From: an uncultured Pseudomonadota bacterium
GTDB lineage: Bacteria > Pseudomonadota > Gammaproteobacteria > Steroidobacterales > Steroidobacteraceae
DNA length: 64,000 nt
Assembly: GCA_903868595.1 (NCBI GenBank)
Contig: CAIPVV010000041.1
Span: forward strand, 34,081-98,080
Direction: 5' to 3'
Part shown: positions 1-64,000 of the stretch, piece by piece
How positions within the stretch are numbered: position 1 is the stretch's first letter
Layout: the number at the start of each line of letters is the position of its first letter
Position numbers and translations under genes: made by a program
The notes under the pieces: generated by a model
What the model was told of the DNA's origin: nothing
Database searches by the model: none
What the model saw: only the letters and a program-made list of their open reading frames with translations

Positions 1-1
1 C

Positions 2-895
2 CCCGCCGGCGGGCGCGTGCACCTGGGGCGCTCGCGCAACGACCAGGTGCTCACCGCCGTGCGCCTGTACTTGCGCGATGCGGCCGAGCAGCTGGCCCAG
101 GGCGCGTACACGGTCGTCGCGGAGCTGCAGAAGCTGGCCGAGCGGCAGGGCGAGATCGCGCTCCCCGGCTACACCCACATGCAGCAGGCGATGCCCAGCT
201 CCGTGGCGCTGTGGGCGGGCGGCTTTGCGAGCGAGATCCAGGACGATGCGGCGGGCCTGCGCGCCGTGCTTCGGCGCATCGACCGCAGCCCCCTGGGCTC
301 GGCAGCCGGCTACGGCGCGCCGGGACTGGGGCTGGACCGGGAGCTTACGCGCGCGAAGCTGGAGTTCGCCGAGGTGCAGGAGCCGGTGACGGCCGTGCAG
401 CTCTCGCGCGGCAAGGCCGAGTCGCAGCTGCTGTTTGAGATCACGCTGGCGATGCAGGACCTGGGTCGCCTGGCCAGCGACCTGCTCCTCTTCTATACGC
501 AGGAGTTCGCCTTCGTGCGATTGCCGGAGGCGTTCACCACCGGCTCCTCGATCATGCCGCAGAAGCGCAACCCCGACGTCTTCGAGCTGGTGCGTGGCCG
601 CACGGCCTCGGCCCACGGCTGCCTGGTGGAGGCGCTGGGGATCTTCGCGAAGCTTCCCTCCGGTTACCAGCGCGACCTGCAGCTGCTGAAGGCGCCGGTG
701 TTCCGCGGCATCGACCTGTGTTTGCAGACGATGGACATCATGGCCGCGGCGCTGCCGGCGGTGTCCTTCAACGCCGAGGCCATCCAGATCGATCCGGCCA
801 TCCACGCGGCCGAGGAGGCCAACGCGCTGGTGGTCAGCGAGGGCATCCCGTTCCGCGAGGCCTACCGACGCATCGGCGCCAAGCTGCGGGGTTGA
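2..895 (+). CDS. argH: Argininosuccinate lyase, C-terminal part (5' end outside window)
   Basis: Cytosolic enzyme that splits argininosuccinate into arginine and fumarate, the last step of arginine synthesis. The reading frame is open from base 2, so the N-terminus lies upstream of the window. The visible part starts at the conserved segment GGRVHLGRSRNDQV and carries the fumarase/aspartase superfamily signature GSSIMPQKRNPD, whose loop holds the catalytic serine. The C-terminus (EGIPFREAYRRIG) is normal for the family. The stop TGA overlaps the ATG of the next gene (TGATG), so translation is probably coupled. Nothing looks damaged. Confidence 0.96.
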   Translation, partial: PAGGRVHLGRSRNDQVLTAVRLYLRDAAEQLAQGAYTVVAELQKLAERQGEIALPGYTHMQQAMPSSVALWAGGFASEIQDDAAGLRAVLRRIDRSPLGSAAGYGAPGLGLDRELTRAKLEFAEVQEPVTAVQLSRGKAESQLLFEITLAMQDLGRLASDLLLFYTQEFAFVRLPEAFTTGSSIMPQKRNPDVFELVRGRTASAHGCLVEALGIFAKLPSGYQRDLQLLKAPVFRGIDLCLQTMDIMAAALPAVSFNAEAIQIDPAIHAAEEANALVVSEGIPFREAYRRIGAKLRG

Positions 896-1299
896 TGGGG
901 CCCCTGCGCGTCACGCACCTGATCTACGCCCTGCAGGCGCTGTCGATCCTGACGGCGCTCGGCGGCCAAGGCCTCCTGACCCTGGAGTTCGCGTTCGGCG
1001 TGCCGGCGCTGCTGGCACTGGCGCTGGCCTACGGGGTGAGGCCACGCGTCGCCGGCACCTACCTCGCCGCGCACGTCCGCTGGCAGCTCGCCACCCTCGG
1101 CCGCGCCGCCCTCGCCCTGGCCGCCGCGACGCTGCTGTTCGGCCCGGCCCTGCTGGTCGGCGTGACGCTGGGCCTGGGCATCCCGCTGCTGCTCCTCTGC
1201 TATATAGCGATAGGCGCCTGGACGGCGTACCGTATCGGCCGCGGCTGGCTCGACCTGCTGAACGGCCGCAGCCCCCCCACACGGACCGCACCGCCATGA
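895..1299 (+). CDS. Small integral membrane protein (COG3671/DUF4870-like)
   Basis: A 134-residue protein, mostly hydrophobic, with about three membrane segments: near residues 7-25, a central segment rich in Ala/Leu/Gly around 60-80, and one near 85-110. A polar stretch around VAGTYLAAHVRWQ lies between the first segments; this pattern recalls COG3671 small membrane proteins, whose function is unknown. The ATG overlaps the argH stop and its own stop overlaps the lptM start, so it belongs to one tightly packed run from argH to polA. The family assignment is from memory of the pattern and is moderate; that the gene is real is supported by the overlaps. Confidence 0.72.
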   Translation: MGPLRVTHLIYALQALSILTALGGQGLLTLEFAFGVPALLALALAYGVRPRVAGTYLAAHVRWQLATLGRAALALAAATLLFGPALLVGVTLGLGIPLLLLCYIAIGAWTAYRIGRGWLDLLNGRSPPTRTAPP

Positions 1300-1463
1300 T
1301 CCGATCCCTCGCCGCCCTCTCGCTCCTGACCCTGCTCGCCGCCTGCGGCCAGAAGGGCGCCCTGTACCTGCCGGACCCGGCCGCCCAGCCGGTGCCCGCG
1401 GCACCGCAGATGAGCCCCGCCGAGGGCGAGCGCAGCACCGACACGCGGAAGCGCATCCCTTGA
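1296..1463 (+). CDS. lptM: LPS assembly lipoprotein LptM (YifL)
   Basis: A 55-residue lipoprotein. A short signal peptide ends in the lipobox LLAAC, with Cys17 the predicted lipidation site, followed by GQKGALYLP, the hallmark of the LptM/YifL family (CGQKGPLYLP). LptM sits in the outer membrane and assists oxidative maturation of the LptD-LptE translocon. The rest is Pro/Ala rich and unstructured, as is usual. The start overlaps the preceding stop (ATGA) and the stop overlaps the TTG start of polA. In pseudomonads lptM precedes lysA-dapF; here it precedes polA and dapF is about 18 kb away. Confidence 0.9.
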   Translation: MIRSLAALSLLTLLAACGQKGALYLPDPAAQPVPAAPQMSPAEGERSTDTRKRIP

Positions 1464-4228
1464 GCGCGGCGGCCCCGCTGATCCTGGTCGACGGCTCCTC
1501 CTACCTGTACCGCGCGTTCCATGCGCTGCCGCCGCTCGCCAACTCCCGCGGCGAGCCCACCGGCGCTGTGTATGGCGTGCTCAACATGCTGCAGCGGTTC
1601 GCGCGCGAGCAGGCCGGCAGCCGTGTCGTCGTGGTGTTCGATGCGCCAGGACGCACCTTCCGCGACGACCTGTTCGCCGAGTACAAGGCGCACCGCCCGC
1701 CGATGCCGGATGAGCTGCGCAGCCAGATCGAGCCGCTGCTGGCGGCGGTGAAGGCCCTGGGCCTGCCGCTGCTGCGCATCGAGGGCGTGGAGGCGGACGA
1801 TGTGATCGGCACGCTCGCCCGCCGCGCCGTGGCGGCCGGCGAGCAGGTGATCATCTCCACCGGCGACAAGGACATGGCGCAGCTGGTCGATGGGCACATC
1901 ACGCTCATCAACACGATGTCCAACTCGCGGCTGGACCGCGCGGGCGTGAAGGCCAAGTTCGACGTCTGGCCCGAGCAGATCGTCGACTACCTCGCGCTGA
2001 TCGGCGACAGCGCCGACAACATCCCCGGTATCGACAAGGTGGGCCCCAAGACCGCCGCCAAGTGGCTAGCGCAGTACCACACGCTCGATGCGCTCGTGCG
2101 CCACGCGGCCGAGATCCCCGGCAAGGTCGGCGAGAACCTGCGCGCGGGCCTGGACACGCTGGCGCTCTCGCGCGAGCTGGCCACGATCCGGCTGGACGTG
2201 GCGCTGCCTGCCGATGCGCTGGATTTCGAGCGCCGCCCGCAGGACACGCAGGCGCTGCGCGCGCTGTACACGCGACTGGAGTTCAAGGGCCTGCTGCGCG
2301 CGCTGGAGGGCGAGGCGCCGGCAGACGACGCGGCGGGCGAGAAGCCCGCGGGCCAGGCGGCGGCAAGCCTTGCGCCCCTGCCCGCCCACGCCGATGCGGA
2401 CAGCGCGATGGGCGCGCGGCCCCGCCACTACGAGACGATCAGCACGCAGGAGCGGCTGGATCACTGGATCGGCCAGCTGCGCGCGGCGCCGCTGGTGGCC
2501 TTCGACACGGAGACCACAAGCCTGAACTACCTGGAGGCACGCATCGTCGGCGTCTCCTTCTGCGTGGCGCCAGGCACCGCGGCCTACCTGCCGCTCGCCC
2601 ACGTCTATGCCGGCGCGCCGGACCAGCTGCCGCGCGAGGCCGCCCTCGCGCAGCTCAAGCCGCTGCTGGAGGATGCCAGCCTTGCCAAGGTCGGCCATCA
2701 CCTGAAGTACGACGCGCATGTCCTGGCCAACCACGGCATCGCGCTGGCGGGCCTGCGCTATGACTCGATGCTGGAGTCCTACGTGCTCAACAGCGTGGCC
2801 ACGCGCCATGACATGGACTCCGTCGCGCTGCGCTACCTGGGCGTGGAGACGATCAAGTACGAGGACGTGGCCGGCAAGGGCGCCAAGCAGATCCGCTTCG
2901 ACCAGGTGCCGGTGGACACCGCCGCAACCTACGCGGCGGAGGACGCCGACATCACGCTGCGCCTGCACGAGGTGCTGTGGGCGCGGCTCTGCCAGGAGCC
3001 CCAGCTCAAGGCGCTGTACGAGGAGCTCGAGCAGCCGCTGGTCGGCGTGCTCACGGCGATGGAACATCGCGGCGTGCTGGTGGATGCGGCGCTCCTGCGC
3101 ACGCAGAGCGGGGAGCTGGCCCGCAAGCTACTGGACCTGGCCGCGCGCGCGCACGGCGCGGCCGGCGGGGAGTTCAACCTGGACTCCCCCAAGCAGCTGC
3201 AGCAGATCCTGTTCGAGAAACTCCAGATCCCGGTGCTGCGCAAGACGCCCACCGGCCAGCCCTCCACGGCCGAAGACGTGCTGGAGGAACTGGCGGCGGA
3301 CCACGAGCTGCCGCGGCTGATCCTGGAGTACCGAGGCCTCGCGAAGCTCAAGTCCACCTACACGGACAAGTTGCCCGAACAGGTAAACGAGCAGACCGGC
3401 CGCGTGCACACCAGCTACCACCAGGCGGTGGCGGCGACCGGGCGGCTCTCCTCCACGGATCCGAACCTGCAGAACATCCCGATCCGCACGCCCGAGGGCC
3501 GGCGCATCCGCCAGGCGTTCATCGCACCCCCGGGCCATGTGCTGATGGCGGCGGACTACTCGCAGATCGAGCTGCGCATCATGGCGCACCTCTCGGGCGA
3601 TGAGGACCTGCTCAAGGCCTTCGCCGAGGATCGCGACATCCACCAGGCCACCGCCGCGGAAGTCTTCGGGCTGCCGCTGGAGCAGGTGAGCGCCGAGGAG
3701 CGACGCTCGGCCAAGGCGATCAACTTCGGGCTGATCTACGGCATGTCGGCGTTCGGCCTCGCGCGCCAGCTGGGCATCGAGCGCGGCGCCGCGCAGCGCT
3801 ACGTGGATCTCTACTTCCAGCGCTACCCGGGTGTGAAGCGATTCATGGACACCACGCGCGAGCAGGCGCGGGAGCTGGGCTACGTGGAGACCGTACGCGG
3901 CCGCAGGCTCTACCTGCCGGACATCCGCTCGCGCAACCGCCAGCTGCAGCAGTACGCCGAGCGCAGCGCCATCAATGCGCCGATGCAGGGCACGGCGGCG
4001 GACATCATCAAGCAGGCGATGCTGTCGGTGGAGGCGGCGTGCACGCGGGACGGGCTGCCCGCACGCCTCATCATGCAGGTGCATGACGAGCTGGTGCTGG
4101 AGGTGCCGGTGGACGCGGTGCCGGCGGTCACGGCCGCCGTGCGCACGCAGATGATGGGCGCCGGCCGCCTGCGCGTGCCGCTGAAGGTGGAGATCGGGAC
4201 CGGCGCCAACTGGGACCAGGCGCACTAG
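1460..4228 (+). CDS. polA: DNA polymerase I
   Basis: A 922-residue enzyme for Okazaki fragment processing and repair synthesis. All three domains are intact. The N-terminal 5'-3' exonuclease has LVDGSSYLYRAFHALP near residue 9, the acidic motif EADDVIG and STGDKDMAQLV. The 3'-5' proofreading domain keeps its metal ligands (FDTET, D349 and E351). The polymerase has motif A around D699 (ADYSQIELR), motif B (KAINFGLIYG) and motif C with D876 (VHDELV). Length matches E. coli Pol I (928). The TTG start overlaps the lptM stop; no better start is visible because the frame opens at the conserved N-terminus. It is followed by a noncoding region with terminator-like structures. Confidence 0.97.
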   Translation: MSAAAPLILVDGSSYLYRAFHALPPLANSRGEPTGAVYGVLNMLQRFAREQAGSRVVVVFDAPGRTFRDDLFAEYKAHRPPMPDELRSQIEPLLAAVKALGLPLLRIEGVEADDVIGTLARRAVAAGEQVIISTGDKDMAQLVDGHITLINTMSNSRLDRAGVKAKFDVWPEQIVDYLALIGDSADNIPGIDKVGPKTAAKWLAQYHTLDALVRHAAEIPGKVGENLRAGLDTLALSRELATIRLDVALPADALDFERRPQDTQALRALYTRLEFKGLLRALEGEAPADDAAGEKPAGQAAASLAPLPAHADADSAMGARPRHYETISTQERLDHWIGQLRAAPLVAFDTETTSLNYLEARIVGVSFCVAPGTAAYLPLAHVYAGAPDQLPREAALAQLKPLLEDASLAKVGHHLKYDAHVLANHGIALAGLRYDSMLESYVLNSVATRHDMDSVALRYLGVETIKYEDVAGKGAKQIRFDQVPVDTAATYAAEDADITLRLHEVLWARLCQEPQLKALYEELEQPLVGVLTAMEHRGVLVDAALLRTQSGELARKLLDLAARAHGAAGGEFNLDSPKQLQQILFEKLQIPVLRKTPTGQPSTAEDVLEELAADHELPRLILEYRGLAKLKSTYTDKLPEQVNEQTGRVHTSYHQAVAATGRLSSTDPNLQNIPIRTPEGRRIRQAFIAPPGHVLMAADYSQIELRIMAHLSGDEDLLKAFAEDRDIHQATAAEVFGLPLEQVSAEERRSAKAINFGLIYGMSAFGLARQLGIERGAAQRYVDLYFQRYPGVKRFMDTTREQARELGYVETVRGRRLYLPDIRSRNRQLQQYAERSAINAPMQGTAADIIKQAMLSVEAACTRDGLPARLIMQVHDELVLEVPVDAVPAVTAAVRTQMMGAGRLRVPLKVEIGTGANWDQAH

Positions 4229-4268
4229 GGAGACCCTGGCCGGGCGCCCCGGCGGGGGTCGCTGGGAG

Positions 4269-4333
4269 CGCCTGTCGTGTTAAAACTACAGGCCTCGGAC
4301 TAAGTCGATGTTTTAAAGGCGTTTTATTTTTTT
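4269..4333 (+). terminator. Probable terminator after polA
   Basis: Outer arms CGCC (4269-4272) and GGCG (4318-4321) and inner arms TTAAAAC (4280-4286) and GTTTTAA (4310-4316) can pair. The structure runs straight into an uninterrupted T-rich tract (4322-4333). The loop is long, so this is less canonical than the second hairpin at 4455. Confidence 0.45.
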
Positions 4334-4343
4334 GGTCCCGGCG

Positions 4344-4371
4344 GGAACTTGGGCGGGGGGCAGCGCTCCAA
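4344..4371 (+). promoter_or_regulatory. Sigma-E/AlgU-type promoter
   Basis: GGAACTT at 4344-4350 is a perfect -35 element for the extracytoplasmic sigma factor RpoE/AlgU. TCCAA at 4367-4371 lies 16 bases downstream and matches the -10 consensus (TCTAA/TCAAA) at four of five positions. The predicted transcription start, near 4377-4379, falls exactly at the first base-paired position of the following hairpin RNA. The match and spacing are seen directly; activity is inferred. Confidence 0.5.
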
Positions 4372-4376
4372 TCTAG

Positions 4377-4490
4377 GGAGTGCGATGAGTGCTCCCCGCT
4401 TCCCTCCCTGAGCGGGTTAACCAGACGCATCGAGACCTGGGTCTGGTTAGTCTGCCCCGGTGGCCCCCTAGCCACCGGGGCCCTTTATTT
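4377..4490 (+). ncRNA. Candidate small RNA between polA and engB (ErsA/Spot 42-like position)
   Basis: No ORF occupies this stretch, but it folds into three ordered hairpins. Hairpin 1 pairs GGAGTGC (4377-4383) with GTGCTCC (4389-4395), including two G-U pairs. Hairpin 2 pairs TAACCAGAC (4418-4426) with GTCTGGTTA (4441-4449), nine perfect pairs. Hairpin 3 is a GC-rich intrinsic terminator. Between hairpins 1 and 2 lies an unpaired C/U-rich segment (4394-4409) complementary to Shine-Dalgarno sequences, as in many Hfq-dependent repressors. The same locus encodes Spot 42 in E. coli (polA-engB) and the AlgU-dependent sRNA ErsA in P. aeruginosa. Length (about 114 nt) is in the same range. Sequence homology to either was not established. 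Confidence 0.55.
4455..4490 (+). terminator. Intrinsic terminator of the sRNA candidate
   Basis: A perfect 10-bp stem, CCCCGGTGGC (4455-4464) and GCCACCGGGG (4471-4480), has a six-base loop and is followed by CCCTTTATTT. The stem lies just beyond the stop codon of engB on the other strand, so it may also end engB transcripts, although the T-tract favours the plus strand. Confidence 0.8.
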
Positions 4491-5069
4491 CTCCGTGCAC
4501 CAGCGCTTCAGTACGCTGCGCGCATCCTCCAGACCGACCTTGCGCAGCGCCGAGAACAGCTGCGCGCTGGCCACGCCTTCCAGCTGCTTCTGCACGTCCC
4601 GCAGCACGTTCAGCCCGTCCGAACGGCTGAGCTTGTCGGCCTTGCTGAGCAGCACGTGCATCGAATCGGCCGGCAGCCCGGCCCACTCCAGCAGGTCGAA
4701 ATCCTTCTCCTGCAGCCCGCGTCGTGAGTCCACCACCAGCATCAGCGCCCCAAAGCACTCGCGCTGGGCCAGGCCGTCGATCAGCGGGCCCCACTTGGAG
4801 CGCACTTCCCCGGGGACCGAGGCATGCCCGTAGCCGGGCAGGTCAACCAGCCGGCGGCCGGGCAGCAGCTCAAAGTAGTTCAGCAGCTGGGTGCGACCCG
4901 GCGTCTTGCTGGTCCGGGCCAGGCCGTGGTGGCTCAGGATCGCGTTGATGGCGCTGGATTTACCGGCATTGGAGCGGCCGGCGATGGCGATATCGAGGCC
5001 CTGGTCGGGGGGAAACTGGGCGGGGGAGGCCACGCTCAGCATGAACTTCACCTGGGGAAACAGACTCAA
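4485..5069 (-). CDS. engB: Ribosome biogenesis GTPase EngB (YihA/YsxC)
   Basis: Essential GTPase of about 194 residues that assists assembly of the large ribosomal subunit. The motifs are complete: G1 GRSNAGKSS, G2 region RTSKTPGRTQLLNYF, G3 DLPGYG, G4 SKAD. The start is uncertain. TTG at 5069 gives SLFPQVKFMLSV, which matches the KF..S strand at the N-terminus of homologues. ATG at 5042, preceded by AGGTG, would drop those residues. I prefer 5069. A longer upstream extension of the frame runs antisense through the cytochrome c4 signal peptide and is not credible. The gene is divergent from cytochrome c4, as in Pseudomonas. Confidence 0.93.
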   Translation of the reverse strand: MSLFPQVKFMLSVASPAQFPPDQGLDIAIAGRSNAGKSSAINAILSHHGLARTSKTPGRTQLLNYFELLPGRRLVDLPGYGHASVPGEVRSKWGPLIDGLAQRECFGALMLVVDSRRGLQEKDFDLLEWAGLPADSMHVLLSKADKLSRSDGLNVLRDVQKQLEGVASAQLFSALRKVGLEDARSVLKRWCTEK

Positions 5070-5148
5070 TTGGCCGCCCGCGTTCTGGTTAGGGTCCTTA
5101 GTGTACAATTCCCGTGATTTTTTCCCGATGTGTGGAGCTTGGGGACCG

Positions 5149-5847
5149 ATGACGACATATAAGCCGACCGCGATCCGTGCCGCCAGAATCACCGCCCTGA
5201 TCGCCGCCTCGATGGCTGCCTTGGCCAGCCTCGCCGCGCCGGCGATGGCCGCCGAAACGGCCAAGGCCGCCGCCACCGGTTCCGCCGAGGCGGGCGCCGC
5301 CAAGTCAGCCACCTGCCTGGCCTGCCACGGCCCCAATGGCAACAGCGTAAACCCGGAATGGCCGGTCATCGCGGGCCAGAACGCCAGGTACATGGCCGAG
5401 CAGATCACGCTGATCCGCGACGGCAAGCGCCCCAACCTGCTGATGGCGCCGATCGTGAAGGGCCTGAGCGACCAGGACATCCTGGACATCGCCGCCTACT
5501 TCGCGACCCAGACGCCGACCGGCCATGAGGCCGACCCCTCGTTCTGGCAGGCGGGCGAGAAGCTGTATCGCGGCGGCGACGCCGCCCGTGGCATCCCGGC
5601 CTGCCTCGCCTGCCATGGTCCCGTGGGCCGCGGCAACCCGGCCGCCGGCTACCCGGCGCTGCGCGCCCAGCACGCCGTCTATGCCGTGAAGCAGCTGTCG
5701 GACTACGCCGGCGACCTGCGCTACACGAAGGATGAGAAGGGCCATGTCCAGGCCGGTCCGAACTCGCAGATGATGCTGGCCATTGCGGCTCGCCTCACCG
5801 CCGAAGACCGGCGCAACCTCGCCTCCTACATCCAGGGCATGCGCTAA
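5149..5847 (+). CDS. Dihaem cytochrome c4
   Basis: Periplasmic or membrane-associated electron carrier that feeds terminal oxidases. A 232-residue precursor begins with a signal peptide that probably ends at APAMAA, followed by an Ala-rich linker. Two homologous haem domains follow, each with a CLACH site (Cys56-His60 and Cys152-His156), and Met residues that can act as axial ligands (LLMAP, SQMML). ATG at 5149 is chosen because a Gly-rich Shine-Dalgarno (GGGGA) precedes it and the signal peptide begins there; an in-frame ATG at 5128 is the alternative. A TACAAT hexamer at 5104-5109 may be its -10 element, but no good -35 is seen. dsbA follows after 14 bases. Confidence 0.93.
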   Translation: MTTYKPTAIRAARITALIAASMAALASLAAPAMAAETAKAAATGSAEAGAAKSATCLACHGPNGNSVNPEWPVIAGQNARYMAEQITLIRDGKRPNLLMAPIVKGLSDQDILDIAAYFATQTPTGHEADPSFWQAGEKLYRGGDAARGIPACLACHGPVGRGNPAAGYPALRAQHAVYAVKQLSDYAGDLRYTKDEKGHVQAGPNSQMMLAIAARLTAEDRRNLASYIQGMR

Positions 5848-5861
5848 GGAATCCCCCTGCG

Positions 5862-6659
5862 ATGAAGAAGGCGTTATGGCTGGTGGTCGCGCTGGGCCTG
5901 GGACTTGCGGCCTGCAGCAAGCAGGCGCCGTCCTCCTCGAACCCGGCCGTGGCGCCCCCGCCGACCGCCCAGGCGGCCAAGGCGGCCCCCGAACCTGCCG
6001 AGCCCGGCGCCGACAAGGGCGATGTCTCGCTGGAGCGCCTGACGGCACTGCCCGACAGCGCGCAGCTGCCCGCCGGCCGCTGGAAGGCCGGCACGAACTA
6101 CCAGCCGATCGTCCCCGCGCAGACCACCAGCGCGGACCCCACGCAGGTCGAGGTGCTGGAGGTGTTCTGGTACGGCTGCAGCCACTGCTACGCGCTGGAC
6201 CCGACCCTGGAGCGCTGGCGCAAGAGCAAGCCGCCGTACGTGAAGTTCGTGCGCGTACCGGTCATGTGGGGCCAGGTCGTGCACCGCGCCCATGCCCGCC
6301 TCTATTACACGCTGGAAGCGCTGGGCAAGATCGACACGCTGCACGCCCTGGCGTTCGATGCCGTGCAGAAGAGCGGCAACTTCCTGGTCGACGCGGATGA
6401 CAAGAAGACCTTCCAGCTGCAGCTGGCCTTTGCGAAGGCCAACGGCATCAGCGAGGCGGACTTCACGCGCGAGTACAACGGCTTCTACGTGAACGCCAAC
6501 CTGCAGCGCGCCGATGACCTGACGCGTCGCTACGCGGTGGATTCCGTGCCGCGTGTGATCGTGAACGGCAAGTACTCGACCGACGTCGCGATGGCGGGCG
6601 GTCACGAGCAGCTGATCGCGCTGATCAACGACCTGGCCGCCGCCGAAAAGAAGCGCTAA
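5862..6659 (+). CDS. dsbA: DsbA-family thiol:disulfide interchange lipoprotein
   Basis: A 265-residue thioredoxin-fold protein that introduces or shuffles disulfides in the periplasm. The N-terminus is a lipoprotein signal (GLGLAAC, lipid Cys about residue 19) followed by a Pro/Ala-rich linker, so it is probably membrane-anchored, unlike soluble E. coli DsbA. The active site is C106-S-H-C109 (FWYGCSHCYAL) rather than the usual CPHC; Ser at this position changes the redox potential in known variants. The cis-proline loop (DSVPRVIVNG) is present. The order cytochrome c4 then dsbA matches pseudomonads. DsbA oxidises LptD, whose maturation LptM (encoded at 1296) assists. Confidence 0.9.
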   Translation: MKKALWLVVALGLGLAACSKQAPSSSNPAVAPPPTAQAAKAAPEPAEPGADKGDVSLERLTALPDSAQLPAGRWKAGTNYQPIVPAQTTSADPTQVEVLEVFWYGCSHCYALDPTLERWRKSKPPYVKFVRVPVMWGQVVHRAHARLYYTLEALGKIDTLHALAFDAVQKSGNFLVDADDKKTFQLQLAFAKANGISEADFTREYNGFYVNANLQRADDLTRRYAVDSVPRVIVNGKYSTDVAMAGGHEQLIALINDLAAAEKKR

Positions 6660-6724
6660 GCCGCGCCCGGGCGCCGGGTAGACGGCCTGCGACCCCGTCT
6701 GCACGCTGGCGCCTCAAGCCCTTA

Positions 6725-7373
6725 ATGCGGCTGGAACGCTCGCTGGAGGAGACGGTCCGCGCAGCGGCCCTGTGGCTGGATCTCTTCGGGCCCACCGTCG
6801 TCACCCAGCTCGACACGGCGCTGCCGGAGACCCGCGCAGCTCCCCTTCCTCCTGAAGGGATCGCGGCGCGTCACCAACCGCTACACCGATCCCCTGCCCC
6901 GCCGCCGCTTCGTCGCCTCTGCCGAGCGGCACCCGGCCAGCGGCAACAGCGCGCCGGCGATCCTCGCGGGACCGATCGAATGGGTCGTGAACCGGCTTGC
7001 CGATGTCCTGGAGCGTGTCGGCGCCAACAGGAAAGTCCCCCTCGGCCGAGGTGTTCGCAACGCAGCGCCGTCCGCAGCCAGCCCGAGGACTTCCGCCGGA
7101 TGCTGGAGCGCCAGGGCCAGAGCGGCGAGCGCATCGCCCAGGCGAGAGCCTCGCGAGCTGCTCGCGCCTCCTGGCGTTCCTGCAGCAATCCGGTCGACTC
7201 GCTGCCGCCGGCCGTGTGCACGCACTCTCCCAGGGCGGCGTGGCGATGAGTGATCCCGCAAGCTTCCTGGGCACGAACTTCAGCTTCAAGCTTGAGGCGA
7301 CGCGGCGGTTGCGGCAGTGCTGCTCTCCGCAGTGGTGAACTACCAGGTGTTCAAGCGCGACGGCTGGCTCTGG
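6725..7373 (+). pseudogene. CorA-family divalent cation transporter, degraded
   Basis: Pieces of a CorA Mg/Co channel occur in order but in different frames. RLERSLEETVRAAALWLDLFGPT (6725 onward) resembles the N-terminal WIDL..PT strand. From about 6840 another frame reads FLLKGSRRVTNRYTDPLP, ASAERHPAS and VNRLADVLERVGA, characteristic of the cytoplasmic domain. A third frame gives ESLASCSRLLAFLQQSGRL and then SDPASFLGTNFSFKLEAT, the long helix before the first membrane span. The membrane span and its GMN loop are missing, and the end of the second span ([14 protein letters not shown]) appears at about 7310-7373. So there are several frameshifts plus a deletion of the pore. No ribosome could make a working channel from this. 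Confidence 0.75.
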
Positions 7374-7429
7374 CGCCAACAGGTGGCAGCGGGGGGCGGA
7401 TTTCCGGTACGCTTGCGCCCTCTCGCAAT

Positions 7430-7506
7430 GCGCCTGTAGCTCAGCTGGATAGAGTACTGCCCTCCGAAGGCAGGGGTCGTGGGTTCGAATCCCGCCGGGC
7501 GCACCA
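7430..7506 (+). tRNA. tRNA-Arg (anticodon CCG)
   Basis: A full cloverleaf is visible. The acceptor arms are GCGCCTG and CGGGCGC, the D arm contains TAGCTCAGCTGGATAGAGTA, and the anticodon stem CTGCC/GGCAG holds the loop CTCCGAA (anticodon CCG, reading CGG). The T arm is GTGGG-TTCGAAT-CCCGC. The 3' ACCA is encoded. Such tRNA genes are common integration sites; the toxin-antitoxin pair just downstream could have arrived this way, but no repeated attachment site was found. Confidence 0.96.
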
Positions 7507-7574
7507 ATCACAAGCAGCTTGTGCTTGGGAGGGCTGGTTTTCAGTCCTTTTCCTTTTTGAGGGGCGGGCCTAGC

Positions 7575-7862
7575 TCAGGCGGCGTTGCGACGCTTCTCGG
7601 CTTCCGCCAGATCATAGGTCGCCTGCAGGTTCATCCAGAGCCGGGCCGACGTCCCCAAAGCATCCGCCAGGTCCAGCGCCGCATCGCCGGTAATGCCACG
7701 CTTGCCCTTGATGAGCTCATTCAGGCGCGCCCGCGTCCAGCCGATGGTGCGAGAGAAAGCCGCCTGCGAAAGCCCTGCGGGTTGCAGGAATTCCTCCAGC
7801 AGTATTTCGCCGGGATGGAACGGGTTGGCGGGCTGCAAGTGTCTGCTGGCGGTGTTTTTCAT
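7575..7862 (-). CDS. higA: HigA-family antitoxin
   Basis: A 95-residue helix-turn-helix protein. The motif FHPGEILLEEFLQPAGLSQ is the classic HigA start, followed by the recognition helix region TRARLNELIKGKRGIT and DAALDLADALGTSARLWMNLQ. It neutralises the HigB toxin and represses the operon. The ATG at 7862 is followed directly by the conserved region. It lies eight bases downstream of the toxin gene, the usual toxin-first order of hig modules. Codon usage is a little less GC-extreme than in neighbouring housekeeping genes, consistent with mobility. Confidence 0.92.
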   Translation of the reverse strand: MKNTASRHLQPANPFHPGEILLEEFLQPAGLSQAAFSRTIGWTRARLNELIKGKRGITGDAALDLADALGTSARLWMNLQATYDLAEAEKRRNAA

Positions 7863-7870
7863 GGCATCAC

Positions 7871-8161
7871 CTAGTGGTAATCGATGACCGCGACGTCATG
7901 CGCATGGCCTGCTTCCCATTTGAAGACCACGCGCCACTGGTCGTTGATCCGTATCGAATGAAACCCCTGCCAATCCCCTCGCAGTGCCTCCAGCCTGTTG
8001 CCGGGCGGTACGCGCAAGTCTGCGAGCACGGCAGCGTCATGCAGATAGAGGAGCTTGCGGCGCGCGGCCCTGCGCAATTCCTGCGGAAAGGATCGCGTGG
8101 CCCGGGACTGCCGGTCGAAGAACAGGTCCTCGGCCAGCGGGCTTCCGAAACTCTCTATCAC
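7871..8161 (-). CDS. higB: HigB-type mRNA interferase toxin (RelE superfamily)
   Basis: A 96-residue ribosome-dependent endonuclease of the RelE/HigB fold. The N-terminal MIESFGSPLAEDLFF, the middle LRVPPGNRLEALRGDWQGFHSIRINDQWRVVFKW and the C-terminal DVAVIDYH match the HigB family (IR.NDQWR.VF.W...A..V...DYH), including the basic and His residues that form the active site. It is intact, unlike several neighbours. An operator-like inverted repeat lies just upstream of its start. The pair probably acts in stress response or genome stabilisation. Confidence 0.93.
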   Translation of the reverse strand: MIESFGSPLAEDLFFDRQSRATRSFPQELRRAARRKLLYLHDAAVLADLRVPPGNRLEALRGDWQGFHSIRINDQWRVVFKWEAGHAHDVAVIDYH

Positions 8162-8170
8162 GACCGAAGA

Positions 8171-8187
8171 TTATCGGATATCGATAA
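8171..8187. promoter_or_regulatory. Probable HigA operator
   Basis: Inverted repeat TTATCG-GATAT-CGATAA lies ten bases upstream of the higB start. It is a typical size and place for autoregulation by the HigBA complex. Seen directly; binding is inferred. Confidence 0.55.
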
Positions 8188-8189
8188 CG

Positions 8190-8782
8190 AGAGCAACTGA
8201 CGCCTGGCCTCGGTCCAAGGGACGGCCTGCTCCTGACCGACCCTGTGACGATCTGCGGTGAGGCGCAACTCAAGCCCATGCCACGCGGGCGAGACTATCT
8301 GGGCTTCATCCTCGGGCCGGGAATCTTTCAAGTCTTCCATGGTGCGGGGCTTCTCTTCCCCGGGCGGGTGTTGGATGTAAGGGCTATTTATGCCGTGACA
8401 GAGTACTCGCAGGAAGGCGTTCCCGGGCAAGACGAGAAGCAATGCAAATTGCTCTTTAATTTTTTTAAATATCAATTACGTAGATATTCTTCGCTTGATT
8501 CGCTGTGGCGCACCAGATCAAAGTAAAGGACCGGCCTCGCGCCGGGATTTTATTTTGATTGGCTTGTACAGCGTGACACAACCCGGATTGCGGTATGCCG
8601 GGTGGTGGGTTCGACAGCCGGCCGCAGGTCGGCTGGACGCCGGAGCGCATCGCGCGCCGAGCGTCGATACGCACGCTACTTCCCGACGGTCAGGCTCGTG
8701 ACGCCGGGTTGCCTCCCCCTCCCATCCCGCCCACAATAACCCTAAGAAACCGCGGCCTCTCGCGGGCGCAACAGGGGAAGCC
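8190..8782. other. Gene-free stretch
   Basis: I see no convincing coding region on either strand. The part from about 8440 to 8560 is markedly AT-rich compared with the rest of the window. It contains a small hairpin CCGGC-CTCGC-GCCGG followed by GATTTTATTTT near 8529-8555, which could be a weak plus-strand terminator. The stretch may be remnant or horizontally acquired DNA. Confidence 0.4.
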
Positions 8783-9184
8783 ATGATGAAGCGCCGCCCA
8801 CGTACCGCTCCGGCAGCCGCCTTGGTTTTAGTTCTTTCCCTCAGCGCATCGGCACTGGCATACCATTCTTCTACGGTGTTCTTCTCTGCCGACAAGTCAC
8901 TGGTCAGCGTGTCGGGCAAGGTCAGCGACTTCGACTTCAAAAACACGCATGGCCTCATCCGCCTGGAAGTGCGCGATGCCAGCGGCACCGTCGGGCCGTG
9001 AAGGCAGAGGCCAGCTCACCCTGCATCCTCGAGCGCCGTAGAGTCACGCGACAGCCTCGGGCTGGGTGATGAGATCACCATCGAAGCCTGGGGTGCGCTC
9101 GACGGCTCGCGCTACCTGCGACGGCGCAAAGCCCCTCGCGCCTGCGACTGCGACCGCAGCTTTGCAGATAACTACGCGAACTGA
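8783..9184 (+). pseudogene. DUF6152-family periplasmic protein, frameshifted
   Basis: The first 72 codons give a signal peptide (LVLSLSASALA) and the family start YHSSTVFF...VSVSGKVSDFDFKNTHGLIRLEV. The frame then stops at 8999-9001. The homologous continuation is found in a second frame (KAEASSPCILERRRVTR) and, after another shift near 9050, in a third (DSLGLGDEITIEAWGALDGSRYLRRRKA), ending at the TGA at 9182-9184. The family is exported and of unknown function; members often sit in catabolic clusters. Two independent frameshifts argue for real decay rather than one sequencing error. Confidence 0.7.
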
Positions 9185-9200
9185 GTCTGGAGGCGGCGAC

Positions 9201-10229
9201 ATGATCGTAAACAACGCCTGGTACCTGGCGGCATGGTCCAGCGAAGTCAGCAGCAAGCCGTTGGCGCGCCGCATTTGTAACGAGCCCGTAGTGCTGTTTC
9301 GTGGCCTGGATGGCAAAGCCGCAGCCTTGATTGACAGCTGTGCACATCGCGGCGCACCGCTGAGCTTGGGCACCGTGGTCGCAGACGGTATCCGCTGCAA
9401 CTATCACGGCGTGGTGTTCAACTGTCAGGGTGGCTGTGTGCAGATACCCAACCAGCCGCTCATTCCTCCGCAGGCGCGGGTCAAATCGTTTCCACTGGTC
9501 GAAAAAGACCAGATGCTGTGGATTTGGATCGGTGACGCTGCAGCCGCCGATGCCTCGCTGATCGTCGATTACCCGTTTCATGGTGACCCACGCTGGCCGT
9601 GCCGCCAGACCTGGGCACCGGTGGCTGCGAATTACCTGCTGATCGCCGACAACCTGCTGGATGCGACTCACTTGGCCTATGTGCATGGCAACACGGTCGG
9701 CGGCGCCAACCCGGCGGTGCACATGAACGCAGAGTCCTCACTGCAGCCCACACCGAACGGTCTGCGTTACGAGCGGCTGATGCGCGATGCACCACCACCA
9801 CCGGCGTACTCCGCCTGTGTGAGCTTCCCGGGCCACATAGACCGCTGGCAGGAGTTTGATTTCATCGCGCCGGCCACCGTTTTGCAGTATTCCGGCGGCA
9901 TACCTGCCGGGGCAGACCGCCCTACCGCACAGTCACCACGCTTTGACATGCGCATCTTTCACAGCGCAACACCGGCGACCGACAACAGCTGCTATTACTT
10001 TTATTCAGTGGCCAATGGCCATCACACCGACGACCCGCAGGCCACGCAGATCATCTGCGAACAAGTAGATTCGGCCATCGTCGAAGACAAGCTGTTCATC
10101 GAAGCACAGCAGCAGCGAGTCGAAGAGCTTGGGGAAGAGAGGCTGTTTGCCACGGCTGCCGATGCGGCGCGCCTGATGGCCCGACGCGCCGTTGCTAAAT
10201 ACAAGCGCATTCACTCTCAGGGAGAGTGA
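9201..10229 (+). CDS. Rieske non-haem iron oxygenase, VanA-like
   Basis: A 342-residue oxygenase component. The N-terminal Rieske [2Fe-2S] domain has CAHRGAPLS and CNYHG (C-x-H...C-x2-H). The catalytic domain shows the mononuclear iron motif ADNLLDATHLAYVH, as in vanillate O-demethylase and other group I oxygenases. Such enzymes demethylate or hydroxylate aromatic or steroid-like substrates using electrons from a separate reductase. No reductase gene is adjacent, so it would need one encoded elsewhere. GGAGG seven bases before ATG 9201 fixes the start. GC content and codon use are lower than in neighbouring core genes, suggesting acquisition. The substrate cannot be told from the sequence. 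Confidence 0.88.
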   Translation: MIVNNAWYLAAWSSEVSSKPLARRICNEPVVLFRGLDGKAAALIDSCAHRGAPLSLGTVVADGIRCNYHGVVFNCQGGCVQIPNQPLIPPQARVKSFPLVEKDQMLWIWIGDAAAADASLIVDYPFHGDPRWPCRQTWAPVAANYLLIADNLLDATHLAYVHGNTVGGANPAVHMNAESSLQPTPNGLRYERLMRDAPPPPAYSACVSFPGHIDRWQEFDFIAPATVLQYSGGIPAGADRPTAQSPRFDMRIFHSATPATDNSCYYFYSVANGHHTDDPQATQIICEQVDSAIVEDKLFIEAQQQRVEELGEERLFATAADAARLMARRAVAKYKRIHSQGE

Positions 10230-10249
10230 GCGCGCGACAGGCCTTAGGG

Positions 10250-11815
10250 TCAGTCGCGACAGCTGAAATTGGCCGCGGACTCCGGGTCGCCCTGTCCGTT
10301 GTACTGCGCATGCTTCGGGTACGCGCACAGCGGGCGGCTGCGGCCAGGGAAGGACGCACCCGTAGCCACTGTCTGCGCGGGTGCCTGGCCGTGCTCGACC
10401 CAGTTCACCAGGGGACCCAGCAGATCGAAGTGGTCCAGCGTGGCCTCGCCGCCGCCGCAGTGGCCCATGCCGGGCACGAGGAACAGGCGGCTCCAGCTCT
10501 CCAGCGGCGCCGGCGCATTGTCGGCCGCGAGCCTCTCGTAATAGCCGATCGTGTCGAGCGCCGAGAACCACGGATCGCTCACGCCGTGATAGAAAATGAG
10601 CTTGCCGCCATGCGCCGTGAACGCGTTGAGGTTGGTCCACGCATTGGTGTCACCCGCCATCGAGCGTGCGTCCTGCGCCACGGCGGCTTCAGCTTCCACG
10701 TCCATCTGCGTGCCCGTGGGCGAGGGTCCGACCGGGCTCATGCCACCGCCCAGCAGGCCCGGGATGCCGCGTCCTTCCGCGGCGATGCCAGTGTCGTACG
10801 CGAAGCCCGGGTAGACCTGGCGCCCGTCACCGGTCCGGGGTCCGGCGAAGGCCCGCTGGATCGCAGCCACCTGCACGGCCGACAGGCAGGCTTCGGTCTT
10901 CTCGCCCTTGCAGGCGAGCACGGCGGGATTAAACGCGCAGTGGCGCACGTCGAAGATCATCCCGTCCTTGATGCCGTCGCTGGCATCGCAGGCGGCGAGC
11001 AACGCGCCGATCACCAGCTTGCGATCGCCGGCCGAGAGCGCCTGCGCGGTCAGCGAGTGGCCCTGCGCATCCTTGGGCGCCGCGGTGTTCAGCGAGGTCG
11101 TGACCCAGCGCGTGGCGAGGTTGGAGTAGTTGGTCCGCTGCGCGGGGGCGCCGGCAATGATGCCGTCGAAGACCTCCGGGTAACGCTGCGAGGCGATCAT
11201 CGCCTCGCGCCCGCCGGTCGAGCAGCCGACGAAGTAGCTGTGGGCCGCGGGCCGGCCGTAGTACGCAGACACCAGTTGCTTGCCCACCGGGGCGGCCTTG
11301 CCGATCGACTGGTAGAGGAAGTTCAGGGCCGCCTGCTGGTCCGCGAAGAAGCTGCCATCGAACACAGCGCCCTGGTGACCCGAGTCGGTACTGAGGACCG
11401 CGAAGCCCTGGGCGAGCGCCGGCTCATCCCCGGCGGCCGTGGCGCCAATCGGCGGGTTGACGCTACCGTTGAGGCCGCCGCCACCCTGATAGAGGAAACG
11501 CCCGTTCCACTTCGCAGGCAGCGGCAGCGCCAGCGCGTAGCGGATGCCGTAGGGCTTGCCGTCCTGTCCGGTCCGCTGCTCGATGACGCCCTCCACGCGG
11601 CAGTACGCCGGCAGCAGCGTCGTGCTCGGCGGCGCGCCCGGCGGCGACGGCGCGGGACCGGCGGGCTGGAGCTGGGCGTGCTGGATCACGACGGCGGGGT
11701 TGGCGGGCTTCACGTTCAGCAGCGCCTCGCAGCCCGTCGCGGCGAGCGCATTCGCGCCGGCGGGTAGAAGGCACGCCAGAAGCAGAAGTCGTGCGGTACG
11801 TGTGGCGATCGTCAT
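10250..11815 (-). CDS. Tannase/feruloyl esterase family secreted esterase
   Basis: A 521-residue alpha/beta hydrolase with an N-terminal signal peptide (LLLLACLLPAGANALA). The nucleophile elbow GCSTGG (in YFVGCSTGGREAM), the acid loop YHGVSDPWFS and the terminal histidine motif PGMGHCGGG form the catalytic triad of the tannase family. Flanking Cys residues likely make the disulfide seen in fungal tannases and feruloyl esterases. It would release phenolic acids from esters in the periplasm or medium. Its neighbour, converging at 10229, is a Rieske oxygenase of the kind that handles methoxylated aromatics, so a role in plant phenolic use is plausible but inferred. Confidence 0.9.
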   Translation of the reverse strand: MTIATRTARLLLLACLLPAGANALAATGCEALLNVKPANPAVVIQHAQLQPAGPAPSPPGAPPSTTLLPAYCRVEGVIEQRTGQDGKPYGIRYALALPLPAKWNGRFLYQGGGGLNGSVNPPIGATAAGDEPALAQGFAVLSTDSGHQGAVFDGSFFADQQAALNFLYQSIGKAAPVGKQLVSAYYGRPAAHSYFVGCSTGGREAMIASQRYPEVFDGIIAGAPAQRTNYSNLATRWVTTSLNTAAPKDAQGHSLTAQALSAGDRKLVIGALLAACDASDGIKDGMIFDVRHCAFNPAVLACKGEKTEACLSAVQVAAIQRAFAGPRTGDGRQVYPGFAYDTGIAAEGRGIPGLLGGGMSPVGPSPTGTQMDVEAEAAVAQDARSMAGDTNAWTNLNAFTAHGGKLIFYHGVSDPWFSALDTIGYYERLAADNAPAPLESWSRLFLVPGMGHCGGGEATLDHFDLLGPLVNWVEHGQAPAQTVATGASFPGRSRPLCAYPKHAQYNGQGDPESAANFSCRD

Positions 11816-12001
11816 GGTGCCCCATCCGATTCTTGTTGTGGGTAAGCCGCGGCGGCGACAGGGGAAGAATAGCCGATGCCGGCGACGATGGCGCCAGGGA
11901 CGGCGGGGGGAGTGACGGGCAGCTCCCTGCCCGCCATCCTGCGCCGGCAGATGCCCGCTCCGGTAGTGGACGCCGCGCCGTGGCAGGCGCCGCGGTGCGT
12001 C

Positions 12002-12787
12002 TCAGATCGCCCGGGCGACGTACAGAAGCCAGCCGTACCGGGCGGTGTCGCGCGACCCGGGCAGGAACGCGCGGCCCTCGTTGCTCAGGAGTTCGAGGAG
12101 CTCGAACCCGCAGCTTTGCAGCTGCGACTGCTGCGTGACGTCGTCGATGTAGTAGTGAAGACAGGCGTAGTCGTGCCCGATGTCGTTGAGCAGCGCGTAG
12201 TCCTGCTCCTGGCGCCGCAACTTCTTCACGCGCAAGTAATTGCGCATGCGCGGGAACCACCGGAGCGAAGACCTCAAGGTGCTGACCGGCGAGGACGACC
12301 ACTCGATGCGCGGGCCTGACTGGGCATCGGCCCATCGCCGGTTGTGCGACGAGAAGATCAAGATGCCATCCTGCCGGAGCACGTACCGGATCTCATGCAG
12401 GGCCTGCAGTCGATCCTCGTGGGACAAGGCATCCAGCACGTTGTTCGTGGCGAAGACGGAATCAAACGAGGCCTGTGCGAACACCGAGAGGTCGCGGGCA
12501 TCCTCCTGCCGGAAATCCACGCCCGGCAGGGCGGCTCGCGCGTACTCGACCATCACGGGGGAGTAGTCGATGCCCACCTAGTTATTGGCCAGCGTGGCCA
12601 GGCAGCGGCTGGTGCGGCCGGTACCCACGCCGATATCCAGCACATCCCGACCGACAAAGGCGGTCTGGTAGCGCAGCAGCGCAGTGACTTCGGACGTCTC
12701 GAATTTCTCGTCGCCGTAATAGCGGGTGACGCCGGTCGCATGGTAAACGCGTCGGTTTACGGCATCCTGGATGCTCGCCGCTGCCAT
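12002..12787 (-). pseudogene. SAM-dependent methyltransferase with in-frame amber stop
   Basis: ATG at 12787, preceded by GGAGAGG, opens a class I methyltransferase. It has the conserved nucleotide-binding motif DVLDIGVGTGRTSRCLATLANN, then TAG at 12580-12578. The same frame continues at once with VGIDYSPVMVEYARAALPGVDF, the expected next segment of the SAM site, and runs to the natural end at 12002. So a single nonsense codon at position 70 breaks an otherwise intact gene of about 260 codons. It could be a recent null mutation, a sequencing error or a readthrough site. The rest shows no frameshift. Restart from GTG at 12577 would lack motif I and be inactive. Confidence 0.75.
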
Positions 12788-13426
12788 GAGACCTCTCCGT
12801 ACCCACCTGACCGGGGAGGCGTCTTCCCCAAGTCTTCCGTGACCACACCCCACCGCCGGCCCGACGCCAACTGTCGTAGGAGGACGTTCACTTGGAACCC
12901 TATCAACGCAGCACGTTTTTGAATGCGTCTCTGTAGGCCAACAATCTAACAGGCCTACACGGCGCGGGCGTTGCCAGAAACACCTATCGGTAAAAACTTC
13001 CAAACACACCACAACCGCTGCAGGTACAACGATAGTCGGCGCCAGACGACACGCCGGGCTCGCGTCGAGCGACGCGGCGGATCCGGCGCGAACGGCACAC
13101 CAGGCACTGGTCCTTGCACGCGGACCGTCGCAGCGAGTGCACCGCCAGTCAGCGTACACCGGATGCCCCCGCATCAACACCGGCATCATGCTGCGCGGTG
13201 TGCCGTGCAGGTCACGGCGCGGGGCCGGTCCAACCTGGTAGTGCGCACCGTGCAAGAGCCTCCGGGGACACCGCCGACAGGCCAGGAGGGACCCGAGGCG
13301 GGCCGCACCGCGCAGGCGGCCCGCCCGGCATCGGGGAGACACGGGCGCTTTAACGGACCGGTGGGTAGGACACCCCGGGCCTTGCCGGTTACGATGCCGG
13401 AAGCCAGTAGCGGAGCTTCCCTGACC
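12788..13426. other. Intergenic stretch without recognisable gene
   Basis: No convincing gene is seen on either strand; open frames here are uninterrupted mainly because of high GC. It contains one clear inverted repeat (12932-12959, listed separately). Promoters for the leftward methyltransferase and the rightward DUF3237 gene probably lie inside. Confidence 0.4.
12932..12959. repeat. Perfect inverted repeat
   Basis: Arms TGTAGGCC (12932-12939) and GGCCTACA (12952-12959) are separated by 12 bases. There is no T-tract, so an operator is more likely than a terminator. It lies about 145 bp upstream of the broken methyltransferase gene. Confidence 0.5.
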
Positions 13427-13948
13427 ATGCAGCCTAGTCTCACGCCGTTCCACGGCAGTTCCTCGCGCACCGAGCCCAAGATGGAGTTCGTGTTCGAGAT
13501 CAAACTCAAGTTCGCCCGGTACGACACCATCGCGGCGATGCCCAGCGGCGCCGGACGCGGCTTCGTCTACATAGACAGTGGGACGATCAAGGGCCCCTAC
13601 CTGAACGGCACGGTGCTGCCGTACAGCGGCGGGGACTGGGCGCTGTTCCGACCCGACGACGTGCTCTCCACCGACGCCCGCTACATGCTGCAGGCCGAGG
13701 ATGGCACCAAGATCCTGATGACCAACCGCGGCTACCTGTGGGGCCACAAGCCCGACACGATCCAGCGCATGCAGGCCTGGATGTTCAACGGCGGGCCGGA
13801 AGTGCCCTTCGAGGAGTTCTACCTGCGGGCCGCGCCAAGCTTTGAGACCGAGAAGGGTCCGCACGACTGGCTGATGCGCCACGTGTTCGTGGGCATCGGC
13901 CAGCGCCAGCCGGACGGCAACACCATCCGCTACTACGCCCTGCTCTAG
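13427..13948 (+). CDS. DUF3237 domain protein
   Basis: A 173-residue protein of the DUF3237 family, small beta-barrel proteins of unknown function often found beside aromatic or steroid catabolism genes. Recognisable elements are GRGFVYIDSGTIKGPYLNG, a variant of the family's GG..GP.L.G..LPGG strand, VLPYSGGDWALFRPDD, LSTDARYMLQAEDG, YLRAAPSFET and the terminal RHVFVGIGQRQPDG. ATG 13427 is chosen; in-frame ATG codons at 13394 and about 13481 are alternatives, and none has a strong Shine-Dalgarno. It is apparently monocistronic. No active site can be stated. Confidence 0.8.
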   Translation: MQPSLTPFHGSSSRTEPKMEFVFEIKLKFARYDTIAAMPSGAGRGFVYIDSGTIKGPYLNGTVLPYSGGDWALFRPDDVLSTDARYMLQAEDGTKILMTNRGYLWGHKPDTIQRMQAWMFNGGPEVPFEEFYLRAAPSFETEKGPHDWLMRHVFVGIGQRQPDGNTIRYYALL

Positions 13949-14002
13949 CCGCAGCGGGCGCCACCTGCCGGGCGAAGTGGCCTGCCGGAGGCCGCGCAGC
14001 GG

Positions 14003-14344
14003 CTACGCGGCCGGCTTCTGCCGGCGGCGGAGCCCCCTCGCGCGCAGCGAGCAGGCCATCGCGCCGCCGACCACAGTGAAGTACAGCGTGCTACCGCCGC
14101 CCGCGACGGCGTCGAAGTTAAAGAGCGTAAGGCCCACGCTGGAGGCCCCGAGGCCAAAGCCCGCGGAGCCGAACAACAGCGGCACCCAGTGCACGACCCG
14201 GTGGGTGGAAAGCGTCTGCGCCGTGGCAGGGCCCGCGCCCAGGCGCCGCAGGATCGCCGCCGGCCGCCCGGCTACCGCGAGCGCCCGGCTGGTAGCCGCC
14301 CCAGCGGCCATGCTCCCCGACCTCGGCGATAGCCAACACGTCAT
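14003..14344 (-). CDS. Possible small membrane protein or remnant
   Basis: The distal half of this 113-codon frame has a coding-like third-position GC bias. It encodes two hydrophobic segments, VVHWVPLLFGSAGFGLGASS and STLYFTVVGGAMACSL, with a basic tail (RARGLRRRQ). The first 40 codons look like noise and no Shine-Dalgarno marks the start, so this may be the end of a degraded gene. I do not recognise a family. The remaining bases from 13949 to 14519 hold nothing else I can name except the TATAAT motif listed below. Confidence 0.25.
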   Translation of the reverse strand: MTCWLSPRSGSMAAGAATSRALAVAGRPAAILRRLGAGPATAQTLSTHRVVHWVPLLFGSAGFGLGASSVGLTLFNFDAVAGGGSTLYFTVVGGAMACSLRARGLRRRQKPAA

Positions 14345-14478
14345 CGGCGGGGGCCGGACGGCCGGACACCCCGAGCGGGCCAGTCCTGATTTTTAATTCT
14401 CATTCCTGATAGCGAGGGCAGGACGGGATCCTACGCGGCGGTCCCGTGCGGACATCGCCCCGGATCGGCGGTCCGGGC

Positions 14479-14484
14479 TATAAT
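14479..14484 (+). promoter_or_regulatory. Candidate -10 box for the cytochrome c5-type gene
   Basis: A perfect TATAAT hexamer lies 36 bases upstream of the GTG start at 14520. No good -35 sequence is visible at the usual distance, so it may need an activator. Confidence 0.4.
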
Positions 14485-14519
14485 AAAAGCTTCCCCCTGA
14501 CACGCACCCGGAAGACTAC

Positions 14520-15038
14520 GTGAGCAAGCAAGACTCCCATTTCGCCAACATTTTCAGCGTAGTCCTCGGACTGCTGGTGACCTTCACGATCCTCATGTTC
14601 GCGCTGGCCCGCTATGTCGGCAGCCACACCCAGCGCCCGCAGGTCCTGGAAGACGACATGTACGTCGCCGGCGTGCAGGCACGCACCCAGCTGCCGGTGC
14701 GCCTGGCCATTGCCGGCCAGGACAATTCGGTCCTGACGATCGAGCCGCCCGCCGGCGCCAAGGCAGCCGGCGCGGGCGCCGCGCTGCCCCTGCCGAAGGA
14801 TGGCCACGAGGCGTTCGAGGCCGCCTGCAAGGCCTGCCACGGGGAAGGCCTCGCCGGCGCCCCCAAGGCCGGGGACCACACCGCCTGGGCACCGCGCATC
14901 GCGCAGGGCAAGGCGACGCTGTACCAGCACGCGCTGAACGGCTTCCAGAACAAGGGCGTGATGCCGGCCAAGGGTGGCCGGGTCGACTTCAGTGACGAGC
15001 TGGTCAAGTCGGCCGTCGACTACATGACCTCGCTCTAG
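14520..15038 (+). CDS. Membrane-anchored cytochrome c5-type monohaem protein
   Basis: A 172-residue protein. An N-terminal membrane segment (NIFSVVLGLLVTFTILMFALA, about residues 10-30) is not followed by a clear cleavage site and likely anchors it in the inner membrane. A periplasmic linker leads to a C-terminal haem domain with CKACHGEGLAGAPKAGD and MPAKGG..DFSDELVKSAVDYM. This fits the cytochrome c5 family, in which Met of the MPA motif is the sixth haem ligand. It presumably passes electrons from the bc1 complex to an oxidase. The start is GTG at 14520; no ATG precedes the membrane segment. Confidence 0.88.
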   Translation: MSKQDSHFANIFSVVLGLLVTFTILMFALARYVGSHTQRPQVLEDDMYVAGVQARTQLPVRLAIAGQDNSVLTIEPPAGAKAAGAGAALPLPKDGHEAFEAACKACHGEGLAGAPKAGDHTAWAPRIAQGKATLYQHALNGFQNKGVMPAKGGRVDFSDELVKSAVDYMTSL

Positions 15039-15227
15039 GACGCCTCGGGGCCGAGGCGCTGACGCACAGTGCCAGCGCCTCGCCCAGCCGACTGCAGGGC
15101 CGGCCCCGACCGGGGCCGTGCCGACCGATACCCCGACCCGCCACATCCCGCCTGGCCGCCACGCCGCCCGGCGGGCACCCGTGACGCCCGACCGGTCACC
15201 GGCCTGGCCTGGACGCCCCGTGGCGGC

Positions 15228-15473
15228 CTACTTCGGCTGCTGGGATTCCAGCTGGCGCACCCGCGCCTCCAACTGCTCCACCAGCTCCCGCGTGCGGGCG
15301 AGCACCCGCGTCTGGGTGTCGAACTCCTCGCGGGTGGTCAGGTCCAGCTTCGCCAGCCCCGACCGCAGCACGCTGCGGAAGTTGGCCTCCAGGTCCTGCT
15401 GGGCCGCGCGCAGCGAGGGCGGAATACTCTCCAACAGCCCGCGCGCGATCTCTTCGATGCGTTTCTGGTCCAT
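15228..15473 (-). CDS. ubiK: Ubiquinone biosynthesis accessory factor UbiK
   Basis: An 81-residue protein of the BMFP/YqiC family. MDQKRIEEIARGLLESIPPS is the typical start, followed by an amphipathic helix and the C-terminal coiled coil VLARTRELVEQLEARVRQLE. UbiK binds UbiJ and supports the soluble Ubi metabolon; ubiJ is in this window at 25574. GAGGAA seven bases before ATG 15473 marks the start; a longer frame from 15494 is less likely. It is divergent from the glnK-like gene, and the NtrC-like site lies just upstream of it. Confidence 0.88.
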   Translation of the reverse strand: MDQKRIEEIARGLLESIPPSLRAAQQDLEANFRSVLRSGLAKLDLTTREEFDTQTRVLARTRELVEQLEARVRQLESQQPK

Positions 15474-15496
15474 GAACGTTCCTCGCAAGGCCAATC

Positions 15497-15513
15497 GGCA
15501 CCGTATTGGTGCG
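15497..15513. promoter_or_regulatory. NtrC-like enhancer site
   Basis: The inverted repeat GCACC-GTATT-GGTGC matches the NtrC consensus TGCACC-N5-GGTGCA except for the outermost bases. It lies about 100 bp upstream of a sigma-54 promoter, the standard enhancer distance, and in front of P-II and amtB genes. The sequence match is seen; binding is inferred. Confidence 0.6.
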
Positions 15514-15594
15514 CCAAAATGTAACGGACGTCCAGAATTGTGCGCCTCAGGCGTCCCTCAGCCCGTCCGGCGCGGCATAAGCGCCGACAGGGCG

Positions 15595-15610
15595 TGGCAC
15601 GGATTCTGCA
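15595..15610 (+). promoter_or_regulatory. Sigma-54 (RpoN) promoter
   Basis: TGGCACGGATTCTGCA matches the -24/-12 consensus TGGCACG-N4-TTGCA with one mismatch. The GG and GC elements have exactly the required spacing of 12 bases. It predicts transcription from about 15621 into the P-II and amtB genes, consistent with nitrogen-limited expression. Confidence 0.75.
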
Positions 15611-15703
15611 CTAACAACCCGGGCGCCGATCCTCTGGATGCAAGCGTACCGGACGATGTTCAACAACGTCGCTTCAAGGTCAGATCTTTGCGAAATGCAC
15701 ATC

Positions 15704-15991
15704 ATGAAGATGATCACGGCTGTCGTTCGGCCCTTCAAGCTGGACGAGCTCCGACATGCGATAGCGCAGTTAGGGGTGCAGGGCGTGACCGTCACCGAGG
15801 TGTGGGAAGCAGAGTTCGGACCTAGGGCAAAGCTGGAGATTGCTGTGGACGACAGCATCGCCGAGCCAGTCCTGGAAGCCATTGCGAATGTCTCGCGGAC
15901 GGGTCGTATCGGCGACGGAAAGATAATCGTTGGCAACCTTGAACAGGCTATTCGGATCCGCACCGGCGAGACCGGAACAGCGGCAACTTAA
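15704..15991 (+). CDS. P-II family nitrogen regulator lacking most of the T-loop
   Basis: Cytosolic trimeric 2-oxoglutarate/ATP sensor family. From ATG 15704 the protein has 95 residues, against 112 for GlnK/GlnB. The start MKMITAVVRPFKLDELRHAIAQLGVQGVTVTEV and the end (B-loop TGRIGDGKI, C-loop RIRTGETG) are fully conserved. Between TEV and KLEIAV only nine residues (WEAEFGPRA) remain where normal P-II has about 26, so the T-loop, with the uridylylation site Tyr51 and the AmtB-plugging Arg47, is gone. The frame stays open, so this is a clean in-frame difference. Codons such as GTT, TTA, ATA and CGA are more frequent than in neighbours. Upstream in-frame starts at 15695 and 15638 exist. amtB follows after 19 bases. 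Confidence 0.9.
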   Translation: MKMITAVVRPFKLDELRHAIAQLGVQGVTVTEVWEAEFGPRAKLEIAVDDSIAEPVLEAIANVSRTGRIGDGKIIVGNLEQAIRIRTGETGTAAT

Positions 15992-16010
15992 GAACAGCTG
16001 GGAGTCGCAA

Positions 16011-17426
16011 ATGCGCATTGATCTCGCCTCACTTACTTCCTCGCGATGGGCGCGCGGAGCAATGGTCACGCTGGGTGCGCTGGCGCCCCTGGTGGCTTCC
16101 GCCGCTGATGCAGTGGCTCCAGTGCCCAACAAGGGTGACACGGCCTGGATGATGACATCCACGGTCCTCGTCATCCTGATGACGATTCCGGGACTGGCCC
16201 TGTTCTACGGTGGCATGGTTCGCGGCAAGAACGTCTTGTCCGTGCTCATGCAGGTGTTCGTCACCTTCTCGCTGCTGGCCATCCTGTGGGCCATCTACGG
16301 CTACAGCATCGCCTTTACCCAGGGCAATGACTTCTTCGGCGGTTTCGATCGCCTCTTCCTGCACGGGATGACAAGCGACTCCACCGCGGCAACCTTCACC
16401 AAGGGTGTCGTGATTCCGGAGTACGTGTACTTCGTCTTCCAGCTGACCTTCGCAGCCATCACGCCTTGCCTCATCGTCGGCGCCTTCGCCGAACGCGTGA
16501 AGTTCTCGGCGATGCTGGTGTTCATGGTCCTCTGGTTCACCTTCTCCTACCTGCCGGTCGCGCACATGGTCTGGTTCTGGCAGGGTCCGGACGCCTACAC
16601 GAGTGCTGATGCCGGTGCTGCCGCCACGGCAACCGCTGGCTTCATCTTCCAGAAGGGCGCCCTCGACTTCGCCGGTGGAACGGTCGTGCACATCAACGCC
16701 GGTATCGCGGGCCTGATCGGTTGCTTGCTCGTCGGCAAGCGCACGGGCTACGGCAAGGTGGCCATGCCGCCGCACAACCTGCCGTACGTCATGATCGGCG
16801 CGTCCCTGCTGTGGGTTGGCTGGTTCGGCTTCAACGTCGGCTCCAACCTGGAAGCCACGGGCTTTGCAGCCGAAGTGTTCGCCAACACGCTGCTGGCCAC
16901 CGCTGCTGCGACGCTGAGCTGGATGTTCATGGAGTGGATCTCCAAGGGCACGCCGACGATGCTGGGTGCCGCCTCCGGTGCGGTGGCTGGCTTGGTCGCC
17001 ATCACCCCGGCCTGCGGCTACGTGGGTCCGATGGGCTCCATCGTCCTGGGCCTCCTTGCCGGCGTGATCTGCCTGCTGTCGGTCTCCAAGCTCAAGAGCG
17101 CGCTGGGGTACGACGATTCGCTGGACGTCTTCGGCGTCCACTGCATCGGCGGAATCCTGGGCGCCATCCTGACGGGTGTCTTCAACGACCCCGCCCTGGG
17201 CGGCGCCGGTTCCTACGACTACGTGGCCGACAAGGTCGCCGACTTCGACATGGCTGCGCAGGTGATCTCGCAGTGCTGGGGTGTCGGTGTGACGATCGTC
17301 TGGTCCGGTGTTGTGGCCCTGGTTGCCTACAAGCTGGTTGACTGGACCATCGGCCTGCGGGTCAGCGAGGACGTCGAGCGTGAGGGTCTGGATACGACCC
17401 TGCACGGCGAGCGCGCCTACGACTGA
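16011..17426 (+). CDS. amtB: Ammonium transporter AmtB
   Basis: A 471-residue inner-membrane ammonium channel with a cleavable signal peptide (LGALAPLVASA) and eleven predicted membrane segments. The twin-histidine pore pair is present (H227 in VVHINAG, H377 in GVHCIGG), as are the signature DFAGGTVVH and GGMVRGKN and a cytoplasmic tail ending ERAYD. It follows the P-II-like gene under one sigma-54 promoter, the canonical glnK-amtB arrangement. GGGAG before ATG 16011 fixes the start. In the canonical system GlnK's T-loop blocks the pore when nitrogen is plentiful; the linked P-II here could not do that in the known way. Confidence 0.95.
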   Translation: MRIDLASLTSSRWARGAMVTLGALAPLVASAADAVAPVPNKGDTAWMMTSTVLVILMTIPGLALFYGGMVRGKNVLSVLMQVFVTFSLLAILWAIYGYSIAFTQGNDFFGGFDRLFLHGMTSDSTAATFTKGVVIPEYVYFVFQLTFAAITPCLIVGAFAERVKFSAMLVFMVLWFTFSYLPVAHMVWFWQGPDAYTSADAGAAATATAGFIFQKGALDFAGGTVVHINAGIAGLIGCLLVGKRTGYGKVAMPPHNLPYVMIGASLLWVGWFGFNVGSNLEATGFAAEVFANTLLATAAATLSWMFMEWISKGTPTMLGAASGAVAGLVAITPACGYVGPMGSIVLGLLAGVICLLSVSKLKSALGYDDSLDVFGVHCIGGILGAILTGVFNDPALGGAGSYDYVADKVADFDMAAQVISQCWGVGVTIVWSGVVALVAYKLVDWTIGLRVSEDVEREGLDTTLHGERAYD

Positions 17427-17457
17427 TCGTAAGCAGACCAGGGTCTGACCCCTCAGG

Positions 17458-17498
17458 AACCCCGGCCACCGCCAGGTAGCCGGGGTTCTTCTTTTTTT
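17458..17498 (+). terminator. Intrinsic terminator of the P-II/amtB operon
   Basis: Arms AACCCCGGC (17458-17466) and GCCGGGGTT (17479-17487) form a perfect stem, followed by CTTCTTTTTTT. It ends the amtB transcript 32 bases after the stop. Confidence 0.88.
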
Positions 17499-17736
17499 GA
17501 ACACCGCTGCCGCTGCGCTGCGCCTCGAGATGCTGCGTCGCCCGCGACGCCAGCCCACCCTGGCGAGGTCGCGGCGCCGCGTACCCTTTGGCCTGCAAGG
17601 CGACTATCCTCGGAAGGCCGCAACCGCCGGGAACGACGCAAGAAACCCCCACGCGATCGCGGGCCGAGCGCCGACTGTGAAGAGGCTCACGCTCTGTGCC
17701 TGCCAACTGCGGTGATACTTGGTTTGGAGACAACCC

Positions 17737-18192
17737 ATGCGCTACACACTGACCACCCTGTTTGCGACTGCCGTGCTGGCCGCCCTTGCGGCACAGGCCG
17801 GTGACATCTATCGCTGGAAGGACGCCGCCGGTACCTGGCATTACGCCGACCAGCCCGTCCCCGGCGCCGAGCGCCTGAGCACGGCCTCGCGGCAGACCGC
17901 CCCCAGCGACGACGCGATACCGGCCGAGTCGCCGCCCAAGGCCAAGCCCGCCGCGGCCACCGCCTCGCCCAATGCGCCGTCCGGCCAGGTCGCCCAGCGC
18001 GTCAAGCAGGACGTGGCTGCCGCGCGCGCCGAGCATTGCAAGAAGGCGACCGAGGACTATGAGCTGGCGATCTCCGCGCGGCGCCTCTTCAAGGCGGGCC
18101 CGAACGGCGAGCAGCAGTTCCTCGACGAGGACCAGATGGAAGCCCACCGGGTTGCCGCCCGCAGCGAGATGGAAAACCTCTGCGGCAAGTAG
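17737..18192 (+). CDS. Exported DUF4124-domain protein
   Basis: A 151-residue protein. A signal peptide (TLFATAVLAALAAQA) precedes the short DUF4124 domain GDIYRWKDAAGTWHYADQPVPGAE. DUF4124 is a small beta-rich module common in proteobacterial periplasmic proteins of unknown role. The middle is Pro/Ala-rich and the C-terminal 60 residues are charged and helical. GGAG before ATG 17737 marks the start. The 240 bases between the amtB terminator and this gene hold nothing I can identify. The next gene begins 14 bases after its stop and may be cotranscribed. Confidence 0.8.
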   Translation: MRYTLTTLFATAVLAALAAQAGDIYRWKDAAGTWHYADQPVPGAERLSTASRQTAPSDDAIPAESPPKAKPAAATASPNAPSGQVAQRVKQDVAAARAEHCKKATEDYELAISARRLFKAGPNGEQQFLDEDQMEAHRVAARSEMENLCGK

Positions 18193-18205
18193 CGGCCGCG
18201 GTAGC

Positions 18206-19078
18206 ATGTCAGGCATGACAGTCGGATTCATCGGCCTGGGCGCCATGGGCGCCCACATGGCCCGCAACCTCCATCGCGCCAACCTCCTCACCCAGGTCTG
18301 GAACCGCAGCAGCGAGAAGGCCCAGGCCCTCGCCGCCGAGCTGGGCTGCCAGATGGCCCCCAGTCCCGCCGCCCTGGCCGAACGCTGCGACGTCGTCGTG
18401 CTGTGCGTGGCGGCGGACGAGGATGTGCTCACCGTCGTCGAGCAGCTGCTGCCGGGAATCCGCCCGGGCCAGCTGGTGATCGATTGCTCCACCGTCAGCA
18501 GCGCCACGGCGCGCTCGGCCGCGGCCCGGCTGGCCACGCGGGGCGCCGACTTCCTCGACTGCCCGGTCAGCGGCGGCACGGAAGGCGCGCGGGATGCGAC
18601 GCTGGCCCTCATGGCGGGCGGCAGCGAGGCCGCCTTCCAGCGCGCCCAGCCGGTGCTCGCGGCGATGGGCCGCACGGTTACCCGCTTCGGCGACACCGGC
18701 GCGGGCCAGGCCGCCAAGGCCACCAACCAGATCATGTGCGCGGGCATCATCCGCGCCGTGGGCGAGGCGATGGCCTTCGCCCAGGCCCAGGGCCTGCCGC
18801 TGGCCCAGGTCGTGGAGACGCTGGGCAAGGGCGCCGGCTCCAGCTGGTACTTCGTGAACCGCGCCCCGAACATGGTGCGCGGCAGCTACCCGGCCGGCTT
18901 TCGCGTGCGGCTGCACGAGAAGGACCTGAAGATCTGCCGCGACATGGCCGCCACCCGTGGCGCGACGCTCCCGGTGGTGGAATCGGTGCTGCGCGACTAT
19001 GCCCAGCTGATTGCCGAAGGCCATGGGGATGAGGACATCTCGGCGGTATTCCGCCTGACCGAGCGCCTGTTCAACTGA
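18206..19078 (+). CDS. NAD(P)-dependent beta-hydroxyacid dehydrogenase (HIBADH family)
   Basis: A 290-residue enzyme of the 3-hydroxyisobutyrate/tartronate semialdehyde reductase family. It has the Rossmann motif VGFIGLGAMGAHMARNL, the substrate loop DCPVSGGTEGARDATL and the catalytic lysine region GAGQAAKATNQIMCAG (the conserved GxxxxxKxxxN). Asn of VWNRSSEK after the second strand suggests NADP preference, as in glyoxylate/succinic semialdehyde reductases; this is inference. The start is ATG 18206, or 18215 nine bases later. The physiological substrate cannot be fixed from the sequence. Confidence 0.9.
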   Translation: MSGMTVGFIGLGAMGAHMARNLHRANLLTQVWNRSSEKAQALAAELGCQMAPSPAALAERCDVVVLCVAADEDVLTVVEQLLPGIRPGQLVIDCSTVSSATARSAAARLATRGADFLDCPVSGGTEGARDATLALMAGGSEAAFQRAQPVLAAMGRTVTRFGDTGAGQAAKATNQIMCAGIIRAVGEAMAFAQAQGLPLAQVVETLGKGAGSSWYFVNRAPNMVRGSYPAGFRVRLHEKDLKICRDMAATRGATLPVVESVLRDYAQLIAEGHGDEDISAVFRLTERLFN

Positions 19079-19113
19079 AAATCCCCCGCCGGTGACGGTG
19101 TATCCTTGCCGCC

Positions 19114-19947
19114 ATGCGCATCGAGTTCACCAAGATGCACGGGCTGGGCAATGACTTCATCGTCCTGGAGTCCCCGTCCGCTGCGACCCGGATCACGCCC
19201 GCGCAATGGCGCGCGCTGGCCGACCGCCATCGCGGCGTGGGTTTTGACCAGGCGCTGGTCATCGAGCCGCCGCGCCGCGACGGCACCGAGGCCTACTACC
19301 GCATCTTCAACGCCGATGGCCAGGAGGTCGAGCAGTGCGGCAATGGCGCGCGCTGCATCGCGGAGCTGCTGCGTCTCACTGGCCGCTCCCGCGCCGGCCA
19401 GGTGCAGATGGACAGCCCCGGCGGGCTGATCACCGCGCACGTGCCCGGTGGCGGCGTGGTCGCGGTGGACATGGGCCTGCCCAACTTTGCGCCCCGCGCC
19501 GCCCACTTCCTGCCGCAGGGCCAGGAGGGCGCCCTCTTTACCCTGGAGGTGGGCGGCGAGCGCGTCACCTTCGGCGTCGTCTCGATGGGCAATCCGCACG
19601 CCGTGATCCGCGTGCCCGATGTGGACAGCGCGCCGGTGGCGCGCCTGGGCCCGCTGCTGGAGCGCCACCCAGCCTTCCAGCAGCGTGTGAACGTCGGGTT
19701 CATGCAGGTCGTGGACCCGCGCCATATCCGCCTGCGCGTCTTCGAGCGCGGCGTGGGGGAGACGCAGGCCTGCGGCACGGGCGCCTGCGGCGCCGTGGCC
19801 GTGGGTCGCCGCGCGGGCCTCCTGGAGGAGGAGGTGCGCGTGAGTCTGCCGGGCGGGGACCTCACGGTCCGCTGGCCCGGCGAAGGCAAGCCGCTTTGGC
19901 TGCAAGGCCCTGCTGAAGTATCGTTCCGCGGCCAGGTCGATGTCTGA
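19114..19947 (+). CDS. dapF: Diaminopimelate epimerase
   Basis: A 277-residue enzyme that converts LL- to meso-diaminopimelate for lysine and peptidoglycan. The two catalytic cysteines are present: C75 in EQCGNGARC and C220 in QACGTGACGAVAVG. The start MRIEFTKMHGLGNDFIV is canonical. The order dapF-DUF484-xerC is conserved across gammaproteobacteria. It is intact and of normal length. Confidence 0.97.
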   Translation: MRIEFTKMHGLGNDFIVLESPSAATRITPAQWRALADRHRGVGFDQALVIEPPRRDGTEAYYRIFNADGQEVEQCGNGARCIAELLRLTGRSRAGQVQMDSPGGLITAHVPGGGVVAVDMGLPNFAPRAAHFLPQGQEGALFTLEVGGERVTFGVVSMGNPHAVIRVPDVDSAPVARLGPLLERHPAFQQRVNVGFMQVVDPRHIRLRVFERGVGETQACGTGACGAVAVGRRAGLLEEEVRVSLPGGDLTVRWPGEGKPLWLQGPAEVSFRGQVDV

Positions 19948-19978
19948 TCCGCCCGCTGTTTTCTGGAGCCCCTAAAGA

Positions 19979-20680
19979 ATGACTACCCCCCAGGTCCGTG
20001 ACGCAAGCCAAGGCGTGCCGGGCGATGAGCCGATTGCCGATTACCTGCGCGAGCATCCGGACTTCTTCGTCCGCAACGAGGCGCTGCTCGCGCTGCTGCG
20101 GCTGCCGCATGCGCGCGGCGGCTCCACGGTCTCGCTGATGGAGCGCCAGGTGGAAGTGCTGCGCGAGAAGAACCAGCAGCTGGAGAGCAAGCTTGCCGAG
20201 TTCGTGGGCGTCGCGCGCACCAACGAGCAGCTGGTGGAGAAGATCCACCGCTTCACACGCCGCCTGCTCAACGCCGCCAACCGCCACGAGGCCATCAGCC
20301 AGATCGAGCAGAGCCTGCGCGAGGACTTCGGCGCCTTCCAGTCCGTGCTGGTGCTGTTCGGCGGCGGCGCGCTGGACATCCCGGCCGACCGCTTCGTCAG
20401 CGTCGTGGACGGCAAGGATCCCGGCCTGGCGGGCTTCGAGACGCTGTTCTCCGCGGGCAAGCCGCGCTGCGGCCAGGTGCGTGACTCGCAGCGCGAGTTC
20501 CTCTTCGGCACCGAGAGCATCGGCATCAGCTCCCTGGCCCTCGTGCCGCTGGGCGGCAAGGAGCCGCTCGGGCTCCTGGCGATCGGCAGCCCCGACCGCG
20601 ACCGCTTCAACCCGGGCATGAGCACCGAGTTCCTGGCCCGCCTGGGCGAGCTCATAGGCGACGTCCTCGCCCGGCCATGA
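19979..20680 (+). CDS. DUF484 family protein (GAF-like)
   Basis: A 233-residue cytosolic protein. The N-terminal helix region has IADYLREHPDFFVRNEALLALLRLPH and VSLMERQVEVLREKNQQLESKL (coiled coil), the DUF484 hallmark, followed by a GAF-like domain (LVPLGGKEPLGLLAIGSPDRDRF). Function is unknown, but the gene is nearly always next to xerC. Its stop overlaps the xerC start (ATGA), indicating translational coupling. Confidence 0.93.
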   Translation: MTTPQVRDASQGVPGDEPIADYLREHPDFFVRNEALLALLRLPHARGGSTVSLMERQVEVLREKNQQLESKLAEFVGVARTNEQLVEKIHRFTRRLLNAANRHEAISQIEQSLREDFGAFQSVLVLFGGGALDIPADRFVSVVDGKDPGLAGFETLFSAGKPRCGQVRDSQREFLFGTESIGISSLALVPLGGKEPLGLLAIGSPDRDRFNPGMSTEFLARLGELIGDVLARP

Positions 20681-21579
20681 ACGAGGCCTCACGCGCAGGG
20701 CTCCAGCGCTTCGCGCGATACCTGGCCACCGAGCGCCGGCTCTCCCCCCACACCTCCACCGCCTATGCGCACGACCTGGCTGCCCTGGCGGACTGGTCCG
20801 CGGCGCAGGGCCTCACGGAGTGGGCCGCGCTGGACAGCCAGCACGTGCGCGCGTTCGCCGCGCGCTCCCACGCCGGCGGCCTCTCGCCGCGCAGCGTGCA
20901 GCGGCGGCTCTCCGCGGTGCGCTCCTTCTACAGCTTCCTGATCCGCGAGGGCGTGGTGCGCGCCAACCCCGCCGTGGACGTGCGCGCGCCCAAGCTGCCG
21001 CGCCGCCTGCCGCAGGCCCTGGATGCCGACCAGATGGGGCGGCTGCTGGCGGTGCAGGTGGAGACGCCGCTGGATGCGCGGGACCTGGCGATGATGGAGC
21101 TGTTCTATTCCTCCGGCCTGCGACTGGCGGAGCTGGTGCAGCTGGACCTCGCCCAGCTGGACCTGGCCGACCGCACGGTGCGGGTGCTGGGCAAGGGCCG
21201 CAAGACGCGCATCGTGCCGGTCGGATCCAAGGCACTGGCCGCCCTGCGGGCGTGGCTCACGGAGCGCGCATCCCTGGCCTCCCCCGACACGCAGGCGCTG
21301 TTCGTGGGCCGCAATGGCGGCCGCCTGGGGGCCCGTGCCGTGCAGCTGCGGGTCGCGGCCGCCGCGCGCCGCCAGGGCCTGCCGATGGGCGTGCACCCCC
21401 ACCTCTTCCGCCATTCCTTCGCGACCCACCTGCTGGAGTCCAGCCAGGACCTGCGCGGCGTGCAGGAGCTGCTGGGCCACGCCGACATCAGCACGACCCA
21501 GGTCTACACCCACCTTGATTTCCAGCACCTCGCCCGTATCTACGATGCGGCGCATCCGCGCGCGCGCCGCAGGCGCTAA
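20677..21579 (+). CDS. xerC: Site-specific tyrosine recombinase XerC
   Basis: A 300-residue recombinase that, with XerD, resolves chromosome dimers at dif. An N-terminal SAM-like core-binding domain ([19 protein letters not shown]) is followed by the catalytic domain with Arg in [13 protein letters not shown], Lys in [40 protein letters not shown] and the nucleophile Tyr277. The neighbouring DUF484 and hslV genes identify it as chromosomal XerC rather than a phage integrase. Confidence 0.96.
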
Positions 21580-21596
21580 TCGACTACGGGAGCCCC

Positions 21597-22142
21597 ATGG
21601 CCGACTTCTTTGATCCGCATGGCACGACGATCCTGGCCGTACGCCGCGACGGCGCGCTGGCCCTGGGCGGCGATGGCCAGGTCACGCTGGGCAGCACCGT
21701 GATGAAGGGCAACGCCCGCAAGGTGCGTCACCTCTACAACGGCAAGGTGCTCGCGGGCTTCGCCGGCGGCACGGCCGATGCGTTCACGCTGTTCGAGCGC
21801 TTCGAGGGGAAGCTGGAGAAGTTCGGCAACCTCACGCGCGCCGCCATCGAGCTGGCCAAGGACTGGCGCTCGGACCGCTACCTGCGGCGCCTGGAGGCGC
21901 TGCTGCTGGTCGGCGACCCGGGCAATATCTTCGTGATCTCCGGCAACGGCGACGTGATCGAGCCGGAGCATCCGCTGGTGGCGATCGGCTCCGGCGGGCC
22001 CTTCGCGCAGGCGGCGGCCCGCGCGCTGTACGAGAACACGGCGCTGGAGGCCCGCAGCATCGTGGAGCGCTCGCTCAACATCGCCGCCGACATCTGCATC
22101 TACACCAACCGCAACCTCACCATCGAGGAGCTCAAGTCGTGA
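21597..22142 (+). CDS. hslV: ATP-dependent protease subunit HslV
   Basis: A 181-residue proteasome-like peptidase. The active-site threonine is expected after processing before Thr10 (GTTILAVRR); GDGQVTLG and the Lys of [10 protein letters not shown] are conserved. Twelve HslV subunits form the chamber capped by HslU hexamers. The stop overlaps the hslU start (GTGA). A good Shine-Dalgarno (GGGAG) precedes the ATG. Confidence 0.97.
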
Positions 22143-23470
22143 CGCCGCGCCAGATCGTGCAGGAACTGGACAAGCACATCGTCGGCCAGCAGGCCGCCAA
22201 GCGCGCCGTGGCCATTGCGCTGCGCAACCGCTGGCGCCGCATGCAGGTCGAGGAGCCGCTGCGCCACGAGATCACGCCCAAGAACATCCTGATGATCGGG
22301 CCGACCGGCTGCGGCAAGACCGAGATCGCGCGCCGCCTGGCGCGCCTCGCGAAGGCGCCGTTCGTGAAGGTGGAGGCCACCAAGTTCACCGAGGTGGGCT
22401 ACGTCGGCCGCGAGGTGGACTCCATCATCAAGGACCTGGCGGACGTGGCCGTGAAGATGACGCGCGAGGAGGAGATGCTGCGCGTGCGCGACCGTGCGGT
22501 GGAGGCGGCGGAGGAGCGCGTGCTGGATGCCCTGCTGCCGCGGCCGCGCGCCGCGATGGGCTTCTCCACCGATGAGCCGGTCGTGCCGCGCGATGCCGAG
22601 ACGCGCCAGCGCTTTCGCAAGCTGCTGCGCGAGGGCTCGCTGAATGACCGCGAGATCGAGATCGACGTGCGGCTGCTGCCGCCGGGGGTGGAGATCATGG
22701 CCCCTCCCGGCATGGAGGAGATGCAGCAGCAGCTCTCCTCGATGTTCAGCAACCTGGGCGGCGGGCGCACGCGCTCGCGCCGGCTGAAGGTCGCCGAGGC
22801 GCAGAAGCTCCTGCTGGAGGAGGAGGCCGGCAAGCTCGTGAACGAGGAGGAGATCAAGGCGCGCGCGCTGCGCAATGCCGAGGAGAACGGCATCGTCTTC
22901 ATCGACGAGATCGACAAGATCGCCCGGCGCCAGGAGACGATGGGTGCGGACGTGTCGCGCGAGGGCGTGCAGCGGGACCTGCTGCCGCTGGTGGAAGGCT
23001 CCACGGTCACGACCAAGCACGGACTGGTCAAGACAGACCACATCCTGTTCATCGCCTCCGGTGCCTTCCACATGTCCAAGCCCTCGGACCTGATCCCGGA
23101 GCTGCAGGGTCGCTTCCCGATCCGCGTGGAACTGGAGTCGCTGAAGGTGGAGGACTTCGTGCGGATCCTGACCGAGCCGGATGCCTCGCTGACGGCGCAG
23201 TACCGGGCGCTGCTGGGCACCGAGCAGGTGGACCTGAGCTTCACCGCCGAGGGCGTGCGGCGCATCGCGGAGATCGCCTTCCAGGTGAACGAGCGCACGG
23301 AGAACATTGGCGCCCGCCGGCTGCACACCGTCATGGAGCGGCTGTTGGACGCGATGTCCTACGAGGCCTCGGACAAGCCGGGCGAGAAGCTGGAAGTGGA
23401 TGCGGCCTACGTGGACCGTAGCCTCGGCCAGTTGGCCCAGGACGAGGACCTGTCGCGCTACATCCTGTAG
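22139..23470 (+). CDS. hslU: ATP-dependent protease ATPase subunit HslU
   Basis: A 443-residue AAA+ unfoldase. Walker A is GPTGCGKTE, Walker B is [11 protein letters not shown], and the C-terminal sensor 2 region is [15 protein letters not shown]. The inserted I-domain occupies roughly residues 110-240. The start is GTG at 22139. It acts with HslV in the cytosol to remove misfolded and regulatory proteins. A GC-rich hairpin (CCGCCCC/GGGGCGG, 23534-23550) lies between its end and the convergent THX gene, without a T-tract. Confidence 0.97.
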
Positions 23471-23573
23471 GGTATGGCGCGAGCGGCGCTGCACGCAGCG
23501 GCGCCGGCTTCAACCCAGCGAGGCGGGCCCGGACCGCCCCGCCGGGGCGGCCGCAGGGCGCAGGCCCCGAGGA

Positions 23574-23696
23574 TTACTTCTTCTTGGACGTCGGGGCGGC
23601 TACGGCCTTCTTGACGGTGCCGGCCTTGGGGCGCGACTTGCCAAATGAACCAGCGTAAATCTTGCCGCGACGAGTCCGGCGGTCACCTTTGCCCAT
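23574..23696 (-). CDS. Small ribosomal subunit protein bTHX
   Basis: A 40-residue, very basic protein beginning MGKGDRRTRRGKIYAGSFGK, the THX signature (MGKGD..T.RGK...G..GK.RP), with an Ala/Lys tail ending in KKK. THX binds the head of the 30S subunit. GGGAGAG precedes the ATG. It is convergent with hslU and divergent from the DUF971 gene. It is easily missed because of its size. Confidence 0.9.
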   Translation of the reverse strand: MGKGDRRTRRGKIYAGSFGKSRPKAGTVKKAVAAPTSKKK

Positions 23697-23752
23697 GAAT
23701 GCTCTCCCGAAACCTTGAAAAGGGGGCGGGAGTCTACCAGAGTCCGCAGCGC

Positions 23753-24118
23753 ATGAACCCGCCGACCCCCACCCAGATCACCCTGCGCAGCCGCTCGCGG
23801 CTGCTGCACGTCGCCTTCGACGATGGCAGCGCCTTCGACCTGCCCTTCGAGTACCTGCGGGTCCACTCCCCGTCCGCCGAGGTCCAGGGCCACGGCCCCG
23901 GCCAGTCGGTCCTGGTGACAGGCAAGGCCGAGGTCGGGATCCTGCGGGTCGAGCCCGTCGGGCAATACGCCGTGAAGCTGGTCTTCGACGACGGCCACGA
24001 CACGGGGCTCTTCACCTGGAAGTACCTGCACGAGCTCGGGCGGGAGATGCCGGCCAAGCTCGCGGCCTACCGGGCGCGGGTGCTCCAGCAGCTGGGCAGT
24101 ACCCGGGGCAACGCCTGA
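23753..24118 (+). CDS. DUF971 domain protein
   Basis: A 121-residue protein with the GBBH-like N-terminal domain (DUF971): SRLLHVAFDDGSAFDLPFEYLRVHSPSAEVQGHG and the metal-ligand-like segment FDDGHDTGLFTWKYLHEL. In related proteins this fold accompanies gamma-butyrobetaine hydroxylase or Fe-S assembly factors. Alone, its role is unknown, but it commonly sits near hslU and ubiE in gammaproteobacteria. The start is ATG 23753; the frame opens slightly further upstream without a better start. Confidence 0.9.
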   Translation: MNPPTPTQITLRSRSRLLHVAFDDGSAFDLPFEYLRVHSPSAEVQGHGPGQSVLVTGKAEVGILRVEPVGQYAVKLVFDDGHDTGLFTWKYLHELGREMPAKLAAYRARVLQQLGSTRGNA

Positions 24119-24815
24119 TCCTGTCGACGCCTTCCAGGTGCGCCGCGCCATGAAGCGCGCAGTGCCGCGCTGGCTCCCGGCCGCGCGCTATCCGGAAACC
24201 CAGGTGCTGTCTGCGGCAGCGCCGGCCGCAGCACCGGAGCCAACGCCTGCGCCCGCGCCCGCGCATCACGAGTCCACGCTGACGCTGGTCCCCACGCCCT
24301 GCGGGACGCGGGACAGACACCGCAGCGGCTGACCGTCGCGGCGGTGCATCCGCACCCGGCCGCCCGGGCGGCGCAAGGTCGCCTCGCCCGGGCGCAGCGG
24401 CCGTAAAAGCGTTAGCGGGTCCGCGGCCGACGGGTCCGGTTGCCCTGCCCGGTGTCCCGCCGATTTCCGGTCGCCCAAAAAAGAAAGGCCGGGCATCACT
24501 GCCCGGCCAAATCTTCACAAGACCCCCACTGGTTCTCGCTCTTTTGAAGCGTCGAACCGGCTTGGAGCATGCGCTGGGTGATGCACTAACGCCAGTCTTT
24601 GAGCGCTTTTTTAAGCCCTTTAGGCCAAGCTCGTTGAGCTTTCAATTGCCATGGCAGCGACTCATTCCGCTCGGCGCTGCGCAGCGGCCGCGCGGCTGCG
24701 TTGCACATTTTTTGACCACCCGGGGCGGCGCGGGCGTGCCGCGCAGCCAATCGGGCTGCCGCTCCCCAAATTCAATAAGATAGGGACCCACACCCTCTCC
24801 CCGGACCAGGCCCCC
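24119..24815. other. Gene-free stretch with a minus-strand terminator
   Basis: About 700 bases contain no gene I can support on either strand. The right half (about 24530-24660) is less GC-rich and holds a perfect short hairpin AAGCTC-GTT-GAGCTT (24627-24641) and the run GCTTAAAAAAGC on the minus strand. Together with the strong minus-strand terminator at 24477 this suggests a short untranslated leftward transcript. The promoter of ubiE must lie near the right edge. Confidence 0.4.
24477..24508 (-). terminator. Strong intrinsic terminator with no obvious gene
   Basis: Stem GGCCGGGCA (24487-24495) and TGCCCGGCC (24500-24508) has a four-base loop. On the minus strand it is followed by TTTCTTTTTT. 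Nine perfect pairs plus the T-tract make this one of the best terminators in the window, yet no leftward gene ends here. Confidence 0.8.
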
Positions 24816-25574
24816 GTGACCGAGCAGCCAGCGCACCCCGAGACCGATTTCGGCTTTGAGAAAGTCGCCTGGGCGGACAAGGCACGCCGGGTGCGTGGCG
24901 TCTTTGATTCCGTCGCCGGCAACTACGACCTGATGAACGACCTGATGTCGGCCGGGGCCCACCGCCTGTGGAAGCGCTTTACGCTCTCCTGTACGCGCCT
25001 GAGGCCGGGCCAGGCGGCCCTGGACGTGGCGGGGGGCACCGGGGATTTGGCCGCCGGCATGGCCGCCCAGGTCGGCGCTGAGGGGCTGGTGGTCCTGACG
25101 GACATCAATGCGGCGATGCTCGGCCACGGCCGCGACCGGCTGCTGAACGAGGGGCTCGCGGCCAACACCCGCGCCGCCCAGGCCAACGCCGAGTGCCTGC
25201 CGTTCGCCGACGCGAGCTTCCACTGCGTGACGATCGGCTTTGGGCTGCGCAACGTGACCGACAAGGCCGCGGCGCTGCGCTCGATGCGCCGGGTGCTCAA
25301 GCCGGGCGGGCAGCTGATCGTGCTGGAGTTCTCGCAGGTCGCGATCCCCGCGCTGCGTCCCCTCTACGACGCCTACTCGTTCCAGGTGCTGCCGCTGCTG
25401 GGCAAGCTGATCGCGCGGGACGCGGACAGCTACCGGTACCTCGCCGAGTCGATCCGCAAGCATCCGGACCAGGAAACCCTCCTCGCGATGATGCGCGAGG
25501 CGGGCCTGGAGGACTGCCGCTACCACAACCTCTCCGGCGGGATCGTCGCCGTGCACCGGGGCTACCGCTACTGA
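24816..25574 (+). CDS. ubiE: Ubiquinone/menaquinone methyltransferase UbiE
   Basis: A 252-residue class I methyltransferase that carries out the C-methylation of the quinone ring. Motifs include [25 protein letters not shown] (UbiE signature 1), the SAM site [14 protein letters not shown] and [10 protein letters not shown] (signature 2). GTG at 24816 gives a length matching E. coli UbiE (251); the open frame upstream is not conserved. It is followed by ubiJ with a TGATG overlap and then ubiB: one operon for aerobic ubiquinone synthesis. Confidence 0.96.
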
Positions 25575-26173
25575 TGTTGACCGAACGGCTCGAGGCCCTG
25601 CTGAACCGCCAGGTCGCCGCCTCCCCGCGCGCCGGGGAACTCCTCGCCGCGCTGGCCGGGCAGCGGCTGCGGATCGACGTGCGGCACACGCCATGGCGCC
25701 TGACCGTGACCTCCGACGGCACGGCGCTGTCCCTCTCCCGCACGGAGGAAGGCGCCGCCGCCGCGACGATCCGCGGCACGCCGCTGTCGCTGGCGGCCCT
25801 GGCCGGCCCCTCGCCGGAAAGCGTGATCCGCCGCGGCGATGTCGCCATCGAGGGCGATGCGGAAGTCGCCGGCCGCTTCCGGGAACTCGGCGCGCTGCTG
25901 CACCCGGACCTGGAGGAGGAACTCTCCCGCCTGCTCGGCGACGTCCCGGCGCACCAGCTAGGAGCGCTCGCGCGCACGGCGCTGGGCTGGGTGCGGCGCG
26001 GGCTCTCCACCACCACGACGAACGTCGCCGAGTACTTGGCGCATGAGCGGCAGGACCTGGTGCCGCGCCCCGAATCCCAGGGCTTCCTGCGGGACGTGGA
26101 TACGCTGCGCGAGGACGTGGACCGCCTGCAGGCGCGCATCGACGCGCTCTCGCGCCAGGCGGTGGCGTCGTGA
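25574..26173 (+). CDS. ubiJ: Ubiquinone biosynthesis accessory factor UbiJ (SCP2 domain)
   Basis: A 199-residue protein with an N-terminal SCP2 lipid-binding domain (LEALLNRQVAASP..., SVIRRGDVAIEGDAEVAGRFRELG) and a C-terminal coiled coil (LREDVDRLQARIDAL). UbiJ, with UbiK, holds the octaprenyl intermediates of the soluble Ubi complex. Its start overlaps the ubiE stop and its stop overlaps the ubiB start (GTGA), the conserved ubiE-ubiJ-ubiB arrangement. Confidence 0.92.
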   Translation: MLTERLEALLNRQVAASPRAGELLAALAGQRLRIDVRHTPWRLTVTSDGTALSLSRTEEGAAAATIRGTPLSLAALAGPSPESVIRRGDVAIEGDAEVAGRFRELGALLHPDLEEELSRLLGDVPAHQLGALARTALGWVRRGLSTTTTNVAEYLAHERQDLVPRPESQGFLRDVDTLREDVDRLQARIDALSRQAVAS

Positions 26174-27801
26174 AGCTGCGCGTGATCCGCCGCCTGATCC
26201 AGATCGAGCGCGCGCTGGTGCGCCACGGCCTGGCGGACTTCGTGCGCGAGACGCACCTGTACCGCCCGCTGCGGTTCCTCTTCCTGCTCTCGCCGTGGAC
26301 CTGGTTCCAGCGCGACTCCCAGGGCAGCCGCGGCGAGCGGCTGCGCCTGGCGCTGGAGGAGCTGGGGCCGGTGTTCGTGAAGTTCGGGCAGGCGATCTCC
26401 ACGCGCCGCGACCTGCTGCCGCCGGACATCGCCGAGGAGCTGGTGAAGCTGCAGGACGCGGTGCCGCCGTTCCCCGGCGAGCTTGCCCGGCAGATCGTTG
26501 CGCAGTCGCAGGGCCGCAAGCTGGAGGAAGTGTTCGCGAGCTTCGAGCCCGAGCCGCTGGCCGCCGCCTCCATCGCCCAGGTGCATGGCGCCCGGCTGCA
26601 CGACGGCAGCGACGTGATCGTGAAGGTCCTGCGCCCCGGCATGCGCGAGATCATCGGCCGGGACCTGCAGGTGCTGCGGGCACTGGCGCGCCTGGCGGAC
26701 CGCTACTCCACCGAGGGGCGCCGCCTGCGCCCGATCGAGGTCGTGCAGGAATACGAGAAGACGATCCTGGATGAGCTGGACCTGATGCGCGAGGCGGCCA
26801 ACGCGACCCAGCTCAAGCGGAACTTCGCCGGCAACCCCCTGCTGCACGTGCCGGAGGTGTACTTCGAGTACTGCCGCGATAACGTCATGGTGATGGAGCG
26901 CATCCACGGCGTGCAGATCGGCGACATCTCGCGACTGCGGGAGCTGGGCGTGGATTTCAAGAAGCTCGCGGAGAACGGCGTGGCGATCTTCTTCACGCAG
27001 GTCTTCCGCCACAACTTCTTCCACGCCGACATGCACCCCGGCAACATCTTCGTGCTGGCACAAGACCCGGCCAACCCGCGCTACGCCGCGATCGACTTCG
27101 GCATCGTGGGCACGCTGGACCCGCGCGACCGCAACTACCTGGCCGAGAACTTCCTGGCCGTGTTCCGGCGCGACTATCGCCGCGTGGCCGTGCTGCACGT
27201 GGAGTCGGGCTGGGTCCCCTCCTACGTGCGCGTGGATGAGATGGAATCGGCGATCCGCACGATCTGCGAGCCAATCTTCGAGAAGCCGCTGAAGGACATC
27301 TCCTTCGGCGTCGTGCTGCTGCGCCTGTTCGAGGCGCTGCGCCGCTTCGACGGCCGCATCCAGCCGCAGCTGATCCTGCTGCAGAAGACGCTGTTCAACA
27401 TCGAGGGCCTGGGACGGCAGCTGTACCCGGACCTGGACATCTGGAAGACGGCGGGCCCGATCCTCACGGACTGGATGCGCGAGCGCCACCACCCGAAGAA
27501 CGTGGCACTGCGGCTGTGGAAGCAGCTGCCGGAGTTGCTGGAGGTGGTGGAAGGCCTGCCGACGGCACTCAAGTACGCCGTGCAGCAGCGCAGCCAGCCC
27601 AACGCCTCCCCCGATGCACGCGCAGCGGCAACGCCACCACCGCCGGCACCCCAGACCGGCAACCAGATCGCCGCCGCCGTGGTGCTGCTGGCCGGCGTCC
27701 TCGCATTGGCCGTGGAACGCGTGCCCGCGGGCCTGGGCTGGACGATCACCGCGGGCGGCGCGGCGTGGCTCCTGTCGGAGGCGCTGCGCAGGAAACGCTA
27801 G
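26170..27801 (+). CDS. ubiB: Ubiquinone biosynthesis ATPase UbiB
   Basis: A 543-residue atypical kinase/ATPase of the ABC1/ADCK family. The family motif KxGQ is present (VFVKFGQAISTRRDLLP), as are the Ala-rich loop AAASIAQVH in place of a Gly-rich loop, DELDLMREAANATQLKRNF and the metal/nucleotide residues HADMHPGNIFV and AIDFGIVGTLD. Two C-terminal membrane segments (AAAVVLLAGVLALAV and AGGAAWLLSEAL) anchor it. It is essential for access to prenylated quinone intermediates. The start is GTG 26170. Confidence 0.95.
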   Translation: MKLRVIRRLIQIERALVRHGLADFVRETHLYRPLRFLFLLSPWTWFQRDSQGSRGERLRLALEELGPVFVKFGQAISTRRDLLPPDIAEELVKLQDAVPPFPGELARQIVAQSQGRKLEEVFASFEPEPLAAASIAQVHGARLHDGSDVIVKVLRPGMREIIGRDLQVLRALARLADRYSTEGRRLRPIEVVQEYEKTILDELDLMREAANATQLKRNFAGNPLLHVPEVYFEYCRDNVMVMERIHGVQIGDISRLRELGVDFKKLAENGVAIFFTQVFRHNFFHADMHPGNIFVLAQDPANPRYAAIDFGIVGTLDPRDRNYLAENFLAVFRRDYRRVAVLHVESGWVPSYVRVDEMESAIRTICEPIFEKPLKDISFGVVLLRLFEALRRFDGRIQPQLILLQKTLFNIEGLGRQLYPDLDIWKTAGPILTDWMRERHHPKNVALRLWKQLPELLEVVEGLPTALKYAVQQRSQPNASPDARAAATPPPPAPQTGNQIAAAVVLLAGVLALAVERVPAGLGWTITAGGAAWLLSEALRRKR

Positions 27802-27915
27802 CGCGCGGGTGCATAGCCGCCCGCAAGATCGGCAACCTAGATCGGCAATCCGGGTATCAATTTCCGTAATTTGTCTTTGCAAGACAGAACGATAGGCTAT
27901 TCGGAGTACCGGCAA

Positions 27916-28449
27916 ATGAGCCCACCCGAAACACCCCGCCGCCTGGAGCCGTGTCTCCTCACCGAGGCACACGGGGAGTTGCTCGAGCTGCTGACGGAAC
28001 TGCCCACCGCTGCCAGTGCGCCCGGTAGCCGGCTGCACGAGCGAACCGCCGCGAATCTGGCGGACCTGGTGCGGGCGATGAATTGCCAATACTCCAACCT
28101 GATCGAAGGGCATAACACCCGGCCGCACGACATCGAGCGGGCGCGGGTCGATGACTTCGACCGTGATGAGCCCCGCGGCAACCTGCAGTGGGAGGCTCGC
28201 CAGCACAGCCGCGTGCAGCAGGACATCGATCACCGCCATGCAGCCACTCGCTGCCGGATCCCGCGTCCAGCCAATTCCTAAGGGCGCCAGATCGGGCGTT
28301 CTATCGAGACGCGCACGGGCCGCGATCTGGTGGCTCGGTTGCGGCAGGAGGGCCTCATTGGTTCGGACTCGCCGAAGGGAGCGGTATCGCTGCGATTTCC
28401 CGTGCGCTCACTCGACGTGCTGTTTCCGCGACTCTACCCGCAAGGTTAG
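27916..28449 (+). pseudogene. Fic-family protein with central deletion
   Basis: The N-terminal part is clear: LTEAHGELLELLTELP, then LADLVRAMNCQYSNLIEGHNTRPHDIERA, the Fic N-terminal segment with its inhibitory-helix-like region, and NLQWEARQHSRVQQDID. The frame then runs into a stop at 28281. In another frame from about 28300 the C-terminal end of the same family appears: TGRDLVARLRQEGLIGSDSP, then KGAVSLRFPVRSLDVLFPRLYPQG, stopping at 28447-28449. The catalytic core with HPFxxGNGR is absent. So the gene has lost its active centre and is frame-disrupted. The ATG at 27916 is the likely former start. Confidence 0.75.
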
Positions 28450-28467
28450 CCCGCCAGGCCGCTGCCC

Positions 28468-29363
28468 CTATCGGGTCGCGCGCAGCAGCGCGGTCAGGGG
28501 CGGCAGGAGCTCATCCAGATGATCGTAGAGGGCGTTCACGTGCCCACCGAGCCCATCGTTCGGCGGATCCCTGAGCGTCAGCAGGCGCTTGGGGTCTTGC
28601 GCCGCCGCGAAATTCTTGAGGGCATGCGCGTAGGGCACCACCGCATCCGACACGCTGTGTGCGATGAGCAGCGGCACGCGCAAGCTGGGCAGGCGAGCGA
28701 TCGAGTCGAACTGCACGCCCACGAGCAGGCGCACCGGCAGCAGCGGATAAGTCTCCGCGGCCATGTCGGGGATCGACGTGAATGCCCCGAACAGCACCAG
28801 CGCCACCGCCGGGTGGCGCGTGGCCAGGTACACGGCGGGGCCCGAGCCCAGCGAGTGGCCCCAAAGGACAATGTGATCGTCAGGCACGCCACGGCGCTTG
28901 AGCTCCTGGTAGGCGGCCTCCGCATCCTCGTACCCGTGCGTCTCGGAGACGACGCCCGGCGTCAACCCATAGCCGCGGTAGTCCAGCCCCAGCACGTTGA
29001 ACCCTGCGCGGCCACCCGCTCCAGGTGGCGGATCTGGCCCGGCGAGAGCGCGGTGTCGGCATTGCCGTGCAGATGCAGGACCCAGTAGCCCGAGGCCCCC
29101 GCGGCGGGCGACTGCACGAGGATCGCCGCGAGCGCCGTGCCCGCGGCCTCGGGAATGTCGATGCGCTCGGCATTGGCGGGCAGCGTCCCCAGCGTGCGGT
29201 TGTGGCTCAGGGCGGTCACGAAGATGAGCTCATCCTCGTGCCACCTGAGATAGCCCAGGGCGGCGCCCAGCAGGAGCGCTGCCCCCAGCACCAGGACGAC
29301 GCCCGCCCGCAGCGCGTGCTGGGCCAGGGGCTTGGCGGAGGAGGCAGGAGCAGCGGGGGTCAT
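28468..29363 (-). pseudogene. Alpha/beta hydrolase, single frameshift
   Basis: From ATG 29363 (GAGGA upstream) the protein has a membrane anchor (VVLVLGAALLLGAALGYL), then LHLHGNADTALSPGQIRHLERVAAQG. At about 29001-29003 one base is missing. The expected continuation (V)LGLDYRGYGLTPG follows in the next frame, with the nucleophile motif WGHSLGSGPAVYLA, the acid HSVSDAVVPYAHA and the final GGHVNALYDH. It resembles FrsA/BEM46-like serine hydrolases. A single-base deletion could be a sequencing error or a true knock-out. It is the last gene of the leftward run that starts with trp. Confidence 0.72.
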
Positions 29364-29386
29364 GGCGCAATCCTCCTCGCGGCGGA

Positions 29387-30112
29387 TCAGGCGGACTGTG
29401 CCGCCGGTCGCGGTTCGATCCAGGTGCCGCGGGCCATCGCGCACAGCTGCCCGTCCTCATCGAACAGCGCCGTGCCGACGGTAGCCACGCGGCCACGCAC
29501 TGTGAGCTGCCACGCGCTGATGACGCAGGGCTCCCCCACGTGCACCAGGCGGTCGATGTGGCAGGTGTACTCGCCCAGCAGCCACAGGCGCCGTCCCGTG
29601 CGCAGCGCATGGAAGCCCGGGCAATCCAGGGCCGCGGCGATGAACTCGGGGCGCACCTTGCCGTCACCCTGCGAGAGCGACTCATCCGGCAGCCACGGCG
29701 CCGCCGCGATATCCCGACCGGACACCGGCGAGGCGAACAGCCGCAGGCCGTCGCCGCGCGCCCTGCCCGGGCCGCAGACAAAGCAGCCCGGGCAGGGGTG
29801 CTCCAGGAGCCCCGGCGCGTGCAACGAGGCCTCCAGCGCCTCCACGTAGGTCGGCGGCGGCGGTGCGATGAGGTCCAGGGTCCCCGGGCGCGCCTCGATC
29901 ACGCGCTGCGTCCCGTGCAGGACCGCCCAGTGTCCTGGCTCCTCCGCCGCCACCAGCGCCAGGTCCGTCTCCAGCGGCGGCGGCCGCAGCAGGCGCACCG
30001 TGACCAGGCTGCCGATGGCCTGGGCGACGAGCCCCGCGACATAGCCGCCGTTGGCCGAGCCCGGCGGGCCGCAGAAGCGGCTGGCGACCCGGATGTGGCG
30101 TTCAGTGGCCAT
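29387..30112 (-). CDS. Thioesterase-like (hotdog) protein with Cys motif
   Basis: A 241-residue cytosolic protein. The start RFCGPPGSANGGYVAGLVAQ resembles acyl-CoA thioesterase-like hotdog proteins. In the middle PCPGCFVCGPGRARGDGLRLF holds a C-x2-C-x2-C pattern typical of a poorly characterised group that may bind a metal or form disulfides. The C-terminal half (RLWLLGEYTCHIDRLVHVGEPCVISAW) looks like a second hotdog repeat. Its start overlaps the end of the MFS gene by 11 bases, so it is part of the extended trp transcript. Substrate unknown. Confidence 0.7.
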   Translation of the reverse strand: MATERHIRVASRFCGPPGSANGGYVAGLVAQAIGSLVTVRLLRPPPLETDLALVAAEEPGHWAVLHGTQRVIEARPGTLDLIAPPPPTYVEALEASLHAPGLLEHPCPGCFVCGPGRARGDGLRLFASPVSGRDIAAAPWLPDESLSQGDGKVRPEFIAAALDCPGFHALRTGRRLWLLGEYTCHIDRLVHVGEPCVISAWQLTVRGRVATVGTALFDEDGQLCAMARGTWIEPRPAAQSA

Positions 30113-31340
30113 GGTGGGACCTCGCAAGCCGCGCTGCGCGCCGACGGCTGGCAAAGCGCCAGATGAGAAAGCCGAGCACGCCGCCGACCAGGGAGGTCAG
30201 CGCGAGCTGGGGCATGTTGGCGTTGAGCGCCGGCGCCAGCGCACCGATCACGATGCTGACGCCCCCCAGCGCGATGAACGAGCTCACCGAGGCCGCGGCG
30301 CCGCGCGAGGCCGGATAGATGTCCAGCATCTCCAGGGTGAGGATCGGGAAGGTGAACTGCGCGCCGAACGCCATGAGGTAGAGCAGCACCTGCAGCACCA
30401 GCAGCGGCAGGCCCGGCACCCCCAGCTCCAGCGCCAGCGCCGTGGCCGAGGAGCCGGCCATCAGCGAGAAGCCGATGTGCAGCATGCGTTGGCGCGAGAC
30501 GCGCCCAGCCATGCGGCTGGAGGCGAAGGAGGAGGTCATGAAGCCGCCGATGATCGGCACGAAGAGGTACGAGAACTGTGTCTCGCGCAGATGCCACTGC
30601 TCCAGGATGATCGCCGGCGCCGAGCCGATGTAGATCAGCACCGCGCCCAGGCACACGGAGGCCGCCACGGCCAGCAGCGTGAACTCCGGGTTGCAGGCTA
30701 TCTGCCAGGACGTGCGGACCAACTGCCCCAGGTGAAACTCCGAGCGCTTCTCCGGCGGATGCGTCTCCGGCAGCGCGATCCACGCGAACAGCGCAAGGCA
30801 AGCCCCCATGACCACCATGAAGCCGAACACCGCGCGCCAGCCGAACGCCACGTGGATCCAGCCCCCCAGCACCGGCGCCATCGCCGGGGCCACCGAGAAG
30901 ATCATCATCATCAGGCTCATCAGGCGCTGGGCGTTGTGACCGTCGTAGAGGTCGCGCACCACCGCGCGCGCGACCGTCGGGCCGATACCCGCCGCCATGC
31001 CCTGCAGCATGCGGAACACCAGCAGCATCACGAAGCTTGGCGCGAGCACGCAGCCCACGGAGGCGAGCGTATAGAGCAGCATGCCGGCGATCACCATGCC
31101 GCGGCGGCCCAGCGCATCCGACAGCGGGCCGTGCACCAGCGTCAGGCACGCGAAGGGCAGCATGTAGCTGGTGATGGTCTGCTGGACCTGCCAGTGGGTC
31201 AGGTGCAGCTCCGCGGCGATCGCGGGGAACGAGGGGAAGAAGGTGTCGATGGAGAGGGGGCTGACCATCGACAGCGTGGCCAGCAGCAGCGCCATCTGCA
31301 GGGTTGGCGCGCTACCAGGCCGTGGCAGGGCAATCCTCAC
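30102..31340 (-). CDS. MFS multidrug/metabolite exporter, Bcr/CflA-type
   Basis: A 412-residue inner-membrane transporter with twelve predicted spans. MFS motif A is present after span 2 (GPLSDALGRRGMVIAG), as is the start LLATLSMVSPLSIDTFFPSFPAIAAELHLT, typical of the Bcr/CflA drug-H+ antiporters (DHA1). GTG at 31340 overlaps the trpA stop (GTGA), so it is translationally coupled to the trp operon. Being the first gene after trpA suggests export of tryptophan, anthranilate or a related compound, but this is inference. Confidence 0.88.
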   Translation of the reverse strand: MRIALPRPGSAPTLQMALLLATLSMVSPLSIDTFFPSFPAIAAELHLTHWQVQQTITSYMLPFACLTLVHGPLSDALGRRGMVIAGMLLYTLASVGCVLAPSFVMLLVFRMLQGMAAGIGPTVARAVVRDLYDGHNAQRLMSLMMMIFSVAPAMAPVLGGWIHVAFGWRAVFGFMVVMGACLALFAWIALPETHPPEKRSEFHLGQLVRTSWQIACNPEFTLLAVAASVCLGAVLIYIGSAPAIILEQWHLRETQFSYLFVPIIGGFMTSSFASSRMAGRVSRQRMLHIGFSLMAGSSATALALELGVPGLPLLVLQVLLYLMAFGAQFTFPILTLEMLDIYPASRGAAASVSSFIALGGVSIVIGALAPALNANMPQLALTSLVGGVLGFLIWRFASRRRAARLARSHHGH

Positions 31341-32131
31341 GCAGCGCCACCGCGCAGGCTATCCAGCAGCGCCGCGGCCGACTCGCCCCGCTCCAGCGCC
31401 TCCACCAGCGCGGAGCCCACGATGACCCCATCGGCGTGCGGCGCCAGTTGCTGCACCTGGGCCGGGCCGCGGATGCCAAAGCCCGCGCACACCGGCACGG
31501 GCGAGAGCGCGCGCACCTTGTCCAGGTACGCGCCGACTTGCGCCATGGTGTCGTGCGCCTCCGCCGCGACGCGCTTGCCCGTCGTGCCGGTCATCGTGAT
31601 CGCATAGACGAAGCCGCGCGCATTGCCGCAGAGCTTGCGCAGACGCTCCGGGGGCGTCACGGGCGTCACCATGCGGATGAGCGCCAGGCCATGGGGCTCC
31701 AGCGCCGCCTCGAACTCCCCGCCCTCCTCCAGCGGCAGGTCCGGCACGATGAAGCCGCACACCCCGACCTGGGCGGCGACCTCGGCAAGCTTCGCGAGGC
31801 CGTAGGCCAGCAGCGGGTTCATGTAGCTCATGAGCACCAGCGGCGCCCGGGGACGCGGCATCGCCGCCAGTTCATCCAGGATCCAGTGCAGGCTCACGCC
31901 CTGCTGCAGCGCTGCCATGCTGGAGCGCTGGATGGTGACGCCGTCGGCCAGCGGGTCGGTGAACGGCACGCCGATCTCCACGACGTCGGCATGCTCGGCC
32001 ACGGTGGTGAGGTCCTGGCGGAACGTGGACATGCGGGGATGCCCCGCCGTCAGGAACGCCACCAGCGCCACGCGGTCGCGCCGCACCTCGCGGATCACCT
32101 GCGTCAGCCGGTCGGCCGGCAGCGTGCTCAT
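31337..32131 (-). CDS. trpA: Tryptophan synthase alpha subunit
   Basis: A 264-residue TIM-barrel subunit that cleaves indole-3-glycerol phosphate to indole. FLTAGHP, the catalytic Glu in VVEIGVPFTDPLADGVTIQ, the Asp in CGFIVPDLPLEE and the phosphate loop GFGIRGPAQV are conserved. ATG at 32131 overlaps the trpB stop (ATGA). A longer upstream frame runs inside trpB and is not used. Confidence 0.96.
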   Translation of the reverse strand: MSTLPADRLTQVIREVRRDRVALVAFLTAGHPRMSTFRQDLTTVAEHADVVEIGVPFTDPLADGVTIQRSSMAALQQGVSLHWILDELAAMPRPRAPLVLMSYMNPLLAYGLAKLAEVAAQVGVCGFIVPDLPLEEGGEFEAALEPHGLALIRMVTPVTPPERLRKLCGNARGFVYAITMTGTTGKRVAAEAHDTMAQVGAYLDKVRALSPVPVCAGFGIRGPAQVQQLAPHADGVIVGSALVEALERGESAAALLDSLRGGAA

Positions 32132-33381
32132 GACAGCACCCCGTCGTGCGCGAGGAGCGTGGTCTGCAGCGTCGGCATGTCCTTGTCGCCGCGGCCCGAG
32201 AGGCCGACCAGGATGCGCTTGCCGGGGTGCGCGCGGGCGTAGTCGCGCGCCCCCACCAGCGCATGCGCGGTCTCGATCGCCGGCAGGACGCCCTCGTAGG
32301 TCGAGCACTCCTGCACCAGCGCGAGCGCCTCCTCATCGCCCGCCATCGTGTAGTGCACGCGGCCGATCTCGCGCAGCAGGGCGTGCTCGGGGCCCACGCC
32401 CGGGTAGTCCAGGCCCGCCGACACCGAGTGCGTTTCCTGGATCTGCCCGTCGGCATCCTGCAGCAGCAGCGTGTAGGTGCCATGCAGGACGCCCGGGCGG
32501 CCTGTGGTCAGCGTCGCGGCGTTGTCGCCCAGCGCGGCGCCGCGGCCACCGGCCTCCACGCCGATGATCTCCACCGAGGGATCGCCGAGGAACGCATGGA
32601 AGGTGCCGATCGCATTGGAGCCGCCGCCCACGCAGGCGATGACGCAGTCCGGCAGGTGGCCGGTCTTGGCCAGCATCTGCGCCCGCGCCTCGCGCCCGAT
32701 GATCGCCTGCAGCTCGCGCACCAGGTACGGGTAGGGATGCGGGCCCAGGGCCGAGCCCAGGCAGTAGAAGGTCCCGGCGGGATCCGTGACCCAGTCGCGG
32801 AACGCCTCGTCGATCGCGGCACGCAGCGTGCGATCCCCGGTGACCACGGGCACGACGGTGGCGCCCATGAGTCGCATGCGGCCCACGTTGGGCGCCTGGC
32901 GCGCCATGTCCACCTCGCCCATGTACACGACGCAGGGCAGCCCCACGCGGGCGCAGGCCGCCGCGGTGGCCACGCCGTGCTGGCCCGCGCCGGTCTCGGC
33001 GATCACGCGCGTGGCGCCCATGCGCTTGGCCAGCAGGGCCTGGCCCAGCGCGTTGTTGATCTTGTGCGCGCCGGTGTGCGCCAGGTCCTCGCGCTTGAAC
33101 CAGATCTCCGCGCCCCAGCGGCGGGAGAGATTGCGCATCGGGGAGAGCGCGGTCGGGCGGCCGACCCAGTCGGTCAGCTCCGCGGAGAGCTCGGCCTGGA
33201 AGCTCGGCTCGTGCAGCACGGTGTGCACGGCCTCGGTCAGGCGCTCGAACGCCGGGACCAGCGTCTCGGGGATGTAGCGGCCGCCGAAGGGACCGAAGCG
33301 TCCGTTCGCGTCCGGCAGGCCCCCGTCCAGCAGGGTGCGCAGCAGCTTCGCCTTGGCGGCGGTATCCAATGATCCAGTCAC
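32128..33381 (-). CDS. trpB: Tryptophan synthase beta subunit
   Basis: A 417-residue PLP enzyme that joins indole and serine. The lysine motif is HTGAHKINNALGQ, the phosphate-binding Gly-rich loop is CVGGGSNAIG, and GRFGPFGGRYIPETL is the usual start. The start codon is GTG at 33381, overlapping the trpF stop. All expected residues are present. Confidence 0.97.
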   Translation of the reverse strand: MTGSLDTAAKAKLLRTLLDGGLPDANGRFGPFGGRYIPETLVPAFERLTEAVHTVLHEPSFQAELSAELTDWVGRPTALSPMRNLSRRWGAEIWFKREDLAHTGAHKINNALGQALLAKRMGATRVIAETGAGQHGVATAAACARVGLPCVVYMGEVDMARQAPNVGRMRLMGATVVPVVTGDRTLRAAIDEAFRDWVTDPAGTFYCLGSALGPHPYPYLVRELQAIIGREARAQMLAKTGHLPDCVIACVGGGSNAIGTFHAFLGDPSVEIIGVEAGGRGAALGDNAATLTTGRPGVLHGTYTLLLQDADGQIQETHSVSAGLDYPGVGPEHALLREIGRVHYTMAGDEEALALVQECSTYEGVLPAIETAHALVGARDYARAHPGKRILVGLSGRGDKDMPTLQTTLLAHDGVLS

Positions 33382-33989
33382 AGTTGTCTCTCCCGTGTGA
33401 GCCGGGCGAATGCCGCCCGGGCGCGCGCGACGAAGTCCGCCATCCGCGCAGGATCTTTCCTGCCGGGACGTTCCTCGACACCGCTTGATACGTCAACTCC
33501 GAAGGGTCGCACCTGGGCGATCGCCTCCTCCACATTCTCGGGCGCCAGGCCCCCGGCCAGGATGAGCTCGCGCTGCGCGGCCAGCTGCCGCGCGGCGCTC
33601 CAGTCGGCCACCTGCCCCGTGCCGCTGCGCGGCCCCTCGAACAGGATCCGTCCCGAGGCCTTGGCGGCGCGGGCCGCATCGCGGCACACCGGCAGCGTCA
33701 CGAGCCCCGCGGGCAGCGCAAGCCCCGCCAGGTCCTCCACGTCCGTCTGCAGCACGTCCGGCTGAAACTCCCGCAGGATCTCTACGATCAGCGCCGGCGA
33801 TGGATGCAGCGTCACCGCGACGCAGGGCACCCGGCCGCGGGCAGGCTGGGCGAGGCGTGCCGCCTGCACCGGGTCCACCTGCCGCACCGAACTCGCAAAG
33901 ACGAAGCCGATCGCATCGGCCCCCGCCTCCAGCGCCGCGGCCACCGCGCGCGCCTCCGTCATGCCGCAGATCTTGATGAATCCGGCCAC
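33378..33989 (-). CDS. trpF: Phosphoribosylanthranilate isomerase
   Basis: A 203-residue TIM-barrel enzyme, third step of the tryptophan branch. The start IKICGMTEARAVAAALEAGADAIGFVF carries the catalytic Cys; Asp of VLQTD and GVDVSSGVEERPGRKD form the rest of the site. It is a separate gene, not fused to trpC as in E. coli. It overlaps trpB by four bases and is two bases from trpC. Confidence 0.96.
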   Translation of the reverse strand: MAGFIKICGMTEARAVAAALEAGADAIGFVFASSVRQVDPVQAARLAQPARGRVPCVAVTLHPSPALIVEILREFQPDVLQTDVEDLAGLALPAGLVTLPVCRDAARAAKASGRILFEGPRSGTGQVADWSAARQLAAQRELILAGGLAPENVEEAIAQVRPFGVDVSSGVEERPGRKDPARMADFVARARAAFARLTRERQL

Positions 33990-33991
33990 CG

Positions 33992-34822
33992 TCAGCGTGC
34001 CTGGCGGCCCGCGCGCAGCATCTGCTCCAGCAGCGCCGGCGGGTCGCTGGCCGTCATGAGCGCGCTGCCCACCAGCGCAAGGTCGTAGCCCGCGCCGGCG
34101 AGCCGTGCCGCATCCGCGCCATCGGCAACGCCGCTCTCGGCCACGCGCGGCACGCTGCTCGGCAGGCCGTCGACCAGCAGCTCCAGGCGCCCCGGCACGA
34201 CCTGGAGCGTCACCAGGTCGCGGCTGTTGACCCCGACCAGCAGGTCCAGGTCCCGCGCGATCGGCGAGGTCACGATGTCATGCGCCACCTGGATGTCGCG
34301 CTCATCGAAGGTCTCGGCCAGCACGAAGAGCTTCAGGCGCGCCGCGGCCTCCAGCAGCGCATCGGTCTGCCCGCGCTGGAGCATGCGCAGGATGATGAGG
34401 ATCCCGCCGGCACCGGCGAGCCGCGCCTCGGCGACCTGGTAGGGATCCACGAGGAAGTCCTTGCGCATCGCCGGCACACCGCCGCGGGCCTTGAGCGCCT
34501 GCGCGGCGAGCCTCAAGTGCTCCAGCGAGCCATCAAAGCGCGACGGTTCGGTAAGCACCGAGACGGCGGCGGCACCAGCCTCTGCGTAGTCGCCTACGCG
34601 CGCGGCGACGTTCTCATCGCCGCCCTTGAGCGCACCGGCAGCCGGTGATCGCAGCTTGACCTCGGCGATCAGGTCCCAGCGCTCGGGCGAGAGTTTCAGG
34701 CGCGGTGGCTCGGGAGTCTCCAAGGCGCGGCGGAAGATATCCGCCTCGCTCTCCAGCGCGCGGGCCGCCTGAACTCGCGCGTGACTGGCGCGGGCCATCG
34801 ATTCCAGAAAATCCTCGCTCAT
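33992..34822 (-). CDS. trpC: Indole-3-glycerol phosphate synthase
   Basis: A 276-residue TIM-barrel enzyme that closes the indole ring. The motif LIAEVKLRSPAAG is a variant of the usual IAE.KK.SPS. Also visible are LTEPSRFDGS, the catalytic Lys in PAMRKDFLVDPYQV, LLVGVNSRDL and the Ser-Gly motif VAESGV. It overlaps trpD by four bases. Confidence 0.96.
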   Translation of the reverse strand: MSEDFLESMARASHARVQAARALESEADIFRRALETPEPPRLKLSPERWDLIAEVKLRSPAAGALKGGDENVAARVGDYAEAGAAAVSVLTEPSRFDGSLEHLRLAAQALKARGGVPAMRKDFLVDPYQVAEARLAGAGGILIILRMLQRGQTDALLEAAARLKLFVLAETFDERDIQVAHDIVTSPIARDLDLLVGVNSRDLVTLQVVPGRLELLVDGLPSSVPRVAESGVADGADAARLAGAGYDLALVGSALMTASDPPALLEQMLRAGRQAR

Positions 34823-35856
34823 AGCGCAACCTGCGTTGCCGCCGAGAAGGCAGCCAGCCTGTCGAGCAGGCGGCCTGCCGCACCGCTGTCGATCGCCTCG
34901 GCAGCGCGATTGGCCGCCGCGCGCGGATCCGCCGCGGCGCCGGTGACTTGCAGCGCCAGCGCCGCGCCCAGCACCAGCGCATCGCGATGCCCGCCATGCT
35001 CGCCGCCGCGCAGCACGCGATGCATCGCGGCCGCGTTGTAGGCGGCATCCCCGCCCCGCAGCGCCGCCTCCGTGCAGCGCGGCAGGCCGTAGTCGGCCGG
35101 TCCGCGCTCGGACTCGCGAACCTGGCCGTCCTGAACGTCCAGCAGCAGGAAGTTGCCCAGCGGGGTCGGCTCATCCCAGCCGCCCGCCCCGTGCACGACG
35201 AAGGCGCGCCGGATCGGCATCCCGGCCAGCGCCTGGGCCATCAGCCGCGCGACCGCCTCGCTGTACGCGCCGATCACGTGGAAGCCGGGCTCGGCGGGGT
35301 TGGTGAGCGGCCCCAGGATGTTGAACACCGTGCGCACGCCCATCGCCGCGCGCACCGGGGCGATGGCCTTCATCGCCGGGTGGTAGTGCGGCGCGAACAG
35401 GAACGTAAAGCCGGTCTGCGCGAGGCACTCGGCGGCGCGCACTTCCTCCAGCGGCAGCGCCAGGCCCAGGGCCTCCAGCACATCGGCGCTGCCGGCGCGG
35501 CTGGAGACCGAGCGGTTGCCGTGCTTGACCACGGTAAGGCCTGCGGCCGCGGCCAGCAGCGCGGCCCCCGTGGAGAGGTTGTAGCTGCCGGAGCGGTCCC
35601 CGCCCGTGCCCACGATGTCCACGGCGCCGGCGGCCTCCGGGATCACGGGGCGGCGCGCGAGGCTCCGCATGCCGAGCGCCAGGCCCCGCAGCTCCTCGGC
35701 CGTGACGCCCTTGCAGCGCAGGCCCGCCAGCACCGCGCCGGCCTGCGCCGGCGGCACCTCGGGGCCAGTCAGCGCGACCAGCAGGGCGCTGGCGGCCTCG
35801 GCCGTGAGGTCCTGGCGATCCAGCAGCGCATCCAGCGTGTCGCGCAGCCGCGTCAC
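34819..35856 (-). CDS. trpD: Anthranilate phosphoribosyltransferase
   Basis: A 345-residue enzyme adding phosphoribose to anthranilate. The PRPP loop is DIVGTGGD, with KHGNRSVSSRAGSADVLEALG and FNILGPLTNPA following. The start is GTG at 35856, overlapping the trpG stop; the longer frame upstream is trpG read out of phase. It is not fused to trpG, unlike enterobacterial TrpGD. Confidence 0.96.
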   Translation of the reverse strand: MTRLRDTLDALLDRQDLTAEAASALLVALTGPEVPPAQAGAVLAGLRCKGVTAEELRGLALGMRSLARRPVIPEAAGAVDIVGTGGDRSGSYNLSTGAALLAAAAGLTVVKHGNRSVSSRAGSADVLEALGLALPLEEVRAAECLAQTGFTFLFAPHYHPAMKAIAPVRAAMGVRTVFNILGPLTNPAEPGFHVIGAYSEAVARLMAQALAGMPIRRAFVVHGAGGWDEPTPLGNFLLLDVQDGQVRESERGPADYGLPRCTEAALRGGDAAYNAAAMHRVLRGGEHGGHRDALVLGAALALQVTGAAADPRAAANRAAEAIDSGAAGRLLDRLAAFSAATQVAL

Positions 35857-36452
35857 CGCAGGCCGCCGGTGAGCTTCAGGAAGTTGCCCAGGAGCTGCGG
35901 CCCCTGCGGGGTGAGCACGCTCTCGGGATGGAACTGCACGCCCTCGATGACGTACTGGCGGTGCCGCACCGCCATGATCTCCCCTTCGGCCGTGGTCGCG
36001 CAGACCTGCAGCTCCGCCGGCACCTTCTCGGGCGCGGCGATCAGCGAGTGGTAACGGCCCACCTCGCAGGGCTGCGGCAGGCCCTCGAACAGCGTGCGGC
36101 CGTCGTGGTTCACCAGCGAGGTCTTGCCATGCATCAGGCGCGGCGCGCGCACGACCTCGCCGCCGAAGGCCTCCACGATCGACTGGTGCCCCAGGCACAC
36201 GCCGAGGATCGGCAGGCGGCCGGCAAAGGCACGGATCATCGCCATCGAGACGCCGGCGTCGCGCGGCGTGCCCGGGCCGGGCGAGATGCACAGGTGCGTG
36301 AGCTCGCGCTGGAGCGCCTCCGCCACGGTGATCTCGTCGTTGCGGATCACCTCCACCGCCGCGCCCAGGATCAGGAAGGCCTGCACCAGGTTGTAGGTGA
36401 AGGAGTCATAGTTGTCGATCAGCAGCAGCCGCGGCTGCGTGGCCTTGTTCAC
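35853..36452 (-). CDS. trpG: Anthranilate synthase glutamine amidotransferase subunit
   Basis: A 199-residue class I amidotransferase that supplies ammonia to TrpE. It has DNYDSFTYNLVQ, SPGPGTP, the catalytic Cys in LGVCLGHQ, and the His-Glu pair in VQFHPESV. In many gammaproteobacteria the same protein serves p-aminobenzoate synthesis (PabA); whether a second copy exists is outside this window. It overlaps trpE by four bases. Confidence 0.96.
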   Translation of the reverse strand: MNKATQPRLLLIDNYDSFTYNLVQAFLILGAAVEVIRNDEITVAEALQRELTHLCISPGPGTPRDAGVSMAMIRAFAGRLPILGVCLGHQSIVEAFGGEVVRAPRLMHGKTSLVNHDGRTLFEGLPQPCEVGRYHSLIAAPEKVPAELQVCATTAEGEIMAVRHRQYVIEGVQFHPESVLTPQGPQLLGNFLKLTGGLR

Positions 36453-37849
36453 AGGCCCTCCTGGGCGAGTGCCAGCGCACTGCGCAGGGCAGCACTCTTG
36501 GCAAACACCTCATCGTGTTCACTCTCGGGACGGCTCTCCGAGACAATGCCGGCGCCCGCCTGGTAGCTGTAGCGGCCGCCCTCGAAAACCAGCGTGCGGA
36601 TCGTAATCGCCTGGTCCATGTCGCCCTGCGCACCGAAGTAGCCGATCGTGCCGCCGTACAGGCCGCGCGCCACCGGCTCCAGCTCCTCGATGATCTGCAT
36701 CGCCCGCACCTTGGGGGCGCCGACCAGCGTGCCGGCCGGGAAGGTCGCGGCGAAGAGGTCAAAGGCATCCTTGCCCGGCGCCAGCTGCCCGTGCACGCCG
36801 CTGACGATGTGCATCACGTGGCTGTAGCGCTCGATCGCACGGTAGGGCTTGACGTGTACGCTGCCGGCCTGGGCCACGCGCCCCAGGTCGTTGCGCGCCA
36901 GGTCCACCAGCATCACGTGCTCGGCGTTCTCCTTGGGGTCGGCGAGCAGGCGCCGCTCGTTGGCCAGGTCCGCCTCGGCGTCGGCCGCCCGCGGCAGGGT
37001 GCCGGCGATCGGCCGCAGCTCCGCCTGGCCTCCGTGCAGCCTCACCAGCGCCTCCGGGGAGGAGCCCACGACCTCGATGCCGCCCAGTTTCACGTAGTAC
37101 ATGTACGGCGAGGGGTTGATCAGGCGCAGCGCCCGATAGACCTGGAACGGATCCAGGTCATGCTCGCCGGTGAAGCGCGAGGAGAGCACCAGCTGGTAGA
37201 CGTCGCCTGAGGCGATGTACTCCTGGGCGCGCTTGACGCCCTGGACATAGGCCTCGCGCGAGAGCGACATCTGCGGCTCGCCGAAGCGGCCGTTCTGCGC
37301 CGCCACCGGCAGCGGGCCGCGCAGCGCCTGAATCACCTGGGTGCGCAGCGCCTGCCGCTCGGCCTCGCTGCCGGCGTGCAGCAGCGCGATGCCGCGCGTC
37401 AGGTGGTCGAAGACCAGCAGCGAGCGGGGCGCGACGTAGTGCAGGATCGGCGTTGAGGCCGGCGCGTGGCGCATCGGGATGCGCTCGAAGAAGCGCACGA
37501 TCTCGTAGGAGGTGTAGCCCACCAGCCCCCCGGCCAGCGGCACGCCGGGGACCTCCGGCAGCGGCCGGGGTGCCAGGGAGAGCGCCCGGCGCAGCAGCGC
37601 GAGCAGCGCCTCGCGGCCCTCCGGGACCGGGTGCTGCTCGGCGCCGATGGTCAGGCCCTCGCCCGTGAGGCGTACCTCCAGCCCCTCGCCAAAGCCGATG
37701 AAGGAGTAGCGGGCCAGCCGCTCCCCGCCCTCCACGCTCTCCAGGAGAAAGCGCGGATGGAAGGCCGCCAGTTTCGCGAAGGCCGAAACCGGCGTATCCA
37801 GGTCGCCAGCGATGTCGAAAGGAGGCTTCAGAACGTGTTCCTCGGACAA
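36449..37849 (-). CDS. trpE: Anthranilate synthase component I
   Basis: A 466-residue chorismate-binding enzyme. The feedback-site region is LLESVEGGERLARYSFIG. The catalytic part has IASGDVYQLVLSSRF, RPIAGTLPR, MLVDLARNDLGRV and GAPKVRAMQIIEELEP. The start is uncertain. TTG at 37849 follows directly after the T-tract of the attenuator and has no Shine-Dalgarno of its own. GAGGAA (37842-37837 on the minus strand) is placed instead to serve a CTG codon at about 37831 (LKPPFDIAGDLDTP), where homology begins. The operon is trpL-E-G-D-C-F-B-A. Confidence 0.94.
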   Translation of the reverse strand: MSEEHVLKPPFDIAGDLDTPVSAFAKLAAFHPRFLLESVEGGERLARYSFIGFGEGLEVRLTGEGLTIGAEQHPVPEGREALLALLRRALSLAPRPLPEVPGVPLAGGLVGYTSYEIVRFFERIPMRHAPASTPILHYVAPRSLLVFDHLTRGIALLHAGSEAERQALRTQVIQALRGPLPVAAQNGRFGEPQMSLSREAYVQGVKRAQEYIASGDVYQLVLSSRFTGEHDLDPFQVYRALRLINPSPYMYYVKLGGIEVVGSSPEALVRLHGGQAELRPIAGTLPRAADAEADLANERRLLADPKENAEHVMLVDLARNDLGRVAQAGSVHVKPYRAIERYSHVMHIVSGVHGQLAPGKDAFDLFAATFPAGTLVGAPKVRAMQIIEELEPVARGLYGGTIGYFGAQGDMDQAITIRTLVFEGGRYSYQAGAGIVSESRPESEHDEVFAKSAALRSALALAQEGL

Positions 37850-37884
37850 TAAAAAAACCCATCCCGGTTTGCGCCGGAGATGGG
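37850..37884 (-). terminator. trp attenuator terminator
   Basis: On the minus strand CCCATC-T-CCGG, loop CGCAAA, CCGG-GATGGG, then seven T and ATTG: a strong terminator immediately in front of trpE. The 5' arm (CCCATCTCC) can alternatively pair with GGAGTGGGG just after the leader peptide stop, which would form the antiterminator. This is the classic ribosome-mediated attenuation layout. Confidence 0.85.
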
Positions 37885-37947
37885 TTCTGGTTCTAGAGAC
37901 TTAAGCTTATTGATTTATAAGCGATAGCGCCCAGCCACCCCACTCCG

Positions 37948-37995
37948 TCAGGAGCGCGGCCACCACCAGCGAAGGGAGGTGAATTTGGCGTTCAT
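37948..37995 (-). CDS. trpL: trp operon leader peptide TrpL
   Basis: A 15-residue peptide, MNAKFTSLRWWWPRS, with three consecutive Trp codons and a stop 15 codons after the ATG. Ribosome stalling at the Trp codons when charged tRNA-Trp is scarce would free the antiterminator segment downstream (GGAGTGGGG) and allow trpE transcription. There is no Shine-Dalgarno, and the predicted -10 box ends only seven bases before the ATG, so the message is probably leaderless or nearly so. Such leaderless trpL is known from Sinorhizobium meliloti, where the attenuated RNA and the peptide also act in trans. Confidence 0.85.
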   Translation of the reverse strand: MNAKFTSLRWWWPRS

Positions 37996-38002
37996 TGGGC
38001 CG

Positions 38003-38032
38003 AGTATGGCGAGGGCCGCAAGGCCCAGTCAA
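38003..38032 (-). promoter_or_regulatory. trp operon promoter
   Basis: On the minus strand TTGACT (38032-38027) and CATACT (38008-38003) are separated by 18 bases and match the sigma-70 consensus at 5/6 and 4/6 positions. The predicted start of transcription is at or one base before the trpL ATG. Confidence 0.6.
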
Positions 38033-38097
38033 GAGCACGGGTCGGCCAGGCTAACCCGGGGGACACCCTGCGCAAACTCATCTCATCCGGGTCGCTG

Positions 38098-38463
38098 TTG
38101 GAGGCGCAAATCGGCTATTCCCGGGCCGTGGTGGACGACGACTGGGTGTTCGTCTCCGGGACCACCGGGTTCGACTCTGCGTCCCAGACCCTCAGCCCCG
38201 ATGTCCGCGAACAGGCCGCCCAGACCCTGCACAACATCGAGGTCGCCCTGACGCACTGCGATGCCCGGCTGGACGACGTGGTGCGGGTGACCTGCTACCT
38301 GCTCTCGGCCGAGGACTTCAAGGCCTGCTGGCCGCTGCTGCCAGCCGCCTTCAGGGAGATCCGGCCGGCGGCCACGATGCGGGTGGTGGCGGGTCTTGCC
38401 GATCCGCGCCTGCGCATCGAGATCGAGGTCACCGCGCGCATTCAGGTAGGCAAGACGGCGTGA
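38098..38463 (+). CDS. RidA/YjgF family deaminase
   Basis: A small trimeric enzyme that removes reactive enamine/imine intermediates. The sequence EAQIGYSRAVVDDDWVFVSGTTGF...RVTCYLLSAEDF...RPAATMRVVAGLADPRLRIEIEVTA covers the family, with the catalytic Arg in PAATM-type context. TTG at 38098 gives 121 residues, but homology begins earlier (LRKLISSGS). A CTG at 38068, preceded by GGGGGA, would restore the usual N-terminus; it is the best-placed start if CTG is used. It is divergent from the trp operon, which is of interest because RidA proteins clear PLP-enzyme by-products. Confidence 0.87.
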   Translation: MEAQIGYSRAVVDDDWVFVSGTTGFDSASQTLSPDVREQAAQTLHNIEVALTHCDARLDDVVRVTCYLLSAEDFKACWPLLPAAFREIRPAATMRVVAGLADPRLRIEIEVTARIQVGKTA

Positions 38464-38552
38464 GGCCAAGCCTGCGAAAATCCCCCCCCTACCGCATCGG
38501 CCGGGCCCCACGGCCCGCCGCCCGCACCCCAACGCCCAGATGAGGATCAGCG

Positions 38553-39044
38553 ATGCCTTCCTTTGATGTTGTCTCCGAGCTCGACGGCCACGAAATCACC
38601 AACGCGATCGACCAGGCCAACCGGGAGCTCGCGCAGCGCTTTGACTTCAAGGGCACGATCTGCGAGTTCACGCGCGACCCGAAGGATGAGTTCGCGGTGC
38701 TGATGCGCGGCGAGGTCGAGTTCCAGCTCAAGCAGATGCTGGACATGCTGCGCATCCGCATGTCCAAGCGCGGCATCGATCCCAGCTGCCTGGACGTGAA
38801 GGACGCCGAGACCAACATCGCCGAGGCGCGCCAGAAGGTCGTGCTCAAGCACGGCATCGACCAGGAGAGCGCCAAGAAGCTCACCAAGGCGGTGAAAGAG
38901 AGCGGGCTGAAGGTGCAGGCGCAGATCCAGGGCGACAAGGTGCGTGTCACGGGCAAGAAGCGCGACGACCTGCAGGAGGCGATCGCGCTGTTTCGCAAGA
39001 CCGACGTGGGCGTGCCGCTGCAGTTCGAGAACTTCCGCGACTAG
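38553..39044 (+). CDS. YajQ family nucleotide-binding protein
   Basis: A 163-residue protein with two ferredoxin-like domains. MPSFDVVSELDGHEITNAIDQANREL..RFDFKG is the family start. The later segments VVLKHGIDQESAKKLTKAVKESGLKVQAQIQGDKVRVTGKKRDDLQ are also typical. Members bind cyclic di-GMP in Xanthomonas and Pseudomonas and act with a LysR regulator. It is apparently monocistronic. Confidence 0.94.
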   Translation: MPSFDVVSELDGHEITNAIDQANRELAQRFDFKGTICEFTRDPKDEFAVLMRGEVEFQLKQMLDMLRIRMSKRGIDPSCLDVKDAETNIAEARQKVVLKHGIDQESAKKLTKAVKESGLKVQAQIQGDKVRVTGKKRDDLQEAIALFRKTDVGVPLQFENFRD

Positions 39045-39055
39045 ACGCCGACGCG

Positions 39056-39086
39056 CCGGGGGCCGTCGCGCCAGCGACGCCCCCGG
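39056..39086. terminator. Hairpin between convergent genes
   Basis: CCGGGGG-c-CGTCGC pairs with GCGACG-CCCCCGG around the loop GCCA: 13 pairs with one bulge. It lies between the ends of yajQ (plus) and the SMP-30-like gene (minus). There is no T-tract on either side, so it may work as a Rho-independent-like bidirectional barrier or mRNA 3' end stabiliser. Confidence 0.5.
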
Positions 39087-39105
39087 GTGAACGGTGCGGA
39101 CTGCC

Positions 39106-40203
39106 CTACTTGGCCCGGCCCTGGTAGCCCTGCGCGAGCATCGGAAGCGTGAAGATCTCCACGAACTGCTGGGTATTGGCCACGCCGTACAGGGTCTTCT
39201 TGTCCTTGCCGCCGAACAGCACCGTGATCAGCGGCAGCGGCGAGGGGATCTCCCCCAGCCATTGTCCGTTCGGGTCCACGACCTGCACGCCGCCACCACC
39301 GGTGGTGTAGAGACGGCCTTCGGAATCAATCGTGCTGCCGTCGTCGCCCACCAGCGCGAACTGCCGCTCGTGGGTCAGCGAGCCGTCGGGCTGCACCTCG
39401 AACGCGACCAGTCCGCCGGGCCTGCGGCCGGGGACCACGGGTTCCGGTGGCGTGCTCGCCAGCCGGCCGGTGACGTACAGCGTCTTCTCGTCGCGGCTCA
39501 AGATGATGCCGTTGGTGCCGGTGACGGTGCCGTACTGCGTGACGACGCCCTTGGCGTCGGCGTGGTAGAGCCCGCCCATCGTGAAGTACACGCCGCCGTG
39601 GCTGTCGGCGGCAAGGTCATTGAGCAGTCCGCCCGTGCAGTCCAGCGGCTCGCCGTGGTACTGGTTCGCGAGGCGCTGGCGCTTCGGCTCCAGCTGCCAG
39701 ATCTCCTGGGGCAGTCCCCGCTGCACGATGAACAGCGCACCCTGCTTGCTGCGCGAGAGTGCGCCACCCGTGTTGGTGTCGGCATACGGGTAGGACACGG
39801 CGCCCTGCGCATCGATCTTCAGGACCTTGCTGTCGCTGTTCTGCGCGAACAGCACGCCGCCGTCGGGCGTTGCGATCGGACCGTCGGCGTTGTTGCCGGT
39901 ACCCGTCCAGAGCGTCTTCCAGGTGGCGCCTGCGGCGATCACGCCCGGGATGGCACTGACCTGGTACTCGCGGTGCGCGGGCGGCGCCGTCGCGGGCACG
40001 CGTACCGGGAAGGCGGGGGCCGGCGGCGGCGGCGTCTTGCAATGGCTCGCCAGGTACGTCGCATAGCGGGCATCGCGTGGCGCCTGGATGCCGGGTCCCG
40101 AGGCGGCCGGCGGGGCTCCCTGTGCCGGGACGCGTCCCGGCGCGACGAGCAGCAGGGCACTGCCCAGACACACAACCGCCATCCCGAATGCGTTCGTCTT
40201 CAT
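39106..40203 (-). CDS. Exported SMP-30/gluconolactonase-like beta-propeller protein
   Basis: A 365-residue protein with a signal peptide (GMAVVCLGSALLLVAPGRVPAQ). The propeller repeats are recognisable: DGPIATPDGGVLFAQNSDSKVLKID, GGLLNDLAADSHGGVYFT, TNGIILSRDEKTLYVT and DDGSTIDSEGRLYTTGGGGV. These Asp/Asn-containing loops bind Ca2+ in lactonases of this family. Likely a periplasmic lactonase, but the substrate is unknown. GGAGGGG upstream of ATG 40203 marks the start. The next 334 bases (40204-40537) contain nothing I can identify. Confidence 0.82.
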   Translation of the reverse strand: MKTNAFGMAVVCLGSALLLVAPGRVPAQGAPPAASGPGIQAPRDARYATYLASHCKTPPPPAPAFPVRVPATAPPAHREYQVSAIPGVIAAGATWKTLWTGTGNNADGPIATPDGGVLFAQNSDSKVLKIDAQGAVSYPYADTNTGGALSRSKQGALFIVQRGLPQEIWQLEPKRQRLANQYHGEPLDCTGGLLNDLAADSHGGVYFTMGGLYHADAKGVVTQYGTVTGTNGIILSRDEKTLYVTGRLASTPPEPVVPGRRPGGLVAFEVQPDGSLTHERQFALVGDDGSTIDSEGRLYTTGGGGVQVVDPNGQWLGEIPSPLPLITVLFGGKDKKTLYGVANTQQFVEIFTLPMLAQGYQGRAK

Positions 40204-40537
40204 GGTCCCCTCCGCAGCCGTCTTGTTTTTCTTCTGCGTGCCGGCCCCGCCGCCGGCCGCACTGGCGAGCAACCTTGCCATCGACGCCGCCGCGATGCGA
40301 CTACTTTCGGGGCGGTGCGCTAAGGGCCGGCGGGCCGGCACCGCTCGATAGCGACGCCCCACCCTGCCGCGTTTTAGGGGATCAGCGCTTCGATATGCAG
40401 CGGGGGTGGCGGCTCAGGCAGCCGTGGATGCCACGGCGTTGTGTGGCGCGTTTTCCAGGCCGGTTTGGCGGCAACACCCCGACTGGCAACGCTGCTGCCC
40501 GCGGAACGCCTGACGCGTCCGCTGTCCGGAGGCGCTC

Positions 40538-41128
40538 GTGATGCCGGCACCTGGCTTGTTTGTTGCGATGGCGCTTCACATCGAAGATCAGGGCGTGCTC
40601 ACCGGCGCAGGCGTTGACGCGCTGGTCACCGGGCTGGGCAAGGTCAACGCGGCCCTGGCGCTGGCGCGTCGAGTGGCCGAGCGGCGCCTTACCGGCGAGC
40701 CGCCCTCGCGGGTCGTGAACTTCGGAACGGCCGGCAGCCGGCGCTTCCGGACCGGGGTACTGGTGGGCGGCCACCGCTTCGTGCAGCCGGACAGGGATGT
40801 CTCGCCGCTGGGCTTCCCGCACGGGCATACGCCGTAAGCTGAGCAGGGCGATCCGCTTGGCTTCCCGCCGGTCTTCACGCAGCTGGCGGCGGGACTGTGC
40901 GGCACGGGCGACCGCTTCGAGACCGGGCCCGTGGCGCTCGCCTGCGACGTGGTGGACAGGGAGGCCTATGCAAGGGCCAAGGTGTGCCGGCTCGAGGGCC
41001 TGCCGTTCGCCTGCGCGAAGTACATCACCGCTGGCGCCGACCCGGGCGCGGCGGAGGACTGGCTCGCGAACCGGCCGCGAGCCGCCTGGGGTTTTGCCGC
41101 GCTCTACGAAGAACGCCTCCGCCGCTAA
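40538..41128 (+). pseudogene. 5'-methylthioadenosine/SAH nucleosidase-like, in-frame stop
   Basis: GGAGGCGCTC before GTG 40538 starts a nucleoside phosphorylase-type protein: VAMALHIEDQGVLTGAGVDALVTGLGKVNAALAL, VVNFGTAGS, then HRFVQPDRDVSPLGFPHGHTP followed by TAA at 40835-40837. The same frame continues without a break as GDPLGFPPVFTQLAAGLCGTGDRFETG, then the catalytic-type CDVVDREAYARAKVCRLEG and CAKYITAGAD, ending at 41128. So one nonsense codon interrupts an otherwise complete gene of about 196 codons. TAC to TAA is the simplest origin. Members of this group hydrolyse adenosine-type nucleosides. Confidence 0.78.
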
Positions 41129-41267
41129 CGTCCTCGCCCGGCCGCAGGCACGGCAGACCCTGCTGGCCTGCCCAACGGCGTTCGCCGGCTCCCACCACCC
41201 CACGCGAGGCCCGCCGGACACTACAATCCCCGTCCTCCACCGCTCGCATTGAGGCACCAGGCACCCC

Positions 41268-41891
41268 ATGTCCCCCGACACCCGCGTCATCGACAACCTG
41301 CTCTCGCGAAGCTCCCTGGCCGGCGCGTTCCTGGCAGCTCCCGCGCCGAGCGAGGCGGAGCTGGCGCAAATCCTGGGCGCTGCGCAGCGCGCCGCAGACC
41401 ATGGGCGCCTCCGGCCGTGGCGATTCTTCGTGGTCCGCCCGGCGGACTACGAGGCCTTCTATGACCGGCTCGCCGCGGCCGCGACGCGCGTGCAGGGCGA
41501 CCCCTCGCGCTACGACGCCAACCGCGAGAAGTACCGCCTGACCGCACGGGCCCCGCTGCTCCTCGTCGCCGCCGCGAAGATCGACACGGCCCACAAGGTG
41601 GCCCCGATCGAGCAGACCTTCGCGGCCGCCGGCGCCACGCAGTTGGTGCTGAGCGCGGCCCACGCCCTGGGCTATGCGGGCTTCTTGTTCTCCGGCCCCG
41701 GCGTGTTCGACGCCGGGTTCAAGGCGAGCCTCGGGCTCACCACCACGGACCACCTGATCGGCTTCATCTGCCTGGGGAGCCCGGCGGGCCCCGGCAAGCC
41801 GGGCCCGAGTGCGGCGGAGGCCGTGCGCGATGGATTGGCGTCCACGGTGAAACAATGGGATGCCGCGGGCGCGTTTAAACCCGTATTCTGA
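41268..41891 (+). CDS. Nitroreductase family protein (YdjA-like)
   Basis: A 207-residue FMN enzyme. The motifs LGAAQRAADHGRLRPWRFFVV (FMN phosphate region), YRLTARAPLLLVAAAKI, and AAGATQLVLSAAHALGYAGFLFSG fit the small single-domain YdjA group. These reduce nitro compounds or quinones with NAD(P)H; the true substrate is unknown. It lies just upstream of a TetR efflux regulator but the operator lies between them, so it may not be part of that regulon. Confidence 0.88.
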   Translation: MSPDTRVIDNLLSRSSLAGAFLAAPAPSEAELAQILGAAQRAADHGRLRPWRFFVVRPADYEAFYDRLAAAATRVQGDPSRYDANREKYRLTARAPLLLVAAAKIDTAHKVAPIEQTFAAAGATQLVLSAAHALGYAGFLFSGPGVFDAGFKASLGLTTTDHLIGFICLGSPAGPGKPGPSAAEAVRDGLASTVKQWDAAGAFKPVF

Positions 41892-41908
41892 TACCTATTG
41901 GCAATCAG

Positions 41909-41937
41909 TCAGTCATTGACAACCTGTCAATGACTGA
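41909..41937. promoter_or_regulatory. TetR-type operator
   Basis: Perfect inverted repeat: arm TCAGTCATTGACA (41909-41921), spacer ACC, arm TGTCAATGACTGA (41925-41937). A TTGACA -35 hexamer is embedded in the left arm, so a bound repressor would block the promoter. It lies 15 bases before the tetR ATG. It is the most perfect operator in the window. Confidence 0.85.
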
Positions 41938-41951
41938 TCAGGCTGTTCGCC

Positions 41952-42605
41952 ATGAACGAACTGGCCGACCGCCGACGCGAAGAGAAGGAACGCCGCCGCG
42001 AGGACATCCTCGACGCCGCGGCGCTCGTCTGCGCCGAACAAGGCATCGACGCCCTCACGATGGACCTGGTGGCGCGCCAGGCCCGCCTCTCCCGCGCGCT
42101 CCTCTACGTGTACTTCAAGGACAAGGTCGACCTGCAGCTGGGGCTGTGCGAGCGCGCGATCGAGCGGCTGCTCCAGCGCTTCGTCGAGGAAACGGCCAAG
42201 GAGGCCACCGGCCGCGACCAGCTCGCCGCGATGGGCCGGGCCTACATCGCCTTTGCGCTGGAGCAGCCGGTGTACTTCGAGACGCTGGCGCGCTTTGAGG
42301 CCGGCAGCCGTAGCGCGGGCAGCCTCGCGCCGGACGGCGGCAACCTCGGCAACTGCCTGGCCGGTGGCGACCGCGTCCACCAGGTGATGACCGATGCGAT
42401 CCGCGCGGGCATCGAGGATGGCTCGATCCGCGGCGAGCTGGGCAATGCGGATGCCGTGGCCATCGTGCTGTGGGGCTTCATGCACGGCGTGATCCAGCTG
42501 GTCGCGACCAAGGGGGAGATCCTCGCGCAGCGCGGCGTCACCCCAGAGCAGCTCTTCGAGCAGGCCCGCGAACTGGCCCTGCACTCGCTGCGGCCGGCCA
42601 CATGA
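41952..42605 (+). CDS. TetR/AcrR family repressor of the RND operon
   Basis: A 217-residue regulator. The N-terminal DNA-binding domain is RREDILDAAALVCAEQGIDALTMDLVARQARLSRALLYVYFKDKVDL. The C-terminal ligand domain is helical (YIAFALEQPVYFETLARFE). It is the first gene of a four-gene run (tetR-outer membrane protein-adaptor-permease) with start/stop overlaps, and has a perfect operator at its own promoter, so it most likely autorepresses the entire operon. Confidence 0.92.
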   Translation: MNELADRRREEKERRREDILDAAALVCAEQGIDALTMDLVARQARLSRALLYVYFKDKVDLQLGLCERAIERLLQRFVEETAKEATGRDQLAAMGRAYIAFALEQPVYFETLARFEAGSRSAGSLAPDGGNLGNCLAGGDRVHQVMTDAIRAGIEDGSIRGELGNADAVAIVLWGFMHGVIQLVATKGEILAQRGVTPEQLFEQARELALHSLRPAT

Positions 42606-44056
42606 GCCTGCGCCCGCTTGGCCTGCTGCTCGTGGCCACCCTGCTCGCAGGGCCCCTGCAGGCGCAGGTTGCACGGGACCTGCCGGCGGAGCTACCGCGC
42701 TTTGATGCCGCGGCCGAGCGCTACGTTGCCCTCGCGCTGGCCTCGAACCTCGCGCTTCAGGGGCAGGACCTGGAGCTGCAGAACGCGAGCCTGGCACTTG
42801 CGGCGGCCCGCGCGCGCTTCTTCCCGGAACTCTCGCTCAACGCCCGCTATACCGTGGCCCAGGGCGGCCGCCAGATCGACTTTCCGATCGGCCAGCTGCT
42901 GAACCCCGCCTACCAGACCCTGAACCAGCTGCTCCTCGCGCAGGGGCAGCCGCCACGCTTCGGTACGCTCGCCGACCAGGCCTTCGAGTTCCAGCGCCCG
43001 CGCGAGCAGGACTCCCACGTGAGTCTTCGCCAGCCGCTCTACCAACCGGCCCTACCCGCCGCCGTCACCGCGCAGCGCGAGTACCTGAGCAGCCAGCAGT
43101 TCGCACGCCTGGCGCTGGCGCGGCAGCTGCGGCGCGATGTCATCGTGGCCTATGCGGGGTACCTGAAGTCGCTGCGCGGCGCGGCCATCGTGCGCGTGGC
43201 GGACGCGACGCTCGTTGAGAACCGCCGCGTCACCGAGTCGCTGTATGCCAATGGCCGCATCACCCAGGACCAGGTCCTGCGGGCCCGTGCGGAGGACCTC
43301 GCCGCCGTGCAGCAGCTGCGGGAGACCGAGGACGCCACGCGCCAGGCGCTGCGCTACGTGAACTTCCTGCTGAATCGCCCCCTGGAGACGAGCCTGGAGG
43401 AGGCCGGCGGCGGCGAGGCGGCAAGCCCGCCGGCGCTCGCGACCCCGGAGGCCGCGACGGCTCGCGCCGCCGCGCTCATCGAACGCGCGGAGCTCGCCCA
43501 GCTGGATGCGCTGGGCCGCGCGACCGAAGCGCAGGTCCGCCTCGCGCGCGCGGCGCTGAAGCCGCAGCTCGCCCTCGGCGTCGACGCGGGCACGCAGGGC
43601 GAGCAGTACCGCCTGGGCAGCGGCTACAACTACATCGCCGCCTCGCTGGTACTGACCTGGAAGTTCTTCGATGGCGGCGCCAACCGCGCGGCGGCCGCGC
43701 AGGCCCGCATCGCGGCGCGCGAGCTCACCGTCAAGCGCCAGGACCTGGCGCAGCGCGTGAGCCTGGAAGTGGAACAGGCCGCCGATCGCCTGCAGAGCGC
43801 CGGCGCGCTGCTGGCCACCGCGCAGGCGCGCGAGAGCGCCGCCGCCGAGACACTGCGCATCGCCGCCCGCAAGCGCGACGAGGGCGCGATCAGCCAGCTG
43901 GAGTTCCTGGACGCGCGCAACACGCTCACCAGTGCGCAACTGAACCTGAACGCCACGCGCTATGAGCTCTATGCGCGGCGCGCGGAGCTGGATTACGCGA
44001 CCGGCACGGGCAACCTGCCCGCCCCGGGTACCGCCTCGCAAGGGATGACGCCATGA
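42602..44056 (+). CDS. TolC-family outer membrane efflux protein
   Basis: A 484-residue protein with a signal peptide (LLLVATLLAGPLQAQ). Two repeats of long helices (ALALASNLALQGQDLELQNASLALAAARARFFPELSLNARY, AARELTVKRQDLAQRVSLEVEQAADRLQSAGALLATAQARESAAAETLRIAARKRDEG) form the TolC tunnel; SQLEFLDARNTLTSAQLNL is typical of the second half. It forms the outer channel of the RND pump. ATG at 42602 overlaps the tetR stop; its own end overlaps the adaptor start. Confidence 0.92.
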   Translation: MSLRPLGLLLVATLLAGPLQAQVARDLPAELPRFDAAAERYVALALASNLALQGQDLELQNASLALAAARARFFPELSLNARYTVAQGGRQIDFPIGQLLNPAYQTLNQLLLAQGQPPRFGTLADQAFEFQRPREQDSHVSLRQPLYQPALPAAVTAQREYLSSQQFARLALARQLRRDVIVAYAGYLKSLRGAAIVRVADATLVENRRVTESLYANGRITQDQVLRARAEDLAAVQQLRETEDATRQALRYVNFLLNRPLETSLEEAGGGEAASPPALATPEAATARAAALIERAELAQLDALGRATEAQVRLARAALKPQLALGVDAGTQGEQYRLGSGYNYIAASLVLTWKFFDGGANRAAAAQARIAARELTVKRQDLAQRVSLEVEQAADRLQSAGALLATAQARESAAAETLRIAARKRDEGAISQLEFLDARNTLTSAQLNLNATRYELYARRAELDYATGTGNLPAPGTASQGMTP

Positions 44057-45093
44057 CCCACGCCCCGACCCGCAGCGGGCTGCTGACGCTGGCACTCGCC
44101 GCCTGCCTCGCCGCCTGCAGCAAGGCGCCGCCGCAGGCCACCAAGACGCCCACGTTCGTGAAGCTGGCCGTCGCCTTCGAGGGGCCCGCGCAGCCGGCGC
44201 TGGCCACCAACGGCATCGTGATGGCCAAGGACGAGCTGCGGCTCTCCTTCAAGGTCAGCGGCGTCATCGGGCAGCTCAGCGTGAACGCCGGCGAGGCGGT
44301 GAAGCGGGGCCAGGTGCTGGCGCAGATCGAGCCGGCGGAGATCGATGCGCAGCTCGCGCAGGCCCGCGAACTGGCCGAGAAGGCCGCGCGCGACCTCGCG
44401 CGCGGCGAGCGCCTGAAGGCCGACGAGGTGATCACGCTGGAGATGCTTCAGAACCTGCGCACGCAGGCCCGCGTGGCCCAGGCGCAGCTCGATGCCGCCC
44501 AGTACAACCACGGCTATGCCCGCATCACCGCGCCGCGCGACGGCGTGATCCTGCGCCGCCTGGCGGAGCCGCGCGAGCTGGTCCCGGCCGGACAGCCGGT
44601 GCTCGTGCTGGGTACGCCGGAGCGGGGCTACGTGGTGCGCGCAGGCGTGTCGGACCGCGACGTCGTGACGCTCTCGCGCGGCGATGCGGTGGACGTGCGG
44701 GTCGATGCGTTCCCGGGAACGGCCTTCACGGCGCAGGTCTCGGAGATCGCGGCAGCGGCCGATGAGCGCACCGGACTCTTCCCGGTCGAGGCGCGCCTGG
44801 CACCGGGCCAGCCGCAGCTGGTCACCGGGATGGTGGCGCGGCTGTCGCTGCATCCCAGCCACGAGTCCACGCGCCGGCTGGTGTACATCCCCGTCGGCGC
44901 GGTGCTGGATGCCGACGGCGGCAAGGCCCAGGTGTTCGTCGTCGAGCAGGGGATCGCGCGGCGGCGGGAAGTGCAGGTCGCGTTCATCTCCGCGGACGGC
45001 GTCGCGCTGCGCTCCGGGCTGCGGGCCGGCGAGCAGCTGGTGGTCGCCGGCGCGCCGTACCTGGATGACGGCGAAGCGATCCGGACGCCGTGA
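44053..45093 (+). CDS. RND efflux periplasmic adaptor (membrane fusion lipoprotein)
   Basis: A 346-residue protein with a lipoprotein signal (LAACLAAC, lipid Cys about residue 19). The biotinyl-lipoyl halves are VSGVIGQLSVNAGEAVKRGQVLAQIE and YARITAPRDGVILRRLAEPRELVPAGQPVLVLG, with an alpha-hairpin between (LAQARELAEKAARDLARGERL). It bridges the inner-membrane pump and the TolC-like channel. ATGA/GTGA overlaps connect it to both neighbours. Confidence 0.93.
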   Translation: MTHAPTRSGLLTLALAACLAACSKAPPQATKTPTFVKLAVAFEGPAQPALATNGIVMAKDELRLSFKVSGVIGQLSVNAGEAVKRGQVLAQIEPAEIDAQLAQARELAEKAARDLARGERLKADEVITLEMLQNLRTQARVAQAQLDAAQYNHGYARITAPRDGVILRRLAEPRELVPAGQPVLVLGTPERGYVVRAGVSDRDVVTLSRGDAVDVRVDAFPGTAFTAQVSEIAAAADERTGLFPVEARLAPGQPQLVTGMVARLSLHPSHESTRRLVYIPVGAVLDADGGKAQVFVVEQGIARRREVQVAFISADGVALRSGLRAGEQLVVAGAPYLDDGEAIRTP

Positions 45094-48000
45094 AGCTCCT
45101 GCAATTCCCGATCCGCCGCCACCAGTTCACGCTGGTCGCGTTCCTGTGCATCGCGGCCGTCGGGGTCTATGCGTTCCTGAGCATGCCGCGGGAGGAAGAC
45201 CCGCACATCAAGTTCCCGGCGCTGTTTATCACCGGCGTTGACCCGGGCGCCGACCCGGTGGACCTGGAGCGCCTGTTCGTCAAGCCGATCGAGGACAAGA
45301 TCGCCGAGCTTGAGGACGTGAAGAAGATGGAGACCACGATCACCGATGGCGTGGCCGCCATCGGTGTGGAGTTCCTGGCCTCCGCCGACGCCGACAAGAA
45401 GTTCGACGAGGTCACGCGCGAAGTCAACGCCCTGCGCGGCCAGCTGCCGCCGGAGATCGCCCGCGTCGAGCTGCGACGCATGGATCCGGCGCTGGTGAAC
45501 ATCGTGCAGGTCGCGCTGGTGTCGAAGGAGGCGCCCTACCCGGCGCTGCAGGATGCGGCCCGGGACCTCAAGGACCTGCTGAAGACGGTGGACGGCGTGC
45601 GCACCGCGGAGAGCTGGGCGTATCCGCAGCGCGAGCTGCGCGTGCAGCTGGACCTGCCGCGCATGGCCGGCAGCGGGGTCAGCGCCGCGATGGTCGTGCA
45701 GGCGCTGCAGAGCGAGAACGCCAACATCCCTGCCGGCATCATCGACCTGGACAGCCGCAGCTTCAGCTTAAAGTCCACGGGCAGCCTGCACTCGCTGGAC
45801 CAGGTGCGCGACACGGTGGTGAAGCAGGCGGCCGGCGCGGTCCTGCGCATCCGGGACATCGCCAGCGTCTCCTGGGCCGACCAGCCCCTGACCTACGTCG
45901 GCCGCTACAACGGCGAGCGGGCCGTGTTCGTCACGGCCAACCAGAAGGACGGCTACAACCTCCTCGCGGTGCAGACCCGCATCGAGGCCGCCCTCACCCG
46001 CTACGCCCAGGGCCTGCCCCAGCGCATCACGCTGGCGCGCGGCTTTGCGCAGAGCGAGAACGTGGAGGCGCGCCTGAAGCGCCTCTACACGGACTTTGGC
46101 ATCGCCATCGCCCTGGTGCTGCTCACGCTGCTGCCGCTGGGCCTGCGCGCCGCAGGGATCGTGATGCTCTCGGTGCCCCTGTCGCTGGCCATCGGCCTGG
46201 CGACGCTGTATTTCCTGGACTACTCGCTCAACCAGATCACGATCGCGGGCTTCGTGCTCTCGCTGGGCCTCCTGGTGGATGACTCGATCGTGGTCGTGGA
46301 GAACATCTCCCGCCACCTGCGCCTGGGCTACTCGCGCAGCGCGGCGGCCGTGGCCGGCACGCGGCAGATCTTCGAGGCGATCGTCGGCTGCACGGCGACC
46401 CTGGTGTTCGCGTTCCTGCCGCTGGCGGTGCTCCCCGGGACCCCCGGCAAGTTCATCCGCGTGCTGCCCGTGACGATCATGGCCACGATCCTGGGCTCGC
46501 TGTTCGTCGCGCTGTTCTTCATCCCCTTCATGGCCAGCCGCCTGCTGGGCGAGGGCGAGGCCCACGAGAACCGGCTCCTCACGCGCCTCATGGGGGCCAT
46601 CCACCGCTACTACCGCCCGGCCCTGCGCTACTGCCTGGCGCGCCCCCGCGCCACGGTCGTGGCGGCGCTGGGCGGCGCGCTGCTGGCGTCCCTGGCGCTC
46701 TTTACGTTCATGGGCAGCAGCCTCTTCCCCAAGGCCGACACGCCGCAGTTCCTGATCACCGTCGATACACCCAACGGCTCCAGCTTCGCCGCCACCCAGG
46801 CGGCCCTGGATTTCGTCGAGGCGGACCTGAGGCGCCACGCGGAAGTGCGGGCCTACTTCTCCAACATCGGGCACGGCAACCCGCAGGTCTACTACAACCA
46901 CATCGTCCGCAACGACGCGGCGAACTTCGCCGAGCTCTTCGTGCAGCTCAAGCACTACGACACCCGCGCGACGCCGCGGCTGCTGGAGCAGCTGCGCGGG
47001 GAGCTGCAGCGCTACGCCGGGGCGCGCATCGCCGTGCGCGAGTTCGTGCAGGGCACGCCGGTGTCCGCGCCGATCTCCATCCGCGTGCTGGGCCCGGGCC
47101 TGGAGGAACTGCGGGACCTGGGCGCACGCGTCCAGGCGCTGCTGGAGGCCGTCCCCGGCACGCGCGACGTCACCAACCCGCTGCGCGTCTCGCGCACCAA
47201 CCTGCGCCTGCAGCCGGATCCGCAGAAGGCCGCGCTCCTGGGCGTGCCGTCGGTGGAGTTCGACCGCGCGGTACGCCTCTCGGTCAGCGGCTTGCCGGCG
47301 GGCAGCTACAAGGACGCGGACGGCGAGCAGTACGCGATCACCGTGCGCACCGCGCTCGGGCCCCGCGCGGACCTGGCCAGCCTCTCCGAGATCCGCGTGC
47401 CCACGGTGGCCGGCGGCTCGCTGCCCCTCTCGCAGCTGGCGACGCTGACCTTCGAGAAGGCGCCGGTGCGCATCCAGCGCTTCAACCGCCAGCGCACCGT
47501 CGTGATCGATGCCCAGGTGCTCAACGGCTACAACACGGGCGCCGTCACCCAGGCGGTGCTCAAGCGCCTGGACGCGATGCCCTGGCCGCGGGGCTATGGC
47601 TATGCGGTGGGCGGGGAGGCGGAGTCGAGCGCGGATGCCTTCGGCGGCATTGGCGTTGCCAGCATCGTGGCGCTGTTCGGGATCTTCGCGATCCTGGTGC
47701 TGGAGTTCGGCAACTACCGCTCCACGCTGATCGTGCTGACCGTGGTGCCGCTGGGCGTGGTCGGCGGGCTCCTCCTGCTGCTGCTCACCGGCAACGACCT
47801 CTCCTTCACGGCGAGCGTGGGGCTGGTGGCGCTCATCGGCATCGAGATCAAGAACTCGATCCTGCTGGTGGACTTCACCAACCAGCTGCGCCAGGAGGGG
47901 GTGGCGCTGGATGAGGCCATCGAGCGGGCGGGCGAGATCCGCTTCCTGCCGATCCTGCTCACCTCGGCCACGGCGATCGGCGGCCTGTTGCCGCTTGCGC

Positions 48001-48143
48001 TGCAGGGCGCGGGGCTGTACTCCCCGATGGCCTGGGCGATCATTGGCGGCCTCATTACCTCCACCCTGCTGGCGCGCCTGGTGACGCCCGTGGTCTACAA
48101 GCTGATCCCGCCGAACCTGGAGCGCCGGCCCGCGGACGCGTAA
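45090..48143 (+). CDS. RND efflux permease (HAE-1/AcrB-like)
   Basis: A 1017-residue inner-membrane proton-driven pump. The start FPIRRHQFTLVAFLCIAAVGVYAFLSMPREEDPHIKFPALFITG is typical of the smaller RND exporters. Membrane segments include VLLTLLPLGLRAAGIVMLSVPLSLAIGLATLYFLDYSLNQITIAGFVLSLGLLVDDSIVVVENI (transmembrane Asp-Asp relay in LLVDDSIVV). A second half shows GLVALIGIEIKNSILLVDF. Two large periplasmic loops are present. The substrate is not predictable; TetR control suggests an inducible drug or solvent. Confidence 0.94.
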   Translation: MKLLQFPIRRHQFTLVAFLCIAAVGVYAFLSMPREEDPHIKFPALFITGVDPGADPVDLERLFVKPIEDKIAELEDVKKMETTITDGVAAIGVEFLASADADKKFDEVTREVNALRGQLPPEIARVELRRMDPALVNIVQVALVSKEAPYPALQDAARDLKDLLKTVDGVRTAESWAYPQRELRVQLDLPRMAGSGVSAAMVVQALQSENANIPAGIIDLDSRSFSLKSTGSLHSLDQVRDTVVKQAAGAVLRIRDIASVSWADQPLTYVGRYNGERAVFVTANQKDGYNLLAVQTRIEAALTRYAQGLPQRITLARGFAQSENVEARLKRLYTDFGIAIALVLLTLLPLGLRAAGIVMLSVPLSLAIGLATLYFLDYSLNQITIAGFVLSLGLLVDDSIVVVENISRHLRLGYSRSAAAVAGTRQIFEAIVGCTATLVFAFLPLAVLPGTPGKFIRVLPVTIMATILGSLFVALFFIPFMASRLLGEGEAHENRLLTRLMGAIHRYYRPALRYCLARPRATVVAALGGALLASLALFTFMGSSLFPKADTPQFLITVDTPNGSSFAATQAALDFVEADLRRHAEVRAYFSNIGHGNPQVYYNHIVRNDAANFAELFVQLKHYDTRATPRLLEQLRGELQRYAGARIAVREFVQGTPVSAPISIRVLGPGLEELRDLGARVQALLEAVPGTRDVTNPLRVSRTNLRLQPDPQKAALLGVPSVEFDRAVRLSVSGLPAGSYKDADGEQYAITVRTALGPRADLASLSEIRVPTVAGGSLPLSQLATLTFEKAPVRIQRFNRQRTVVIDAQVLNGYNTGAVTQAVLKRLDAMPWPRGYGYAVGGEAESSADAFGGIGVASIVALFGIFAILVLEFGNYRSTLIVLTVVPLGVVGGLLLLLLTGNDLSFTASVGLVALIGIEIKNSILLVDFTNQLRQEGVALDEAIERAGEIRFLPILLTSATAIGGLLPLALQGAGLYSPMAWAIIGGLITSTLLARLVTPVVYKLIPPNLERRPADA

Positions 48144-48238
48144 CGCGCGCCGCCGCGCAGGAGGCGCCCTGCCGGCGCCTGCAGGTCCAGCCGTTCCGCT
48201 CGATCGGCCTGCAGGCGAAAAAGAAGGCGCGGGACGTC

Positions 48239-48286
48239 TCGACTCGAGTCGATGGATTTAATAGGATCGATAGACAGCACTTATCG
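48239..48286. promoter_or_regulatory. OxyR promoter region with candidate autoregulatory site
   Basis: Contains the 14-bp perfect palindrome TCGACTCGAGTCGA (48239-48252) and the LysR-type element CGATA-N9-TATCG (48268-48286), which includes ATAG-N7-TTAT as in OxyR sites (ATAG-N7-CTAT). It sits 19-66 bases before the oxyR start. Binding is inferred. Confidence 0.45.
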
Positions 48287-48304
48287 CCCTGGGAGACCCG
48301 CTCG

Positions 48305-49216
48305 GTGGCCGACCTCAAGCTCAAGGACCTGCGCTACCTCGTCGCCGTCGCCGACACCCGTCACTTCGGACAGGCGGCGGCGCGCTGCTTCGTCAGCCAG
48401 CCCACGCTCTCCGCGCAGCTCAAGAAACTCGAGCAGTACCTGGGCGTGCAGCTGGTGGAGCGCCAGCCGCGGCGCATCGCGCTGACCGAGGCGGGCGCGA
48501 GCGTCGTCGCGCGGGCGCGGCGGATCCTGGAGGCCAGCGAGGAGATCATCGCCGTCGCGCACCTGCAGCGCGACCCCCTGGCCGGCAAGCTGCGCCTGGC
48601 GCTCCTGCCCACGATCGGGCCGTACCTGTTGCCGCTGATCGCCCCGAAGATCCGCAAGGCGCTGCCGCGGCTGGACCTGCTGCTCTACGAACACCAGACC
48701 GGGCCGATGCTCGACAAGCTGCATGCCGGGGAGATCGATGCCGGCATCCTGGCGCTGCCGGTGGAGGCCGAGGGCCTCGCGGAGCGGCCGCTCTACGATG
48801 AGCCCTTCGTGCTCGCGGTGCCAGCGGGCCACGCGCTGGCCCAGCGCAAGAGCGTGCACGCGGAGGACCTGGGCGGGGAGACGCTGCTGCTGCTGGAGGA
48901 CGGCCATTGCCTGCGCGACCAGGCGCTGGCGGTCTGTTCGCTGAGCGGCGCGCACGAGAAGGCGGACTTTCGGGCCACCTCGCTGGAGACGCTGCGCCAG
49001 ATGGTGGCCTCCGGTGGCGGCATCACGCTGCTGCCGGACCTGGCCAGCCGCGGTGCCTACGGCACGGCGCAGGGCGTGGCGATCGTGCCGTTTGCGCGAC
49101 CCGCGCCGGTCCGCCACATCGGCGTCGTCTGGCGCAAGACCAGTGCGCGCGCGGCGGCGATCGAGGCCGTGGGCGCCGTGATCACCGAGGCCATCCACAA
49201 GCAGCGGAAGTCCTAG
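48305..49216 (+). CDS. oxyR: Hydrogen peroxide-sensing regulator OxyR
   Basis: A 303-residue LysR-family activator. The helix-turn-helix is FGQAAARCFVSQPTLSAQLKKLEQYLGVQL. The redox pair is C202 and C211 (EDGHCLRDQALAVC), nine residues apart as in E. coli C199/C208, which form the disulfide under peroxide. The ligand domain ends normally. The start is GTG at 48305. It would control catalase and peroxiredoxin genes elsewhere. The next gene follows after three bases. Confidence 0.94.
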   Translation: MADLKLKDLRYLVAVADTRHFGQAAARCFVSQPTLSAQLKKLEQYLGVQLVERQPRRIALTEAGASVVARARRILEASEEIIAVAHLQRDPLAGKLRLALLPTIGPYLLPLIAPKIRKALPRLDLLLYEHQTGPMLDKLHAGEIDAGILALPVEAEGLAERPLYDEPFVLAVPAGHALAQRKSVHAEDLGGETLLLLEDGHCLRDQALAVCSLSGAHEKADFRATSLETLRQMVASGGGITLLPDLASRGAYGTAQGVAIVPFARPAPVRHIGVVWRKTSARAAAIEAVGAVITEAIHKQRKS

Positions 49217-49219
49217 CGC

Positions 49220-50482
49220 GTGGAACGCGACGCCGACATCTCCCCCTACGACCGCATGCTCTGGGCCGAGGGGGAGCTGGAGCAGGCCCTGGCCAGCGGT
49301 GCGCGGCGCCGCGACGTGCAGGCCTACCTGGGCGACGCGGAGTACCAGCTGCTCGTGCCCCTGGCGCAGGCGGCCGCGCGCGCGCCGCGCGACCCGGCGT
49401 GCTGCGTGCACCTGATCCCGGGGATCATGGGCTCGCAGCTGGGCGTGCTGCGCGCCCCGGGGGAGCCGGCGGACCTGCTGTGGGTGGATCCGCAGGACGT
49501 GCAGCGCGGACGCCTGCGGGAGCTTGCGCTGGGCAACGATCGCATCGTGAGCCTGGGCGCGGTGTTCTACAGCTACCTGTCGCTGAAGCTCAGGCTGGAG
49601 GCTGCGGGCTTTACCGTCTGCTGGTTTGATTACGACTGGCGGCGCGGCGTGGAGGAGGTGGGCGCGTTGCTGGCCGCCCGGCTCAACACGCAGCCGGTGC
49701 GACGCCACCTGCTCGTGGGCCATAGCCTGGGGGGACTGGTGGCGCGCGCCGCCCTGGCCAAGGCGGCCGGCCGCATCGCGCGCATCGTGACGCTGGGCAC
49801 GCCCCACGCCGGCAGCTACGCGCCGCTGCAAGCGCTGCGCGGCAGCTACGTGAGCGTGCGGCGCATCGTGCAGCTGGAGCCCCGGCTCAGCACCGAGGAA
49901 CTGACGCAGTCGGTCTTCGCCCACTTCCCCAGCCTCTACCAGATGCTGCCGCCCACCATGTCCTCGCCCGACCTGCGGGACCCGGCGCAGTGGCCCCAGA
50001 GCCTGCCGCGCCCGCCGACCGAGCTGCTCGGACAGATCGGCCGGCTCGTACTCCCAGCGCCGCACGGCGAGGTACTGTGCGTCGCGGGCGTCGGCTTTGA
50101 GACGGTGAGCCACGTCGCGCGCGAGGGCGAGGAATTTCGTTACTTCACAGACTGCGAGGGAGATGGCACGGTGACCCGTTACAGCGCGACGCTGCCAGGA
50201 CAGGACGCGTGGTATACGCACACGCTGCACGGCGAGCTGCCGCGCGATGCACGCGTCGCCGACACCGTGGCGGAGCTCCTGCACGACGGCCGCAGCGTGC
50301 TGCTCCCGCGATCGCCGCCCGCCACCGCGTCCATCACGCGCAGCATCACCGACACCCAGCTGCGCAGCGTCTGCGCGGAGAAGCTCAACTGGCCGCAGTT
50401 CACGCCAGCGGAGCGCCGCGCGTACTTTGAATCCCTGAACGCCCCGGTCGCCGCCGGCAGCTACCTGGGCACCGACCCGTGA
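49220..50482 (+). CDS. LCAT-like lipase/acyltransferase
   Basis: A 420-residue alpha/beta hydrolase of the lecithin:cholesterol acyltransferase family. The oxyanion and entry region is CCVHLIPGIMGSQLGVLRAPGEPADLLWVDP, the nucleophile is in LLVGHSLGGLVARAAL, and VTLGTPHAGSYAPLQALRG follows. An Asp (TDCEGDGTVTRYSA) and a His (DAWYTHTLHGELPRD) complete the triad. There is no signal peptide, so it is probably cytoplasmic. It begins three bases after oxyR and overlaps the photolyase start by four, suggesting one oxyR-LCAT-phr transcript. Confidence 0.82.
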   Translation: MERDADISPYDRMLWAEGELEQALASGARRRDVQAYLGDAEYQLLVPLAQAAARAPRDPACCVHLIPGIMGSQLGVLRAPGEPADLLWVDPQDVQRGRLRELALGNDRIVSLGAVFYSYLSLKLRLEAAGFTVCWFDYDWRRGVEEVGALLAARLNTQPVRRHLLVGHSLGGLVARAALAKAAGRIARIVTLGTPHAGSYAPLQALRGSYVSVRRIVQLEPRLSTEELTQSVFAHFPSLYQMLPPTMSSPDLRDPAQWPQSLPRPPTELLGQIGRLVLPAPHGEVLCVAGVGFETVSHVAREGEEFRYFTDCEGDGTVTRYSATLPGQDAWYTHTLHGELPRDARVADTVAELLHDGRSVLLPRSPPATASITRSITDTQLRSVCAEKLNWPQFTPAERRAYFESLNAPVAAGSYLGTDP

Positions 50483-51858
50483 GCGGTGCGCGCAGCGTCA
50501 TCCTCTGGTTCCGGCAGGACCTGCGGCTGGCGGACAACCCGGCGCTGAACGCCGCGGTGGCCAGCGGCGCGGCGATCGTGCCGGTGTACCTGTGGAGCCC
50601 GGAGGAGGAAGGCGACTGGGCACCGGGGGCCGCGTCGCGCTGGTGGCTGCATCGCTCCCTCGAGCAACTCTCTGCCCGCCTGGCCGAGAAGGGATCTCGG
50701 CTGATCCTCAGGCGCGGACCTGCCGACACTGCGCTCACCGCACTGGCGCGCGAGACCGGCAGCGACGCCGTCTACTGGAACCGCCGCTACGAGCCGGCGG
50801 CAACCGCCGTGGAAGGCCGGCTTCGCGCAAGCCTTCCCGCCGCCGGCATCACCCCGCACAGCTTCCAGTCCGCGTTGCTGCTGGAGCCGTGGGCGATGCA
50901 GAACAAGACGGGCGGCCCCTACCAGGTGTTCACCCCGTACTGGCGCAGCTTCCTTGCCCAGGTGAAGGTTGCCACGCCCACCGCCTCGCCCAAGGCCCTG
51001 GCGCCACCCGCCACCTGGCCCGACTCCCTGCAGCGGGAGGAACTTCAATTGTTGCCCCGGCTGCCGTGGCACGCGTCACTGGCCGCGCACTGGCAACCGG
51101 GCGAAGCCGCGGCACGGGAGCGACTGCTCGCCTTCGGGCGCGGCGCGCTCCAGGCCTACGGCACGGACCGCGACCGCCCGGACCGGGCCGGCACCTCACT
51201 CCTGTCGCCCTACCTGCACCATGGCGAACTCTCGCCCGGCCAGGTGTGGACGGCGATCGGCAAGGCCAGCGAGCGCAACGGGGAAACGGCCGAGCAGTGG
51301 CGGTCGGGCAAGTACCTGGCCGAGCTCATCTGGCGCGAGTACGCCGCCCACGTGCTGCATCACTATCCGAGCCTTCCGGATCGCGCGCGCAACGCGCAGT
51401 TCCAGGCCTTCGCCTGGCGCAGGGACCCGCAGGCCTTCACGGCCTGGACGCAGGGCCGGACGGGCCATGCGATCGTGGATGCCGGCCTGCGGGAGCTCTG
51501 GGCGACCGGCTGGATGCACAACCGCGTGCGCATGATCGCCGCCTCCCTCCTGGTGAAGAACCTGCTGCTGCCCTGGCAGGACGGGGAGCGCTGGTTCTGG
51601 GACACGCTGGTGGATGCGGACCTGGCCAGTAACGCGCTCAACTGGCAGTGGGTCGCGGGAACCGGGCCCGACGCGGCGCCGTTCTTCCGGATCTTCAACC
51701 CCGACACGCAGGCGGAGAAGTTCGACCCGACCGGCGACTACCGCCGGCGCTGGGTGCCGGAGGCAGGCTCCTCGAGCTACCCGCCCCCGATCGTCGACCT
51801 CAAGACGTCGCGCCAGCGGGCCCTGGAGGCCTATCAGGCGTTACGCGCGCGGTCATGA
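50479..51858 (+). CDS. phrB: Deoxyribodipyrimidine photolyase
   Basis: A 459-residue FAD enzyme that splits cyclobutane pyrimidine dimers with light. The antenna domain begins VILWFRQDLRLADNPALNAAV. The FAD domain shows GTSLLSPYLHHGELSPGQVW, RTGHAIVDAGLRELWATGWMHNRVRMIAASLLVKNLLLPW and DADLASNALNWQWVAGTGPDAAPFFRIFNP, the class I CPD photolyase core. The electron-transfer Trp residues (ALNWQWV) are present. The start GTG overlaps the preceding stop. The location after oxyR hints at stress co-regulation. Confidence 0.95.
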   Translation: MSGARSVILWFRQDLRLADNPALNAAVASGAAIVPVYLWSPEEEGDWAPGAASRWWLHRSLEQLSARLAEKGSRLILRRGPADTALTALARETGSDAVYWNRRYEPAATAVEGRLRASLPAAGITPHSFQSALLLEPWAMQNKTGGPYQVFTPYWRSFLAQVKVATPTASPKALAPPATWPDSLQREELQLLPRLPWHASLAAHWQPGEAAARERLLAFGRGALQAYGTDRDRPDRAGTSLLSPYLHHGELSPGQVWTAIGKASERNGETAEQWRSGKYLAELIWREYAAHVLHHYPSLPDRARNAQFQAFAWRRDPQAFTAWTQGRTGHAIVDAGLRELWATGWMHNRVRMIAASLLVKNLLLPWQDGERWFWDTLVDADLASNALNWQWVAGTGPDAAPFFRIFNPDTQAEKFDPTGDYRRRWVPEAGSSSYPPPIVDLKTSRQRALEAYQALRARS

Positions 51859-51925
51859 CGGGTCCGTTTGATCCACGCTGCAACCTTAGGTAGCATCAGG
51901 TCGCCATCAACACAGGGAGGGCGAC

Positions 51926-52342
51926 ATGCCCCAGCCCGTCAAACTGTCCGATGTCCTCATCGACGCCGCGCGTGAGGCCGCCCCCTTAGCGCACCGATCC
52001 CTGGCAGCGCAGGTTGAGCATTGGGCAGCGCTAGGACGCGCGATTGAGGGGAACCTGACGCTGCAACAATCCGCCACCCTGAAGCTGCGCGTTCAGGAGC
52101 CTCGACCTGCAAACTATTCGCCGCAGCACAAGGCTCAGGCACTGGCGGACGCTATCGAGTCGGCCCTGGCACCTGCATTCGGCGAACAGGTTCGGGCAGA
52201 ACTCCTTCGATCACCCCTTCCCGTCTACGGCCGACATCCCGCCTATCCGGGTTATCTGGTGCGTCGCGAGCCCGACGGCAGCCTCACCCCTGGGCATCTG
52301 GTGAATCGCGAATTCCAGCCCGTAGACCTCACGCGCACGTGA
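51926..52342 (+). CDS. ParD-like antitoxin
   Basis: A 138-residue protein resembling the ParD-like antitoxin family: MPQPVKLSDVLIDAAREAAPLAHRSLAAQVEHWAALGRAIE is a ribbon-helix-helix DNA-binding start, followed by a long acidic-neutral C-terminal arm that would bind the toxin (GHPAYPG-like loops, VNREFQPVDL). Its stop overlaps the start of a zeta-family toxin gene, the usual sign of a toxin-antitoxin pair. GGGAGG before the ATG is strong. Codon usage is less GC-biased (many TTA/CTA-like and A/T-ending codons), suggesting acquisition. Confidence 0.8.
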   Translation: MPQPVKLSDVLIDAAREAAPLAHRSLAAQVEHWAALGRAIEGNLTLQQSATLKLRVQEPRPANYSPQHKAQALADAIESALAPAFGEQVRAELLRSPLPVYGRHPAYPGYLVRREPDGSLTPGHLVNREFQPVDLTRT

Positions 52343-52932
52343 GCACCGACTTTACGGATCGACTTTGCTCGATCCTCGCGCGGCAAGATCCCGTGCTGGT
52401 GGTACTAGGCGGCAGCAAAGGCGCCGGCAAATCCACGTTCTATCGTCACGTCCTGGCGCGCACCGACTTACCCTTCATCAACGCAGACGAGATTGCCAAG
52501 ACCCTAGTAGAGACAGAGGAATCCGCCAAGGCCTACAAAGCCATGCACATGGCGGAGGCACTGCGCGCCGATCTGCTAGCGCGCGGAATCTCCTTTATCA
52601 CTGAAACTGTCTTGTCAGATCCTTCGGGCGCCAAGCTGAAGGCGTTCAAGACGGCGCAGGAACGGGGTTACTACTTCGTATTCATCTCTATCGTGATCGA
52701 CGGCCCCGAGCTCTCTCAGGCGCGAGTAATGCAACGTGTGCTGGCAGGCGGACACGACGTGCCAGACCAGAAACTCATCGAGCGCTACCCACGCACGCGG
52801 GAAAACGCTGCCAAGGCGTTGAGCCAGTCGGACCTGGGTCTTGTCTTCGACAATTCGTCCGAGTCGAATCCCTATCAATTGATGGAAATATGGGAGGCAG
52901 GCGCGCTCACCTGGATGGGGTCCCAGCGATAA
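52339..52932 (+). CDS. Zeta toxin family P-loop kinase
   Basis: A 197-residue ATPase. Walker A is GGSKGAGKSTF, followed by PFINADEIAKTL and ISFITETVLSD, the zeta-toxin/UDP-GlcNAc kinase pattern. The ending RYPRTRENAAKALSQSDLGLVFDNS matches zeta-family members paired with ParD-like antitoxins. Zeta proteins phosphorylate UDP-N-acetylglucosamine and block wall synthesis; this subfamily may use another substrate. The start is GTG at 52339, coupled to the antitoxin. The following 140 bases contain nothing recognised. Confidence 0.88.
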   Translation: MSTDFTDRLCSILARQDPVLVVLGGSKGAGKSTFYRHVLARTDLPFINADEIAKTLVETEESAKAYKAMHMAEALRADLLARGISFITETVLSDPSGAKLKAFKTAQERGYYFVFISIVIDGPELSQARVMQRVLAGGHDVPDQKLIERYPRTRENAAKALSQSDLGLVFDNSSESNPYQLMEIWEAGALTWMGSQR

Positions 52933-53074
52933 AACCGGGCCTCCTCACGCAGTAACACAGCACCTCTGGATAGCGCGCGGCCTGCTTGGAACCGGGACGG
53001 GCTGCCCTGGCAGTGCCAGCAGCCCTCGGCGGGACGCGCCCGCGTAGGCTACAGCCCCTAACGCCGCCGTCCGG

Positions 53075-54859
53075 CTAGATCAGCGCGACATCCGTGTCCG
53101 TCACGCTGGCCGCCCCGGACTTCACGATGCGCGCGAGCCCATAGGCCGCCGGCAGCACCTGATCCACATAAAAGCGCGCCGTGCGCAGCTTGCCCTTGTA
53201 GAACGCCGTCTCCTCGCTGCCGGCCTGCAGCGCCTGGGCCGCAACGCCCGCGCCCTTGGCCAGCAGCGCCGCGCTGATGATCAGCCCGCAGAGCTCCAGA
53301 TACGGCACGGAGACCGCCAGTGCGCGGAGGGGTGCATCGGCCTGCAACCGCAGCAGCGCCTCGGTGGAATCCCGCAGCGTGATCAGTGCCTCGACCGCCG
53401 CGTTCTTCACCGCCTTGGTATCCAGGTCGTTGGCGCGCAGCCCATCCAGGTCCGCCAAGAGGTCCTTGATCAGGGAGGCCATCGCCGCGCCCCGGTCGCG
53501 TCCCAGCTTGCGGCCGATGAGGTCATTGGACTGGATCGCGGTCGTGCCTTCGTAGATCGACGCCACGCGCACGTCACGCAGGAACTGCGAGGCGCCCGTC
53601 TCCTCGATGAAGCCCATGCCGCCGTGCACCTGGATGCCGGTGGAGGTCACCTGGACCGCGGTCTCCGTGCACCAGCCCTTGACGATGGGGATGAGCATTT
53701 CCGCACGGCTCAGGGCCGCGGCGCGCACGCCCTCGTCCTGGTCGCGGTGCGCCGTGTCCAGCGCCAGCGCGGCGGTGTAGCTGAGCGCACGCATTGCCTC
53801 CACGCGCGCCTTCATCGACAGCAGCATGCGCTTGACGTCGGGGTGGTTGATGATCGCGACCGGACCCTGCGTAAGATCGCCCGGCGGCTTGCCCTGCAGG
53901 CGGTTGCGCGCCCAGTCCAGCGCCTGCTGCAGGGCACGCTCGGACTGCGCCAGGCCCTGCACGCCGACCGACAGGCGCGCCGCGTTCATCATGATGAACA
54001 TGTGCGCAAGCCCGCTGTTGGGCGCACCGAGCAGGTAGCCGATCGCCCCCTCCTTCTCGCCGAAGGACATGACGCAGGTGGGCGAGGCATGCAGGCCCAG
54101 CTTGTGCTCGATGGACACGCAGCGCACGTCGTTGCGCGCGCCCTGCGAGCCATCGGCGTTGATGAGGAACTTGGGCACCAGGAACATCGAGATGCCGCGC
54201 GTGCCGGCCGGGGCGCCGTCGATGCGGGCGAGCACGAGATGGACGATGTTGTCCGTCATGTCGTGGTCGCCGTAGGTGATGAAGATCTTGGTGCCGAAGA
54301 GCCGGTACTGCTCCCCGTCCGGGACCGCGCGCGTCTTCAGCAGCGCCAGGTCCGAGCCCGCCTGGGGCTCGGTCAGGTTCATCGTGCCCATCCACTCGCC
54401 GCTGACCAGCTGCGGCACGAAGCGCGCCTGGGCCTCCTCGGAGCCCGACTCGCTGATCGCCTCGACCGCGCCGCGCGCGAGCGAAGTGCCCAGGTAGAAG
54501 GCCATGTTGGAGGCGAACATGATCTCCTCGACCGCCGAGTTCACCAGCTGCGGCATGCCCTGCCCGCCCTGGGCCTGCGGGACCGACAGCTGCGACCAGC
54601 CGGACTCGATGTAGCTGGCATAGGCTGCCTTGAAGCCCTGGGGGACCACGACGCCCTCGGCCGTCCACTTCGCGCCCTCGTGGTCCCCGCTCTTGTTGAT
54701 CGGCTCCAGCACGTTCTCGCCGAACTTGGCGGCCTCATCGAGGATGCTGTCGGCCAGCTCGCCGGAATAGTCGACGGCGCTGAAGTACGTGGACAGGCGC
54801 TCATCGCCCAGCAGTTCGTGCAGGACGAATCGCATGTCCCTAAGCGGTGCGCGATACAT
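53075..54859 (-). CDS. Acyl-CoA dehydrogenase, long form (DmdC/FadE-like)
   Basis: A 594-residue flavoenzyme, longer than ordinary acyl-CoA dehydrogenases because of N- and C-terminal extensions. Motifs: MNLTEPQAGSDLALLKTRA, IFITYGDHDMTDNIVHLVLAR, QVHGGMGFIEETGASQFLRDVRVASIYEGTTAIQ. The catalytic Glu is in YEGTT. This long group acts on 3-methylmercaptopropionyl-CoA (DmdC) or on general fatty acyl-CoA. It sits alone here, upstream of a LysR-type regulator transcribed in the same direction, so the substrate stays open. Confidence 0.92.
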   Translation of the reverse strand: MYRAPLRDMRFVLHELLGDERLSTYFSAVDYSGELADSILDEAAKFGENVLEPINKSGDHEGAKWTAEGVVVPQGFKAAYASYIESGWSQLSVPQAQGGQGMPQLVNSAVEEIMFASNMAFYLGTSLARGAVEAISESGSEEAQARFVPQLVSGEWMGTMNLTEPQAGSDLALLKTRAVPDGEQYRLFGTKIFITYGDHDMTDNIVHLVLARIDGAPAGTRGISMFLVPKFLINADGSQGARNDVRCVSIEHKLGLHASPTCVMSFGEKEGAIGYLLGAPNSGLAHMFIMMNAARLSVGVQGLAQSERALQQALDWARNRLQGKPPGDLTQGPVAIINHPDVKRMLLSMKARVEAMRALSYTAALALDTAHRDQDEGVRAAALSRAEMLIPIVKGWCTETAVQVTSTGIQVHGGMGFIEETGASQFLRDVRVASIYEGTTAIQSNDLIGRKLGRDRGAAMASLIKDLLADLDGLRANDLDTKAVKNAAVEALITLRDSTEALLRLQADAPLRALAVSVPYLELCGLIISAALLAKGAGVAAQALQAGSEETAFYKGKLRTARFYVDQVLPAAYGLARIVKSGAASVTDTDVALI

Positions 54860-54913
54860 GGTTTCCCCGGGGTCGGTCGGTCAGTCGACAGATTGTACGG
54901 AAAGCGTGCGGCG

Positions 54914-55816
54914 TTAGGCCGCTGCGCTGCCCGCGAGGACCGGCACGATGTGCGCGCCCAGGAACTCCACGAACGCCCGCACGGCCGGCTCACCGGCCCG
55001 CTCGGCGGGGCACACGGCCGTGAGATCCACCCGGTCGGCGACCTCCCAGTCCGGCAGCACCCGCACGAGGCGGCGCATCGCGAGGCCGTTGCGGCACAAG
55101 AACTCCGGCAGCACCCCGATCCCCAGGCCTGCGGCCACGGCAGCGTGCAGGGCCGCGGGATCCTCGGAGGTCAGGCGCGGCGCGCAGGGGATGGCGACCG
55201 TGCCGCCATCCTTGCAGAGCTTCAAGGCGGGGCTCGTCTCCGCCGTGGACCAGAGCAGGGCGTGGCTGGCCAGGTCGCTGGGCAGCTGCGGCAGCGACTT
55301 GCCCGCCAGGTACCCCGGGGCCGCGCACAGGATCATCGGGGGCGTCCCCAGGGACGTGGCGACCTCCCCGGGGGCGAGGCGCGCGTCGCTGCGCACCTGC
55401 ACGTCAAAGCCCGCCGCCTCCTCCTCCCCGGCCGGCACCAGCCGCAGGGTCATCTGCGGGAAGCGCTCCAGGAACCGGGGAACCAGGGGGGCGACCAGGA
55501 GCCGCCCGTAGGCCGGGTCGACCGAGACCCGCAGCGTGGCGCCTGCGGCGACCGGCAGCAGCGCGGCGCGGGCGGATTCGGCCTCCAGTGCGACGCGCTG
55601 GCAGTGGACCAGGATCGAGCGGCCGGGGGCCGTGAGGGCGATGCGCCGGGTGGTACGCTCCAGGAGCCGGACGCCCAGTTCCCGTTCCAGCTGGGCGACG
55701 GAGCGGCTGATGCGCACCTTGGGCACTTCGAGCACCCGGGCGGCCGCGGTGAAGCCGTTGAGTTCGACCACCTTGGCGAAGATCGCCATGTCGTCCGCAA
55801 TCCTTGAGTGGGCCAT
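54914..55816 (-). CDS. LysR-family transcriptional regulator
   Basis: A 300-residue regulator. The DNA-binding N-terminus is DDMAIFAKVVELNGFTAAARVLEVPKVRISRSVAQLERELGVRLLERTTRRIALT; the effector domain follows (FDVQVRSDARLAPGEVATSLG). This is the LysR group without an HTH deviation. ATG at 55816 is chosen since upstream sequence in the frame is not conserved. It lies upstream of the acyl-CoA dehydrogenase gene on the same strand and may control it. Confidence 0.88.
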   Translation of the reverse strand: MAHSRIADDMAIFAKVVELNGFTAAARVLEVPKVRISRSVAQLERELGVRLLERTTRRIALTAPGRSILVHCQRVALEAESARAALLPVAAGATLRVSVDPAYGRLLVAPLVPRFLERFPQMTLRLVPAGEEEAAGFDVQVRSDARLAPGEVATSLGTPPMILCAAPGYLAGKSLPQLPSDLASHALLWSTAETSPALKLCKDGGTVAIPCAPRLTSEDPAALHAAVAAGLGIGVLPEFLCRNGLAMRRLVRVLPDWEVADRVDLTAVCPAERAGEPAVRAFVEFLGAHIVPVLAGSAAA

Positions 55817-55860
55817 AGCTGGAACAATCCCCCATCCATTTGGCGGGATTGTAGCGCGGA

Positions 55861-56238
55861 TCAGCGGTCGCGATCCTTGCCGAGCAGGCGCCCGAGCATG
55901 CCGGGCTTCTCGGTGAGCTTGGCAGCCGCCAGGGAGGGCGGAGACGCCCCTGCGCCGCCCTGCACTCCCCCGTCGTAGGGGTTGAAACCCGTGGCGCGCC
56001 GCTGCGCCTTCAGCGCCTTGGGGTCCACCCGGCCGCGCTGTCCGGAGGCCGGGTCGCTGGCCAGTGCCAGGCCCGGCACATCCAGCTGCCGCAGCATGCG
56101 GGTGGTGGAGTCGATCGGTGGGTGGGCGGCGCCCTGTGCCCACTGCCAGACGGCGTTGCCGCGATCATCGTGGGCGATCTTGCCCGCCGGCACGTCAGGT
56201 TGGGCCTTGCGGAGCTTGCGGTTGGTCGAATCGATCAT
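55861..56238 (-). CDS. Conserved hypothetical protein
   Basis: A 125-residue, polar protein with two internal repeats beginning IDSTNRKLRK and IDSTTRMLRQL, each followed by DVP and a hydrophobic stretch. The middle RRATGFNPYDGG is Gly-rich and the tail is basic (LGRLLGKDRDR). I do not recognise a family. The codon positions show the coding bias of the region. It lies directly upstream of the LysR gene on the same strand. Confidence 0.6.
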   Translation of the reverse strand: MIDSTNRKLRKAQPDVPAGKIAHDDRGNAVWQWAQGAAHPPIDSTTRMLRQLDVPGLALASDPASGQRGRVDPKALKAQRRATGFNPYDGGVQGGAGASPPSLAAAKLTEKPGMLGRLLGKDRDR

Positions 56239-56273
56239 GGTTCGGCACCCGTTCGGGGGGTTGGGAGGCTTAC

Positions 56274-56536
56274 TTACCAGTTGTAGCAGACACGGTAGCG
56301 GACGATCGCCTGCCCGTCCGCGACCAGGTTCACGGAAAACGCGATCCGCCGGGAGTCCAGTTTCTGCCAGTCGCCGCTCGCGTTCAGGAGAGACCAGCCT
56401 GCCGCGCGGAACTGTAGATCGTCACTGCGGTATCGTCGGCGGCCGCCTTGGCACCGGCTGCCAGCGCCGCCGCGGCCAGGAAGATCCTGCAATGCACCCG
56501 CCGGGATGACTTGATGACGGCCGCGCTCCTCGACAT
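56274..56536 (-). pseudogene. DUF4139-family exported protein with central deletion
   Basis: From ATG 56536 there is a signal peptide (IFLAAAALAAGAKAAA) and the DUF4139 start DDTAVTIYSSARQAG, then a stop after LS. In another frame the family's C-terminal strand follows at once: LDSRRIAFSVNLVADGQAIVRYRVCYNW, ending at 56274. The several hundred residues between them in a normal member are gone. This is the same type of damage (ends kept, core deleted) as in the fic and corA remnants. Confidence 0.7.
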
Positions 56537-56629
56537 GCGATGGTCTCCAAGCGGGCACTGTGGGAACTGTGAGCCACTACCCACGCAAGGCGCCTCCGCC
56601 ATGCACGATACCGCAATGGTGATGCCCCC

Positions 56630-57382
56630 ATGAACGCCAACACGCCCGCCGCGCCGCCGGCGCAAGAACCCGCCGCGGGGCCGCAGATGGACCTGGCGTT
56701 CATCGCGCGCCACCAGGTCGTGGAGCGCTACCTGGCGGGCAAGCTGCCGCGGCGCGCGGCACAGGACTTCGAGCAGTTCTGCCAGCGACATCCGCAGCTG
56801 CTGGATGAGATCGGCCTCTCCGACCGCGTGAACGCGGCGCTGCGCTTGCTGGAGGCGGGCGGCAAGCCCGAGCCCTGGGTCGAGGCGCCGGTGCGCTTCT
56901 ACCAGCGGCCCCTGGTGTTTCTGGGGGTCAGCCTGCTGGCGCTGGCCCTGGCGGTCACGACCGTCCTGCTCTGGGACAGCCGCGCCCGTGCCTTCGGCCA
57001 GCGGGTCGCGCTGCAGAAGCAGCTGACCGAGCAACCGCTGCGGCCAACGGCCTCGACGCGGCCGATCACGCTGGAGCTCAGCCGCACCGCCCCGTCCAGC
57101 CGCTCGATGGCCACGCTCCACAACGGCGTCGCGGAGCTGGCGGACCTCAAGATCAACGTCGCCTTCTCGCGCTACACGAATTTCCGGATCCTGATCGACC
57201 GGGTGGAGCAGGGGCGCTTTGCGGTCCTGGGCAATGTGCAGCGCGACTCCAACGGGCAGTTGCGGCTGGCCTTCAACGCCACCGCGCTGGGCCCCGGCGA
57301 CTATCAGCTCACGGTGGAGGGATTGGACTGGCGGGGCAACGCCGAACCCCAGGGCTGGGTCAGGATCACGGTCGTGCGTTAG
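56630..57382 (+). CDS. Membrane-anchored protein, possible anti-sigma-like
   Basis: A 250-residue protein. The N-terminal cytoplasmic part (IARHQVVERYLAGKLPRRAAQDFEQFCQRHPQLLDEI) resembles the short helical domain of anti-sigma factors or zinc-finger-less relatives (ERYL.G.L....FE..). One membrane segment follows (LVFLGVSLLALALAVTTVLLW, about residues 95-115), then a periplasmic domain of beta strands (FAVLGNVQRDSNGQLRLAFNATALGPGDYQLTVEGLDW). No sigma factor gene is next to it. The function is unknown; the topology is the firm part. Confidence 0.7.
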   Translation: MNANTPAAPPAQEPAAGPQMDLAFIARHQVVERYLAGKLPRRAAQDFEQFCQRHPQLLDEIGLSDRVNAALRLLEAGGKPEPWVEAPVRFYQRPLVFLGVSLLALALAVTTVLLWDSRARAFGQRVALQKQLTEQPLRPTASTRPITLELSRTAPSSRSMATLHNGVAELADLKINVAFSRYTNFRILIDRVEQGRFAVLGNVQRDSNGQLRLAFNATALGPGDYQLTVEGLDWRGNAEPQGWVRITVVR

Positions 57383-57403
57383 GGGGCTCGCCGGGGCGCC
57401 TGC

Positions 57404-59893
57404 CTAGCCCTGGCGCAGGATGCCCAGCGGCGGCTGGCGGATCGCGCTGCGGGTCGCAAGGTACCCCGCGACGCAGACCAGCGTGACCCCGGTGCCCACG
57501 CCCAGGAGCCACAGCAGCGGATCCGGCGTGTAGGGCACGTCCAGGAGCCGCGAGGCCACCAGGAACCCGCAGCTGGAAGCGATCAACGCCGCCAGCAGCC
57601 CGGACAGCAGACCGATCGCCGCGAACTCCACCAGCACGCCCTGCAGCACGACGCTGCCGCGCGCACCCAGCGTGCGCAGCATCGCGCTCTCGTAGCGCCG
57701 CTCCTCGCGGCTGGCCTGCACGGCCGCGAGCAGCACCGTGAGCCCCGCCAGCAGCGTGAACACGAACACGCTCTGCACCGCGAGCACCGCCTTGTCGATG
57801 ATCGAGCGGACCTGCGCGAGCAGGTCCTCCATGTCGAACACCGACACGCTGGGGAAACGGCGTACCAGGTCCGCCACGGCGCGCGGCTCGGTCGGCTTGT
57901 ACTGCGCGCTGGTCATGTAGGTGCCGGCAGTCGCCTCCAGCAGCCCCGGCGGGAACATCAGGAAGAAGTTCGGCTGCAGGCTGTCCCATTTCACCGAGCG
58001 GAAACTGGAGATACGGACCTCGTAGGTTTCCCCGGCGATGTCGAACCGGAGCCTGTCGCCCAGCTTCAGGCCGAGCGAGGACTGGAAGTCCGTGGCCACC
58101 GACACCAGCGGCTTGCCCGTCTCCGCCGGCGTGAACCAGTGCCCGGCGGTGATCTGGTTGCCCTCGCCCAGTTCGGCCGACCAGCTCAGGTTCTGCTCGC
58201 GCTGCGCAAAGCCCTCGCCCCGCGGTCCCTCGAAGTGGCGCTTGCCGATGGCCTCGCCGTTGATCGCGATCAGGCGGGCGCGGATCATCGGCAGCATCCG
58301 CGACACCTGGCCGCCGTGCGCCGTGAGGAAGCCGCTGAACGCCTCGCGATCCTCGGGGGGGATGTTCACGAAGAAGTAGTTGGGGGCGGTGAGCGGCAGG
58401 CTCGCGCGCCAGCTGGTAATCAGGTCCCCGCGGATCACCGCCAGCAGCAGCAGCGCCGTGAGCCCCAGGCCAAAGGCGATGATCTGCACGACGCTCTCCA
58501 TGCGCCGGCGCGCCAGGTTCGCCAGCCCATAGCGCCAGGCCACGCCCACGCGGCCCCGCAGGCTCCCGGCCAGCCGTACGAGCAGCCAGCCCGCGCCGCC
58601 CAGCAGCACAATGATCAGCGCGAGCGCGAGCGAGAACCACAGCGCCAGCCAGGCCTCCCCGGTGACCCAGAGGATCAGCAGCACGATCGAGGCCACCGCC
58701 GGCCCGAACGCCAGGATCATCGCCAGGCGCGGCGGACCCGTGTCGCGCCGCAGGATGCGGATCGCCGGCACCTGCGAGAGCTGCACGATCGGCGGCAGCG
58801 CGAAGCCGATCAGCAGCAGCAGTGCGGTCGCAAAGCCGATGCCCAGCGGCGCCAGGCCCGGCGGCGGCAGGTCCGAGGACAACAGCCCCTGCAGCGCGCG
58901 CAGCAGGTAGTGCTGCGCCATGTAGCCCAGCACCGAGCCGATCAGGGTGGCCATGCAGGCGATCACCACCAGCTGCGAGAGGCTCAGGAGGAGCGCGAAG
59001 TTCTCGGTCACGCCCAGCGTCTTCAGCAGCGCCACGATGTCCAGGTGCCGCTGCACGTAGCGTCGCGCCGTCATCGCCACGGCTACCGCGCACAGCAGGA
59101 CGCTGGCCAGGCTCGCCAGCGAGAGGAACTTGGCCGCGCGCGTGCTGGCATTGCCGACCTCGGGGCTGGCCTCCCGCAGGTCACGCAGCCGCTCGCCCGG
59201 CAGCTTGTGCGCCTCCAGCCAGCGCGAGAACACGGCGCTGCGGTCGCCCTCGCCCGCGAACAGCGCGGCGTAGCTCACGCGGCTGCCGGGCTGGATGAGC
59301 CGCGTGGCCGGCAGGTCCGCCTCGTTCAGCAGCAGCGTGGGCGCGAGGTCCACGAAGCCCGAGCCCTGGTCGGGCCGGGAGATGAGCACGCGCGCCACCG
59401 TGAACACCTGCGCACCGATGCTGATCTGCTCCCCGACGTTCGCGCCCAGTGCCGCCAGCAGCCGCGAGTCCGGCCAGGCCTCGCCGCGCGCCGGGATCTG
59501 CCGGGTGGCCTGCGGGGCGCCGAAGGGCGTGCTGGCCACGCGCACGACGCCGCGCAGCGGATAGCCCGGCGCCACCGCGTACAGGTTCGCCAGCTGCGTG
59601 GCATCCCCGTGCAGCACGACCGACAGCAGCGCGCGGGTGCGGCTGGTGGCGAGCCCCCGCGAGCGCGCCTCGGCCAGATAGGCCTCGGGCAGTTCCCGCG
59701 GCGACTGCAGCCGCAGGTCCGCGCCCAGCACTTCGCTCGCCTCGCGCAGCATCGCGCGGTTCACGCGATCCACCAAAAGCCCCACGCCGGTCAGCGCCGA
59801 GACGGCCACCACCAGCGCCAGCAGCAGCACGCCCAGCTCGCCGGAGCGCCATTCGCGGGCGAGGATGCGCAGCCCCAGTGCGAGCGCGCGCAT
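57404..59893 (-). CDS. ybbP: ABC transporter permease (YbbP/FtsX family)
   Basis: An 829-residue inner-membrane protein of the MacB/FtsX type with two permease halves. Membrane segments flank large periplasmic domains: LLLALVVAVSALTGVGLLVDRVNRAML at the start, FLSLASLASVLLCAVAVAMTARRYVQRH, and the last GVLVEFAAIGLLSGLLAALIASSCGFLVASRLL. It pairs with the ATPase gene that begins three bases downstream of its start region on the same strand. The YbbA-YbbP-TesA set is linked to lipid or envelope maintenance in E. coli. Confidence 0.92.
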   Translation of the reverse strand: MRALALGLRILAREWRSGELGVLLLALVVAVSALTGVGLLVDRVNRAMLREASEVLGADLRLQSPRELPEAYLAEARSRGLATSRTRALLSVVLHGDATQLANLYAVAPGYPLRGVVRVASTPFGAPQATRQIPARGEAWPDSRLLAALGANVGEQISIGAQVFTVARVLISRPDQGSGFVDLAPTLLLNEADLPATRLIQPGSRVSYAALFAGEGDRSAVFSRWLEAHKLPGERLRDLREASPEVGNASTRAAKFLSLASLASVLLCAVAVAMTARRYVQRHLDIVALLKTLGVTENFALLLSLSQLVVIACMATLIGSVLGYMAQHYLLRALQGLLSSDLPPPGLAPLGIGFATALLLLIGFALPPIVQLSQVPAIRILRRDTGPPRLAMILAFGPAVASIVLLILWVTGEAWLALWFSLALALIIVLLGGAGWLLVRLAGSLRGRVGVAWRYGLANLARRRMESVVQIIAFGLGLTALLLLAVIRGDLITSWRASLPLTAPNYFFVNIPPEDREAFSGFLTAHGGQVSRMLPMIRARLIAINGEAIGKRHFEGPRGEGFAQREQNLSWSAELGEGNQITAGHWFTPAETGKPLVSVATDFQSSLGLKLGDRLRFDIAGETYEVRISSFRSVKWDSLQPNFFLMFPPGLLEATAGTYMTSAQYKPTEPRAVADLVRRFPSVSVFDMEDLLAQVRSIIDKAVLAVQSVFVFTLLAGLTVLLAAVQASREERRYESAMLRTLGARGSVVLQGVLVEFAAIGLLSGLLAALIASSCGFLVASRLLDVPYTPDPLLWLLGVGTGVTLVCVAGYLATRSAIRQPPLGILRQG

Positions 59894-59896
59894 GGC

Positions 59897-60557
<661 letters not shown>

Positions 60558-60568
<11 letters not shown>

Positions 60569-61178
60569 CGGAGTACTGGTCCTTGGGCTCTTGTTCGCAT
60601 GCACCGGCGCCCGCGCCGCTGGCGCGGCCGGGACCATCCTCGTCTTCGGCGACAGCCTGAGCGCCGGCTATGGGCTCAAGGCGGACCAGGGCTGGGTCAC
60701 CCTCCTGCAGCAGAGACTGACCGACGAAGGGTACGGGCAGCGTGTGGTGAACGCCAGCGTCAGCGGGGAGACCACCAGCGGCGGCGCAAACCGGCTGCCC
60801 CGGGCCTTGGCGCAGCATCACCCGCAGATCCTGATCCTGGAGCTGGGCGCTAACGACGGCCTGCGCGGCCTGCCGCTTACCGCCGCCCGCGGCAACCTGG
60901 CCACCATGATCCAGGCCGCCCAGAAAGCCCGGGCGCGGGTGCTGCTCGTGGGCGTGCAGCTGCCGCCCAACTACGGCCCGGCCTACACCAGCGGGTTCCG
61001 GGACCTGTTCGGGGAACTGGCCAAGGCCCACAAGACCGCGCTGGTACCCTTCCTGATGGAGGGGGTCGCGCTCAAGGATTCGCTGATGCAGGCCGACGGC
61101 CTGCATCCCAACGCCGCGGGGCAGCCGCTGCTGTTGGATAGTGTCTGGCGGTCGCTCAAGCCCCTGCTGGCACGCTAA
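60558..61178 (+). CDS. tesA: Multifunctional acyl-CoA thioesterase/lysophospholipase TesA
   Basis: A 206-residue SGNH hydrolase. Block I is GDSLSAGYG with the nucleophilic Ser, block II VSGETTSGG, block III GANDGLRG (Asn) and block V DGLHPN (Asp-His). A signal peptide (GVLVLGLLFACTGARA) sends it to the periplasm. TTG at 60558 overlaps the divergent ybbA start by 11 bases; another TTG at 60582 with GGAG upstream is possible. The tesA-ybbAP divergent pair is conserved in many gammaproteobacteria. Confidence 0.92.
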
Positions 61179-61201
61179 CCGTCCGATAACGGGGGACTCG
61201 C

Positions 61202-62866
61202 ATGGACAAGATCTGGCTCAAGGACTATCCGCCGGGCATGCCCGCGGAGATCAATCCCGACCAGTATCCCTCGCTCAAGGCCCTCGCCGAGGACGCCATG
61301 GCGCGCTACGCCGGGCGCAATGCCTACGTGCTCATGGGCAAGTCGATCACCTATGCGGACCTGGAGCGGCTGTCGGCGCGCTTTGGCGCGTGGCTGCAGC
61401 AGCAGGGCTTCGTGAAGGGGGATCGTATCGCGATCATGCTGCCGAACCTGCTGCAGTACCCAATCGCCATGTTCGGGGCGCTGCGCGCGGGCCTCGTGGT
61501 CGTGAACACCAACCCGCTCTACACGGCCGACGAACTGCGCCACCAGCTCATCGACTCCGGCGCCACCAGCATCGTGATCCTGGAGAACTTCTGCCACGTC
61601 CTGCAGAAGGTCGTGGGAGACACCCAGGTCAAGAAGGTCGTCGTCACGGGGGTTGGGGACCTGCTGGGCTTTCCCAAGGGCGCCCTCGTCAATGGCGTCA
61701 TCCGCTACCTGCGCCGGCAGGTGCCGGCCTGGCGGCTACCGGGCGCCGTGCGCATCCGCGACATCCTGGACGCGACCGCGGCCCCCCCACTCCAGGCGGT
61801 GGCGGTCACGGGAGAGGATCTCGCATTCCTGCAGTACACCGGGGGTACGACCGGCATCTCCAAGGGCGCGATGCTCAGCCACCGCAACCTCGTGGCCAAC
61901 GTGCTGCAGTGCCGTGCCTGGCACGAGCAGGTGAGTATCGAGAACGCGACCTACATCATCGCGCTGCCGCTGTACCACATCTTCTCCCTGACCGCGAACT
62001 GCCTGCTGTACATGAGCGTCGGTGGCTACGGCGTGCTGATCCCCAACCCGCGTGACTTCCCGGCGTTCGTGAAGGAGCTCATCCGCCACCCCCCGAACAC
62101 GCTCAACGGCGTGAACACGCTATTCAACGCGCTGATGAACGCACCCGGCTTTGAGAAGATCGACTTCAGTCACTTGGTCGCGACGGTTGGCGGTGGCATG
62201 GCCGTGCAGGCCGCGGTCGCCGAACGCTGGCTCAAGCTCACCGGCTGCTCGCTCACCCAGGGCTGGGGGCTGACCGAGACCTCCCCGGTCGCTGCCGTCG
62301 AAAAGCTCCACAAGCTGGAATTCTCCGGTGCCATCGGCCTGCCCTTGCCTTCGACGGAGATCTCGATCCGGTCGGAGGACGGCAGCGATCTGGGCATCGA
62401 GGCATCGGGCGAGATCTGCGTGCGCGGCCCGCAGGTCATGCGTGGCTATTGGCGGCGCGACGACGAGACCGCGAAGGTCATGCTCCCGGATGGCTGGCTG
62501 CGCACCGGGGATATCGGTCGCATGGATGCGCACGGCTACGTGTTCCTGGAGGACCGCAAGAAGGACATGATTAGCGTGTCCGGCTTCAAGGTCTATCCGA
62601 ACGAGGTCGAGGCGGTCGCGGCTCGCTGCCCTGGCGTGTTTGAAGCCGCGGCCATAGCTGAGCCAGACGAACACTCGGGCGAGATCGTTGCCCTCTACGT
62701 AGTCAAGAAGGACCCTTCGGTGACCGCCGAGGCGATCACCGCGTTCATGCGTCAGTCGCTTACGTCCTACAAGGTTCCTCGGAAGATTTATTTCCGAACA
62801 GAATTACCGAAGACCAACGTCGGGAAGATACTTAGGCGGGCCTTGCGGGACGGCGGCTCGGTTTAG
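61202..62866 (+). CDS. fadD: Long-chain fatty acid-CoA ligase FadD
   Basis: A 554-residue adenylate-forming enzyme. The AMP-binding motif is YTGGTTGISKGA; the FACS signature region is GWLRTGDIGRMDAHGYVFLEDRKKDMISVSGFKVYPNEVE; the catalytic lysine lies near the end (LPKTNVGKILRR). GGGG before the ATG supports the start. It begins 23 bases after tesA, so fatty acids released by the thioesterase can be reactivated by its neighbour. Its end overlaps the convergent DUF6502-like gene by 35 bases. Confidence 0.95.
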   Translation: MDKIWLKDYPPGMPAEINPDQYPSLKALAEDAMARYAGRNAYVLMGKSITYADLERLSARFGAWLQQQGFVKGDRIAIMLPNLLQYPIAMFGALRAGLVVVNTNPLYTADELRHQLIDSGATSIVILENFCHVLQKVVGDTQVKKVVVTGVGDLLGFPKGALVNGVIRYLRRQVPAWRLPGAVRIRDILDATAAPPLQAVAVTGEDLAFLQYTGGTTGISKGAMLSHRNLVANVLQCRAWHEQVSIENATYIIALPLYHIFSLTANCLLYMSVGGYGVLIPNPRDFPAFVKELIRHPPNTLNGVNTLFNALMNAPGFEKIDFSHLVATVGGGMAVQAAVAERWLKLTGCSLTQGWGLTETSPVAAVEKLHKLEFSGAIGLPLPSTEISIRSEDGSDLGIEASGEICVRGPQVMRGYWRRDDETAKVMLPDGWLRTGDIGRMDAHGYVFLEDRKKDMISVSGFKVYPNEVEAVAARCPGVFEAAAIAEPDEHSGEIVALYVVKKDPSVTAEAITAFMRQSLTSYKVPRKIYFRTELPKTNVGKILRRALRDGGSV

Positions 62867-63614
62867 CGGAACCTGTCGCTGCCGACTTCTCTTCGACGTA
62901 AGCGAAGACGTGTATACCTGCTGCGAGGCCGGGACTATTTACCGCAGACCTGGATTTTTGTCGACGAGTCTCCAGCCAATCGTCCACGCCGGATAGAAAC
63001 GCTGTTCCATGTTTCTGAGAGAACTCGCAAAAGGCATGAAGGTCCTTCTCCGGCAGGTCACGCACACCCGCAAACCTCTCGATTAACCGTGTCTTATGGC
63101 TCTTTTTAGAAGTATTTTGACTAACAGTTCTCAGATATCTACCAACTGACTTGGCGACATGCTCTATAACAATTGGGTGAAGAGAGCTGACCGTCGCCAC
63201 CCTGGATTTCGGAACGTATTTTCCGCGTGACACGCCCTCGACTAACCCAAGAGCCCTCATCGTTCGCACAAGACTCTTAGCGGAACCCTTAGGCCGCTCC
63301 GATCGGACAAGCGACTCGATACTGGGTGCGCGACCATACAACGAAAGCGGCTTCGGACGCGTACGCGAATCGAGAAGCCTCGCATCTCTAAACCACTTGT
63401 GGAGGACTGCGGCTGCTATGGCGTCAGCTTCTGACAGGGTCTCCGCAGAACCTAGTGATGTAGACGTCGCCGCCGCGATCGCCTTTCGCTCCAGATGCTT
63501 TGTAACGTACGATAGGATGGTCGCGGCGTCCACGCCTCCCAAGAGCAAGAAATCTATTATCGAGCCAAGAATCGCCTCGAAGTATTTCGAGTCTTGCCCA
63601 GTCCCTTCCTTCAT
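62832..63614 (-). CDS. DUF6502-like protein
   Basis: A 260-residue protein resembling the DUF6502 family: AVLHKWFRDARLLDSRTRPKPLSLYGRAPSIESLVR, then KSLVRTMRALGLVEGVSRGKYVPKSR is the winged-helix-like part, and LHPIVIEHVAKSVGRYLRTV follows. The C-terminal third is basic. The function of the family is unknown; a DNA-binding regulator is plausible. GC content is clearly lower than in the rest of the window. It is convergent with fadD and shares its last 35 bases. The family call is from pattern memory and is moderate. Confidence 0.65.
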   Translation of the reverse strand: MKEGTGQDSKYFEAILGSIIDFLLLGGVDAATILSYVTKHLERKAIAAATSTSLGSAETLSEADAIAAAVLHKWFRDARLLDSRTRPKPLSLYGRAPSIESLVRSERPKGSAKSLVRTMRALGLVEGVSRGKYVPKSRVATVSSLHPIVIEHVAKSVGRYLRTVSQNTSKKSHKTRLIERFAGVRDLPEKDLHAFCEFSQKHGTAFLSGVDDWLETRRQKSRSAVNSPGLAAGIHVFAYVEEKSAATGSAKPSRRPARPA

Positions 63615-64000
63615 GTAGAGGTTCCTTCTTTCTAGCCGAAGCGGTCAAAGTGGAAGGAGGGATATGACTTCAATCAATGCCGTTGCAGTAAGCGATTTTG
63701 ATGATGTCAATCCACGCGCCCCCTCAGCGGCGATCTTCACGGAATCCAAGAACACGGGAATTTCAGACTCAAGGTGACGTTTTAGAAGCTTGGCGACTAG
63801 CGGGTTTTGTATTTGCAAGGTCATCCGCTGATGACTTATCGACCTTGACTGCTGACGTCCCCGCTCGTGGTGTACGAGGGATTTGTCTATTCGGATCCGG
63901 CATTTAGCCGGTACCGGTAGCGCCGACGTCGCCGCAGGCGACGGGAGGCGGCCATCGTGGGTTCTGGTTTAAGGTTTGGTTACCACGCCGAACATTGAAC
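63615..64000. other. AT-richer stretch at window end, no clear gene
   Basis: Continues the lower-GC character of the DUF6502-like gene. A 69-codon frame at 63698-63907 has no Shine-Dalgarno and no recognisable content, so I do not call it. The promoter of the leftward gene probably lies near 63620-63700. Confidence 0.35.

Follow-up and report, generated by a model that had tools for sequence, protein, structure and literature searches.

A natural P-II lineage without a T-loop at the glnK-amtB locus of Steroidobacteraceae, tentatively read as a P-II body switched by its expression

What can a P-II signal protein do when it is encoded directly before amtB and has lost its T-loop, the element that, in the parts of PMC4285133 and PMC8395244 dealing with it, binds most P-II targets? 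The window, as the whole stretch of 64,000 nucleotides analysed here is called, encodes a protein that is a P-II by homology and predicted fold and a GlnK by position, yet is devoid of the defining T-loop. Our answer, held tentatively, is that its P-II body may well be switched by its own nitrogen-starvation promoter, its lateral face acting on T-loop-independent targets.

The gene lies at positions 15704 to 15991 of the forward strand and encodes 95 amino acids followed by a stop codon; an alternative start at 15695 would give 98 amino acids, and a database copy (P0002) begins 9 bases upstream. The reading frame is clean on translation and the product scores 67.6 bits against the Pfam P-II profile (PF00543, cut-off 25), which, together with relatives that have the identical 17-residue deletion, confirms the T-loop-less P-II in a clean frame described in an earlier note on this DNA. 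That note had about 17 residues replaced by nine: a loss of 17 residues relative to 112-residue P-II relatives stands, but the replacement consists of three residues, Trp-Glu-Ala (codons 34-36, positions 15803 to 15811, forward strand), which take the place of residues 34-53 when the proteins are aligned by position, and the nine had reached into the next strand. The deleted segment is the whole T-loop, with Gln39 at its base and Arg47 and Tyr51 at its tip. Arg47 and Tyr51 of the T-loop of canonical GlnK and GlnB are absent in the window and in 171 proteins of equal spacing, and the claim that the residues used for plugging AmtB are missing holds, Arg47 having been deleted with the loop. The NCBIfam GlnK equivalog model (NF007946) gives 88.9 bits, below its cut-off of 181. 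Further along the forward strand are the B-loop, Arg-Thr-Gly-Arg-Ile-Gly-Asp-Gly-Lys (P-II residues 82-90, positions 15896 to 15922), in which the Gly-Asp-Gly (GDG) motif is invariant and positions 86 and 90 are variable within the deletion family, and the C-loop, Arg-Ile-Arg (positions 15953 to 15961), whose two arginines (Arg101 and Arg103 in P-II numbering) are invariant in that family. A single-chain AlphaFold2 model (pLDDT 88.1, pTM 0.76, 62 aligned sequences) has the ferredoxin-like core of P-II, with a short, tight turn predicted between strands 29-35 and 39-48. All of the 50 PDB structural matches listed for this model are P-II chains (TM 0.87-0.94), and the engineered T-loop-deleted GlnZ of entry 5ovo is among the matches listed, with a TM of 0.91.

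The deletion is shared by many proteins. In two protein searches, from which the best 120 matches of each were taken and which include the query (P0001), the spacing shorter by 17 residues is present in 171 of 236 proteins; the 171 include one partial sequence, and the deletion proteins come from many contigs. This disposes of the possibility, raised earlier, that no relatives share the deletion. When 30 deletion representatives were placed in a tree with 27 normal P-II proteins, they grouped as a single clade (support 100/99.7); this tree left out G079, a long-branched P-II with a degenerate loop and an unsure place, which fell among the deletion clade in a first tree. The T-loop-less gene was found in six of nine genomes of the window's own genus and in 16 of 150 genomes of the family, all of them from two genera (g1 and g10) of Steroidobacteraceae, with frames open and without stops in each of the 16. 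It is present in 9 of 296 genomes of an order sample, again only in g1 and g10 (strict threshold 1e-25), and in 1 of 398 genomes of a phylum sample, which is the window's own genome (strict threshold 1e-24); outside Steroidobacteraceae, no T-loop-less P-II was found in these order and phylum samples at the strict thresholds, which would miss distant T-loop-less P-II proteins. In a collection of named genomes, 11 of the 59 loci found carry the gene. The nearest full-length relatives seen are GlnK proteins from other genera of Steroidobacteraceae. A 100-residue database P-II (P0218), encoded on a single contig of 860 bases, has a different loss, of 12 residues before Tyr51, and may be an error.

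Other altered P-II proteins occur in the family. Three genomes of genus g7 (L155, L157 and L044) encode a P-II of normal length with a scrambled T-loop, the changes Lys58Leu, Lys90Glu and Phe92Trp and a neighbour half that is intact; its gene is immediately followed by that of a normal P-II. In one of the three, G079 (L145), the pair has ubiK as upstream neighbour and is followed by a gene that reads like DUF4124 and not like amtB. Once the loop columns are removed, the deletion proteins and the three degenerate g7 proteins separate together from the other P-II proteins (94/98); this loop-masked tree does not recover a clade of the deletion proteins by themselves, yet neither such a clade (AU p 0.31) nor a grouping of g7 with g3 (AU p 0.37) is rejected. 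The first P-II of some tandem pairs also has an eroded T-loop, with Tyr51 replaced in L156 and L158 and Gln39 in L158 and L161.

The surroundings identify the gene. The order is ubiK (divergent), P-II, amtB, DUF4124, a dehydrogenase, dapF, a DUF484-like gene, xerC and hslV. The divergent neighbour ubiK (YqiC/BMFP; positions 15228 to 15494, reverse strand), which marks the glnK-amtB locus, scores 82 bits with the Pfam BMFP profile and 98.8 with the UbiK model, just below the cut-off of 100. Downstream, 11 loci offer enough sequence for comparison, and the DUF4124 gene (positions 17737 to 18192, forward strand) and dapF (positions 19114 to 19947, forward strand) were each found in 10 of these. 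Divergent ubiK is upstream in all 16 T-loop-less loci, and full-length glnK of other genera occupies the same place between ubiK and amtB; therefore, the T-loop-less gene is GlnK by position. The link to amtB seen in the earlier note is borne out: amtB (471 amino acids) follows at positions 16011 to 17426 on the forward strand, and it is the next gene in 14 of the 16 loci. Of the two exceptions, the contig ends after 171 bases in G148, and in G117 DUF4124 comes directly after the P-II gene. G117 has thus kept the T-loop-less gene at a locus from which amtB has disappeared; the amtB found in that genome lies elsewhere. The window's genome has another amtB (L121, G000 C21), which has no adjacent P-II, and an NtrC-like regulator, below its family cut-off, lies beside it on the opposite strand. 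Beyond ubiK, the window has a small cytochrome c gene (14520 to 15038), and several relatives have there instead a long gene resembling comM. A search of 22 hand-picked relatives located ubiK in 18; in the stretch of about 1.5 kb covered on each side there were glnK and amtB in six, amtB without a P-II in eight, neither in three and two P-II genes in one; the eight, in which no P-II was detected between ubiK and amtB, are L140-L144, L146, L149 and L152. Since amtB lacks a P-II before it at 8 of these 18 ubiK loci, glnK seems to have been lost often at this locus within the family.

The amtB partners themselves do not share one history. A single origin of the 14 partner AmtB proteins was rejected (AU p 3.6e-42, tested after an initial tree had been seen); their tree has five changes of partner type, so that the T-loop-less gene precedes AmtB proteins of several lineages, and the partners in G037 and G053 are closest to AmtB proteins that neighbour a full-length GlnK. 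The window's AmtB keeps the C-terminal tail of the E. coli type, as do the partner AmtB proteins, six of which, from genus g10, are without the last Ala-Tyr. It also keeps the equivalents of Ser263, Asp309, Asp310 and Asp313, positions that presumably meet the loop of GlnK; these are kept in all 12 partners that cover them, the other two of the 14 being cut by contig ends.

Upstream of the gene, both promoter elements claimed earlier, a sigma-54 site and an NtrC-like enhancer, are present. The sigma-54-like promoter, TGGCAC-N5-CTGC (TGGCACGGATTCTGC; positions 15595 to 15609, forward strand), has a counterpart with at most two mismatches 109-121 bases before the start in all 16 loci; when upstream regions were shuffled, 227 of 3200 contained any sigma-54-like site. 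The NtrC-like palindrome is exact (GCACCGTATTGGTGC; positions 15498 to 15512) and matches exactly in six of six loci of the same genus; in the second genus, g10, it was found in one of ten loci, with one mismatch, and NtrC control is for this reason suggested, from the sites, for the window's own genus only. Both kinds of site turned up in one region in 12 of 3200 shuffled sequences; of 409 other stretches taken from the loci, 3 had both. NtrC scored over its cut-off in eight of nine genomes tested, and GlnD did so in all nine.

The coding sequence is under strong purifying selection: of 120 gene pairs, 99 have a dS between 0 and 2, and in these dN/dS (NG86) has a median of 0.12 and reaches at most 0.25. 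Residue by residue, 149 deletion rows were compared with 63 normal ones, leaving out P0001 (the query), P0195 (partial), P0218 (with its different, shorter loss), P0147 (trimming), duplicates and three rows of 93 residues. The two sets have similar totals of Fitch changes (477 in the deletion family and 434 in normal relatives). The positions that changed faster in the deletion family include Phe92 (27 against 2), Phe55 (22 against 1), Lys90 (17 against 3) and Ile86 (44 against 14), as well as positions 77 (9 against 0) and 3 (6 against 0), which lie outside the pocket. A speed-up like that of 86, 90 and 92, a triple chosen after the site table had been seen, was matched by 82 of 20000 random position triples. 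Conversely, some positions are invariant only in the deletion family: residue 112 (0 changes against 10), 78 (0 against 8), 12, 17 and 21 (0 against 5 each), and 82 and 58 (0 against 4 each). The new invariant positions of the two helices are Lys12, Arg17, Ala21, Ala78, Asn79 and Arg82, to which the C-terminus is added; from P-II structure, we take these helix positions to be surface-exposed and outer-facing. Among 14 deletion members below 85% identity, Thr29, Ala64, Arg9, Arg58, Arg17, Asn79, Arg82, Arg101, Arg103 and Thr112 are present in all 14, Lys90 in one and Phe92 in none (Thr or Ser in seven), as against 15 of 20 for Lys90 and 18 of 20 for Phe92 among normals below the same identity. 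Position 58 is Arg in the deletion family and Lys in many normals. In the window's copy, Lys90 and Ile86 are retained and position 92 is Ile.

These positions can be placed on the known binding site. In the relevant passages of PMC8395244, Phe92 flanks the adenine; there and in passages of PMC3198391, Lys90 and Gln39 bind the nucleotide, with Gln39 completing the Mg2+ sphere, the carboxylate of 2-oxoglutarate is held by Arg9 and Lys58, and Thr29', residue 64', Arg101' and Arg103' are primed, which we read as belonging to the neighbouring subunit. With Gln39 deleted, Arg at 58, Lys90 in 1 of 14 and Phe92 in 0 of 14 diverse members, the residues depart from the canonical pocket for ATP, Mg and 2-oxoglutarate. 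Judged by its residues, the protein has had much of its own half of the 2-oxoglutarate/ATP site dismantled; Arg9 and a basic side chain at position 58 remain there, and the half lent to the neighbour is fully kept. The invariance of Arg9 and Arg58 counts against a complete loss of the 2-oxoglutarate pocket. The suggestion that the loops binding ATP and 2-oxoglutarate are kept is consequently right for the GDG motif and the C-loop arginines and wrong for Gln39, which is deleted, and for Lys90, Phe92 and Ile86, which are largely lost across the family.

The loss of the arm that engineered GlnZ also lacks, the further losses in the 2-oxoglutarate site, the newly fixed helix residues and a starvation-type promoter site together lead us, with due reserve, to prefer an explanation in which the protein is a P-II body that signals by being synthesized. 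In its most far-reaching form, put forward with equal reserve, this is a natural P-II lineage without the 2-oxoglutarate switch and without the T-loop, which is regarded as the essential output arm of P-II, and transcription would have replaced ligand binding as the carrier of the nitrogen signal: a constitutive body, made in starvation only, would act on T-loop-independent targets or in mixed trimers, and AmtB would stay unplugged. Because the residues needed are absent, such a protein should be unable to plug AmtB or to be uridylylated at Tyr51; it would also no longer respond to 2-oxoglutarate, in which case its synthesis itself would be the nitrogen signal. That it may bind one or more T-loop-independent partners is suggested by engineered GlnZ. 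As described in part of PMC7196632, GlnZ deleted for residues 42-54 relieves the inhibition of NadE2 despite 2-oxoglutarate, and in part of PMC11617674, T-loop-deleted GlnZ binds UmpH without release by 2-oxoglutarate, the lateral face (residues 69-82) being the suggested site. The title of PDB entry 5ovo names DraG with GlnZ-delta42-54, and the complex is known here from that title alone. When UmpH-type and NAD synthetase matches were compared across genomes, no partner of the T-loop-less P-II was found. An UmpH-type HAD-IIA match is present in only 7 of the 16 genomes that carry the gene (six of six in the window's genus, one of ten in the second), one of these matches being a fragment and only two exceeding the curated cut-off, which rules UmpH out as the general partner; a strong NAD synthetase domain occurs in 14 of these 16 genomes and in all five genomes that lack the gene, and is therefore uninformative. 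Three observations weigh against a P-II body switched by expression. Arg9 and residue 58, the holders of the 2-oxoglutarate carboxylate in normal P-II, are invariant; the most accelerated positions include 77 and 3, outside the pocket; and the gene is closely tied to amtB in several AmtB lineages, which suggests a role connected with AmtB for which this explanation does not by itself account.

The main rival, which we consider possible but somewhat unlikely, is that the protein joins full-length GlnB in mixed trimers, as a subunit free of a T-loop, so that each trimer has fewer T-loops and the GlnB brake on AmtB and NtrB is eased in nitrogen shortage. The AmtB partners that cover the assumed GlnK docking residues all keep them (12 of 12, out of 14 partners), and the residues lent to the neighbour (Thr29', 64', Arg101' and Arg103') are invariant while Gln39, Lys90 and Phe92 of the own site are lost; this asymmetry is partly broken, however, by Arg9 and Arg58, own-side residues that are likewise invariant. 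Moreover, the kept residues also bind AMP or ADP, according to part of PMC7919409. The three g7 genomes, in which the gene for a P-II with scrambled T-loop and intact neighbour half immediately precedes that of a normal one, fit mixed trimers as well, and heterotrimers are known for P-II proteins: even S. elongatus PII forms them with E. coli GlnB or GlnK (from part of PMC11121479). At least one full-length P-II is encoded in all 16 genomes with the T-loop-less gene, and the full-length glnB or glnK that had been proposed as a check was found elsewhere in the window's genome, as one full-length glnB; full-length GlnB is, however, near universal, so its presence says little for mixed trimers, and only 44 of the 95 positions of the window's P-II are identical to the GlnB of its own genome.

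On the other hand, the protein could be a homotrimer that binds AMP or ADP through Thr29, the backbone of the B-loop and Arg101/Arg103, and thus an energy sensor without 2-oxoglutarate input. Thr29, residue 64, GDG, Arg101 and Arg103 are invariant, and part of PMC7919409 describes the corresponding positions of C. glutamicum GlnK as contacts of AMP or ADP, but the adenine-flanking Phe92 is present in none of the 14 diverse members and Lys90 in just one, and we regard this explanation as improbable. Less probable still, to the point of being very doubtful, is a relic on its way to loss, as the earlier note had also considered: amtB stands without a P-II before it in 8 of the 18 related genomes with ubiK found (22 having been picked) and the gene of G117 is no longer beside amtB, but a dN/dS of 0.12, open frames in 16 of 16 genomes, a conserved promoter site and position and new invariant residues all speak against decay. 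The earlier interpretation as a whole thus keeps its T-loop-less protein, amtB link, promoter, missing plug residues and coexisting GlnB, retains half of its preserved loops, lives on in its mixed-trimer idea as the main rival and gives up the way to loss. Finally, an assembly or sequencing error, conceivable in a draft genome of 61 contigs, is untenable because 16 genomes share the identical deletion and many further contigs have it as well.

Several known systems come close to this protein, and among the papers listed in searches of an open-access library no natural T-loop-less P-II appeared. A conserved natural protein of this kind, at the locus of the loop's best-known role, makes functions that reside in the P-II body directly testable and points to partners beyond the known list. 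Compared with GlnK encoded with amtB, the window's P-II shares the ubiK-glnK-amtB locus, the fold, the GDG motif and C-loop arginines and a sigma-54-like site, but it is without the T-loop, Tyr51, Arg47 and Gln39, and its own-side pocket residues are relaxed. Engineered Azospirillum brasilense GlnZ delta42-54 is likewise a P-II from which the T-loop was removed; that protein, however, is man-made, has 13 residues removed and keeps the loop base Gly-Phe-Gly-Arg-Gln-Lys-Gly, whereas the natural deletion, by alignment, removes the base too. PstA, SbtB, CutA, PII-NG and PotN are trimeric, ferredoxin-like relatives of P-II with altered or short loops. From these, going by their descriptions, the deletion family is set apart by being near canonical P-II outside the loop and by its place at the glnK locus.
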